Source: Clostridia bacterium
GTDB lineage: Bacteria; Bacillota; Clostridia; Oscillospirales; Acutalibacteraceae
NCBI GenBank assembly: GCA_017421045.1
Contig: JAFQMC010000022.1
Span: 1 to 35,915 of the forward strand
Direction: 5' to 3'
Length of the DNA stretch: 35,915 nucleotides
Shown here: one piece after another, positions 1-35,915 of the stretch
How the letters are laid out: each line of letters opens with the position of its first letter
Numbering within the stretch: the first letter of the stretch is position 1
Made by a program: the position numbers and the translations under genes
The notes under the pieces: model-generated
Told to the model about the DNA's origin: nothing
What the model saw: only the letters and a program-made list of their open reading frames with translations
Databases searched by the model: none

Positions 1-1
1 A

Positions 2-109
2 TTAACTGTTCACAACAGAAAGTACAACAACTTTCCTATGCGTCCTCTTAATTGGAAAGCTCCTTCTGATTATATCAAGGCTTTTCTTTCTACCGGAGAG
101 GTTTTCTAA
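2..109 (+). CDS. C-terminal end of a probable transposase (partial at window edge)
   Basis: An open frame runs in from the left edge and ends with TAA. Its last residues read YNNFPMRPLNWKAPSDYIKA and then a short tail. A YNN..R....WK.P block near the C-terminus is typical of the end of the rve/integrase-core domain in IS3-, IS30- and IS481-type transposases, where it follows the last catalytic glutamate. The catalytic residues lie outside the window, so the family cannot be assigned and it is unknown whether the gene is intact. It converges on the dnaC-like gene. The 58 bases between the two stops are AT-rich and hold no clear hairpin. Confidence 0.45.
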   Translation, partial: LTVHNRKYNNFPMRPLNWKAPSDYIKAFLSTGEVF

Positions 110-167
110 TTTTGTAACACATCATTGACAAACCTACAATTTTTAAAATTTTTTCAAAAATTATTAA

Positions 168-1160
168 TCACTGTTCTACTAATCGTCTCACATCATTGCC
201 AATAAAATCCAATTTATCACAGCTTCCCATTATGCGGGAGACAAAACGCTGTGTATATGTAGCTTCAAGCTCGCGCATTGTCATATTGGTATTTATTATA
301 ACAGGTTTTTGTTTGAGAAGACGGTTATTGAAAATGTTATATATTGCAGACTTTGTATACTGAGTTGTGAATTCTGTGCCCAAATCATCAACAATCAGCA
401 GGTCACATTCACAAAGAGTGTCCATCAGATATTCTTCCTCATTGTTGCCATACTCAAAATGAGATTTTTCGAGTTTTGAAAGGATTGAGGGAGCGCTGAC
501 ATAGACAACATAATATCCCCTGCTGAGAAGCTCGTTTGCAATTGCAAGCGAAAGGTGGGTTTTTCCGAGACCTGTAGCGCCTCGCATCAGAATAGAACGT
601 CCGGAGCCTGTGAAGTTCTTGGCATAGTTCTTGCAAAAATTGAAGATTTTGCTCATTCTGGAGTAAGGTGAAACTCCCTCAGCATTGCTGTCATAGGGAT
701 ATAAATTGAGATTGAAGCTCTCAAAAGTGCTGAGCTTCAAGGGTGAGAGTTTATTGATCTCATCGCAGGCACAATCTGCCAATAACTTCAGGAAGCAGTC
801 GCAGTGAACTGTTTTTCCATCTCGCTCAACATAGGATGTATCCCGACATACAGGGCAGGTGTACTGCTCATCCATATAGTCTACAGGATAACCGTTTTCT
901 TTGAGAAGCTGTGACTGCATCATCTGAAGCTCAGCACTGATTATCGCAAGCTTTTCCAGCTCTTCTTTTGTATTTCCGCCTGCAAACACAGCTCTGGCAG
1001 CAGCCACAGAACAGGAGCTGAGCTTACGGTTTATCTCCTCAATCTGAGGAATTCGTGCGTATACCTCGTCTGTGTGCTGTTGTGCCAACCGCTGAGCTGA
1101 ATTACGGCGGTCATCTATGATTTTATAAGCTTTTTGAAATATTTCTCTGCTGTAAGCCAT
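168..1160 (-). CDS. DnaC/DnaI-like helicase-loader ATPase
   Basis: AAA+ ATPase of the DnaC/DnaI/IstB type, 330 aa, expected to help load the replicative helicase DnaB/DnaC onto DNA. The N-terminal half has a coiled region (about 40-90) and a four-cysteine/histidine zinc-binding block, CPVC at 102-105 and HCDC at 119-122, as in DnaI-type loaders. The ATPase half shows Walker A GATGLGKT at 194-201, Walker B LLIVDDLG at 254-261 and a sensor-1-like INTN at 289-292. It is the last gene of the dnaG-rpoD-zincin-dnaD set, 12 bases after the dnaD-like stop. Pairing with a DnaD-like protein supports a role in replication restart or initiation rather than a transposon IstB. Assignment to DnaI or DnaC by name is uncertain. 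Confidence 0.88.
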   Translation of the reverse strand: MAYSREIFQKAYKIIDDRRNSAQRLAQQHTDEVYARIPQIEEINRKLSSCSVAAARAVFAGGNTKEELEKLAIISAELQMMQSQLLKENGYPVDYMDEQYTCPVCRDTSYVERDGKTVHCDCFLKLLADCACDEINKLSPLKLSTFESFNLNLYPYDSNAEGVSPYSRMSKIFNFCKNYAKNFTGSGRSILMRGATGLGKTHLSLAIANELLSRGYYVVYVSAPSILSKLEKSHFEYGNNEEEYLMDTLCECDLLIVDDLGTEFTTQYTKSAIYNIFNNRLLKQKPVIINTNMTMRELEATYTQRFVSRIMGSCDKLDFIGNDVRRLVEQ

Positions 1161-1172
1161 TATTGTTCATCC

Positions 1173-2189
1173 TCAATCATCAAAAATGCTGAAGTTCTCA
1201 TACTCATCGATATCATACGATGCGTCAGTACCTGCAGATTTCTTCTGGTTTTTCTTGGTTTTCTCGGATTTTACACTATCTGCGTTAATAACATCCTCGG
1301 GTTTTCTCAGGGACTGCTCGTTCCAACGTCTGAGAATACCGTTGATATAGGACAAGTTCAGCTCTCCCTTGGTATCTACACAACGCTCATAAGCAAGGCG
1401 AAGCATATCCTCGGAGAATTTCCAGTTGTTTATCCAAATATCTGAAAACTCAAGCTGTTTCTTTGTGGGTGTACCGCTAAGGTGCAGACCAAACACGGCG
1501 CAGACAGTTGCCCAAGCGGTGGTAGACTCGCTGTATCGTTTGATTTTTTCCTCTGCGAGAGTGATGGTTGTGATGCCTTCACTTGCCCAGTTGATACCTG
1601 TACGCTCTATGTAGCGCATATTGCCCTTACCTATCTGGATGCAATGCTCCATAAGCATCAGAATCACCTCAATAGGCAGGCCGTCCGTATCGTGAAGCAT
1701 AAGGAGTGTGGCAACGTCGGTGTTTGACAAAACCTTGGAGAGAATCCGCTGAGCCTCATCCATAAGAAACACTATATTCTTGTCTGTTTTCAGCCTTTTT
1801 GCAACATAGGCAGGCTCCGGCTTAGTAGCTCTGGATATGGGTCTTGGCCTTTTCTCAGAATTTGCAGGGGCTGTGGGTTGCTCCTTTGCTGCATCTGACA
1901 AGCCGGAAACACTCTTAGCAGGTGAATCGGTTGGCAGGGTTATTGAGTCTGACAGTCTGACTAAAAGACCCTTGTCTGCCCAATATGTGATAGCATCCCG
2001 CACGTCCTCTGTATGTATACCGAGAGCCTGAGAAACAGACTCATCTGTCACACTTTCGCCTGAATGTCGGAGTAGATACAGCAACACCTTCAGCTGGGAT
2101 TCTGAAGCAAGCTTCAGCCCTTTGTCAACAACAGAAGACGGAACCGCGAAAACCGCTCCCCAACTGCCGAAATCTATATTATATGACAT
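1173..2189 (-). CDS. DnaD-domain replication protein
   Basis: 338-aa protein of the DnaD/DnaB (Firmicutes) primosome family. The N-terminal ~80 residues look like a winged-helix domain (helix-turn-helix around 45-75, ending WADKGLL). A basic linker follows (about 105-130). Two DnaB_2-type helical domains then lie at about 135-205 and 245-295; the second contains LAYERCVDTKGELNLSYING, close to the YxxxI...YI..IL signature used for ssDNA binding and remodelling. The tail is charged and low in complexity. In Firmicutes these proteins act with the DnaI/DnaC-type loader to recruit the replicative helicase, and here the two genes are adjacent. ATG start with a GGTGAT ribosome site. Confidence 0.85.
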   Translation of the reverse strand: MSYNIDFGSWGAVFAVPSSVVDKGLKLASESQLKVLLYLLRHSGESVTDESVSQALGIHTEDVRDAITYWADKGLLVRLSDSITLPTDSPAKSVSGLSDAAKEQPTAPANSEKRPRPISRATKPEPAYVAKRLKTDKNIVFLMDEAQRILSKVLSNTDVATLLMLHDTDGLPIEVILMLMEHCIQIGKGNMRYIERTGINWASEGITTITLAEEKIKRYSESTTAWATVCAVFGLHLSGTPTKKQLEFSDIWINNWKFSEDMLRLAYERCVDTKGELNLSYINGILRRWNEQSLRKPEDVINADSVKSEKTKKNQKKSAGTDASYDIDEYENFSIFDD

Positions 2190-2221
2190 AAATCACCATT
2201 CGTAACTTTTCCCTTTTGGGA

Positions 2222-2593
2222 CTACTTTCCTTTTCTGATAAGATAATCACCTATACGCTTATTGTCGTAAAGGTTCAGGTCGTCACAGCCTGCTAGATAT
2301 TCGTTATGATGACGGACTTCGTGTGCAAGTGTACGACGCAACATCTCGTAAAATTTATCCCGCGGAAGATTTCCGTAGACCTTGATAAAACTACCGTAGT
2401 AAAATAATATGTATCTGCCCAGTACATCCCGATGATATTCACCCAAAATATACAGATCATTTGCAACAGCCTGAGGATGGAGTTTACTCTGAGGCAGAAG
2501 CCTCATACCGCCGCTCAGGTCCCTGTATAGCTCAAAGGGCATTGAATCAGCAATTTCATCAAGCATCTGTCCGCATTCTTCAAAGCTGTACAT
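2222..2593 (-). CDS. Small zincin-like metallopeptidase-family protein
   Basis: 123-aa protein with a single clear motif, LAHEVRHHNEY near residues 88-98, which fits the HExxH zinc-peptidase motif of the minimal zincin family (Zincin_1, once DUF1025). The stretch before it (GRYILFYYGSFIKVYG) fits the strand that precedes the active-site helix in that family. The start codon overlaps the rpoD stop by one base (TAATG), so translation is very probably coupled to sigma-A. Substrate and role are unknown. There is no signal peptide, so it should be cytosolic. Family assignment is likely; activity is inferred from the intact HExxH only. Confidence 0.7.
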   Translation of the reverse strand: MYSFEECGQMLDEIADSMPFELYRDLSGGMRLLPQSKLHPQAVANDLYILGEYHRDVLGRYILFYYGSFIKVYGNLPRDKFYEMLRRTLAHEVRHHNEYLAGCDDLNLYDNKRIGDYLIRKGK

Positions 2594-3693
2594 TAATCCA
2601 AAAAGTCCTTGAGCTTCTTGCTTCTGGAAGGATGACGGAGCTTTCTCAGAGCTTTTGCTTCAATCTGACGGATACGCTCACGGGTAACGTTGAACTCTTT
2701 GCCTACCTCTTCAAGGGTACGGCTTCTGCCGTCTTCAAGACCGAAACGCAGACGAAGAACCTTCTCCTCTCTGGGAGTGAGGGTATCAAGAACCACCATG
2801 AGCTGTTCGCGGAGGAGTGTGTGGGATGCAGCATCAGCAGGTGCAGGAGCTTCGTCATCGGGGATGAAGTCGCCCAGATGGCTGTCTTCCTCCTCACCGA
2901 TAGGTGTTTCAAGAGACACAGGCTCCTGAGCAACACGCATAATTTCACGAACCTTGTCTACAGACATATCAAGCTCTGCAGCAATTTCATCTGCTGTAGG
3001 CTCGTGACCGTTCTGGTGGAGAAGCTGGCTTGAAACTTTCTTTACCTTATTAATGGTTTCTACCATATGAACAGGGATTCGTATTGTACGTGCCTGGTCG
3101 GCAATAGCTCTTGTGATAGCCTGACGAATCCACCAGGTTGCATATGTGGAGAACTTGAAGCCTTTTGTGTAGTCAAATTTCTCTACAGCTTTGATAAGAC
3201 CCAGATTACCCTCCTGAATCAGATCGAGGAACTGCATACCTCTTCCCAGATATCTTTTTGCAATGCTGACAACAAGACGGAGGTTTGCCTCAGAAAGGCG
3301 CTGTTTAGCGGCAACGTCTCCTTCTTTGATGCGGATTGCAAGCTCTATCTCTTCCTCGGAAGTAAGCAGAGGTACACGACCGATTTCTTTCAGATACACC
3401 TTGACAGGGTCGTCGATGGCAATCACTTCGCCTGAATCTGAATCGGCGTTTTCGTTATCTGTGACACTTGTAATCTCCAGAGCGATATCCTCAAATTGAA
3501 GGTCGTCGTTATCCTCAACGATTTCTACGCCCAGACTCTCAAGATTGTCATAGAGCTTTTCCAGCTGTTCGGGATCAAAGTCAATCTCACCGATTGCATC
3601 AAGAATGTCTTTATTGGTGAGCTGTCCTTTAGCTTTTCCAAGCTCTGTAATTTCTTTTATTACCGTCTTTTTATCCTGTATTGAACCTGCCAT
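2593..3693 (-). CDS. rpoD: RNA polymerase primary sigma factor (sigma-A/RpoD)
   Basis: Housekeeping sigma factor, 366 aa from the chosen ATG. This start is ten codons inside the longest frame and is preceded by AGAAAGGA. Region 1.1 lies in the first ~70 residues, followed by an acidic linker; region 1.2 starts at [12 protein letters not shown] (94-105); region 2 spans about 136-206 with the core-binding and -10 recognition stretch ([18 protein letters not shown], then [12 protein letters not shown]); region 3 is about 215-275; region 4 contains [14 protein letters not shown] and the -35-binding helix [19 protein letters not shown] (336-354). Length and organisation match clostridial SigA. It lies 37 bases after dnaG, the classic macromolecular-synthesis operon order. 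Most promoters found in this window match its TTGACA-17-TATAAT consensus. Confidence 0.97.
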
Positions 3694-3730
3694 TTTGTCA
3701 TTTCCTTTCTGTATAAAACGCATCAGAAAA

Positions 3731-5497
3731 TCATTTCTTTTGCTTTTTCATTCTTTCCAGTCTTGCCTGAATATCCGCAGAATCCATCTGAGATATGTCG
3801 CTTTTTGTCAGCTTTTCGGATTCCGTGATTATTGTGTTTATATAGTCATTCATAGCCTCTCTTGTTGCAACCTGAGAATTGAAGGAATTAATTATGCTGT
3901 AGAACTTTGACACCTCATCTGCAGTGAAATCTCGGCTGAGGGTGGTTCCGGGGTCTGTACCTTCTGAAATTCTCTCAATTATATACTCATAAAGATCAGC
4001 GTTGAATTTGGTAACGAATTTATCGGGCGGTAGTGCCTCGGCAGCGACTTTTGCCATATCGTTGTTGTGAACAATATACGCTATGAGCAGTTCCTCAGCC
4101 TTTGCAGCCCGTATGTTCTTGGCTTTTTCCGTGTTGAGTTTGTCGTTTCTGCCTGTAAGTTCTGCAGAAATTTTTGAAAACTCCCGACGTTCGTTATCGC
4201 CGTGCCTCCGCTTTTGAAGTTTTTTAAGGTCGTGCTGTACGGCACTCTTTTCTATTCCGATTTCGGCGGAAAGCTTTGAAACATATATATCCTGCTCCAC
4301 GGAACTGTCAAGTGTAGAAATAACCTTGAGGGCTTCCGTCATATACTGAGCTTTTGTGTCAGGTCGCGATAAATCGAACTGTGATTTCAGCTTATAGAGC
4401 CTGTATTCTACATCATTGCCACTATTATCCAAAATATTCTTAAAAGCCGCAGGGCCTTTGTCGCCTTTGTTTCGGATGAACTCATCTGGGTCTTTTCCGT
4501 CAGGGACGGTTATGATTCTGATTCCGAGGCCTGCACTACGAAGAATACTGATGGCGCGTGTCGTAGCTTTTTGTCCAGCTTCGTCGGCATCATAGCAGAT
4601 AATCACCTCGTCTGCATAGCGCTTCATAAGCAAGGCCTGCTCGGATGTGAGCGCAGTGCCAAGGGTAGCAACTGCGTCTTTGAAACCTGCCTGATTCAGA
4701 GCGATGACGTCCATATACCCCTCGCAGAGAATTAGCTGTCTGCTGCCTGTGTTCTTGGCATTATTGAGAGAAAACAGGTTACTGCTCTTCTTAAAAGCCA
4801 GTGTGTCGGAGGTATTCAGGTACTTTGGCTTCTGGTCGGTGAGGATTCGTCCGCCGAAAGCGATAACGTTACCTCTTAAATCAATTATCGGAAACATAAC
4901 TCTGTCGGCAAAGCGGTCAACAATCCGCCTGCCGTCGGAACTTCGGAAAGCAAGGTTTGCAGTGACTATCTCGTTATCTGTAAAGCCAATTTTGCGCAAA
5001 TGGTCACATAAAGCGAAGCGACTGCGGGGAGCGTATCCCAGTCCAAAACGGGTGATGGTATTGTCGGTCAAAGCCCGTCGGTGGAAATACTCAAGGCCGT
5101 GATTACCCTCCGGCGAATAGAGCTGTTTATAAAAAAACCTTGCCGCTTCCCTGTTTGCTTCAAGAATCCGGGTGCGCATTTTGCTCATTCCGTCATCATA
5201 AGAATTCTCCGGCATATCAAGTCCTGCACGCTGTGCCAAAAACTTGACAGCTTCGATGTAGTCAAGGTTTTCTATCTTCATCACAAAAGTGATGACATCT
5301 CCTCCTGCTCCGCATCCGAAGCAATAGAAGGAGCCATTCTCGGGATATATATTGAAAGACGCGGTTTTCTCGGAATGGAAAGGACAGAGTCCAACCATAT
5401 TTCTGCCGCGACGTTTCAGATTAACATAACCGGAGACGATGTCTGTAATATCACATCGGGATTTTAGTTCTTGCAAAAATCCGTCAGGCAGTGCCAT
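3731..5497 (-). CDS. dnaG: DNA primase
   Basis: Makes RNA primers for the replication fork. 588 aa from an ATG preceded by an excellent GGAAGGAGG site, six codons inside the longest frame. N-terminal CHC2 zinc finger with C38, H41, C59 and C62; central RNA-polymerase core; TOPRIM domain with the catalytic glutamate in CEGYMD (258-263) and the DxD pair in CYDADEAG (301-308). The C-terminal ~130 residues should form the helicase-interacting domain. First gene of the set that continues into rpoD, the zincin, dnaD and the dnaC-like gene, so most replication-initiation functions of this window are expressed together. A strong terminator for the upstream yigZ gene lies just ahead, so dnaG needs its own promoter in roughly 5498-5545. 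I see AT-rich sequence there but no consensus match. Confidence 0.97.
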
Positions 5498-5544
5498 GAG
5501 AAAACCTCCTTCCAAAAAATAAAATGCTATTTATATATACGATG

Positions 5545-5581
5545 AAAAAATGAATTTTCCTGCATAAAAACAGAAAAATTC
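5545..5581 (-). terminator. Rho-independent terminator after yigZ
   Basis: On the minus strand an 11-bp stem (5571-5581 with 5552-5562, one G-U pair) is followed by six T residues. It overlaps the last two bases of the yigZ stop and separates yigZ from dnaG. Confidence 0.8.
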
Positions 5582-6212
5582 ATTCTAAATCAAAGGGATA
5601 ATACTTTTCTCCCTCTTTTTGGACAGTTACAGTGCCTGATGTACTGTCACAAATCAGTTTTTCAAGTCGCTGAAGGTCGACAGCGGGAAGATGAAACTGC
5701 AAGGTGACTTTATCGGAGAAGTCAGCATTATCGACGACACCGCCGTTTTCGGGCACCAGAGACGAAAGCCGTCCGTACTGGTTATATGTACACTCAAGGG
5801 TACACAGCGCACAACTGCGCATAAGGATTGCCTTTGCAGCCTCAACAGCTAAAGAAGCGGAATGTGAATATGCACGTACAAGACCGCCGCCGCCAAGAAG
5901 AACTCCGCCGAAATATCGGGTTACAACTATGCACACATCGGTGAGACCGCTTTTACGTATAACATCGAGTACGGGCATTCCCGCAGTTCCCTGGGGTTCG
6001 TTATCATCACTATAACGGCAGGTGTTCTGCTCACGCAGAACGTAAGCATAGACGTTGTGGGTGGCATCCCAATGCTTTGCACGGATTGTGTTTATGAATT
6101 CAAGTGCCTGTTCCTCTGTTGTAACAGGCTTTATATATCCGATGAAACGAGAGCGACGCTCGACAAACTCGGGAGCCGCCTCGACACTGATGGTTTTATA
6201 ATCAGCAGGCAT
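5580..6212 (-). CDS. YigZ/IMPACT-family protein
   Basis: 210-aa member of the UPF0029/IMPACT family (YigZ, YvyE). The N-terminal domain carries the family blocks RSRFIGYI (19-26), HWDATHNVYAY and DDNEPQGTAGMPVL, followed by VTRYFGGVLLGGGGLVRAYS. The C-terminal ~65 residues fit the DUF1949 ferredoxin-like domain. Eukaryotic IMPACT modulates translation control through GCN1/GCN2; bacterial roles are not settled, with ribosome or RNA binding suggested. ATG start with AAGGAG. It lies between the rpmE terminator and its own terminator, so it is probably a single-gene unit. No odd features. Confidence 0.9.
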   Translation of the reverse strand: MPADYKTISVEAAPEFVERRSRFIGYIKPVTTEEQALEFINTIRAKHWDATHNVYAYVLREQNTCRYSDDNEPQGTAGMPVLDVIRKSGLTDVCIVVTRYFGGVLLGGGGLVRAYSHSASLAVEAAKAILMRSCALCTLECTYNQYGRLSSLVPENGGVVDNADFSDKVTLQFHLPAVDLQRLEKLICDSTSGTVTVQKEGEKYYPFDLE

Positions 6213-6235
6213 AATAAAAACTCCTTAAAAGAGGA

Positions 6236-6273
6236 TAAAAAACAGACGGCGCTTCAAAAATGAAGTGCCGTCT
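6236..6273 (-). terminator. Rho-independent terminator after rpmE
   Basis: A 12-bp stem (6262-6273 with 6244-6255, one G-U pair) with a six-base loop, followed on the minus strand by GTTTTTT. It sits 17 bases after the rpmE stop. Confidence 0.92.
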
Positions 6274-6289
6274 CTGATGTCTATGACTA

Positions 6290-6490
6290 TTATTCCATAC
6301 CGTAGCGTTTCTTGAATCTGTCAACGCGTCCGCCGGTATCAACGAGCTTCTGCTTTCCGGTAAAGAAAGGATGGCACTTAGAACAAATTTCAACACGCTG
6401 GTTGGGCTTTGTGGAGCCAGTCTCAATAACGTTGCCGCAAGCACAGGTAATAGTAGTCTGCTCATAGTTAGGATGGATATTCTCCTGCAT
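6290..6490 (-). CDS. rpmE: 50S ribosomal protein L31 (zinc-binding form)
   Basis: 66-aa ribosomal protein L31 with the four cysteines of the zinc-binding (C+) form: C16, C18, C36 and C39, inside ITCACGNV and [16 protein letters not shown]. The HPFFTGKQ and [10 protein letters not shown] blocks are diagnostic. The usual short length is complete. It is its own transcription unit: a sigma-A promoter lies at 6532-6560 and a terminator directly after it. The four-cysteine form suggests that any zinc-independent L31 paralogue of this organism is encoded elsewhere. Confidence 0.98.
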
Positions 6491-6531
6491 TTCTTGTTCA
6501 CCTCTTTCGCTGATGCCGTAGTAACAGAAGA

Positions 6532-6560
6532 ATTATACTACAAAACATTTTAAAATGCAA
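6532..6560 (-). promoter_or_regulatory. Sigma-A promoter of rpmE
   Basis: Minus strand TTGCAT (6555-6560), 17-base spacer, TATAAT (6532-6537). This gives a leader of about 35 bases before the rpmE ATG, which has an AGAGGTG ribosome site. Confidence 0.85.
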
Positions 6561-6611
6561 GATATTTTTAATATTTATTTATAAAAACATTAAAATTCTT
6601 TATTATGGCAA

Positions 6612-7388
6612 TTATCGCTGTGAAACATGAGAGGAATACTCCTCCAGAGTCATATCATAACGACGTATATTCAGAGCGTGCTCTTTGCCGACGTATCTGT
6701 AATAATCCGGTGCGTATGCCATGCCTGTGATTACTTCTTCGTCCTCGGGGTATCTGAGGATAAAACCGTAGTTCACAGCATTATGCTCAAGCCACACAGA
6801 TGCGGCAGTATCCGAAAAATCCTCATGAACTTCTGATGTTGAGAACTTAATAAGCAGTCCTGTCTGACTTTCGCTGCTGCCTGCCTCCGGGCAAATCTTA
6901 CGGGTTTCGGACTCAGCCTTTATGTTGGAAATCTTTTTATCCTCTTTGAGCTTTTTGAAAGTTTCCTCGTAAAGAACATTCTGCTGGTCATATGACACAT
7001 AGCCTGCAGAAATGCTGATGTTCACACCATCGGCAGCGGCATCGCTTGTGAGACTGAGCAGATTGTCGTATGCAATTTCGCTGACCTGAATACCTGCAAG
7101 GTCTCGAAGCTCGGGTACATAGTCGGCATTAATCTGGTTATGATTATTGACGACTATCAGCAGTTCCTCATCACTGACAATCTGCACCTGATCAACGGTA
7201 GCATCAGAAGAATCGTCAAACAAAGGTCCCACTTCCACACGATATGCAAGCAATATTCCAAGTCCCATTACAATCAGAATGAGAACAGGAATAAAAAACA
7301 GCATAAAGGTTTTCAGTACAACATGCTCGTTTACTCGTCTTCCGCGATAATTATACTTATTCTTTATATCGTATCTTTTATATGGCAT
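6612..7388 (-). CDS. Membrane-anchored VanY-like (M15B) protein with lost catalytic residues
   Basis: 258-aa protein with a cytoplasmic N-terminus (1-25), one membrane segment (about 26-49) and an extracytoplasmic domain that follows the VanY D,D-carboxypeptidase fold: ISAGYVSYDQQ (125-135), SSESQTGLL (171-179), WLEHNAVNYGFILRYP (199-214), ITGMAYAPDYYRYVG (220-234) and LTLEEY-like MTLEEY. In active enzymes the motif SxHxxGxAxD supplies His and Asp zinc ligands. Here the positions read Ser174 and Lys181. The later ExxH (usually EPWHYRYVG) reads Ala226 and Tyr229. All metal and catalytic residues are therefore replaced while the scaffold is kept, so it is probably a peptidoglycan-binding or regulatory pseudoenzyme. 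It starts 7 bases after thrS and should share its T-box-controlled transcript. Confidence 0.8.
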   Translation of the reverse strand: MPYKRYDIKNKYNYRGRRVNEHVVLKTFMLFFIPVLILIVMGLGILLAYRVEVGPLFDDSSDATVDQVQIVSDEELLIVVNNHNQINADYVPELRDLAGIQVSEIAYDNLLSLTSDAAADGVNISISAGYVSYDQQNVLYEETFKKLKEDKKISNIKAESETRKICPEAGSSESQTGLLIKFSTSEVHEDFSDTAASVWLEHNAVNYGFILRYPEDEEVITGMAYAPDYYRYVGKEHALNIRRYDMTLEEYSSHVSQR

Positions 7389-7395
7389 TTTTAAA

Positions 7396-9339
7396 TCAGT
7401 TGATTACCTTTGACTCGATTTCTTCTGTAGCACGGGCTATAAACTCGTCCAGAGTCATTGCACCTAAGTCGCCTGCCTTGCGTGCACGGATAGAAACTGT
7501 GTTGTTCTCAATGTCCTTGTCACCGAGAAGGATCATATAGGGAACCTTCTCAAGCTGAGCTTCACGGATCTTGTAGCCAACCTTCTCGGAACGGTCGTCT
7601 ACTTCTACGCGCATACCCTTTGCTTCCAGAGCCTTCTTAACTTCGAAAGCTTTGTCGTGGTGTCTGTCGGCGATGGGAAGAACCTTGACCTGAACGGGAG
7701 CAAGCCACATGGGGAATGCACCTGCATATTTCTCGATGAGCAGAGCCATTGTACGCTCGTAGCAACCGATAGAAGTACGATGGATGATATAGGGGTTCTT
7801 CTTGGAACCGTCCTTGTCTACATACTGCATACCAAACTTCTCAGCAAGAAGCTGGTCAACCTGAATTGTGATGAGAGTGTCCTCTTTGCCCCATACGTTC
7901 TTAATCTGGATATCCAGCTTAGGACCATAGAAAGCAGCTTCGCCAATACCAACCTTATAATCAAGGCCAAGGTTGTCAAGGATTTTGCCCATAATACCCT
8001 GAGCTTCATCCCACTGCTCAGGAGTACCGATATACTTATCTGTATCAGCAGGATCCCACTGTGAGAATCTGTATGTTACATCCTCATAGAGTCCGAGAGT
8101 TTTGAGCATATAGATAGCAAGCTCCAGACAACCTCTGAACTCGTCCTCGAGCTGTTCGGGTGTACACATAAGGTGACCCTCGGAGATTGTGAACTGGCGT
8201 ACACGGATGAGACCGTGCATCTCACCGCTTGCCTCGTTTCTGAAGAGTGTGGATGTTTCGTTATATCTCAGAGGAAGATCTCTATAGCTTCTTCCACGGT
8301 TGAGATATGCCTGATACTGGAAAGGACAGGTCATAGGACGGAGTGCGAAGACCTCCTTGTCCTTTTCCTCGTCACCAAGAACAAACATACCATCCTGATA
8401 GTGGTCCCAGTGACCGCTGACCTTGTAAAGGTCGCTCTTTGCCATATAGGGAGTTTTTGTAAGGAGCCATCCCCTGCGCTGTTCCTCATCCTCAACAAAA
8501 CGCTGGAGGAGCTGAATAACACGGGCACCCTTGGGAAGAAGAATCGGCAGACCCTGACCGATAAGGTCAGAAGTTGTGAACAGCTCAAGCTCACGACCTA
8601 ATTTATTATGGTCGCGGAGCTTTGCCTGCTCAACCATTTCCAGATATTCCTCAAGCATGGAAGCCTTAGGGAAAGCTATTCCGTAAACACGGCACATCTG
8701 GGCGTTGTTTGCATCGCCTCTCCAATATGCGCCTGTGCAGTTTGTAAGTTCGATTGCCTTCAAAGCAGAAACACTCATAAGGTGAGGACCTGCGCAGAGA
8801 TCAGTAAAGTTACCCTGCTTGTAGAAGCTGATCTTCTCGCCTTTGCCTGCGTGCTCCTGAGCAAGCTCCACCTTATAGGTCTCACCCATATCGGAGAGGA
8901 ACTTTACGGCTTCATCACTATCAAGCTCAAAACGCTCAAGCTCAAGACCCGACTTTACAATAGCCTTCATCTCTTTCTTAATCTTCTCGATATCCTCAGC
9001 TGTGAAGGGCTTTTTGACATCAAAGTCGTAGTAGAATCCGTTTTCAACGGCAGGGCCGATTCCGAGCTTTGCGTCGGGATAAAGATTCTTGACAGCCTGT
9101 GCAAGTACATGAGAACATGTGTGCCAGAATGCACGCTTGCCCTCCTCGTCATCAAAAGTGAGAAGTTCGAGTTTGCAGTCCTTTGTAAGAGGAGTTCGGA
9201 GGTCACAGACCTCGCCGTCTATTTTGCAGGCACAGACAGCCTTATAAAGTCCTGCGCCCAGAGATTTTGCTACTTCTGCAGCGGTAGTCATAGGCTCATA
9301 CTCCTTTATAACTCCGCCTTTGAGTTCGATGTTCAACAT
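7396..9339 (-). CDS. thrS: Threonyl-tRNA synthetase
   Basis: Charges tRNA-Thr with threonine. 647 aa from the ATG preceded by AGAAAGGAAG, 52 codons inside the longest frame, whose extra part is T-box leader RNA. Domains in order: TGS (about 1-62), the editing/SAD domain with HTCSHVLAQAVKNLYPDAKLGIGP and later FYKQGNFTDLCAGPH, the class II catalytic core with motif 2 RYNETSTLFRNEASGEMHGL and motif 3 region IHRTSIGCYERTMALLIEKY, and the C-terminal anticodon-binding domain (WLAPVQVKVLPI onward). Length is normal for bacterial ThrRS. It is controlled by the T-box leader directly upstream and is followed closely by the VanY-like gene. Confidence 0.98.
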   Translation of the reverse strand: MLNIELKGGVIKEYEPMTTAAEVAKSLGAGLYKAVCACKIDGEVCDLRTPLTKDCKLELLTFDDEEGKRAFWHTCSHVLAQAVKNLYPDAKLGIGPAVENGFYYDFDVKKPFTAEDIEKIKKEMKAIVKSGLELERFELDSDEAVKFLSDMGETYKVELAQEHAGKGEKISFYKQGNFTDLCAGPHLMSVSALKAIELTNCTGAYWRGDANNAQMCRVYGIAFPKASMLEEYLEMVEQAKLRDHNKLGRELELFTTSDLIGQGLPILLPKGARVIQLLQRFVEDEEQRRGWLLTKTPYMAKSDLYKVSGHWDHYQDGMFVLGDEEKDKEVFALRPMTCPFQYQAYLNRGRSYRDLPLRYNETSTLFRNEASGEMHGLIRVRQFTISEGHLMCTPEQLEDEFRGCLELAIYMLKTLGLYEDVTYRFSQWDPADTDKYIGTPEQWDEAQGIMGKILDNLGLDYKVGIGEAAFYGPKLDIQIKNVWGKEDTLITIQVDQLLAEKFGMQYVDKDGSKKNPYIIHRTSIGCYERTMALLIEKYAGAFPMWLAPVQVKVLPIADRHHDKAFEVKKALEAKGMRVEVDDRSEKVGYKIREAQLEKVPYMILLGDKDIENNTVSIRARKAGDLGAMTLDEFIARATEEIESKVIN

Positions 9340-9363
9340 AACATTCTTCCTTTCTGTATGATA

Positions 9364-9612
9364 ATAAAAAGCCGCCTCGATAATCCTGAAAGGAATATCG
9401 GGACGGCGATAAAATACGACGTGGTTCCACCCAACTTCGGTACATAGTACCCTCGATGCATATAACGGTGCAGACCGCTGTGCCATTTCCTGCACAGGCT
9501 CAGAGGTGGTATCCCGAAAAAGCTACACCGCAGATATTTCAGCCGAGTATCTGCTCTCTGAAGGCTTGCTGTAATCGGACATTGTCCTCATCAACGCTCA
9601 AATATATTGATT
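9364..9612 (-). ncRNA. T-box leader (threonine) of thrS
   Basis: Minus-strand leader RNA between the thrS promoter and gene. It has the diagnostic T-box sequence GGGTGGAACCACG (9420-9432), upstream stem I elements (GATGAGGAC, CAGAGAGCAG and GCTGAAA), and a terminator hairpin that pairs GCCGTCC-type sequence with GGCGGC (about 9370-9407) followed by TTTTTATT. In the specifier region the sequence GATACCACCTCTGAG offers ACC, a threonine codon. This matches a transcriptional T-box: uncharged tRNA-Thr pairs with the specifier and T-box bulge and prevents termination. Exact specifier register was judged by eye. Confidence 0.93.
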
Positions 9613-9619
9613 AAAAAAT

Positions 9620-9648
9620 ATAATATCACTAAAATCTACGAAAGTCAA
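9620..9648 (-). promoter_or_regulatory. Sigma-A promoter of thrS
   Basis: Minus strand TTGACT (9643-9648), 17-base spacer, TATTAT (9620-9625), just upstream of the T-box leader. Confidence 0.85.
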
Positions 9649-9686
9649 TTGCTAAAAAAATAATTTTCTGTCAAAAAGCTAATTCA

Positions 9687-11078
9687 TCAATCAAGATCTG
9701 CGAGGTTCTTCTGGATCCGTGTAGCATCACGGACATTGATAACACCGCTGAAATCGGCATCTCCGCGAAGTCTTGAGCTGAAACTGAGGGTGACAATATC
9801 AGCGATAGCCTTTTGAATCTGAGTTGCATCGCGGATATTTACGACGCCATCAAGATTAGCATCTCCAATCTGTGATGCATTAATCCCGAGTACATCAGAC
9901 TGCTTTGCCATATAGGAATCGTCGTTACAGTAAACTGTGAGCTTATCGCAACCACTAAAAGCAGTGTTGCTGATAAACGTCACGGTATCGGGAACAGAGA
10001 GTTCCTGCAGCTTTGTGCAATTATTGAATGCATAGTCCCCTATCTTTTTTGTCTCAGATGCAATAATCACAGAACCGAGAGATGTGCAACCTGCAAAGAG
10101 ACCGGAGCTTATAGGTACATCTGAATAAACCTCTGCGGTTGTGAGGGCTTTACATCCTAAAAACGCACTTTCTCCCAACAGAGAAACTGTGTCAGGAACA
10201 ATCACGGATTTAAGAGAGGTACAACCTGAAAATGCCTCTTTGTCAATCATAACAAGAGACGCGGGGAACTCAACGGAGCTGAGTGCTGTACAGCCTGCAA
10301 AAGCACGCATTCCGATACCGCTGAGCTTGTTATGAAGGCTGAGAGATTTAAGCGTAGTATTTTTATAGAAAGCGCCTGCACCGATATATCGCACGTTATC
10401 AGGTATTTTTACTGTAGCGGAGGTAGTGTTAACGTCAATGAGAATTCCGCTGCCTGCAACAACATAATCTTCAGTTCGGTTTTTAAGCCAAGGGGTTCCC
10501 TCAAACGCGAAGGCGCCAATGGAAGCTACTTTGTCTGATACAGAAACCGAGGAAAGCTGTGTGCAGTTGTAAAAAGCACCCTCTCCAATCTCGGAGACAT
10601 TGTCGGGAACTGAGAGAGAAGTGATCTTTGTATTGCCTGCACAGGTGTAAGGTGCAACAGAGGTAACACCGGAAGGAACTGTGAAGGAACCCTGCGCAGT
10701 GGCTTTTACCAGAACAGTACCCAATACTATCTCTGAGCTATTACTGAAAAATGGTGTGTTCTCAAAAGCATATGCACCGCAGGATGTTACGTAGGCATCG
10801 TCGGTGACGGTTTTCAGAGAAGTACATCCTGAGAACGCCTTATTGCCAATGGCAGAAACCAGGTTGAGTTTTACGGATGTAATCTTAGTATTCCCCTCGA
10901 AGGCATAATCGGCTATATAGCGCACATCGGAGGGAATTGAAACACTCGTGCTGTTTCCGTTATAGGAAAGCAGAACGCCATCCTCAACCTCAAATTCTGC
11001 AGCAGCAGAAACAGAAATCACGGAAAAGGACGTGAAAAGAACTATAACAATTAATACCAAAGATAGAAATTTTTTCAT
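9687..11078 (-). CDS. Secreted BspA-type leucine-rich repeat protein with C-terminal dockerin
   Basis: 463-aa exported protein. A signal peptide (about 1-26, MKKF then a hydrophobic stretch, cleavage near VSAAA) is followed by BspA/LRR_5-type repeats from about 30 to 390, seen as recurring AFxGCTxLxSVxxPxxV units. The last ~60 residues are a type I dockerin with two 22-residue EF-hand-like repeats, DANLDGVVNIRDATQIQKAI and DADFSGVINVRDATRIQKNL, each with Asp/Asn calcium ligands. Dockerins plug proteins into scaffoldin cohesins, so this is likely displayed on or near a cellulosome-type complex, while the LRR part binds a surface or polymer. No catalytic module is seen. ATG start with AAGGTGAT. 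Confidence 0.93.
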   Translation of the reverse strand: MKKFLSLVLIVIVLFTSFSVISVSAAAEFEVEDGVLLSYNGNSTSVSIPSDVRYIADYAFEGNTKITSVKLNLVSAIGNKAFSGCTSLKTVTDDAYVTSCGAYAFENTPFFSNSSEIVLGTVLVKATAQGSFTVPSGVTSVAPYTCAGNTKITSLSVPDNVSEIGEGAFYNCTQLSSVSVSDKVASIGAFAFEGTPWLKNRTEDYVVAGSGILIDVNTTSATVKIPDNVRYIGAGAFYKNTTLKSLSLHNKLSGIGMRAFAGCTALSSVEFPASLVMIDKEAFSGCTSLKSVIVPDTVSLLGESAFLGCKALTTAEVYSDVPISSGLFAGCTSLGSVIIASETKKIGDYAFNNCTKLQELSVPDTVTFISNTAFSGCDKLTVYCNDDSYMAKQSDVLGINASQIGDANLDGVVNIRDATQIQKAIADIVTLSFSSRLRGDADFSGVINVRDATRIQKNLADLD

Positions 11079-11096
11079 AATATCACCTTAAAGACA

Positions 11097-11122
11097 GCAA
11101 AAGGGCGGAATAATCCGCCCAT
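11097..11122 (-). terminator. Probable terminator between the 495-aa membrane protein gene and the dockerin gene
   Basis: GGGCGG (11103-11108) and CCGCCC (11115-11120) form a 6-bp GC stem with a 6-base loop, followed on the minus strand by TTTTGC. The T run is short, so read-through into the dockerin gene is possible. Confidence 0.6.
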
Positions 11123-11129
11123 AGTATCA

Positions 11130-12617
11130 TTATTGCTGATCATCTACGTCTCCGCCCTGGATACTGATAATCAACTGATCGATCTCATCGAGACGGGAAT
11201 CATATTTTTTTCTTGCGGCATCCTGATTCAAATCATCCTCGGGGATGCTCTTTTCAAGGATAAAAGCAGATATATCTTCACTCTTATCAAAGCGACGTGA
11301 TGAATCGTCTTTATTCTCAACGCTGAGAATAAAGTCGTCATCAAACATAATAGCTTCTCTTGAAGTGGGGCCCTTTGGCATATCGCCCAGAACAAGCTCT
11401 TCCTCAGACACAGAAGCTCTGTCAAGCTCGCCTTCAATAATCATGTCTACTTCACTCCCTGTGATAATATGGTCAGACTCTGCATCAGCACGCGCGTCTT
11501 GTCTCTTTGCATCAGAGAGAAGCTGCTGAGCTATATCGCCTTCAGGCTCTGTATAGGTCACTTGGCTGTCGTCATCAGCAATTCTGACAGAAGCGGCTCT
11601 GGACGGAACAAAGTCCTGCTCTTCTTCAAATCCGTAGTCCTCTGTTGACAAGTCAGCTTCAGCTGCGAAATTCTGAGAAACGTTTATATTCTCCTGATAA
11701 TCCGAAGGCTCAGATTCTGTAGTGATATTTTTCTCTGCAGGTTCTTCTGCATAGTTTTCGTCAGAATAATCTGTATCTTCAGCATCAGATGCATGTACAT
11801 CAACAACAGCCTGCTCGTCAACGGTCTTTGCGTTTGAGGTAAGCTCTGCTGTGAAGCTGAGAGCATAGAATCCAAGCATACCATAGGATATTGCAGGTAT
11901 GTACTCAAGATAATCAGCAGAAGAAGTGATATCAATCGCAAACACTTCAGAAACGCAGAACACAAGGCATATTACAGCGGTCGGAAAACCAAAGGTAATT
12001 GCATTTTTTACAGTTCCCTTAGTGGGGATAACTGCATGGATCATCATTGCATAGATAAAGAACATTGCAAGAGCAACGAACATAATAAGATCCATGGTAT
12101 CGGCTGCAGCTACAGGAGTAGCTGTATTTGCCATAAATCTGCTGATAAGGTGAACACCGCACCACAGGGGCAGTGAAAGATACAAAACGGAAATGTTTTT
12201 GGGAGTATTGACTCCTGAGAAGTGGTTCATACTGACAACGAGCATGGAAACACCGCTCAGAGCAGTGAACACTGCGGTGATAATACCAAGCACACCAAAC
12301 TCTCCGGTCTGCACCATATCGGTGACTTCAAGGGCTGCTGATGCAGCAAGTGAGAAAGCCGCCAGAAGACCGGTTATGCCTGCAAAGAAATTCTTCTTGA
12401 GGACATAGACTGGAGAAAGTTTTCTCTCGAAAAAAGATACTGCAAAACATACAAGGAAAAGTCCCAGTACCAAAAAAGCAATAATCTCGTTAACTCCGTT
12501 GATATCGGTAGCAAACAGCCTTGTGACGGTTTCAGGTGCAAAAGATGCAAAAAACATCAGAAGAACTGACAACAGACACACAGGAACAAACAAAATCCAT
12601 TTAATCAAAGTTTTCAT
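11130..12617 (-). CDS. Polytopic membrane protein with long acidic cytoplasmic tail, function unknown
   Basis: I do not recognise a family. The first ~260 residues of this 495-aa protein hold about eight hydrophobic segments (for example 5-27, 45-62, 80-97, 110-130, 145-160, 175-195, 205-228 and 240-256). The last ~230 residues are hydrophilic and strongly acidic, rich in D, E, S and Q, with no cysteine and no obvious fold, ending LIISIQGGDVDDQQ. The tail is probably cytoplasmic and disordered, perhaps a scaffold or phosphorylation target. It is preceded by a strong promoter and an AAAGGAG site and is followed by the dockerin/LRR gene, so a role in envelope organisation is possible but only inferred from position. 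Confidence 0.75.
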   Translation of the reverse strand: MKTLIKWILFVPVCLLSVLLMFFASFAPETVTRLFATDINGVNEIIAFLVLGLFLVCFAVSFFERKLSPVYVLKKNFFAGITGLLAAFSLAASAALEVTDMVQTGEFGVLGIITAVFTALSGVSMLVVSMNHFSGVNTPKNISVLYLSLPLWCGVHLISRFMANTATPVAAADTMDLIMFVALAMFFIYAMMIHAVIPTKGTVKNAITFGFPTAVICLVFCVSEVFAIDITSSADYLEYIPAISYGMLGFYALSFTAELTSNAKTVDEQAVVDVHASDAEDTDYSDENYAEEPAEKNITTESEPSDYQENINVSQNFAAEADLSTEDYGFEEEQDFVPSRAASVRIADDDSQVTYTEPEGDIAQQLLSDAKRQDARADAESDHIITGSEVDMIIEGELDRASVSEEELVLGDMPKGPTSREAIMFDDDFILSVENKDDSSRRFDKSEDISAFILEKSIPEDDLNQDAARKKYDSRLDEIDQLIISIQGGDVDDQQ

Positions 12618-12742
12618 TAGAAGCTCCTTTGTAGCAGCAGATAAAAAAGACTGCCGTTAGATAAATAACACATGAGTTATAAGCCGAATATTCTCTGAAA
12701 GAATATAATATAATTACAACACGGCATATAATCACAAATAAT

Positions 12743-12771
12743 ATTGTATTCCAAACCACAGCCAATGTCAA
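12743..12771 (-). promoter_or_regulatory. Sigma-A promoter of the 495-aa membrane protein gene
   Basis: Minus strand TTGACA (12766-12771), 17-base spacer, TACAAT (12743-12748). The 205-base divergent region 12618-12823 holds this promoter and a ~120-base leader. No clear promoter was found for the plus-strand gene. Confidence 0.85.
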
Positions 12772-12823
12772 GGCGTTTTGAAAGTAAATAATATGTTGTA
12801 TCAAAGTTTTTGGTGGTGCAAAA

Positions 12824-13429
12824 ATGAAAAAGTTTCTGTTACTGGGAATAATATTGCTGATGATTGCAATTATCACTCCGATTGCATCAAGCGTGAATAA
12901 AACAAAGACACCTGAAGCCACGACTCCTTCAAGCGAACAGGCAACAACAGCATCTGCTGAATCGGAAGAAGATATTGAAAAAATCGTCAGCATGACCCTT
13001 GAATTCATCGATGAGGACACAAACAAAGAGACCAAGAAAGCTCTGATTGCTTTATGCAGAAACAATTATTCATATAATAAGCTACATAACAAAGATACAG
13101 AAACAAGTGAAATCACGAACTTCAGCGATGAACTGTACGAGGAGATGTGTTATCTTTTCAAAGAGATAAATACCGAACTCAGATACAAAGGCGAACCGGT
13201 ATATATTCCTTTACTTCATCTCAGCTCCTCGGCAACCGCAACCAGTGACGAATACCCCTATATGCTGTCTGTTGCTTCACCCTGGGATACCTTTGACGAG
13301 AGTTTTAACTCAAAGAGTGAGTATCCCTGCGGAGTAAGCATTAAAGGAATCGACTATTTATGCGGGAACGGAATGAACTACACAGAAGCACTTCAGTGGT
13401 ATCTGCCTGAGTTTGAAATATCGGAATAA
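12824..13429 (+). CDS. Small exported protein with a SpoIID-like C-terminal segment
   Basis: 201-aa protein with an N-terminal hydrophobic segment (4-22) that acts as signal peptide or membrane anchor, then a low-complexity Thr/Ser/Ala/Glu linker (27-48). The rest has no fold I can name with confidence. The segment LLHLSSSATATSDEYPYMLSVASPWD resembles the C-terminal part of SpoIID/LytB-family proteins, where a HSxSGGxTE...PYLxSVxSPxD pattern is common. However, the protein is much shorter than SpoIID and lacks the catalytic N-terminal region. It may be a truncated relative or an unrelated protein. The ATG has a GGTGG site. A terminator follows immediately and the neighbours face away, so it is transcribed alone. 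Confidence 0.6.
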   Translation: MKKFLLLGIILLMIAIITPIASSVNKTKTPEATTPSSEQATTASAESEEDIEKIVSMTLEFIDEDTNKETKKALIALCRNNYSYNKLHNKDTETSEITNFSDELYEEMCYLFKEINTELRYKGEPVYIPLLHLSSSATATSDEYPYMLSVASPWDTFDESFNSKSEYPCGVSIKGIDYLCGNGMNYTEALQWYLPEFEISE

Positions 13430-13433
13430 CAGC

Positions 13434-13460
13434 AAACGCACCTTATAAAAGGTGCGTTTT
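13434..13460. terminator. Bidirectional terminator
   Basis: AACGCACC (13435-13442) pairs with GGTGCGTT (13451-13458) with an 8-base loop. T residues lie on both sides, so it serves the 201-aa gene and the convergent dacF-type gene. Confidence 0.85.
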
Positions 13461-13474
13461 GTACTGTATAAATA

Positions 13475-14788
13475 TTAAAGCTTTCTGTATTTCTTGACAC
13501 GTTTTCTCTTTCCGCTTCTGACATTTGAGACAAGAAGAATATACACAACAATAAGTGCAACAGCTATAATTGCAGCTATCCAAAACCAGATGGATGTGAG
13601 CACGGTCTTGAACATATACATAAGATACGCAAACTCGCTCTTCTCAACATCTTCCCCTGCAACAAGGTCTACTGTCTGTATAGCTTCATCCTGATAGTAA
13701 ACAGTAGCTTTGCCCACGGGGTCTCCCTTTTTCAGAGGTGCATCAGCGGCTTCGGGGATCTCGGGCTTTACTGAAACATCCTCAGGGTTGTGGTCCTTGG
13801 GAAGAATTGTATTGACAGTCTCCGCAGGATAAAGAAGAATGGAAGTATCGGATGTTGTGAAGTTTACATCAATCTCACAGACGGGAGTGTCTGTTGTAAG
13901 CATTCGTGTGAGTTCGAGTTCGAGAAGTGCCCATCTGAGCATCTGCTTTGCATCTTTCATGGCGCCATTGTGATCTGCATCATAAGAAGCTCCCATACAA
14001 ATGCACATATATGCGTAACCATCGGCAATAGCGGTAGTCACAAGGCATCTGCCCGCTTCTTCAGAGGAACCGGTTTTGACACCTTTAGCGTAAGTATAGA
14101 AGTAGTCTCCGCCACGGTTGATGTCAATCATATAGTTTGTTGTTGTGAGCGGATAGCTTTCACCCTCACAGTAATAGGTTGCTGTATTGGTTATCTCAGA
14201 AAAACGAGGCAGTGTCAGCGCATATGATGTCATCTTGTATAAATCGTATGCTGTTGTGTAATGCTCTTCGTCATGGAGTCCGTGAGGATTTGTAAAATTA
14301 GTATTTTTACAGCCGAGCTCTTGTGCCTTTTTATTCATCATATCGACAAATTTTTCGGTATTACCACCGCCCACATAATCAGCCAGAACTGCGGTTGCGC
14401 CGTTACCTGAAGCAACCATCATACAATTCACAAGGTCGATGACAGTCATGGTCTCTCCTACCTTGTCCGAAACATCGGAGACACTGCTGCCTGTTCCGTC
14501 AAGGGTGGAAAGCACCTCCTGCTTTATGGGAACACGGGTATTGTCAAAATCCTCGATATTCTCAGAAACTATGATATATGTCATAATCTTGGTGAGAGCT
14601 GCTGGATATCGAACTTCATCTACGTTCTTCTCGAGCACCGGAATACCGGTATCCATATTGATAAGAAGCACTGTATCCGACTCTATTTTTTTATCGTAAT
14701 TATATGTAACTGCCGATGCAGACATCACGGTGCTCAGCAGCACACAAAGTATAAAAATGCAGGATAAAACCTTAACTAATTTTTTCAT
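13475..14788 (-). CDS. DacF/PBP5-like D-alanyl-D-alanine carboxypeptidase homologue with Ser-to-Ala at the active site
   Basis: 437-aa low-molecular-weight penicillin-binding protein of family S11. Signal peptide at about 1-26; serine-peptidase domain about 30-290; a short C-terminal domain; and a C-terminal transmembrane helix (about 393-420) followed by a basic tail, so it is membrane-bound with an outside catalytic domain. The SxN motif (SGN, 127-129) and KTG motif (238-240) are intact. The first motif, which should be SxxK in a PASLTKIMT context, reads PAALTKIMT, with Ala64 (codon GCT) where the nucleophilic serine belongs; Lys67 is present. If the sequence is correct, the protein should not hydrolyse or acylate. 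It could bind D-Ala-D-Ala peptides without cleaving them. ATG start with GAAAGGAA. Confidence 0.9.
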   Translation of the reverse strand: MKKLVKVLSCIFILCVLLSTVMSASAVTYNYDKKIESDTVLLINMDTGIPVLEKNVDEVRYPAALTKIMTYIIVSENIEDFDNTRVPIKQEVLSTLDGTGSSVSDVSDKVGETMTVIDLVNCMMVASGNGATAVLADYVGGGNTEKFVDMMNKKAQELGCKNTNFTNPHGLHDEEHYTTAYDLYKMTSYALTLPRFSEITNTATYYCEGESYPLTTTNYMIDINRGGDYFYTYAKGVKTGSSEEAGRCLVTTAIADGYAYMCICMGASYDADHNGAMKDAKQMLRWALLELELTRMLTTDTPVCEIDVNFTTSDTSILLYPAETVNTILPKDHNPEDVSVKPEIPEAADAPLKKGDPVGKATVYYQDEAIQTVDLVAGEDVEKSEFAYLMYMFKTVLTSIWFWIAAIIAVALIVVYILLVSNVRSGKRKRVKKYRKL

Positions 14789-14851
14789 ATCTGTTCCTTT
14801 CCCATTCCAAAAAATAGACTGCCAAAATCACGGGTTTGAGTATATTCCCCT

Positions 14852-14880
14852 TTGACAAGCAAGTAAAGCTATGATAATAT
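14852..14880 (+). promoter_or_regulatory. Sigma-A promoter of the metallophosphoesterase gene
   Basis: TTGACA (14852-14857), 17-base spacer, TAATAT (14875-14880). This leaves a leader of about 60 bases before the GTG start. Confidence 0.85.
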
Positions 14881-14948
14881 ATTTGTATTATATAATAGAC
14901 AAAAACATTTTTCAATCATTAACGGAATTTTTCTAAGGGGTTTTTACC

Positions 14949-15635
14949 GTGATATACATTACCGGAGATACACACGGAGACATAAAAAGATTCAAAAAAA
15001 GAGAAATCAAGAAACTCACAAAGGACGATTACCTGATTATATGCGGAGATTTCGGATTTTTGTGGGATAACAGCGAAGAAGAAAGAGAAAAACTGGAATT
15101 CCTGAAATCCCAGAAATTTACAATTCTTTTTGTAGATGGCACGCACGAAAACTTTGACCTCATCGAAGCCAACCCCACTGTAGATTTCTGCAAGGGCAAG
15201 GCTACGAAAATTGCAAAGAATATATACCATTTGCAACGAGGTGAAATCTACGATATTGAAGGAAAGTTCATCTTCACCTTTGGCGGAGGAGTCAGCTCGG
15301 ATCTGCAGCAGATTATGGATTCAGGCACCTGGTTCGAGCGGGAGCTTCCCACCGACGAGGAAATGCAGTACGCCGTGAACAACCTCAAAAGCTACAACTG
15401 TGAAGTTGACTATATTATCACCCACGAGACCTCGGCTACATACAAACACAAAATCTGGAGAAATTGCGACAAAAACCCTGTGAATGATTTTTTGGAGAGG
15501 CTTTCTTCGGAGGTCAGATACAAAAAGTGGTTTTTCGGAAATCTGCACGTAGACTTTGTTGTAGATGACAACGCTTTCTCTGTATTTGAGGAAATCATCC
15601 CCATCGACGGAATGAGAAAAAGCAGACAGTTTTAA
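14949..15635 (+). CDS. Calcineurin-like metallophosphoesterase
   Basis: 228-aa cytosolic phosphoesterase of the Metallophos superfamily. Metal-ligand motifs appear in order: GDTHGD (6-11), CGDFG (32-36), GTHEN (64-68, the usual GNHE with Thr for Asn), a histidine in ITHETSA, and GNLHVD near 197-202 (variant of GHxH). The Asn-to-Thr change in GTHEN removes a conserved metal-bridging Asn in many members but also occurs in some phage and clostridial relatives, so activity is uncertain. It starts at a GTG preceded by AAGGGG. Substrate is not predictable. It forms a single-gene unit with its own promoter and a strong terminator. Confidence 0.85.
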   Translation: MIYITGDTHGDIKRFKKREIKKLTKDDYLIICGDFGFLWDNSEEEREKLEFLKSQKFTILFVDGTHENFDLIEANPTVDFCKGKATKIAKNIYHLQRGEIYDIEGKFIFTFGGGVSSDLQQIMDSGTWFERELPTDEEMQYAVNNLKSYNCEVDYIITHETSATYKHKIWRNCDKNPVNDFLERLSSEVRYKKWFFGNLHVDFVVDDNAFSVFEEIIPIDGMRKSRQF

Positions 15636-15647
15636 CAGAAATGATTA

Positions 15648-15681
15648 AGGCACTGAGCTTAACCGCTCAGTGCCTATTTTT
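15648..15681. terminator. Terminator between metallophosphoesterase and serpin genes
   Basis: AGGCACTGAGC (15648-15658) and GCTCAGTGCCT (15665-15675) form a perfect 11-bp stem with a 6-base loop, followed by ATTTTT on the plus strand. It probably also stops the convergent serpin transcript. Confidence 0.92.
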
Positions 15682-17116
15682 ATACAGGATTATTAACAAC
15701 ACCTATAAACACAGGCAAGCTATCCGTTCCTGTTATCACAAAAAGGAACGGTCTGTCCAGCACAAAGTCTATCTCGTCCTCCAAAGGCATAGCACCTCCT
15801 GCTAAAAACATCTCTGTATACGCAGAACCAGTAACACCTTCTTCGTCAACAGAAACACGTGCTCCGTGATTTATACCTGAAAGAAAAACATTATCATTTT
15901 CAATAAGAGGTGAAAAGTCCGCTCTTTCCATACTAAAACAATCGGTAATACCCAATCTTTTGATAGATGCTGTAAGGTCGGTATTTGAGCTCACATCAAA
16001 CTTTGGAAGTGACATATTGATTTTCATATACTTGCACTTATTCCATTCATCTTTCGGCGATGTTATGAATGACAAGGTCTCCTCATTTTTAATCAGCTCA
16101 GATACACTTACGCCTTCATCAGGAAGTATGAAGCACATATTGCCACTACCCTGTAACTCCTGACAAACAGCAGAGAACTTTTCTCCATAATAATAGGCTT
16201 TCGATTGATCTGTTCTGTGCATAAAATCGCAGGCAATATCATCTGTCTCTGTATGAAACACACCTTCGGAAGTATCCGATTTTTTAAATTTGTCGCTCCA
16301 TTGAGCCTGAAAATATACTGTTGTCGCAAGCGCTATAATTGTCTCAGGAGGAAACTGCGAATCTGTGATGTAATTATCAAGCAAGCCCCCTGTTTGCTCC
16401 TTAAGCCACTGCTTGTATGCTTCACCATAATCTTTGCTACTCATATCACCATAATATGAAGACGCGTAATAATACTCAGACAATAAATCTGTGATTTTAC
16501 TGTTGTAATTCAGTTTATCGTCAATCCATACAGAACTCGCAAGAGTACATGACGAAAGACCGTCGTTCCTGTAATTAGCATTCCATATTGCGTGTGCTTG
16601 TGTACGCAGAGAATCAATATCCTCTGCACAGAGTAAATCAAGTATCTGCTGGCGGGTGGTTCCATCTGTGGTTTCTGCAAGCATAGCCAACGCCATATAA
16701 ATATTTAAAGGAGAGTAAACCGCATTTTCGCCACTACTGACAGAAAGAAATTCTGATACTGTATTTTTAATATAGCTGTCAAGATTTACACCTGCACCTC
16801 TGTACTCATTCTGTGCGTCTACGCTGTCTCTCCACGCCTCATATTTATCATTATAGCTTGTGTCCAACATATTTTTGGGGTATTGTGACATGGTTGGATA
16901 TTCGGGCAAAGAAACAGCGTACGCATAAAGAACGCCTGAATTATTACCCCCAAAACCTATAAAAACAGTCAAACCAATAACCAAGGCAAGAACTGCGGCA
17001 ACCGGCATTGTCCACTTTAAGTGATATGTGTGAGATTTTCTTCTCCTTGACTCTGCATTCATAACCAAATCACTGTCAATCATACTTATTGCATCTTGCA
17101 GTTTATTAGATTTCAT
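15680..17116 (-). CDS. Membrane-anchored serpin with anti-sigma-like N-terminus
   Basis: 478-aa protein. Residues 1-35 (LQDAISMIDSDLVMNAE, then basic RRRK) are cytoplasmic, 36-56 form a transmembrane helix, and the serpin fold runs from about 112 to 478 outside the cell. Serpin hallmarks: NAVYSPLNIYMALAML (131-146), ATTVYFQAQWSDKF (264-277), the hinge VDEEG (423-427) and the C-terminal DRPFLFVI (454-461). Serpins trap serine or cysteine proteases through a reactive-centre loop, here about 428-447. The hinge is unusual: Val at P14 and Tyr at P9 instead of small residues. The ATG overlaps the sigma-factor stop by 4 bases. Short DAIxxIDxDLxxxA segments before a helix are common in clostridial proteins encoded next to ECF sigma factors, so this may tether the sigma factor. 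Confidence 0.93.
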   Translation of the reverse strand: MKSNKLQDAISMIDSDLVMNAESRRRKSHTYHLKWTMPVAAVLALVIGLTVFIGFGGNNSGVLYAYAVSLPEYPTMSQYPKNMLDTSYNDKYEAWRDSVDAQNEYRGAGVNLDSYIKNTVSEFLSVSSGENAVYSPLNIYMALAMLAETTDGTTRQQILDLLCAEDIDSLRTQAHAIWNANYRNDGLSSCTLASSVWIDDKLNYNSKITDLLSEYYYASSYYGDMSSKDYGEAYKQWLKEQTGGLLDNYITDSQFPPETIIALATTVYFQAQWSDKFKKSDTSEGVFHTETDDIACDFMHRTDQSKAYYYGEKFSAVCQELQGSGNMCFILPDEGVSVSELIKNEETLSFITSPKDEWNKCKYMKINMSLPKFDVSSNTDLTASIKRLGITDCFSMERADFSPLIENDNVFLSGINHGARVSVDEEGVTGSAYTEMFLAGGAMPLEDEIDFVLDRPFLFVITGTDSLPVFIGVVNNPV

Positions 17117-17673
17117 ACAAACACACCTTCCTTTTCAAGTCTTTGCCTCAATTTATTTCTTGTTCTATGAAGTGAAGTCTTCACCTTACTCTGAGAAAAG
17201 CCATACTTTTCTGAGATCTCTTTAACAGATGCCAGATACCAATAGCGATAAACAAAAATATCCCTGTCAGCATCATTGATTTCTCTGAGAAAGGCAGAAA
17301 TTATTTTTGCAAGTGTCTGTGCGTCCATTTCATCATCAATGCTCATTTGTGCAGGAATACACATTTCTATCTCGCTCAAGGGTATTTCTGTTTGCCCTGC
17401 TCCACGTGTAAAAGAGGCTTTCTTCCTGTACTTATCTATTGATAAGTTTCGTATAATCATCGCTAAGTATCCACTTAGTACTTGCGGATATTTTGGAGGC
17501 ATTGTATTCCACGCTCTTAAATATGTATCATTCAAACATTCTTCTGCATCTTCAGCAGATTTCAAAATTCTATGGGAAATAGTGTAGCAATAGTTACCGT
17601 ATTTTTTCTTTATCTCTGCGATTGCCCTCTCATCTCGTTGCCAAAACAAATCTATTATCTTGCTATCCTCCAC
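17113..17673 (-). CDS. ECF-type RNA polymerase sigma factor
   Basis: 186-aa sigma-70-family factor. The GTG start is chosen because GGAGGTGG precedes it; the longer frame reads through the promoter. Region 2 covers about 18-85 (ISHRILKSAEDAEECLNDTYLRAWNTMPP, then NLSIDKYRKK), and region 4 covers about 130-182 (YRYWYLASVKEISEKYGFSQSKVKTSLHRTRNKLRQRL) with the helix-turn-helix. It should direct RNA polymerase to a small regulon under control of the overlapping serpin gene product. The pair reads as one operon with 4-base overlap. No separate anti-sigma gene is seen next to it, which supports the serpin N-terminus as the candidate regulator. Confidence 0.92.
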   Translation of the reverse strand: MEDSKIIDLFWQRDERAIAEIKKKYGNYCYTISHRILKSAEDAEECLNDTYLRAWNTMPPKYPQVLSGYLAMIIRNLSIDKYRKKASFTRGAGQTEIPLSEIEMCIPAQMSIDDEMDAQTLAKIISAFLREINDADRDIFVYRYWYLASVKEISEKYGFSQSKVKTSLHRTRNKLRQRLEKEGVFV

Positions 17674-17739
17674 GATACCACCTCCGTTTATCTTTTCCTT
17701 CATATATATAGACGCAAAAAAATCTAATAGGTTACACAT

Positions 17740-17745
17740 ATTATA
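17740..17745 (-). promoter_or_regulatory. -10 box upstream of the ECF sigma gene
   Basis: Perfect minus-strand TATAAT, about 65 bases before the GTG. The matching -35 (TTTTCT at 17-base spacing) is poor, so a different sigma factor or an activator may contribute. Confidence 0.5.
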
Positions 17746-17781
17746 CCATTTTATTTTAATTGAGAAAAGTATCAAGAACTG

Positions 17782-17811
17782 AAAAGACCCCATAGCCAAG
17801 GCTATAGGGTC
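17782..17811 (-). terminator. Terminator after recG
   Basis: Stem 17786-17797 with 17800-17811 (12 bp, one G-U pair, very short loop) followed on the minus strand by TTTTC. It separates recG from the sigma/serpin operon. Confidence 0.8.
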
Positions 17812-17823
17812 AATGATAATAAT

Positions 17824-19866
17824 TCAGTTCATTTGTCCTGCTGAATCAGCGAAGAGACGGCGGATCGATGCACGGAGACCTCTGTATTTATCCGATGACA
17901 AATCAGGGGAATCTGCAAGAATGTCTGATGCAATATCCTGCGAGACTCTCAGGGTGTCCATATCGGAGAAATCAGCAATGGAGAGTTTTGGAAGTCCGTG
18001 CTGGCGCTCTCCGAAGAAGTCGCCGGGACCTCTAAGCTTCAGGTCTTCATCAGCGATTCTGAAACCATCTGAGGTACCGCACATAACACTGAGACGTCTC
18101 TGGGTGTTCTCTGCGATACTGTCGGACACAAGGATGCAGTATGACTTGCTGTCTCCCCTGCCGACTCTTCCGCGAAGCTGATGAAGCTGGCTGAGTCCGA
18201 AGCGCTCGGCGTTTTCTATCATCATAACAGTTGCAGCGCTGACATCAACACCGACTTCGATAACGGTTGTGGCTACAAGCAAATCAAGCGTACCCTGAGC
18301 AAATTCACGCATTGTTTTTTCTTTTTCAGAATATTTCATTTTGCCGTGAATGATGCCAACTGCATAATCTGAAAATTCCCTGAGCATAAGCTCGGCGGCG
18401 TACTCCTCTGCCGCCATAAGCTCAGAATCGTCCTCTTCAACCAAGGGACAGACAATGTAGGCTTTGTGGCCTGAGTCCAGCTCCTTGCGTATGAAGTTGT
18501 AGGCACGCTTGCGTTTGTCGGTGCTTATGAGCATTGTATCTATAGGTTGTCTGCCGGGAGGTATCTCATCAACAACAGAGATATCGAGATCTCCGTAAAT
18601 AATCAGAGCAAGGGTTCTGGGGATTGGCGTAGCACTCATTACAAGCAGATGAGGGTCTTTTCCTTTTGAGAGAAGTTTTGACCGCTGTGCAACTCCGAAT
18701 CGATGCTGTTCGTCTGTTACGGCAAGTCCCAGTGACTTGAACGAAGTCTTCTCGGTGATAAGAGCATGGGTGCCGACAACTATATCTATCTCTCCGTTTT
18801 CAAGCTGTGTTCTGATTTGATTTTTCTTCGATGCTGTAAGCGAACCTGTGAGAAGTCCGAGACGGACATCGGTATCAGCAAAAAGCTTTGAGAGAGTTGC
18901 AAAATGCTGTTCGGCAAGTATTTCGGTAGGAGCCATAAAAGCTGCTTGCCTGCCGTTTTTCACCATATTATAGCAAGCACAAGCGGCAATGGCGGTTTTG
19001 CCTGAACCAACGTCTCCTTGCACGAGTCTGTTCATGGGAGAAGTGCCACTGAGCATATCACGGGTGCAGTCATCCATAGCACGTCTCTGTGCACCTGTGG
19101 GCACAAATGGGAGAAGACTGAGGAAATCCTCTGTGAAATCCTGAGAAATATTTGTACCCCGAGCTTCAGAATTCTTGTGTTTTAAAGAAAGAATTCCGAG
19201 ATTCAGCACCAGAAGTTCCTCAACAGTTAATCTATGCTGTGCTCTTTTCAGTGCCTGAGGGCTTTGAGGTGTGTGGATATTTACAATTGCATCACGAAGT
19301 CCGCAAAGATTGTACTTCTCACGTATATCCTCGGGAATGGGGTCTGACACCTGAGAAGGCAGAAGTGTGAGTGCCTGCTCAACGGCTTTTTGCACTGCCT
19401 TGTTACTAAGCCCCGCCGTGAGTCCGTAAATCGCCCGGAAGGCAGAAACGGTGCGGTCAGCAGGCAAAAACTCAGGCGATACCATCTGAACTCCGGAAAA
19501 ATCCTTGGTGACTCTGCCGTAGAAAAGATATTCGGTATCATACTTCAGCATTGAGGTTATGTACTTATTATTAAAGAACACAATGCGCATCGCATCAGCA
19601 CCGTCAGAGACCTCTGCTCTTACCATATAGCGATTTCCCGAAAGTCGGGATTCGCGCATAGTAGCAGAAAGCTTTGCCCTTACACAGCAGGTTTCTCCGC
19701 CTGAAAGCGCTGAGATTGGCTGAGGTCTGCTCCAATCCTCGTAGCTTCTCGGAAAATAGTAGAGCAGAGCCCCGATGCTGTCTATGCCGAGCTTGCGAAA
19801 AAGCTCACCTCTTACAGCACCAACACCCTTGAGTTCGGTTATCGAGCGTTCAAATAGCGATGGCAT
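17824..19866 (-). CDS. recG: ATP-dependent DNA helicase RecG
   Basis: Branch-migration helicase that remodels stalled forks and recombination intermediates. 680 aa from the ATG preceded by AGAGGTG, 16 codons inside the longest frame. N-terminal wedge/OB domain (about 50-150, with GNRYMVRAEVSDG and VFFNNKYI), helicase motif I GDVGSGKTA, motif Ia MAPTEILAEQHF, motif II DEQHRFGVAQR (the RecG form of the DExH box), motif III MSATPIPRTLAL, and motifs V-VI ATTVIEVGVDVSAATVMMIENAERFGLSQLHQLRGRVGRG. The C-terminal LKLRGPGDFFGERQHGLP block is diagnostic. It follows fakA, separated by a terminator. Confidence 0.97.
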   Translation of the reverse strand: MPSLFERSITELKGVGAVRGELFRKLGIDSIGALLYYFPRSYEDWSRPQPISALSGGETCCVRAKLSATMRESRLSGNRYMVRAEVSDGADAMRIVFFNNKYITSMLKYDTEYLFYGRVTKDFSGVQMVSPEFLPADRTVSAFRAIYGLTAGLSNKAVQKAVEQALTLLPSQVSDPIPEDIREKYNLCGLRDAIVNIHTPQSPQALKRAQHRLTVEELLVLNLGILSLKHKNSEARGTNISQDFTEDFLSLLPFVPTGAQRRAMDDCTRDMLSGTSPMNRLVQGDVGSGKTAIAACACYNMVKNGRQAAFMAPTEILAEQHFATLSKLFADTDVRLGLLTGSLTASKKNQIRTQLENGEIDIVVGTHALITEKTSFKSLGLAVTDEQHRFGVAQRSKLLSKGKDPHLLVMSATPIPRTLALIIYGDLDISVVDEIPPGRQPIDTMLISTDKRKRAYNFIRKELDSGHKAYIVCPLVEEDDSELMAAEEYAAELMLREFSDYAVGIIHGKMKYSEKEKTMREFAQGTLDLLVATTVIEVGVDVSAATVMMIENAERFGLSQLHQLRGRVGRGDSKSYCILVSDSIAENTQRRLSVMCGTSDGFRIADEDLKLRGPGDFFGERQHGLPKLSIADFSDMDTLRVSQDIASDILADSPDLSSDKYRGLRASIRRLFADSAGQMN

Positions 19867-19898
19867 TGTGACACCTCTTTTCTGTCTTGGATATGTTC

Positions 19899-19928
19899 GA
19901 AAAAAGGCGGACATAAAGCCCGCCTTTT
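19899..19928 (-). terminator. Terminator between fakA-like gene and recG
   Basis: AAAAGGCGG (minus strand, 19920-19928) pairs with CCGCCTTTT (19902-19910), followed by further T. It suggests recG has a promoter of its own or depends on partial read-through. Confidence 0.75.
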
Positions 19929-19938
19929 AGTTATTTAC

Positions 19939-21612
19939 TTATTCCTGTGCTGACTCAATACCGAGAATGTAGTAATAGATAGGCTGTCCGCCGTTGATCA
20001 TATTGATGTCAACATCCTTACCGAACTTGAGAACCAGCTCATCGTAAACTTCCTGTGCATCCTGCTCGGAGATACCTGCACCGTAGATGAGGGTTACAAA
20101 CTCGGAGTCCTTATTGATCATGGACTTTGCAAGCTTGATGAGAGCCTTCTTGGGAGACTTCTCAGCAACAGTGAGCTTGCCGTTATCAAGGCCGATGATT
20201 TCGCCTTCCTTGATCTTCTTCATACCGAACTCAGAGTCACGGGCTGCGAAGGTGATCTGACCTGTAGAAACAGACTTGAAAGCTTCTGTCATATTGGTCT
20301 TGTTAATAAATGTATCACTGTCGGGATCAAAAGCAAGCATTGCTGTGATACCCTGAGGGATTGTCTTGGTAGGAAGAATCACAACTTCTCTGTCCTCAAC
20401 AATCTTTGCAGTCTGCTCGGCTGCCATGATGATGTTCTTGTTATTGGGAAGAACGAATACTGTCTTAGCAGGAGTTGCCATAACTGCATCGTAGATATCG
20501 TCTGTGCTGGGGTTCATGCTCTGTCCGCCGGACACAACCTGGGCACAACCCAGGTCTGTGAAGAGGGTTGTGAGGCCGTCACCTGAAGCAACTGCTACGA
20601 AGCCTATCTCCTCCTCGGGAGCTGCAACCTCGAGCTTTTTCTTCTCCTGACGTTTCTCGTTCTCAGCCTTCGCCTGCTCGTGCTGCTGACGCATATTCTC
20701 AACCTTAACGGTGAGGAGCTGGCCGTACTGGAGACCTCTCTGAAGAGCCTTGCCGGGATCCTCGGTATGAACATGGACTTTGATGATTTCTTCGTCGTCA
20801 ACTACAACTACGCAATCACCGATTGTCTCAAGATATGCACGGAGCTTCAGAGGAGAGGTGGAAACCTCGGGGTCTCTGCCAACGATGAACTCTGTGCAAT
20901 ATGTGAAGTTGATAACCTCGTCGAACTCAGCAGCTGCACTGCGGAAAGTATCGTCATCACCTGCAGAAGCTGAAGCGGAAGCCTGCTCTGCATATTCGAT
21001 CATTACGCCGTCTTTGATAACGGAGAGCATACCCTCGAAGATAACAAGAAGACCCTTACCGCCAGCATCAACAACTCCTGCCTTCTTAAGAACAGGAAGA
21101 AGCTCGGGGGTTCTGTCCAGAGACTCGGATGCTGCTGTGCATACTGCAGACCAAACTTCTGCAGGATCGGTTGTTTTCTTGATAACCTTTGCACCGTGCT
21201 CGAATGCCTCTCTTGCAACGGTGAGGATTGTACCCTCTGTGGGCTTCATAACTGCTTTGTATGCAGCATCTACACCGAGACCGAGAGCCTTGACAAGGTC
21301 TTTGCCTGTTGCATCATTCTTGCCCTCGAGGCCCTTGGAGAATCCTCTGAAAAGCAGAGAAAGGATAACGCCTGAGTTGCCGCGTGCACCGCGAAGCATG
21401 GAAGAAGCAACAACTTTTGCAACCTCACCTGCGTTGTCAGAATCGCAGGAAGAGAGAGCCTTGACCGCCTCGGAGATAGTCATAGACATATTTGTACCTG
21501 TATCGCCATCGGGAACAGGGAAAATATTGAGGTCGTTGATTCTTTCTTTCTGAGAGCAGATGTTGTTAGCACCCGAAATAATCGCCTGCTTTAACAATGA
21601 TCCTGTCAGCAT
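19939..21612 (-). CDS. DAK2-domain fatty acid kinase subunit (FakA/YloV-like)
   Basis: 557-aa protein of the YloV/FakA family. The N-terminal DAK2 kinase domain (about 1-200) has LNIFPVPDGDTGTNM near residues 28-42, the nucleotide/magnesium site, and GARGNSGVILSLLFRG near 75-90. The middle domain carries CTEFIVG and VHVHTEDPG. The C-terminal part is DegV-like (NNKNIIMAAEQTA, PTKTIPQGITAMLAFDP). FakA phosphorylates fatty acids handed over by a FakB (DegV) protein, feeding exogenous fatty acids into phospholipids. No FakB gene is in the window. The promoter is at 21678-21706 and the ATG has AAGGATG. Confidence 0.93.
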   Translation of the reverse strand: MLTGSLLKQAIISGANNICSQKERINDLNIFPVPDGDTGTNMSMTISEAVKALSSCDSDNAGEVAKVVASSMLRGARGNSGVILSLLFRGFSKGLEGKNDATGKDLVKALGLGVDAAYKAVMKPTEGTILTVAREAFEHGAKVIKKTTDPAEVWSAVCTAASESLDRTPELLPVLKKAGVVDAGGKGLLVIFEGMLSVIKDGVMIEYAEQASASASAGDDDTFRSAAAEFDEVINFTYCTEFIVGRDPEVSTSPLKLRAYLETIGDCVVVVDDEEIIKVHVHTEDPGKALQRGLQYGQLLTVKVENMRQQHEQAKAENEKRQEKKKLEVAAPEEEIGFVAVASGDGLTTLFTDLGCAQVVSGGQSMNPSTDDIYDAVMATPAKTVFVLPNNKNIIMAAEQTAKIVEDREVVILPTKTIPQGITAMLAFDPDSDTFINKTNMTEAFKSVSTGQITFAARDSEFGMKKIKEGEIIGLDNGKLTVAEKSPKKALIKLAKSMINKDSEFVTLIYGAGISEQDAQEVYDELVLKFGKDVDINMINGGQPIYYYILGIESAQE

Positions 21613-21677
21613 TAGAACACATCCTTAATTTTCAATAATATATTAGTATCAATTTAATCTCAAATCATACCATTGTA

Positions 21678-21706
21678 ATTATAATCGACAGTGGTAATAC
21701 TTTCAA
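21678..21706 (-). promoter_or_regulatory. Sigma-A promoter of the fakA-like gene
   Basis: Minus strand TTGAAA (21701-21706), 17-base spacer, TATAAT (21678-21683). Confidence 0.85.
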
Positions 21707-21753
21707 GCGAAAAAAGTAAAAATCGGTTTTTTGCATAAAATAATCAACGGTAA

Positions 21754-21771
21754 AATGACACATTTGTCATT
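21754..21771 (-). terminator. Weak hairpin after ymdB
   Basis: AATGACA and TGTCATT form a 7-bp AT-rich stem with a 4-base loop, followed by TTTTA on the minus strand. It lies 16 bases after the ymdB stop. Terminator role is uncertain. Confidence 0.4.
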
Positions 21772-21786
21772 TAACACATATCATGA

Positions 21787-22560
21787 TTATTGCACGCTAA
21801 GACTTTCTGCATGGAGGGTTTTGCCTGTTTTTTCATCGATTTCAAACATGACACAATCCATCATGCAGTCTCCCTGCAAAGGCTCGAAGCGTATGGGGAG
21901 TTTATCACGGAAACTTTCTACGGTGATCTCGGGTTTCACACCGAGAACCGAATCCTTGGGGCCTGTCATACCGGCATCGGTGATATATCCCGTACCCTTG
22001 GGAAGAATCTGGCAATCGGCGGTACGCACGTGGGTGTGAGTGCCGAACACGGCGGAGACTCTGCCGTCCAGATAAAAGCCGAGGGAGCGTTTCTCGCTGG
22101 TGGCTTCAGCGTGGATATCGACAATTATAATATCCGCTTCTATTTCCTTGAGGATTTTATCAACGGTGTAGAAAGGGCAATCCAGAGGATTTGAATTGAA
22201 AACGTTTCCGATAAGATTTATTACCGCGAGGCTGTATCGTCCGCAATCGAGTACGCACACTCCCCTGCCGGGTGTGGTGGAAGCAGGATAGTTGGCAGGA
22301 CGGATGATATATTCATTATCCTCAAGATAGGGATAAATCTCTCTGCGACGAAAGGCGTGGTTGCCGAGGGTGATTACATCCACACCGCTCTGAAACAGAA
22401 AATCCGCAGAGGTTGGCAGGACTCCGTTGCCGTCGGCGGAATTCTCTCCGTTACAGATTACTATATCAATTCCCATAGACTTTTTGAGTGCAGGCAGACG
22501 CTCTCGCAAAAAACGACAGCCCACACCTGCTACAACATCACCTATACATAAAACTTTCAT
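21787..22560 (-). CDS. ymdB: YmdB-family metallophosphoesterase (2',3'-cyclic phosphodiesterase)
   Basis: 257 aa from the ATG with AAGGTGAT, five codons inside the longest frame. TIGR00282-type metallophosphoesterase: GDVVAG (7-12), CNGENSADGNG, TLGNHAFRRRE, IVDIHAEATSEKRSLG and FGTHTHVRTAD, together giving all metal ligands. YmdB in Bacillus cleaves 2',3'-cyclic nucleotides and controls the choice between biofilm and motility. The neighbouring sporulation genes yqfC and yqfD are upstream; the gap to yqfD is 44 bases, so they may share a transcript. Confidence 0.93.
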   Translation of the reverse strand: MKVLCIGDVVAGVGCRFLRERLPALKKSMGIDIVICNGENSADGNGVLPTSADFLFQSGVDVITLGNHAFRRREIYPYLEDNEYIIRPANYPASTTPGRGVCVLDCGRYSLAVINLIGNVFNSNPLDCPFYTVDKILKEIEADIIIVDIHAEATSEKRSLGFYLDGRVSAVFGTHTHVRTADCQILPKGTGYITDAGMTGPKDSVLGVKPEITVESFRDKLPIRFEPLQGDCMMDCVMFEIDEKTGKTLHAESLSVQ

Positions 22561-22604
22561 AATATCACCTTGCAATCCTTATATAGAGTATACCACACAG
22601 ACTA

Positions 22605-23774
22605 TCAATTTACAATAATCTTTTCACTGAGGGCGATATCCTCGGTGCAGGTGTAGTGTACTGTGAGAACGTCTGAACTTTCGGATTGTGAGATGCTTTT
22701 TTTAAAGTCCACTGTCAGGCAATTCTGAAGAACAAACAATCTGTACAGAGCTTCATCCGCAGACAAGCGTTTTTCTGCCTGCTCCGCCGTGAGATTGTAT
22801 GGAGTATTTATGTATCGGGTGCAACTCTCGGTGACTGTTCCAAGCTCGATGCAGGTATCGTCAAGAAAAATCTTCTCGGTGATTATCCTTGAGGAATATT
22901 CTCCGCTCACAGCGGAAAAGCCAAAAGGAACCCTAAGCCAGCAGAAAATCAGATTTTTTCTTTGAGATATATCTGCAGGCGCCGAATACTCTCCTTGAGG
23001 CTGAAGGGAAAACACAGCTTTTCTGTCGGTCTGTGCAATAACCTGAGCATCTGCATGAACAAAAGAAACCTCCTCCAGGGAGTTTTCCTTGATTCCGCTT
23101 ACCAAAAGCTGTCCTTTCTTCACAGCAGAGCCTACCATGGTTTTTGCTGTGCCCTGCCTGGTATTTATGCTGAGGATTACTCCGTCCTGTGAAGCTTTAA
23201 TATTACAGGGTGTTTCCGTATCTATTATTTGCGGTTTGATTTCTTTTTCCTTGATTTCCACCTCTGCCTTGGTGCCGATAATGTTCACTGACATCCAACC
23301 TATTTCATCCACCTGCTGCATAAGACTCCGCTCAATGCTTTGGAGATTCAGTGAATTTTTGTAGGCACCCTGATAAAGACCTTCTTCTCTGAGCAGTTCT
23401 GTAATACTGCTTTCACTGACTGTTTCCATACCATTTATTTCCACCGTCCACACAAAGCCTTGCATTGCCTGTATTATTATGAAAAATGCCGCAAGACCTG
23501 CAATCAGGCCTCTTCGCATACGATAGCGATGCAGAAAAAAGGGCAGGCCGTGTCGCTCTATTATTTTAAGACGGACCTTGGCTTTACGAGCTACAGGTCG
23601 GATTTCCCGATAATCAGAAAGAAGCATTGATGCAGTAAAGCCATCTGAATCCGATGTCACTCCAAAGAGAAAATAACCCTGACGAAGGCAGAGATTAATA
23701 AACCTCTCGGGGAATTTACCAATTATCTCGAACACCAGGTAACCTTTTATCAAACGGATAAGTTTAATGAGCAC
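22605..23774 (-). CDS. yqfD: Sporulation protein YqfD
   Basis: 389-aa YqfD (SpoIV-associated) membrane protein, known in Bacillus as a sigma-E-dependent sporulation protein made in the mother cell. N-terminal soluble part (1-88), transmembrane helix about 89-108, then an outside region with the family blocks EINGMETVSESSITELL, IERSLMQQVDEIGWMSVNIIGTKAEVEIKEK and ITRQGTAKTMVGSAVKKGQLLVSG. It starts at GTG (23772-23774) after AGGGTG, 9 bases beyond the yqfC stop. The yqfC-yqfD order is conserved in endospore formers, which supports both calls. Confidence 0.93.
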   Translation of the reverse strand: MLIKLIRLIKGYLVFEIIGKFPERFINLCLRQGYFLFGVTSDSDGFTASMLLSDYREIRPVARKAKVRLKIIERHGLPFFLHRYRMRRGLIAGLAAFFIIIQAMQGFVWTVEINGMETVSESSITELLREEGLYQGAYKNSLNLQSIERSLMQQVDEIGWMSVNIIGTKAEVEIKEKEIKPQIIDTETPCNIKASQDGVILSINTRQGTAKTMVGSAVKKGQLLVSGIKENSLEEVSFVHADAQVIAQTDRKAVFSLQPQGEYSAPADISQRKNLIFCWLRVPFGFSAVSGEYSSRIITEKIFLDDTCIELGTVTESCTRYINTPYNLTAEQAEKRLSADEALYRLFVLQNCLTVDFKKSISQSESSDVLTVHYTCTEDIALSEKIIVN

Positions 23775-23783
23775 AAAATCACC

Positions 23784-24065
23784 CTACAAACTGAAATCAA
23801 TATTCTGAATAAAACCTTCTATTATTAAAGAAGTCGGAGAAATACACTTAAGATTCAGATTTCTGCCGCAAACAGCAACAGAATTATAGCCGACACTGAT
23901 TCTGATAACTGTATCGGAATATTCAAGAACACCCTTGCTGCCTTCTATTGTCACGATGTTGTTGCCGCTGATTTCTATATGAGACTGTGAGGAAAAAACA
24001 TCCTTCAGGGAATACCCCAAGGATGTCTTTTCTTTTATCTTTTTCTCTTGTTTTCTTTTGTTCAA
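23784..24065 (-). CDS. yqfC: Sporulation protein YqfC (YabP family)
   Basis: 93-aa YabP/YqfC-family protein. The body (about 25-93) reads HIEISGNNIVTIEGSKGVLEYSDTVIRIS and LNLKCISPTSLIIEGFI, the usual strand pattern of this family. The start is a TTG (24063-24065) after GGGTG; no better codon lies upstream. Role unknown in detail, but in Bacillus it is sigma-E dependent and paired with yqfD. Divergent from ylbJ; the 71-base intergenic region is AT-rich and probably holds sporulation promoters, none of which I can define. Confidence 0.9.
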   Translation of the reverse strand: MNKRKQEKKIKEKTSLGYSLKDVFSSQSHIEISGNNIVTIEGSKGVLEYSDTVIRISVGYNSVAVCGRNLNLKCISPTSLIIEGFIQNIDFSL

Positions 24066-24136
24066 AGTTCACACCCGCTTATATTAATTATTAATTTTTA
24101 TGCTTTGAATCTCATATATATTATCGGTGAAAACAA

Positions 24137-25204
24137 ATGAACATTTATAAAACAGTCAGCAGAATCAAATTAGCTTTTCTGTGGGTAACGGTTTGCCTTG
24201 GACTCGGAACACTGATTATCTTCCCGACTCAGTGTCGAAACGGAGCAACCAACGCAGTATTTCTGTGTATTCAGGTGCTTATTCCTTCCCTGTTTCCTTT
24301 TATGGTGCTTTCGGGCTTTATGGTAAGTTCGGGGATTTCCTCAAAAATCCCGAAATTCTTCACAAAACCCGTGAGCGTACTATATGATCTGCCAAGGGAA
24401 TGTGCATCGGTAATTCTGCTGTCGCTCATTGGCGGATACCCTGTGGGTGCATCGGGGATAAAAGCTCTTTACTGCAAGAAAGCCATATCCGAGATGCAGG
24501 CTCAGAGGATGGCAATGTTCTGCGTTGCTTCAGGACCGGGTTTTCTGGTGACATATCTGGGAACTGTGATGCTCTCAAACACACAAGTCGGATATATACT
24601 TCTGATTTCTCAGACCATAAGTGTGCTGATGCTGGGATTAGTAGCACGCTTTGTAATAAATAATGGAAGCTCGGAAAAGGAAGAAGCCGAAAGCCACAGC
24701 CCGATGTCAATAGGAGAAGCATTAACAGAAGCCGTATCAACAGGCATAAAATCATGTGTCGGTATGTGTTCTCTGGTAGTTTTATTCGGAGTTTTATGCG
24801 AAGTGTTTATTTTTCTATTTGAAAACGTTCCTAAAATCAAAAGTCTTGTTGCACTGATTGAAATCACTAACGGCACCAAGATTTTAGCTGAAGGATCTCC
24901 CGTTGTTATCATATCCTTTGCTTGCGGTTTCGGTGGACTTTGTGTGCATTTTCAGATTTTTCAGCAACTCAAAGGCATCTGCATACCCAAAGGAAAATTT
25001 TATTTTTTCCGAATTATGCAAGGATTTCTCTGCAGCAGCATAACCTATATACTGACGAAAATTTACCCGCAGAGTGCTGAGACCTTTTCAAGCATTGAAT
25101 CGGCAAGACCCACCCTGAGCAATTCACTCACAGGATGCGTAATGCTGATGCTGAGTTCAGTTGTATTTCTTATTTCACTGAAAAGTAAAAAGCACTGCAG
25201 GTAA
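24137..25204 (+). CDS. Sporulation integral membrane protein YlbJ-like
   Basis: 355-aa polytopic membrane protein with about eight to ten helices. Residues 25-65 (FPTQCRNGATNAVFLCIQVLIPSLFPFMVLSGF) and the block ILLSLIGGYPVGASGIKALYCKKAIS are typical of the nucleoside-recognition (Gate) family member YlbJ, required in Bacillus for spore cortex formation. It diverges from yqfC-yqfD, another pair of sporulation genes, which supports the call. Ribosome site TCGGTG is weak. asnB follows after 28 bases on the same strand with no terminator between them, so the two may be co-transcribed. Confidence 0.88.
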   Translation: MNIYKTVSRIKLAFLWVTVCLGLGTLIIFPTQCRNGATNAVFLCIQVLIPSLFPFMVLSGFMVSSGISSKIPKFFTKPVSVLYDLPRECASVILLSLIGGYPVGASGIKALYCKKAISEMQAQRMAMFCVASGPGFLVTYLGTVMLSNTQVGYILLISQTISVLMLGLVARFVINNGSSEKEEAESHSPMSIGEALTEAVSTGIKSCVGMCSLVVLFGVLCEVFIFLFENVPKIKSLVALIEITNGTKILAEGSPVVIISFACGFGGLCVHFQIFQQLKGICIPKGKFYFFRIMQGFLCSSITYILTKIYPQSAETFSSIESARPTLSNSLTGCVMLMLSSVVFLISLKSKKHCR

Positions 25205-25232
25205 AAGTACAGAAAACTCCGGAGGTAATGAT

Positions 25233-27068
25233 ATGTGCGGTATTGCAGGATGGATAAGCGATAATCAGAACTTATGTGACAGAAAGACGCTCCTTGACAA
25301 TATGTCAAAGACTCTGAAAAAAAGAGGTCCCGATGAAGACGGGATTTACATTGAAAAGAATGTTGCTATGATACACAGACGACTTGCGGTGGTGGATATT
25401 GAACACGGAAAACAGCCGATGATTTACAGAGAAGGAAACGAGATATACGTGCTTGTATATAACGGAGAACTCTATAACAGTGAAGAAATAAGGCAGGAGT
25501 TGAAACTTGACGGCTTTGAGTTTGAGGGACATTCCGACACAGAGGTATTGCTGAAAGCCTACGTGAGATGGAAAGAAGGCTGTGCACAAAAACTAAACGG
25601 AATCTTTGCCTTTGCCGTGTACGAGACAAAACGCAGGAGGCTCTTTCTCTGCAGAGACCGCATCGGAGTAAAACCCTTGTTCTTCACTAAGAAAAACGGA
25701 GAATTAGTCTTTGGGTCCCAGATAAAAACAGTGCTTGCAAGCCGAGTTGCAGAGCCGACGGTGACAGAGACGGGACTATATGAAATCTTCTTCCTCGGCC
25801 CTGCAAGAACACCCGGATGCGGGGTTTTCAGGGATATTGAAGAAATACTGCCGGGAGAGTTTGCAATCTATGAAAAGGGAAATCTGAGACGTCAGAAATA
25901 TTTTTTTATTGAAGCAAAGGAACATGAAGAGAACGAGCAGGAAACCATAGAACACACAAGGTTTCTCATTCAGGATTCAATAAGACGTCAGCTTGTTTCC
26001 GATGTGCCTCTGTGTTGCTTTCTGTCGGGAGGACTGGACTCAAGCATAATCACGCAGACTGCCTCGGACTATCACAAAGAAATGGGACTTGAGAGGATAA
26101 ACACCTACTCTGTGGAATACAGAGACAACGATAAGTATTTTCAGAAGAGCCTGTTTCAGCCCAATCAGGATATTGAGTATATATCCCTGATGATTGAAAA
26201 CGCTCAAACAAACCACCATCAGGTAATAATCGAAAACGAGTTGTTGCAGGAAGCATTGCCTCAGGCAACTCTTGCAAGAGACCTGCCCGGAATGGCGGAT
26301 GTGGATTCCTCGTTGCTGTTATTTTGCAGAGAAGTAAAAAATGATTTCACCGTTGCTCTGTCTGGAGAATGTGCAGACGAGCTTTTCGGCGGATACCCTT
26401 GGTATCATAATCAGGATATTTTATTTGAGGAATGCTTTCCCTGGTCAAGAAGCCAGAATGTGCGACGAAGCATACTCAAAGACGGCATCCTTGCAAAAGG
26501 CGAGGAATACGTGAAAGATAGGTATCTTGAGACCGTAGCTCTGGCACAAAAGCTCCCATCAGACAGCAGGCTAACTGCACGTATGAGAGAGATGTTCATG
26601 CTGAACTTCTACTGGTTTATGCAATGTCTCCTTGACAGAAAAGACCGCTGTTCCATGGACTGCGGACTTGAGGTGAGAGTTCCGTTCTGCGACTACAGAA
26701 TTGTTGAATATGCCTACAATATGCCATGGGAGCTGAAGGCACTTGGCGGACGAGAAAAAGGAATTGTGCGAAAAGCCTTCGAAGGGATACTGCCCCACGA
26801 TATCTGCTACCGCAAGAAAAGCCCTTATCCCAAGACTCATAATCCAATTTATTTTGAGCTTGTTGCTGAAAAAGTGAAAGGAATCCTGCAAAAGAAATCG
26901 GTACTCAATGAATTGCTCAGTGAAGCAGGAATTCATAAAATTATTGAAAACCCCGACAGCATTGATTCTCCTTGGTACGGTCAGCTGATGAGAGCTCCTC
27001 AAATACTTGCGTATATTATTCAGCTTGACTCTTGGTTTGAGGAATACAAAGTCCGTATTGATATCTGA
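25233..27068 (+). CDS. asnB: Glutamine-hydrolysing asparagine synthetase
   Basis: 611-aa AsnB, converts aspartate, glutamine and ATP to asparagine. The N-terminal glutaminase domain begins with the catalytic Cys2 exposed after removal of Met (MCGIAGW) and carries HRRLAVVD, VYNGELYN (75-82) and HSDTEVLL. The C-terminal synthetase domain has the PP-loop SGGLDSS (265-271), then GECADELFGGYPWY and the EVRVPFCDYRIVEYAYNMP block. ATG with GGAGG. The length fits the AsnB1/AsnO subgroup of Firmicutes. Paralogues of this type are used in asparagine synthesis or, in Bacillus AsnO, in sporulation; the location behind ylbJ makes the second use worth noting but unproven. Confidence 0.96.
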   Translation: MCGIAGWISDNQNLCDRKTLLDNMSKTLKKRGPDEDGIYIEKNVAMIHRRLAVVDIEHGKQPMIYREGNEIYVLVYNGELYNSEEIRQELKLDGFEFEGHSDTEVLLKAYVRWKEGCAQKLNGIFAFAVYETKRRRLFLCRDRIGVKPLFFTKKNGELVFGSQIKTVLASRVAEPTVTETGLYEIFFLGPARTPGCGVFRDIEEILPGEFAIYEKGNLRRQKYFFIEAKEHEENEQETIEHTRFLIQDSIRRQLVSDVPLCCFLSGGLDSSIITQTASDYHKEMGLERINTYSVEYRDNDKYFQKSLFQPNQDIEYISLMIENAQTNHHQVIIENELLQEALPQATLARDLPGMADVDSSLLLFCREVKNDFTVALSGECADELFGGYPWYHNQDILFEECFPWSRSQNVRRSILKDGILAKGEEYVKDRYLETVALAQKLPSDSRLTARMREMFMLNFYWFMQCLLDRKDRCSMDCGLEVRVPFCDYRIVEYAYNMPWELKALGGREKGIVRKAFEGILPHDICYRKKSPYPKTHNPIYFELVAEKVKGILQKKSVLNELLSEAGIHKIIENPDSIDSPWYGQLMRAPQILAYIIQLDSWFEEYKVRIDI

Positions 27069-27079
27069 AAACATCTGTG

Positions 27080-27108
27080 TTGAAAAAAAGAAGAAGGAGT
27101 GGTACAAT
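27080..27108 (+). promoter_or_regulatory. Sigma-A promoter of the PAP2 gene
   Basis: TTGAAA (27080-27085), 17-base spacer, TACAAT (27103-27108), 20 bases before the ATG. Confidence 0.75.
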
Positions 27109-27128
27109 AGCCATACAGAGGTGAGAAT

Positions 27129-27626
27129 ATGACCAAGCATCGTTATATGGCTATGAAGCACTGGTTTCTGACACATCGAAGCGCATATAATATTCTGAAA
27201 ATTCTATATACTGCATTGCCGACGGCATTGGTCGTGTTCTATCCTGTTATGGTAGTATTTCAGGGACTTGTAGCAATTGACGGAGATTTTGTAAAAATGC
27301 TTTGTGTGCCTGCAGGCGTACTCGTTGCGGTGACTCTGCTGAGAAAGCTTCTGAATCGCCCGAGACCCTACGAGAAATACGCAACTCCTCCTCTGATAAA
27401 AAGAGACGGCAGGGGCTGTTCAATGCCAAGCCGTCACACCGCTTCTGCCTTTATCATTGCTATGTGCGGATTTCTGCTGTCGGGTGTACTTGGAATTACA
27501 CTGCTGTGCATTGCATTTATCATCGGACTCACAAGAATCCTTGCAGGAGTTCACTATATAAGCGATGTGGTTGCAGGAGCTGCTGTATCACTTCTCGTCG
27601 GATATATATTTTTTATGGTTATTTAA
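27129..27626 (+). CDS. PAP2-family membrane phosphatase
   Basis: 165-aa integral membrane phosphatase of the PAP2 superfamily, acting on lipid phosphates such as undecaprenyl pyrophosphate or phosphatidic acid. The three phosphatase motifs are intact: KLLNRPRP (73-80), PSRH (100-103, with Arg for the usual Gly) and R-x5-H-x3-D (R136, H142, D146). About five membrane helices. The short size and the ATG with GAGGTG are normal. It is transcribed from its own promoter and ends at a terminator shared with tcdA. Confidence 0.92.
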   Translation: MTKHRYMAMKHWFLTHRSAYNILKILYTALPTALVVFYPVMVVFQGLVAIDGDFVKMLCVPAGVLVAVTLLRKLLNRPRPYEKYATPPLIKRDGRGCSMPSRHTASAFIIAMCGFLLSGVLGITLLCIAFIIGLTRILAGVHYISDVVAGAAVSLLVGYIFFMVI

Positions 27627-27636
27627 AACACAGAAA

Positions 27637-27670
27637 AGCACCGTGCATTTTGGTTTATTTGCACGGTGCT
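27637..27670. terminator. Bidirectional hairpin between PAP2 and tcdA genes
   Basis: AGCACCGTGCA (27637-27647) and TGCACGGTGCT (27660-27670) form a perfect 11-bp stem with a 12-base loop. The T tract is better on the minus strand (TTTTC), serving tcdA. Confidence 0.8.
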
Positions 27671-27688
27671 AAATTTATATTTAGATTT

Positions 27689-28390
27689 TTATTCTTTTAT
27701 CAGGTCTTTTATGACTTCGGATGCAATCACCAATCCTGCTACCGAAGGCACAAAGGCAACGCTTGCCACTGTGGGCTTGCCGGAAGAATCAAGGGGGCAA
27801 GCGGGCGTTGTGGGAGTTTCTTTGGAATAGACCGCCTTCACGTGGAGAATTCCCTTATCCCGCAACAAACGCCTCATTGCACGTGCAAGAGGGCATACGG
27901 ATGTTTTAGAAATATCGGCAACCTCTACCATGGTGGGATCAAGCTTATTGCCGAAGCCCATACTTGTAATAATGGGAATCGACAGCGCCCTTGCGCGGGT
28001 TATAAGCTCGATCTTTGCAGGTACTGTGTCTATCGCGTCCACGATGTAGTCGTAACAGGAAAGATCGATACTGTCGGCGTTTTCGGGTGTATAGAAGATA
28101 TTAAAGGTCTGCACTGAAGCATCGGGGTTTATCTCTCTTATACGTTCACGCATCACATCTGTTTTTGCCCTGCCCACTGTGGACTCAAGGGCAATTATCT
28201 GTCTGTTGATGTTGCTTTCGGCCACTGTATCGGGATCTACCAAATCAATGTTTCCTACTCCTGACCGCGCCAGAGCCTCGACAACGTATCCGCCTACCCC
28301 GCCGACACCGAAGACGATAACTCGGGATGACTTCAGCTTTTTCATTGCGCTTTCGCCAAGCAAAGCCTCGGTACGTAAAAACTTACTCAT
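27689..28390 (-). CDS. tcdA: tRNA threonylcarbamoyladenosine dehydratase (TcdA)
   Basis: E1-like enzyme of the ThiF/HesA family, 233 aa from the ATG with AAGGTGA. It cyclises t6A37 to ct6A37 in tRNAs that read ANN codons, using ATP. Nucleotide-binding GVGGVGG (about 29-35), ARSGVGNIDLVDPDTVAESNINRQ with the catalytic-arginine region, YIVDAIDTVPAKIELI, and a C-terminal part with CPLARAMRRLLRDKGI. The gene overlaps the end of the PfkB gene by 8 bases, so translation is coupled although the functions seem unrelated. MoeB-type proteins look similar, but the overall pattern is TcdA. Confidence 0.93.
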   Translation of the reverse strand: MSKFLRTEALLGESAMKKLKSSRVIVFGVGGVGGYVVEALARSGVGNIDLVDPDTVAESNINRQIIALESTVGRAKTDVMRERIREINPDASVQTFNIFYTPENADSIDLSCYDYIVDAIDTVPAKIELITRARALSIPIITSMGFGNKLDPTMVEVADISKTSVCPLARAMRRLLRDKGILHVKAVYSKETPTTPACPLDSSGKPTVASVAFVPSVAGLVIASEVIKDLIKE

Positions 28391-29300
28391 ATATTTCACC
28401 TTGATTGTTCATAAGATTCAAAAGCTCTTCTTCGCTGAGAAAACCTTTTGCCGCTCCGTTCTCGCCGATTTTGTAGGATGCAAAGTAAACCGCTCTTTGA
28501 AGAGAAAGGTGTGGGTCGCGAGTCTTTGCATAGAAATGTATAAAGGCTGAGTACAGGCTGTCTCCTGCACCTACGGTATTGATGACAGGTCTGGTATATA
28601 CGGATGGGATCAGCTCCGGCTCTCCACCTTCGGGGATATAAAGAAGAGCGCCCTTATCCCCCATTCCCACAACAATAATTTTAATATTATAAACAGAAGC
28701 AAGCTCCCTGACGAAAGCCTCTTCCCTGGCGATTATGTTCTCGTTGCTTAAAAAGACAATATCGGCAACCTTGAGAAAACGGCTGTTGTACTCATCGTGA
28801 ATATCGCACAGACAATGAACGTCTGTTGCAATGGGGATATTCATTTCTTTGGCTACCGAAAGAAGATGGGCACTGTAGTTAATGTTGCACATGCAGGCGA
28901 TGTCGCAGTCTGATATTGCTTTGCGGAAAACGTCGGTGTCATACTCAACGTCCTGATTATCTGCAAGGTCGCAGATAACATATCTTCTGCCATTGTTATC
29001 AAAAAGAACTATTGACTGGGCTGTGCTTTTATTCTTTGAGAGAATATAGTCTATAGAAATGCCCTTTTTCACAAGCTCGGATTTGATTACCTCAGCGGCA
29101 GAGTCACTGCCACTCATAGAGCACAGAGACACCTCATCACCAAGGGAAGTAAGTGCCAAGGATACGTTGAGCCCTACCCCTGCAGGATAGGAATTTACAC
29201 CGAAAAATTTATAGTCTATCGGTCTGTACTCAATAGGAAAAGCATCGATGGGTGCTGTAGTTTCCATATTGACAAGTCCGCAAACAAGAATTTTACTCAT
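28383..29300 (-). CDS. PfkB-family carbohydrate kinase
   Basis: 305-aa sugar kinase of the ribokinase/PfkB fold from the ATG with TGGTGG, six codons inside the longest frame. N-terminal substrate region with NSYPAGVGLNVSLALTSLG near 40-58 (first PfkB signature) and C-terminal NTVGAGDSLYSAFIHF (second signature) with the catalytic aspartate in GAGD. Substrate unknown; candidates are ribose, fructose, ketodeoxy sugars or nucleosides. It diverges from a fructose-PTS-like membrane protein, which could bring in the sugar it phosphorylates, but no regulator or hydrolase is nearby to confirm this. It overlaps tcdA downstream. Confidence 0.9.
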   Translation of the reverse strand: MSKILVCGLVNMETTAPIDAFPIEYRPIDYKFFGVNSYPAGVGLNVSLALTSLGDEVSLCSMSGSDSAAEVIKSELVKKGISIDYILSKNKSTAQSIVLFDNNGRRYVICDLADNQDVEYDTDVFRKAISDCDIACMCNINYSAHLLSVAKEMNIPIATDVHCLCDIHDEYNSRFLKVADIVFLSNENIIAREEAFVRELASVYNIKIIVVGMGDKGALLYIPEGGEPELIPSVYTRPVINTVGAGDSLYSAFIHFYAKTRDPHLSLQRAVYFASYKIGENGAAKGFLSEEELLNLMNNQGEIYE

Positions 29301-29330
29301 AAAACCACCAACTAACATTTTCTTATTCTG

Positions 29331-29359
29331 ATTTTAATACAAAATTATCCTACCGTCAA
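29331..29359 (-). promoter_or_regulatory. Sigma-A promoter of the PfkB gene
   Basis: Minus strand TTGACG (29354-29359), 17-base spacer, TAAAAT (29331-29336). Confidence 0.8.
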
Positions 29360-29431
29360 CTTTTAAAGCACTATGATATTGCTTTGCTCTCAGGGGAATA
29401 ATATGCAGAGTGACTCAAAGGAGCTAAAATC

Positions 29432-30556
29432 ATGGGAGCGAAAAAAGCAATTAAAAGATGCGGTGGGACATCCCATCTTCAATCAGGTGCAGATATGGCA
29501 CTTCCCCTAATACTTATCAGCAGTGTGATTCTATCCCTTTCATATATAGCAGACCTGCTGAACGCAGGTGCTACCGAAGCAGGGATCGGTGAAACATCTT
29601 CTATATCTCAATTTCTTTACGGAATCGGTTCGATAATATCGGATACTGTATATCCACTCATCGCCGCTGGTGTAGCTGTCAGCATATGTGGCAGACGCGG
29701 ATTCTGGGCAGGTATTACAGGGGGAATACTTACAGGCTCGGGTGTGACGCTGTCTTATCCTTTGGGAGATTTTTCGGCTATGTCGGGTTTATGGGGCAGT
29801 GTTGCGATAGGCTTTGCGGCAGGAAGAATCTGTGAACTAACAGATGGGTTGTTATTATCGAAGGAACGCAAGTCGGGAATATTAACCGCACTTAGTTTTA
29901 CTCTCAGTTTTTTGCTTACGGCAGGTGTTGCTATTGTATTAGACAATCTGTGCTACATTATCAACATATGGTCATCATCCGGGTTAGCTGTAATAAGCAG
30001 AGTTAGTTTTACGTTTGTCGCTTTACTTCTTGGGATTATGATGAACGCAGATGTTTCAGGGCCTATGTATCTGGCAGGATACATTTTCGGCACAGCCTCA
30101 ATCTCTACCGGTGACCCTGAAATTATGGCATCGGTTATGGCGACGGCTGTAATTCCTCCCATAAGCATTGGTTTATGTGCGTTAGTTTTCAGAAGCAGGT
30201 TTACAGAAAAAGAAAGATACTGCGCATATATAGGTTTGTTGTGTGGTATTTGCGGTATAACTCAGAGCGCTGTATATCACTACCTGAAAAGACCACTCAG
30301 AACAGCCCTGCCTTGCATCGTCGGAGGAGTTGTTGCGTCTATGCTTTCTATGATGTTTCAGTGCAGTGTAAGTTTGCCTGCAGGAGGACTTCTCATAATT
30401 GGTGCAGTAAGCAACCCGTTGTACTTTTTGCTATCTGTTCTTTGCGGAGTATTTACGGCAACTACTATTATGGGACTGTTGCTGAGACCGGCAGAAAGTC
30501 ACAAAGAAAGTAAAACCGAAGATACACAGATGCAAACTCAGAGTACTACTGCGTAA
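29432..30556 (+). CDS. Orphan fructose-type PTS EIIC-like membrane protein
   Basis: 374-aa polytopic protein (about nine to ten helices) that follows the EIIC domain of fructose-family PTS permeases: YPLIAAGVAVSICGRRGFWAGITGG, MNADVSGPMYLAGYIFG (in known members GPVNKAAYAFG) and IPPISIGLCALVF, then GICGITQSAVYHY. The last motif is the equivalent of GITEGAIPF, which holds the sugar-contacting glutamate; here it is Gln, and the rest of the motif is altered too. No EIIA or EIIB domain is present or adjacent, so phosphorylation by the PTS cannot be assumed. It may work as a facilitator or sensor. ATG with AAAGGAG. Diverges from a PfkB kinase. Confidence 0.82.
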   Translation: MGAKKAIKRCGGTSHLQSGADMALPLILISSVILSLSYIADLLNAGATEAGIGETSSISQFLYGIGSIISDTVYPLIAAGVAVSICGRRGFWAGITGGILTGSGVTLSYPLGDFSAMSGLWGSVAIGFAAGRICELTDGLLLSKERKSGILTALSFTLSFLLTAGVAIVLDNLCYIINIWSSSGLAVISRVSFTFVALLLGIMMNADVSGPMYLAGYIFGTASISTGDPEIMASVMATAVIPPISIGLCALVFRSRFTEKERYCAYIGLLCGICGITQSAVYHYLKRPLRTALPCIVGGVVASMLSMMFQCSVSLPAGGLLIIGAVSNPLYFLLSVLCGVFTATTIMGLLLRPAESHKESKTEDTQMQTQSTTA

Positions 30557-30561
30557 ATCAG

Positions 30562-30593
30562 AAAACAGCCGTTTCCACACAGAGAAACGGCTG
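30562..30593. terminator. Bidirectional terminator between EIIC-like gene and mnmA
   Basis: CAGCCGTTTC (30566-30575) and GAAACGGCTG (30584-30593) form a 10-bp stem. The minus strand continues TTTTC, so it is the mnmA terminator and probably also ends the plus-strand gene. Confidence 0.85.
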
Positions 30594-30603
30594 CTGCTTA
30601 TTC

Positions 30604-31641
30604 TTAGATAATTTTCCCTCCTGCTACTACGGTATCATCCTGATAGAGCACCAAAGACTGACCGGAAGTAACAGCTCGCTGGGGAGCGTCGAAGCGGACA
30701 CAGAGTCTGTTTTCTTCATCAACATAAGCGACACCTGACTGCTCACGTTGATTGTAACGAACTCTGGCTGTAACAGTTATGGGATTTGTTATTTCTTTGA
30801 CAGAAATATAGTTCACTTCATCAGCAACAACAAGATTACTCATCAGGTCTTCGCTGAAGCCAAGAGTAACAGTGTTTTTCTGCATATCCTTGGAAATTAC
30901 ATACATAGGCTGAGCAAGCGCAAGTCCGAGACCTTTCCGCTGACCGCGGGTATAGCAGACAGCACCCTTATGCTTACCGAGAACCTTTCCGTCCTTGTCT
31001 ACAAAATCTCCTTCTTCCGTCACTACACCGCAATGCTCAGTGAGATAGTCATAGTAGTTGCCTGAAATGAAGCATATATCCTGACTATCTTTTTTATGAG
31101 CTGTTAAAAGTCCCCGAGTCAAGGCTATATCGCGGACAGCGTCCTTGCTGAGTTCACCTATCGGCAGGAGAAGCCGGGAGAGCATCTCCTGTGTAAGATT
31201 ATACAGAACATAACTCTGGTCCTTGGATGTATCAACACCCTTTTTCAGCAGGTATCTGCCTGATATACTATCAAAACCTACACGGGCATAGTGACCTGTA
31301 GCAACGTAGTCAAAACCCTCTTTGTCAGCATAGTCAAAGACAAAAGGAAGTTTGACATAGCGGTTGCAATCCACGCAGGGGTTTGGAGTGAGTCCCTCTG
31401 AATATGCCTTGGCAAAGCGGTCTATTACCTGAAGCTTAAACTCGCTACGATAGTCGGGATTGACAAAGGAGATTCCAAGCTGCTCACAGAGTTTTTTTGC
31501 ATCCTCGGTATCTGTTGATTCTGTTTTGTCAAAAAGTCTGAGCATTATGCCTGTGACATCGTAACCCTTCTCTAACAAGAGATGAGCCGCAACGGCACTG
31601 TCTACACCACCGCTCAGAGCAACGAGAACTTTTTTTCTCAT
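30604..31641 (-). CDS. mnmA: tRNA-specific 2-thiouridylase MnmA
   Basis: 345-aa enzyme that places sulfur at position 2 of wobble uridine 34 in tRNA-Lys, -Glu and -Gln. N-terminal PP-loop ALSGGVDSA (8-16), active-site cysteines C89 in NPCVDCN and C190 in DICFISG, the block SKDQSYVLYNLTQ (139-151), and the C-terminal domain with YTRGQRKGLGL and VRYNQR. The ATG lies 10 bases after an AGGAG site; the two flank a small hairpin, AGGAG-ATTA-CTCCT, that could hide the ribosome site. Its promoter diverges from pnuC. Length is normal. Confidence 0.96.
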   Translation of the reverse strand: MRKKVLVALSGGVDSAVAAHLLLEKGYDVTGIMLRLFDKTESTDTEDAKKLCEQLGISFVNPDYRSEFKLQVIDRFAKAYSEGLTPNPCVDCNRYVKLPFVFDYADKEGFDYVATGHYARVGFDSISGRYLLKKGVDTSKDQSYVLYNLTQEMLSRLLLPIGELSKDAVRDIALTRGLLTAHKKDSQDICFISGNYYDYLTEHCGVVTEEGDFVDKDGKVLGKHKGAVCYTRGQRKGLGLALAQPMYVISKDMQKNTVTLGFSEDLMSNLVVADEVNYISVKEITNPITVTARVRYNQREQSGVAYVDEENRLCVRFDAPQRAVTSGQSLVLYQDDTVVAGGKII

Positions 31642-31677
31642 GAGGAGTAATCTCCTATACTAAATAATCTGTTAAAC

Positions 31678-31707
31678 ATATTATCACAGCAGAAAAAAAC
31701 TTGTCAA
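31678..31707 (-). promoter_or_regulatory. Sigma-A promoter of mnmA
   Basis: Minus strand TTGACA (31702-31707), 18-base spacer, TAATAT (31678-31683). Confidence 0.8.
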
Positions 31708-31742
31708 GGAAATAAAAGCACTAAACTCCTAAACATTTGGTC

Positions 31743-31771
31743 TTGACAACCTGGATTATACTGAATATAAT
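31743..31771 (+). promoter_or_regulatory. Strong sigma-A promoter of pnuC
   Basis: TTGACA (31743-31748), 17-base spacer, TATAAT (31766-31771): a full consensus match. It gives a leader of about 110 bases before the pnuC GTG. Confidence 0.92.
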
Positions 31772-31777
31772 AAGCAC

Positions 31778-31887
31778 GACAGAAAAATATCAACTGCCAC
31801 CGGGTAGTGTAATGCGTAGCATTCGTGACACATCGTTAGGTCTTAGAAGATGTGTTGACGAGTGTTTTTTTATTTAGGAGTGGTTTT
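31778..31887 (+). ncRNA. Structured leader of pnuC: candidate riboswitch with terminator
   Basis: Three hairpins can be drawn in the transcribed leader. A: ACTGCC (31793-31798) with GGTAGT (31803-31808), loop of 4, one G-U. B: AATGC (31811-31815) with GCATT (31819-31823), loop GTA. C: a terminator in which 31819-31834 pairs with 31849-31865 (16 bp, three G-U pairs, one bulged G at 31857), followed by seven T (31865-31871). Hairpins B and C share bases 31819-31823, so they exclude each other. The ribosome site AGGAG follows at 31876-31880. This is the layout of a transcription-attenuating riboswitch. The class was not recognised; the PnuC neighbour makes an NAD+/nicotinamide-riboside sensor the leading hypothesis. 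Confidence 0.65.
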
Positions 31888-32595
31888 GTGAATAAGATGA
31901 AAGCAACGTTTTTATCCCTTACAAAATTTGAAATAGGACTTTGGATTTTTTCTCTGGTTATTGTTAGCGGTTCGTTCCTGATATTTCACAGCAAAGATAT
32001 ACTGACACTGATAGCTTCGCTGATTGGTGTAACTGCACTTATTTTTGTCGCAAAAGGAAACGCCTTGGGTCAGATACTGACCATTGTCTTTGCGGTGTTT
32101 TATGGGATAATCTCCTTCGGATGCAGGTACTACGGAGAGATGATAACATACCTGGGAATGACGGCGCCGATGGCGCTTGTTGCATTTATAAACTGGCTGA
32201 GGCATCCGTACAAGGATAGTGCCGAGGTAGAAGTGAGCAGTATATCTAAGAAACAGCTTCTATTTATGATACTGTCGAGCATTGGCGTTACTGCACTGTT
32301 TTACTTTATTCTGAGAGAGCTTGGAAATGCCTCTCTCGTAATTAGCACTGTATCAATAACCACCAGCTATCTTGCATCTTATCTTACGGCGATCAGAAGT
32401 CCCTACTATGCCCTCGCCTATGCCGCAAACGACGTGATACTCATTATACTCTGGATAATCGCCTCGGTTCAGAATATTAACAACACTCCGATGATTGCTT
32501 GCTTTGTCATGTTCTTTGCAAACGATATGTACGGCTTTTTCAACTGGAGAAGAATGAAAAAACATCAAAACAGAGAAAGAAAAAGTGCAGAATGA
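31888..32595 (+). CDS. pnuC: PnuC-like nicotinamide riboside transporter
   Basis: 235-aa membrane protein of the PnuC family, which imports nicotinamide riboside (or thiamine in PnuT members) by facilitated diffusion and metabolic trapping. Six to seven helices. Conserved features: FVAKGNALGQILTIVFAVFY (about 52-71), aromatic pattern around ISFGCRYYGEMITYLGMT, and the C-terminal NDMYGFFNWRRM. The longest frame starts at 31852 inside the terminator T run. The true start is the GTG at 31888, 7 bases after AGGAG; an ATG three codons later is an alternative. It sits behind a consensus promoter and a terminator-bearing leader, and its own terminator overlaps the stop. Ligand identity cannot be told from sequence. 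Confidence 0.93.
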   Translation: MNKMKATFLSLTKFEIGLWIFSLVIVSGSFLIFHSKDILTLIASLIGVTALIFVAKGNALGQILTIVFAVFYGIISFGCRYYGEMITYLGMTAPMALVAFINWLRHPYKDSAEVEVSSISKKQLLFMILSSIGVTALFYFILRELGNASLVISTVSITTSYLASYLTAIRSPYYALAYAANDVILIILWIIASVQNINNTPMIACFVMFFANDMYGFFNWRRMKKHQNRERKSAE

Positions 32596-32613
32596 TCTGC
32601 ACTTTATTTTTTT
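32582..32613 (+). terminator. Terminator of pnuC
   Basis: AAAGTGCAG (32582-32590) and CTGCACTTT (32597-32605) form a 9-bp stem around the stop codon, followed by ATTTTTTT. It also lies at the end of the convergent lysR-type gene. Confidence 0.9.
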
Positions 32614-33476
32614 GCATCATGAAGTTTTTGAACCAAAAAGTTATAAAAATCTTCTGCATATTCAGAACGAGGAAAATTCTCATAAAGCTTAACAATTATA
32701 TCTCGACTGCAATCGGGAGATTTGAGTGGTACAAGACTGACACTCGAGCTTACGGGTTCACCCCATGAAAACTCGGGCCAGAATGCAACTCCCGTGCCGG
32801 TGCTGACTATATTCTGCACCGCGGTGGGCGAATCGGATTCAAAGAGAATCTTCGGATAGAAACCTGCATCGTGACAGAAACCATTGCAAATTGCGCCGAA
32901 CAGCCGAGCGCTTGAAAGCATCACGAACTCTTCGTCGCGAAGCTCCGCAAGGCTTATTTCCTGCTGTTCTGCGTAAAGCGAAGACGATGGAACAGCAACA
33001 TAGATTCTCTCTTTGCAAACAGATTTTTTCACAGAGGGATTCGGCACTGTACGGTTTTGTCCGTTTGTTGTTATAACTATATCGCAGTCGAACTTCTGCA
33101 CGCTCTGTTCAAAATCAAAGACTGTATCGGGATGATTCTGCCTGTACTCAACTATTGTATTTATAACAAACGCAGAAGCTGCAAGTATATTGAGTCTGAC
33201 AGTTTTGCAAACTCTTTTTTTCATTCTGTCAATTTCTGTAGAGATGCTGTCAATATCCGGTAGTATGGTATCAAGACGGGTTTTAAGATACTCGCCATAG
33301 GGTGTGAGGACAATGTTTCTGCCTTTTTTTGAAAACAGCTCTACCCCAAGCTCCTGCTCCAAAGACTTTATCGCCTGAGACAACGCAGGCTGAGCAATGT
33401 TCATATACTCCGCCGCTTTGGTCATATGCTGAAATTTTGCTATGGTATAAAAATATCTCAGTTTCTGAAGTTCCAC
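32604..33476 (-). CDS. LysR-family transcriptional regulator
   Basis: 290-aa LysR-type regulator. N-terminal winged helix-turn-helix (1-60): FQHMTKAAEYMNIAQPALSQAIKSLEQELGVELF; the effector-binding domain covers 90-290. It starts at GTG (33474-33476) after GGAG. It diverges from a small SemiSWEET-like membrane gene with ~110 bases between them that hold two AT-rich inverted repeats (33491-33518), the usual setting for self-regulation and control of the divergent gene. Effector unknown. Confidence 0.95.
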   Translation of the reverse strand: MELQKLRYFYTIAKFQHMTKAAEYMNIAQPALSQAIKSLEQELGVELFSKKGRNIVLTPYGEYLKTRLDTILPDIDSISTEIDRMKKRVCKTVRLNILAASAFVINTIVEYRQNHPDTVFDFEQSVQKFDCDIVITTNGQNRTVPNPSVKKSVCKERIYVAVPSSSLYAEQQEISLAELRDEEFVMLSSARLFGAICNGFCHDAGFYPKILFESDSPTAVQNIVSTGTGVAFWPEFSWGEPVSSSVSLVPLKSPDCSRDIIVKLYENFPRSEYAEDFYNFLVQKLHDAKK

Positions 33477-33490
33477 GCTACCACTCCATT

Positions 33491-33518
33491 AATAAGTATT
33501 TCTTATTGATTATATAAG
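33491..33518. promoter_or_regulatory. Candidate LysR operators
   Basis: Inverted repeats AATAAG-N5-CTTATT (33491-33507) and CTTAT-N7-ATAAG (33502-33518) overlap in the lysR-SemiSWEET intergenic region. Both contain the T-N11-A type spacing expected of LysR sites. Confidence 0.5.
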
Positions 33519-33586
33519 AATAATATATTTTACTTTTCGGTTTGTCAAGTGTAATATATACAAAAAACACATGGGAGGTAAATATT

Positions 33587-33868
33587 ATGACAGAATTTTT
33601 TGAACTGGTTATGCTCATATGCTTCGGTCTTTCCTGGCCGATATCGGTATATAAGAGCCTCACATCTCACTCCACACAAGGAAAAAGTCTTGTGTTTATC
33701 ATTGCAATTATACTGGGTTACGTCTGCGGAATTATCTCAAAATTGCTTTCGGGTCAGATAACCTATGTGCTGGGGCTTTACATCTTCAATCTGACGGTGG
33801 TTACCTTTGACCTTGTACTGTACTTTATTAACAGACACCGCGAAAAAAGACTTTTATCTGAAGTTTAA
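33587..33868 (+). CDS. SemiSWEET/PQ-loop-type small membrane protein
   Basis: 93-aa protein with three hydrophobic segments (about 4-20, 33-53 and 59-80), matching the three-helix PQ-loop unit of SemiSWEET transporters, which pair to form a sugar-sized channel. The first helix contains FGLSWPISVYKSL, where the usual PQ is WP. The basic tail NRHREKRL should face the cytoplasm. ATG at 33587 is chosen for its GGGAGG site; the longer frame from 33542 has none. Divergent from the LysR gene, which may control it. Substrate unknown. Confidence 0.75.
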   Translation: MTEFFELVMLICFGLSWPISVYKSLTSHSTQGKSLVFIIAIILGYVCGIISKLLSGQITYVLGLYIFNLTVVTFDLVLYFINRHREKRLLSEV

Positions 33869-33958
33869 TAAATAATCAGTCTTCAAAGTCCATAAGATAT
33901 TGAAAATAAGTGAGAAGAATCATATAATAATATTCAGAAACACAAAGGAGTAAACGAT

Positions 33959-34261
33959 ATGGTTAAACACATAATATTATGGCAACTGAGAGACGAGCTG
34001 AATGATGAAGAAAAAATCACAGTAAAGACGGGCATTAAGGAAGGTTTGGAAGCACTTGTGGGTCAGATTCCCGGACTCATTGAAATCAAAGTAGAGTGCA
34101 AAGGGCTTGCTTCGTCGAACGCAGACGTGATGCTGTATTCTCTATTTGAAAATGAACATGCGCTGAAAGCTTATGCTGTGCATCCTAAGCATGTGGCTGT
34201 AGCAGACAATATGGTAAGACCCTACACCAAAACACGGCTTTGTCTGGACTTTGAATGCTGA
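33959..34261 (+). CDS. Dabb-family (stress-responsive A/B barrel) protein
   Basis: 100-aa protein of the Dabb family: MVKHIILWQLRD at the start, PGLIEIKVECKG, DVMLYSLFENEHALKAYAVHPKHVAVADNMVRP. These short ferredoxin-like proteins form dimeric barrels; some are small oxygenases or stress proteins, most have no known role. ATG with AAAGGAG. Its own terminator follows. The immediate downstream unit is the palindrome-controlled DUF2325 operon. Confidence 0.88.
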   Translation: MVKHIILWQLRDELNDEEKITVKTGIKEGLEALVGQIPGLIEIKVECKGLASSNADVMLYSLFENEHALKAYAVHPKHVAVADNMVRPYTKTRLCLDFEC

Positions 34262-34275
34262 GTAACCTTTGCTTT

Positions 34276-34319
34276 CCCCTGTTTGCATTATCTATATTAA
34301 ATGCAGGCAGGGGTTTTTT
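34276..34319 (+). terminator. Terminator of the Dabb gene
   Basis: 34276-34288 pairs with 34301-34313 (13 bp, two G-U pairs), 12-base loop, then six T. Confidence 0.9.
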
Positions 34320-34331
34320 ATATTGAAAATA

Positions 34332-34360
34332 TTGACAAAAGAGAAAAAATGTTTTATTAT
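34332..34360 (+). promoter_or_regulatory. Sigma-A promoter of the DUF2325-DUF3793 operon
   Basis: TTGACA (34332-34337), 17-base spacer, TATTAT (34355-34360). Transcription should begin inside the first palindrome. Confidence 0.88.
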
Positions 34361-34364
34361 ATCT

Positions 34365-34386
34365 GTAGTTAGCATATGCTAACTAC
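34365..34386. promoter_or_regulatory. 22-bp perfect palindrome, operator 1
   Basis: GTAGTTAGCAT joined to its exact reverse complement, 5 bases after the -10 box and over the expected start of transcription. Position and symmetry fit a dimeric repressor. The TTAGC..GCTAA core resembles sites of DtxR/IdeR/MntR-type metal regulators, which is an inference. Confidence 0.8.
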
Positions 34387-34433
34387 TGTACAGCTGCAAC
34401 TTTTAGCGTGTAGCTGTTAATTTAAATACATCG

Positions 34434-34449
34434 GTTAGCATATGCTAAC
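34434..34449. promoter_or_regulatory. 16-bp palindrome, operator 2
   Basis: GTTAGCATATGCTAAC, identical to the core of operator 1 and centred 66 bases downstream. It ends 4 bases before the AAGGAG ribosome site of the DUF2325 gene, so it could act as a second DNA operator, a roadblock, or a hairpin in the mRNA. Confidence 0.8.
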
Positions 34450-34468
34450 TCCTAAGGAGAATAGAACT

Positions 34469-34747
34469 ATGAGTGTTGTGATTATAGGTGGAAACGAATG
34501 TATGGTGCGCAAATATATGGACATCTGCAACGAGTATAAATGCAAGGCGAAGGTGTATCCTAAAATGGCGAGAGGCCTAAAAAACATCGGAAATCCTGAT
34601 TTGATGGTTCTTTTTACAAATACGGTCTCTCACAAAATGGTGCGGTGTGTTCTGAGCGAAGCAAAAAATCTTGATGTAAAAATTGCAAGATGTCACTCAA
34701 GCTCAGCATCCGCACTCAAAAACATCCTTCAGGAATATATAGTTTAA
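34469..34747 (+). CDS. DUF2325-family protein
   Basis: 92-aa protein of the DUF2325 family: MSVVIIGGNECMVRKYMDIC at the N-terminus, then LMVLFTNTVSHKMVR and IARCHSSSASALKNIL at the C-terminus. Five cysteines (11, 20, 25, 60 and 75) stand out in so short a protein and could bind a metal or take part in redox chemistry. The fold looks like a small Rossmann-type domain. The start at 34469 is chosen for AAGGAG; the longer frame begins inside operator 2. Followed after 11 bases by the DUF3793 gene. Function unknown; in Clostridia relatives often lie near iron-uptake or flavodoxin genes. Confidence 0.85.
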   Translation: MSVVIIGGNECMVRKYMDICNEYKCKAKVYPKMARGLKNIGNPDLMVLFTNTVSHKMVRCVLSEAKNLDVKIARCHSSSASALKNILQEYIV

Positions 34748-34758
34748 GGAGGGTTTTT

Positions 34759-35310
34759 ATGTCTGATGAAATGATAGTAAAACACTGCTCCCCTACCTTG
34801 GCAGGTCTTAAAACAGGTAATATGTTCACCTGCTTTTTCAGAAATAAAGAGGAAATGAATGAAAGCATACGAAATTGGAACAGAATTCTTGTGAAGAAGG
34901 GGTTGCGTATTATTCCTCTGAAATATAGAAACAGCAGAGGACTTATATACATCTACCGACCAAGAAAACTTTCTGAGGATCTTGGGCATCATACAGCAGG
35001 AAATATACTTGAATCCCTGGGATACAGCACAAATGATGCGGTAAGATGCATTGTTCATCTGATGAAAAGGCTCAACGAATGCGAGGAGTTCCCCCACGAA
35101 ATAGGGCTGTTTCTCGGATATCCGCCCGAGGATGTGCAGGGATTCATAGACAACAACGCTATGGATGCAAAATACGTGGGTTGCTGGAAGGTTTACTCTG
35201 ACGAAGACGAGGCAAAGAAAACCTTTGCGAAATACAAAAAGTGTACTGATGTGTACGCAAGGAAACTTCGACAGGGCAGGTCAATTGAAAAGCTCACTGT
35301 TGCCGGATGA
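34759..35310 (+). CDS. DUF3793-family protein
   Basis: 183-aa protein of the DUF3793 family. Recognisable blocks: HCSPTLAGLKTGNMF (9-23), FPHEIGLFLGYPPEDV (111-126) and GCWKVYSD (141-148). It has no signal peptide or membrane segment. Conserved His/Cys at 9-10 and His113 could form a metal or catalytic site, but this is not established. ATG with AAGGAGG. Second gene of the operon behind two palindromic operators, ending at a strong terminator. Function unknown; the family is found mainly in anaerobic Firmicutes and often beside ferrous-iron transport or flavodoxin genes. Confidence 0.88.
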   Translation: MSDEMIVKHCSPTLAGLKTGNMFTCFFRNKEEMNESIRNWNRILVKKGLRIIPLKYRNSRGLIYIYRPRKLSEDLGHHTAGNILESLGYSTNDAVRCIVHLMKRLNECEEFPHEIGLFLGYPPEDVQGFIDNNAMDAKYVGCWKVYSDEDEAKKTFAKYKKCTDVYARKLRQGRSIEKLTVAG

Positions 35311-35333
35311 ATATACTGCCTGAATAAGAAAGT

Positions 35334-35365
35334 AAAAAACGCAAGTCGGTTGACTTGCGTTTTTT
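35334..35365. terminator. Terminator of the DUF3793 operon
   Basis: AAAAAACGCAAGTC (35334-35347) and GACTTGCGTTTTTT (35352-35365) form a 14-bp stem with a 4-base loop. The T run touches the CCA end of the tRNA fragment. Confidence 0.95.
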
Positions 35366-35409
35366 GGCGCGCCCGAGAGGATTCGAACCTCCGACCTACC
35401 GCTTAGGAG
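35365..35409 (-). tRNA. 3' half of tRNA-Arg(CCU): attachment site of an integrated element
   Basis: On the minus strand the sequence from the anticodon loop (TCCTAA, anticodon CCT) through GCGGT, the T arm GGAGGTTCGAATCCTC and acceptor strand CGGGCGC-G-CCA is a normal tRNA-Arg 3' half. The 5' half is missing: upstream of the loop there is no ACCGC anticodon stem, D arm or GCGCCCG acceptor strand. Identity to the tRNA stops in the anticodon loop, the usual crossover point of tyrosine recombinases. It is therefore an att site left by integration into a tRNA gene, not a working tRNA. The intact gene should lie at the other end of the element. Confidence 0.85.
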
Positions 35410-35448
35410 ATACCGATGGAAACGATAACGGCATCCCTTGTGATACCT

Positions 35449-35476
35449 AAAAATCCCCTGCTGTCAGGGGATTTTT
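35449..35476. terminator. Strong bidirectional hairpin terminator at element end
   Basis: AAAAATCCCCTG (35449-35460) and CAGGGGATTTTT (35465-35476) form a perfect 12-bp stem with loop CTGT. Confidence 0.88.
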
Positions 35477-35509
35477 AAGGTTAAAGTATTATCTTGTGTT
35501 ACGCTGTTA

Positions 35510-35558
35510 CTGCTAATTTTATGCTGTTTTGCTTTGTTTGATTAGCAGGTAATTAGCA
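35510..35558. repeat. ATTAGCA repeats
   Basis: CTGCTAAT (35510-35517) is the reverse complement of ATTAGCAG (35541-35548), and ATTAGCA recurs at 35552-35558. The spacing of two direct copies is 11 bases, about one helical turn. Confidence 0.6.
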
Positions 35559-35630
35559 AGGACGATTGAATTAGGGTAAAGGTAATATTACAACAGATTA
35601 CTCCGAAATTACTTACGGTGTTCTCTCGTG

Positions 35631-35915
35631 TTATTCTATTTCATATTCAACGGAGTTAATCACTAAACAATTATCGTCTTTCCAATGGATCTGCATATTT
35701 TTAAATTCTCCCCAATCACCGAAGTACACTCTTTGAGGTTTCTTTTCAATTTTGAAAACAAGTGCATTTATTTCGCAATCTTGATATACATCAACAAGAG
35801 TATCTCCGCCAAGGGCGCCTTGGTCGCTGTCAATAACTTGAGCGTAGTATTTTCCACTCGGAGATTCAACAGTTTGTACAACTGTGTTTTGACCAATGTT
35901 GCCAAAAATCAAGGC
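35631..35915 (-). CDS. DUF5412-like protein (partial at window edge)
   Basis: At least 94 residues read in from the right edge and end at the stop near 35631. No good start codon is present: the first possible one is a TTG without ribosome site, so the gene very probably begins outside the window. The visible part reads ESPSGKYYAQVIDSDQGALG and later KPQRVYFGDWGEFKNMQIHW, DDNCLVINSVEYEIE, which matches the DUF5412 family of small, usually membrane-anchored proteins of unknown function. It lies inside the putative mobile element. Confidence 0.65.
   Translation of the reverse strand, partial: ALIFGNIGQNTVVQTVESPSGKYYAQVIDSDQGALGGDTLVDVYQDCEINALVFKIEKKPQRVYFGDWGEFKNMQIHWKDDNCLVINSVEYEIE

Follow-up and report, generated by a model that had tools for sequence, protein, structure and literature searches.

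A probable guanidine-IV riboswitch leader with a candidate antiterminator hairpin before a PnuC-family transporter gene in a Clostridia bacterium

The DNA analysed here, called the window, is a 35,915-nucleotide stretch (positions 1 to 35,915, forward strand) of contig JAFQMC010000022.1 of a Clostridia bacterium (assembly GCA_017421045.1, Acutalibacteraceae). The leader under study lies between a tRNA thiouridylase-type gene and a gene for a PnuC-family transporter, and the features of the locus are as follows.

30604-31641, minus strand: tRNA thiouridylase-type gene upstream of the leader (Pfam tRNA_Me_trans), which we take to be mnmA
31743-31771, plus strand: sigma-70-type promoter, TTGACA (31743), 17-nt spacer and TATAAT (31766-31771), 12 of 12 consensus letters
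31793-31808, plus strand: P1 hairpin, 31793-31798 paired with 31803-31808, loop ACCG (from the fold; all 48 aligned RNAs keep the pairs)
31799-31801, plus strand: 5' half of the pseudoknot, ACC, part of the P1 loop ACCG
31811-31823, plus strand: linker hairpin AATGC-GTA-GCATT, candidate antiterminator (conservation, linked strand changes, swap control and computed folding)
31818-31871, plus strand: P2, an intrinsic terminator with 17 pairs, a 14-nt loop and seven T (fold and covariation)
31834-31849, plus strand: P2 loop core CGTTAGGTCTTAGAAG, letter-identical to the SMR-linked leader L183/L100
31839-31841, plus strand: 3' half of the pseudoknot, GGT in the P2 loop (the pair covaries across 41 RNAs)
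31876-31880, plus strand: AGGAG, ribosome binding site of pnuC (from the sequence)
31888-32595, plus strand: PnuC-family transporter gene, GTG start (31888), 235 aa, the regulated gene (family models)
32604-33476, minus strand: LysR-type regulator gene downstream of pnuC (Pfam scan of ORFs)

Four promoter-like sites were found in 31640-31900, whereas 50 shuffled sequences averaged 1.0 (sd 1.1); the site at 31743-31771 was the one perfect TTGACA/TATAAT promoter among them. An earlier sequence-only reading had described a consensus promoter, two small hairpins, a terminator, seven T, AGGAG and the GTG start, and all of these were present, the two small hairpins being P1 and the linker hairpin. 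The terminator it had placed at 31819-31834/31849-31865 was real, but its length was 17 pairs rather than 16, with 31818-31834 paired with 31849-31866 around a single bulged base at 31857. The seven-T run (31865-31871) shared the last two paired bases of the terminator. A simple terminator scan, which allows loops of at most 8, reported none in the window region because the loop of this terminator has 14 nt. The fold energy of the leader (31786-31872) was -27.7 kcal/mol, compared with -18.1 (sd 3.1) in shuffles (z -3.05), and 1 of 200 shuffles folded as well as the native sequence. The encoded protein matched PF04973 (NMN_transporter) with 112.7 bits (cut-off 27.3) and TIGR01528 with 72.1 bits (cut-off 42.45). 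Further upstream, a hydrophobic ORF of 374 aa (29432-30556, plus strand) had no Pfam match at E 0.001.

Conservation of the leader was analysed in 59 genomes, which comprised the window's own genome (68.2% complete) and 58 relatives. Protein search found pnuC in 30 of the 59 (31 matches, 30 loci), and the leader motif stood upstream of the gene at 24 of the 30 loci; the loci without it were L018, L026, L027 and the distant L028-L030 (21-26% identity). In an alignment of 48 RNAs, hand-picked from 96 less similar RNAs among the matches listed, 98.9% of 995 cells paired, compared with 31-40% in slid versions of the alignment. Fourteen of the 21 pairs changed on both sides, and double-changed cells numbered 111 against 26.9 in shuffles; the letters of the loops showed little variation. 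Of 41 RNAs (one reverse-strand match having been dropped from 42), 34 had A-U at the pseudoknot pair, 7 had G-C and none was mixed. The leader is therefore beyond chance, since the motif precedes 24 of 30 pnuC loci and its helices covary; an alignment of leaders of pnuC orthologues had been suggested as a check on the riboswitch idea, and the idea survived it.

Pattern scans extended the sample to at least 122 loci, at least 117 of them in named genomes and 5 viral. L031, L046, L093, L120 and L151 failed the relaxed pattern and look like chance matches. The relaxed hits among the matches listed numbered 141, of which 24 were the protein-found leaders and 117 came from the scans. Removal of L032 and L118, which look like chance matches, of L061 at a contig end, and of L072 and L075, whose terminators are odd or broken, left a set of 136 RNAs. 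Since the scan pattern fixes most letters of the P1 and P2 loops, the conservation of these letters in L031-L152 is circular. The 24 leaders that came from the protein search alone give independent evidence, and their unpaired loop letters were near-invariant; the linker letters lie outside the scan pattern. The leader was also observed on viral-filed contigs (L148, L149, L150 and L152), and in four cases a PnuC-like ORF followed it. A plasmid search in distant mode gave 11 records, the best of which (E 8e-6) was L222, an unannotated match on Subdoligranulum plasmid 11, the rest having E of at least 0.6. From the viral contigs and the plasmid record, the switch and its gene may travel on mobile elements.

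The genes downstream of the RNA were mostly, though not always, pnuC. Among the matches listed, blastp identified a PnuC-like downstream ORF in 118 of the 141 relaxed hits. Judged by their first residues, other downstream ORFs were SMR-like (L072, L100, L109 and L144), MATE-like (L040, L068 and L070) or GNAT-like (L034 and L141). A covariance model, R1, was built on 48 RNAs, mostly pnuC leaders, and it gave 28 matches in 27 of the 59 genomes, of which 24 were the protein-found pnuC leaders. In the order of the Lentilactobacillus genome that holds L100, R1 found the RNA in 41 of 295 genomes. The training set included the SMR-, MATE- and GNAT-linked L100, L109, L144, L040, L068, L070 and L034, so the recovery of these seven is not independent, while most of the hits in the 295 genomes are. 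A scan of 39 downstream ORFs, from 29 loci new in the 295-genome search and ten others, showed 21 SMR, 13 MATE, 2 B3_4, 1 GNAT, 1 PPDK_N and 1 IS605-type transposase. The two RNAs before B3/4-domain genes (L188 and L206, both in the L100 order) and a weaker R1 match before the PPDK_N ORF (L179) may point to further guanidine-linked functions or may be spurious. The Veillonella genome of L034 contained three such RNAs (L186, G061:C18 9677-9752; L187, 11281-11357; and L182), two of them 1.5 kb apart and each before a MATE gene, and one before a GNAT gene.

An analysis of the architecture and of these gene contexts indicates that the leader belongs to the guanidine-IV (GGAM-1/mepA motif) class. 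Guanidine-IV riboswitches are described as two hairpins whose loops pair in a pseudoknot, with the second hairpin acting as a terminator (PMC7736828). The window leader shares with the published descriptions (PMC7736828 and PMC12186494, as far as their available text goes) the two hairpins, the loop-loop pseudoknot and the 3' terminator hairpin with its T-run, as well as the conserved loop letters and the PnuC, SMR, MATE and GNAT genes downstream. The P1 loop and CGTTAGGTCTTAGAAG of the window were letter-identical to those of the leader L183/L100, which precedes an SMR gene of the sugE type in Lentilactobacillus. In L. lactis, mutation of G66, U67 or G72 abolished the guanidine response, and G62, which is 90% conserved, was also mutated (PMC7736828). 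When mapped by spacing from the text of that paper, G66, U67 and G72 corresponded to G31840, T31841 and G31846, a match at all three positions. By the same spacing G62 fell on T31836, and it matched if a one-base insertion was assumed; SMR-linked leaders showed CGTTAGG, CATTAGG, CAGTAGG and CG-TAGG alike around this site. Rfam 15 had no match in the window at gathering score, in agreement with the earlier statement that TPP, preQ1 and other common classes were not recognised, and around the leader at E up to 10 it returned just HIV_GSL3 and BTnc201, which were far below the cut-off and irrelevant. At gathering score it also missed the leaders at eight loci before SMR, MATE or GNAT genes, its only reports there being one TPP and one PyrR element outside the leaders. 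The silence of Rfam on the window thus says nothing on novelty, because it was equally silent on these eight leaders. The proposal of an unrecognised class did not hold, since the leader fits a published class for which PnuC and MATE were already named as targets in 2020, with guanidine export as a guess (PMC7736828, in the text available). Both the class and this type of target gene are known, and we are highly confident that the leader is a guanidine-IV riboswitch that would act as a guanidine-dependent ON switch; the anatomy, conservation, covariation, gene contexts and class identity were observed directly, and guanidine binding and ON behaviour come from publications on other members of the class.

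A related reading, which we consider improbable, is that the leader is a guanidine-IV-like variant (Gd4v or a pnuC-specific form) that works by the same mechanism but binds a different ligand, for example a substituted guanidine. A Gd4v motif without assigned ligand does exist, mainly in gut bacteria, and the architecture and the mechanism proposed for it are the same as those of the window leader (PMC9788692, as far as its text was available). Additionally, in the leader L006 before pnuC a T replaces the conserved G equivalent to G72, and this one relative may respond to a different ligand or may no longer sense one. According to the text of PMC9788692, Gd4v RNAs have another letter at a conserved G that SMR-linked guanidine-IV RNAs always keep, bear an additional hairpin on the terminator and mostly precede a transaminase gene. 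Judged from that text, the window differed in each respect, as its loops were letter-identical to those of the SMR-linked L183/L100, its fold showed an open 14-nt loop with no extra hairpin, and pnuC lay downstream.

It appears very improbable that the leader senses NAD+ or nicotinamide riboside (NR) and regulates an NR importer. This reading draws on the annotation of PnuC as an NR transporter, on the score of the window protein above the TIGR01528 cut-off, and on the NAD+-II riboswitch (pnuC motif), which stands before pnuC in Streptococcus as the window leader does (PMC7749635) and which the sequence-only reading had named as the natural comparison. As described in the available text of PMC7749635, NAD+-II is confined to Streptococcus and is a translational OFF switch whose pseudoknot covers the ribosome binding site, and no terminator is mentioned there. 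The window leader is a misfit to this description, as it has a terminator, its pseudoknot joins two hairpin loops at least 35 bases upstream of AGGAG, and it occurs in genomes other than Streptococcus. NAD+-II was rejected on this published architecture and host range, not on consensus letters. The occurrence of the same RNA before SMR, MATE and GNAT genes also argues against sensing of NAD+ or NR.

The protein itself gave further evidence on the substrate. The window PnuC belongs to the same family as the nicotinamide riboside transporter 4qtn (E 1.3e-22 over residues 10-228), but the leader-linked clade carried N91Y, D160S, V166T, W185Y, V188N and T192L at near-invariant positions, each in 99-100% of the 114 rows compared, in which the window row repeats L001 (4qtn chain numbering). 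The PnuC of a NadR operon in G021 kept the 4qtn letter at all six positions. The leaderless L026 and L027 also carry the clade letters, so these changes follow the protein clade and are not strictly tied to the switch. The close clade (E below 1e-60) was present in 27 of the 59 genomes, as was the R1 RNA, and 25 genomes had both; G012 and G017 had the gene without the RNA, G048 and G053 had the RNA without the gene, and G002 had both on different contigs. In G002 (L156, 1501-1580; L135; L018), unrelated sequence without a clear ORF followed the leader and a leaderless pnuC began another contig, possibly owing to an insertion or an assembly break that separated the switch from its gene. NadR (TIGR01526, E up to 1e-10) was found in 2 of the 59 genomes, both below the cut-off, and none was found by this model in the window's own genome at its 68.2% completeness. 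The match in G021 was NadR-like (191.2 bits, strict cut-off 341.15), and its ORF was overlapped by 26 bases by that of the preceding PnuC; G011, in which the leader is present, had a partial match of 43.5 bits over 143 of 325 positions. The one convincing NadR in the 59 genomes thus accompanied a PnuC without the leader. PF13521 misled as a stand-in for NR kinase, since of four ORFs the one in G021 was NadR-like and those in G024, G029 and G006 were not; its cross-table with the PnuC clade gave 6/27 against 10/32 (p 0.56). No SMR protein scored over the cut-off in any of the 59 genomes (weak matches at E 0.001 or better in 3), with a control search over the cut-off in 8 of 14 known genomes. 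The scarcity of NadR, the residue changes and the lack of SMR argue against import of NR through NadR and fit the published guess of guanidine export, and the leader-linked PnuC probably exports guanidine or a derivative. A leader whose RNA binds no ligand, whether a plain terminator or a protein-binding attenuator, would account for part of the fold through the terminator, but the near-invariant unpaired loop letters of the 24 protein-found leaders and the covarying pseudoknot pair make this scarcely credible.

The guanidine-IV leader of the window differs from the published descriptions, in the parts available, by its linker hairpin, which competes with the terminator base. The segment GCATT (31819-31823) is both the 3' strand of this hairpin and the 5' base of the terminator, as had been pointed out from the sequence. 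The single-molecule paper (PMC11611296) and the Gd4v paper (PMC9788692) describe the linker, in the text available, as flexible or single-stranded, and the titles and abstract openings of the guanidine-IV and mepA-motif literature tell of no such hairpin. A linker hairpin of at least 4 contiguous pairs (score of at least 3.5) was present in 112 of the 136 RNAs among the matches listed and in 21 of the 24 protein-found leaders. Where the terminator base was GCATC instead of GCATT, the linker was mostly GATGC instead of AATGC. In 98 RNAs among the matches listed, the linker and base letters were A-T in 75, G-C in 11, G-T in 5, T-T in 5 and A-C in 2; 17 RNAs with such a base but without the linker motif and 21 with another base were left out. 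Fisher's test on the 93 cases with A or G in the linker gave p 5e-9, a value that ignores relatedness; the PnuC tree implies at least 11 changes of the base and 15 of the linker letter, and supported branches held only 2-3 pairs. The 40 RNAs without GCATT had a mean best helix of 3.96, compared with 3.16 when linkers were swapped, and 0 of 2000 swaps reached as high. In computed folding, the hairpin had a probability above 0.5 before the 3' base strand of the terminator was made in 108 of 112 RNAs (0.92 in the window) and was gone afterwards in 112 of 112, consistent with the mutually exclusive hairpins of a riboswitch-type attenuator that had been proposed. In the L100 order, the hairpin was found in 4 of 29 distinct RNAs, and in 5 of 10 others of that set (identical rows dropped), so it is inessential to the class. 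Conserved in most clostridial examples and covarying, it is a possible antiterminator, and a lineage-specific one seems to us a reasonably likely reading.

In the published guanidine-IV riboswitches, read-through depends on guanidine and the kissing loops prevent the full terminator; how exactly this happens is not settled in the text of PMC7736828, which proposes that the linker is stretched. Published guanidine KD values for the class are about 0.06-0.2 mM, and the published GGAM-1 alignment contains 31 covarying pairs. For the window leader, the nascent RNA without ligand would form P1 and the complete terminator, and transcription would end at the T-run. With guanidine, the P1 loop (ACC) would kiss the P2 loop (GGU) and keep the terminator base from closing, so that pnuC would be transcribed. 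The linker hairpin AATGC/GCATT would hold the 5' strand of the terminator base, probably as an antiterminator, and the induced PnuC-family protein would most likely export guanidine or a close derivative. We tentatively suggest, at a level short of an even chance, that this distinct PnuC clade, which is common in gut and rumen Clostridia, is an exporter of guanidine or a derivative that replaces the missing SMR proteins, under an extra antiterminator hairpin that makes a three-strand switch undescribed for guanidine-IV in the text available.

The leader is identified as a known sensor that Rfam 15 leaves unreported, and what remains of interest is the PnuC clade together with the linker hairpin. 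The leader makes testable how guanidine-IV RNAs prevent termination. The result cautions against naming the leader-linked PnuC clade vitamin B3 importers, and guanidine export by PnuC-type proteins, a guess in the available text of PMC7736828, becomes testable.
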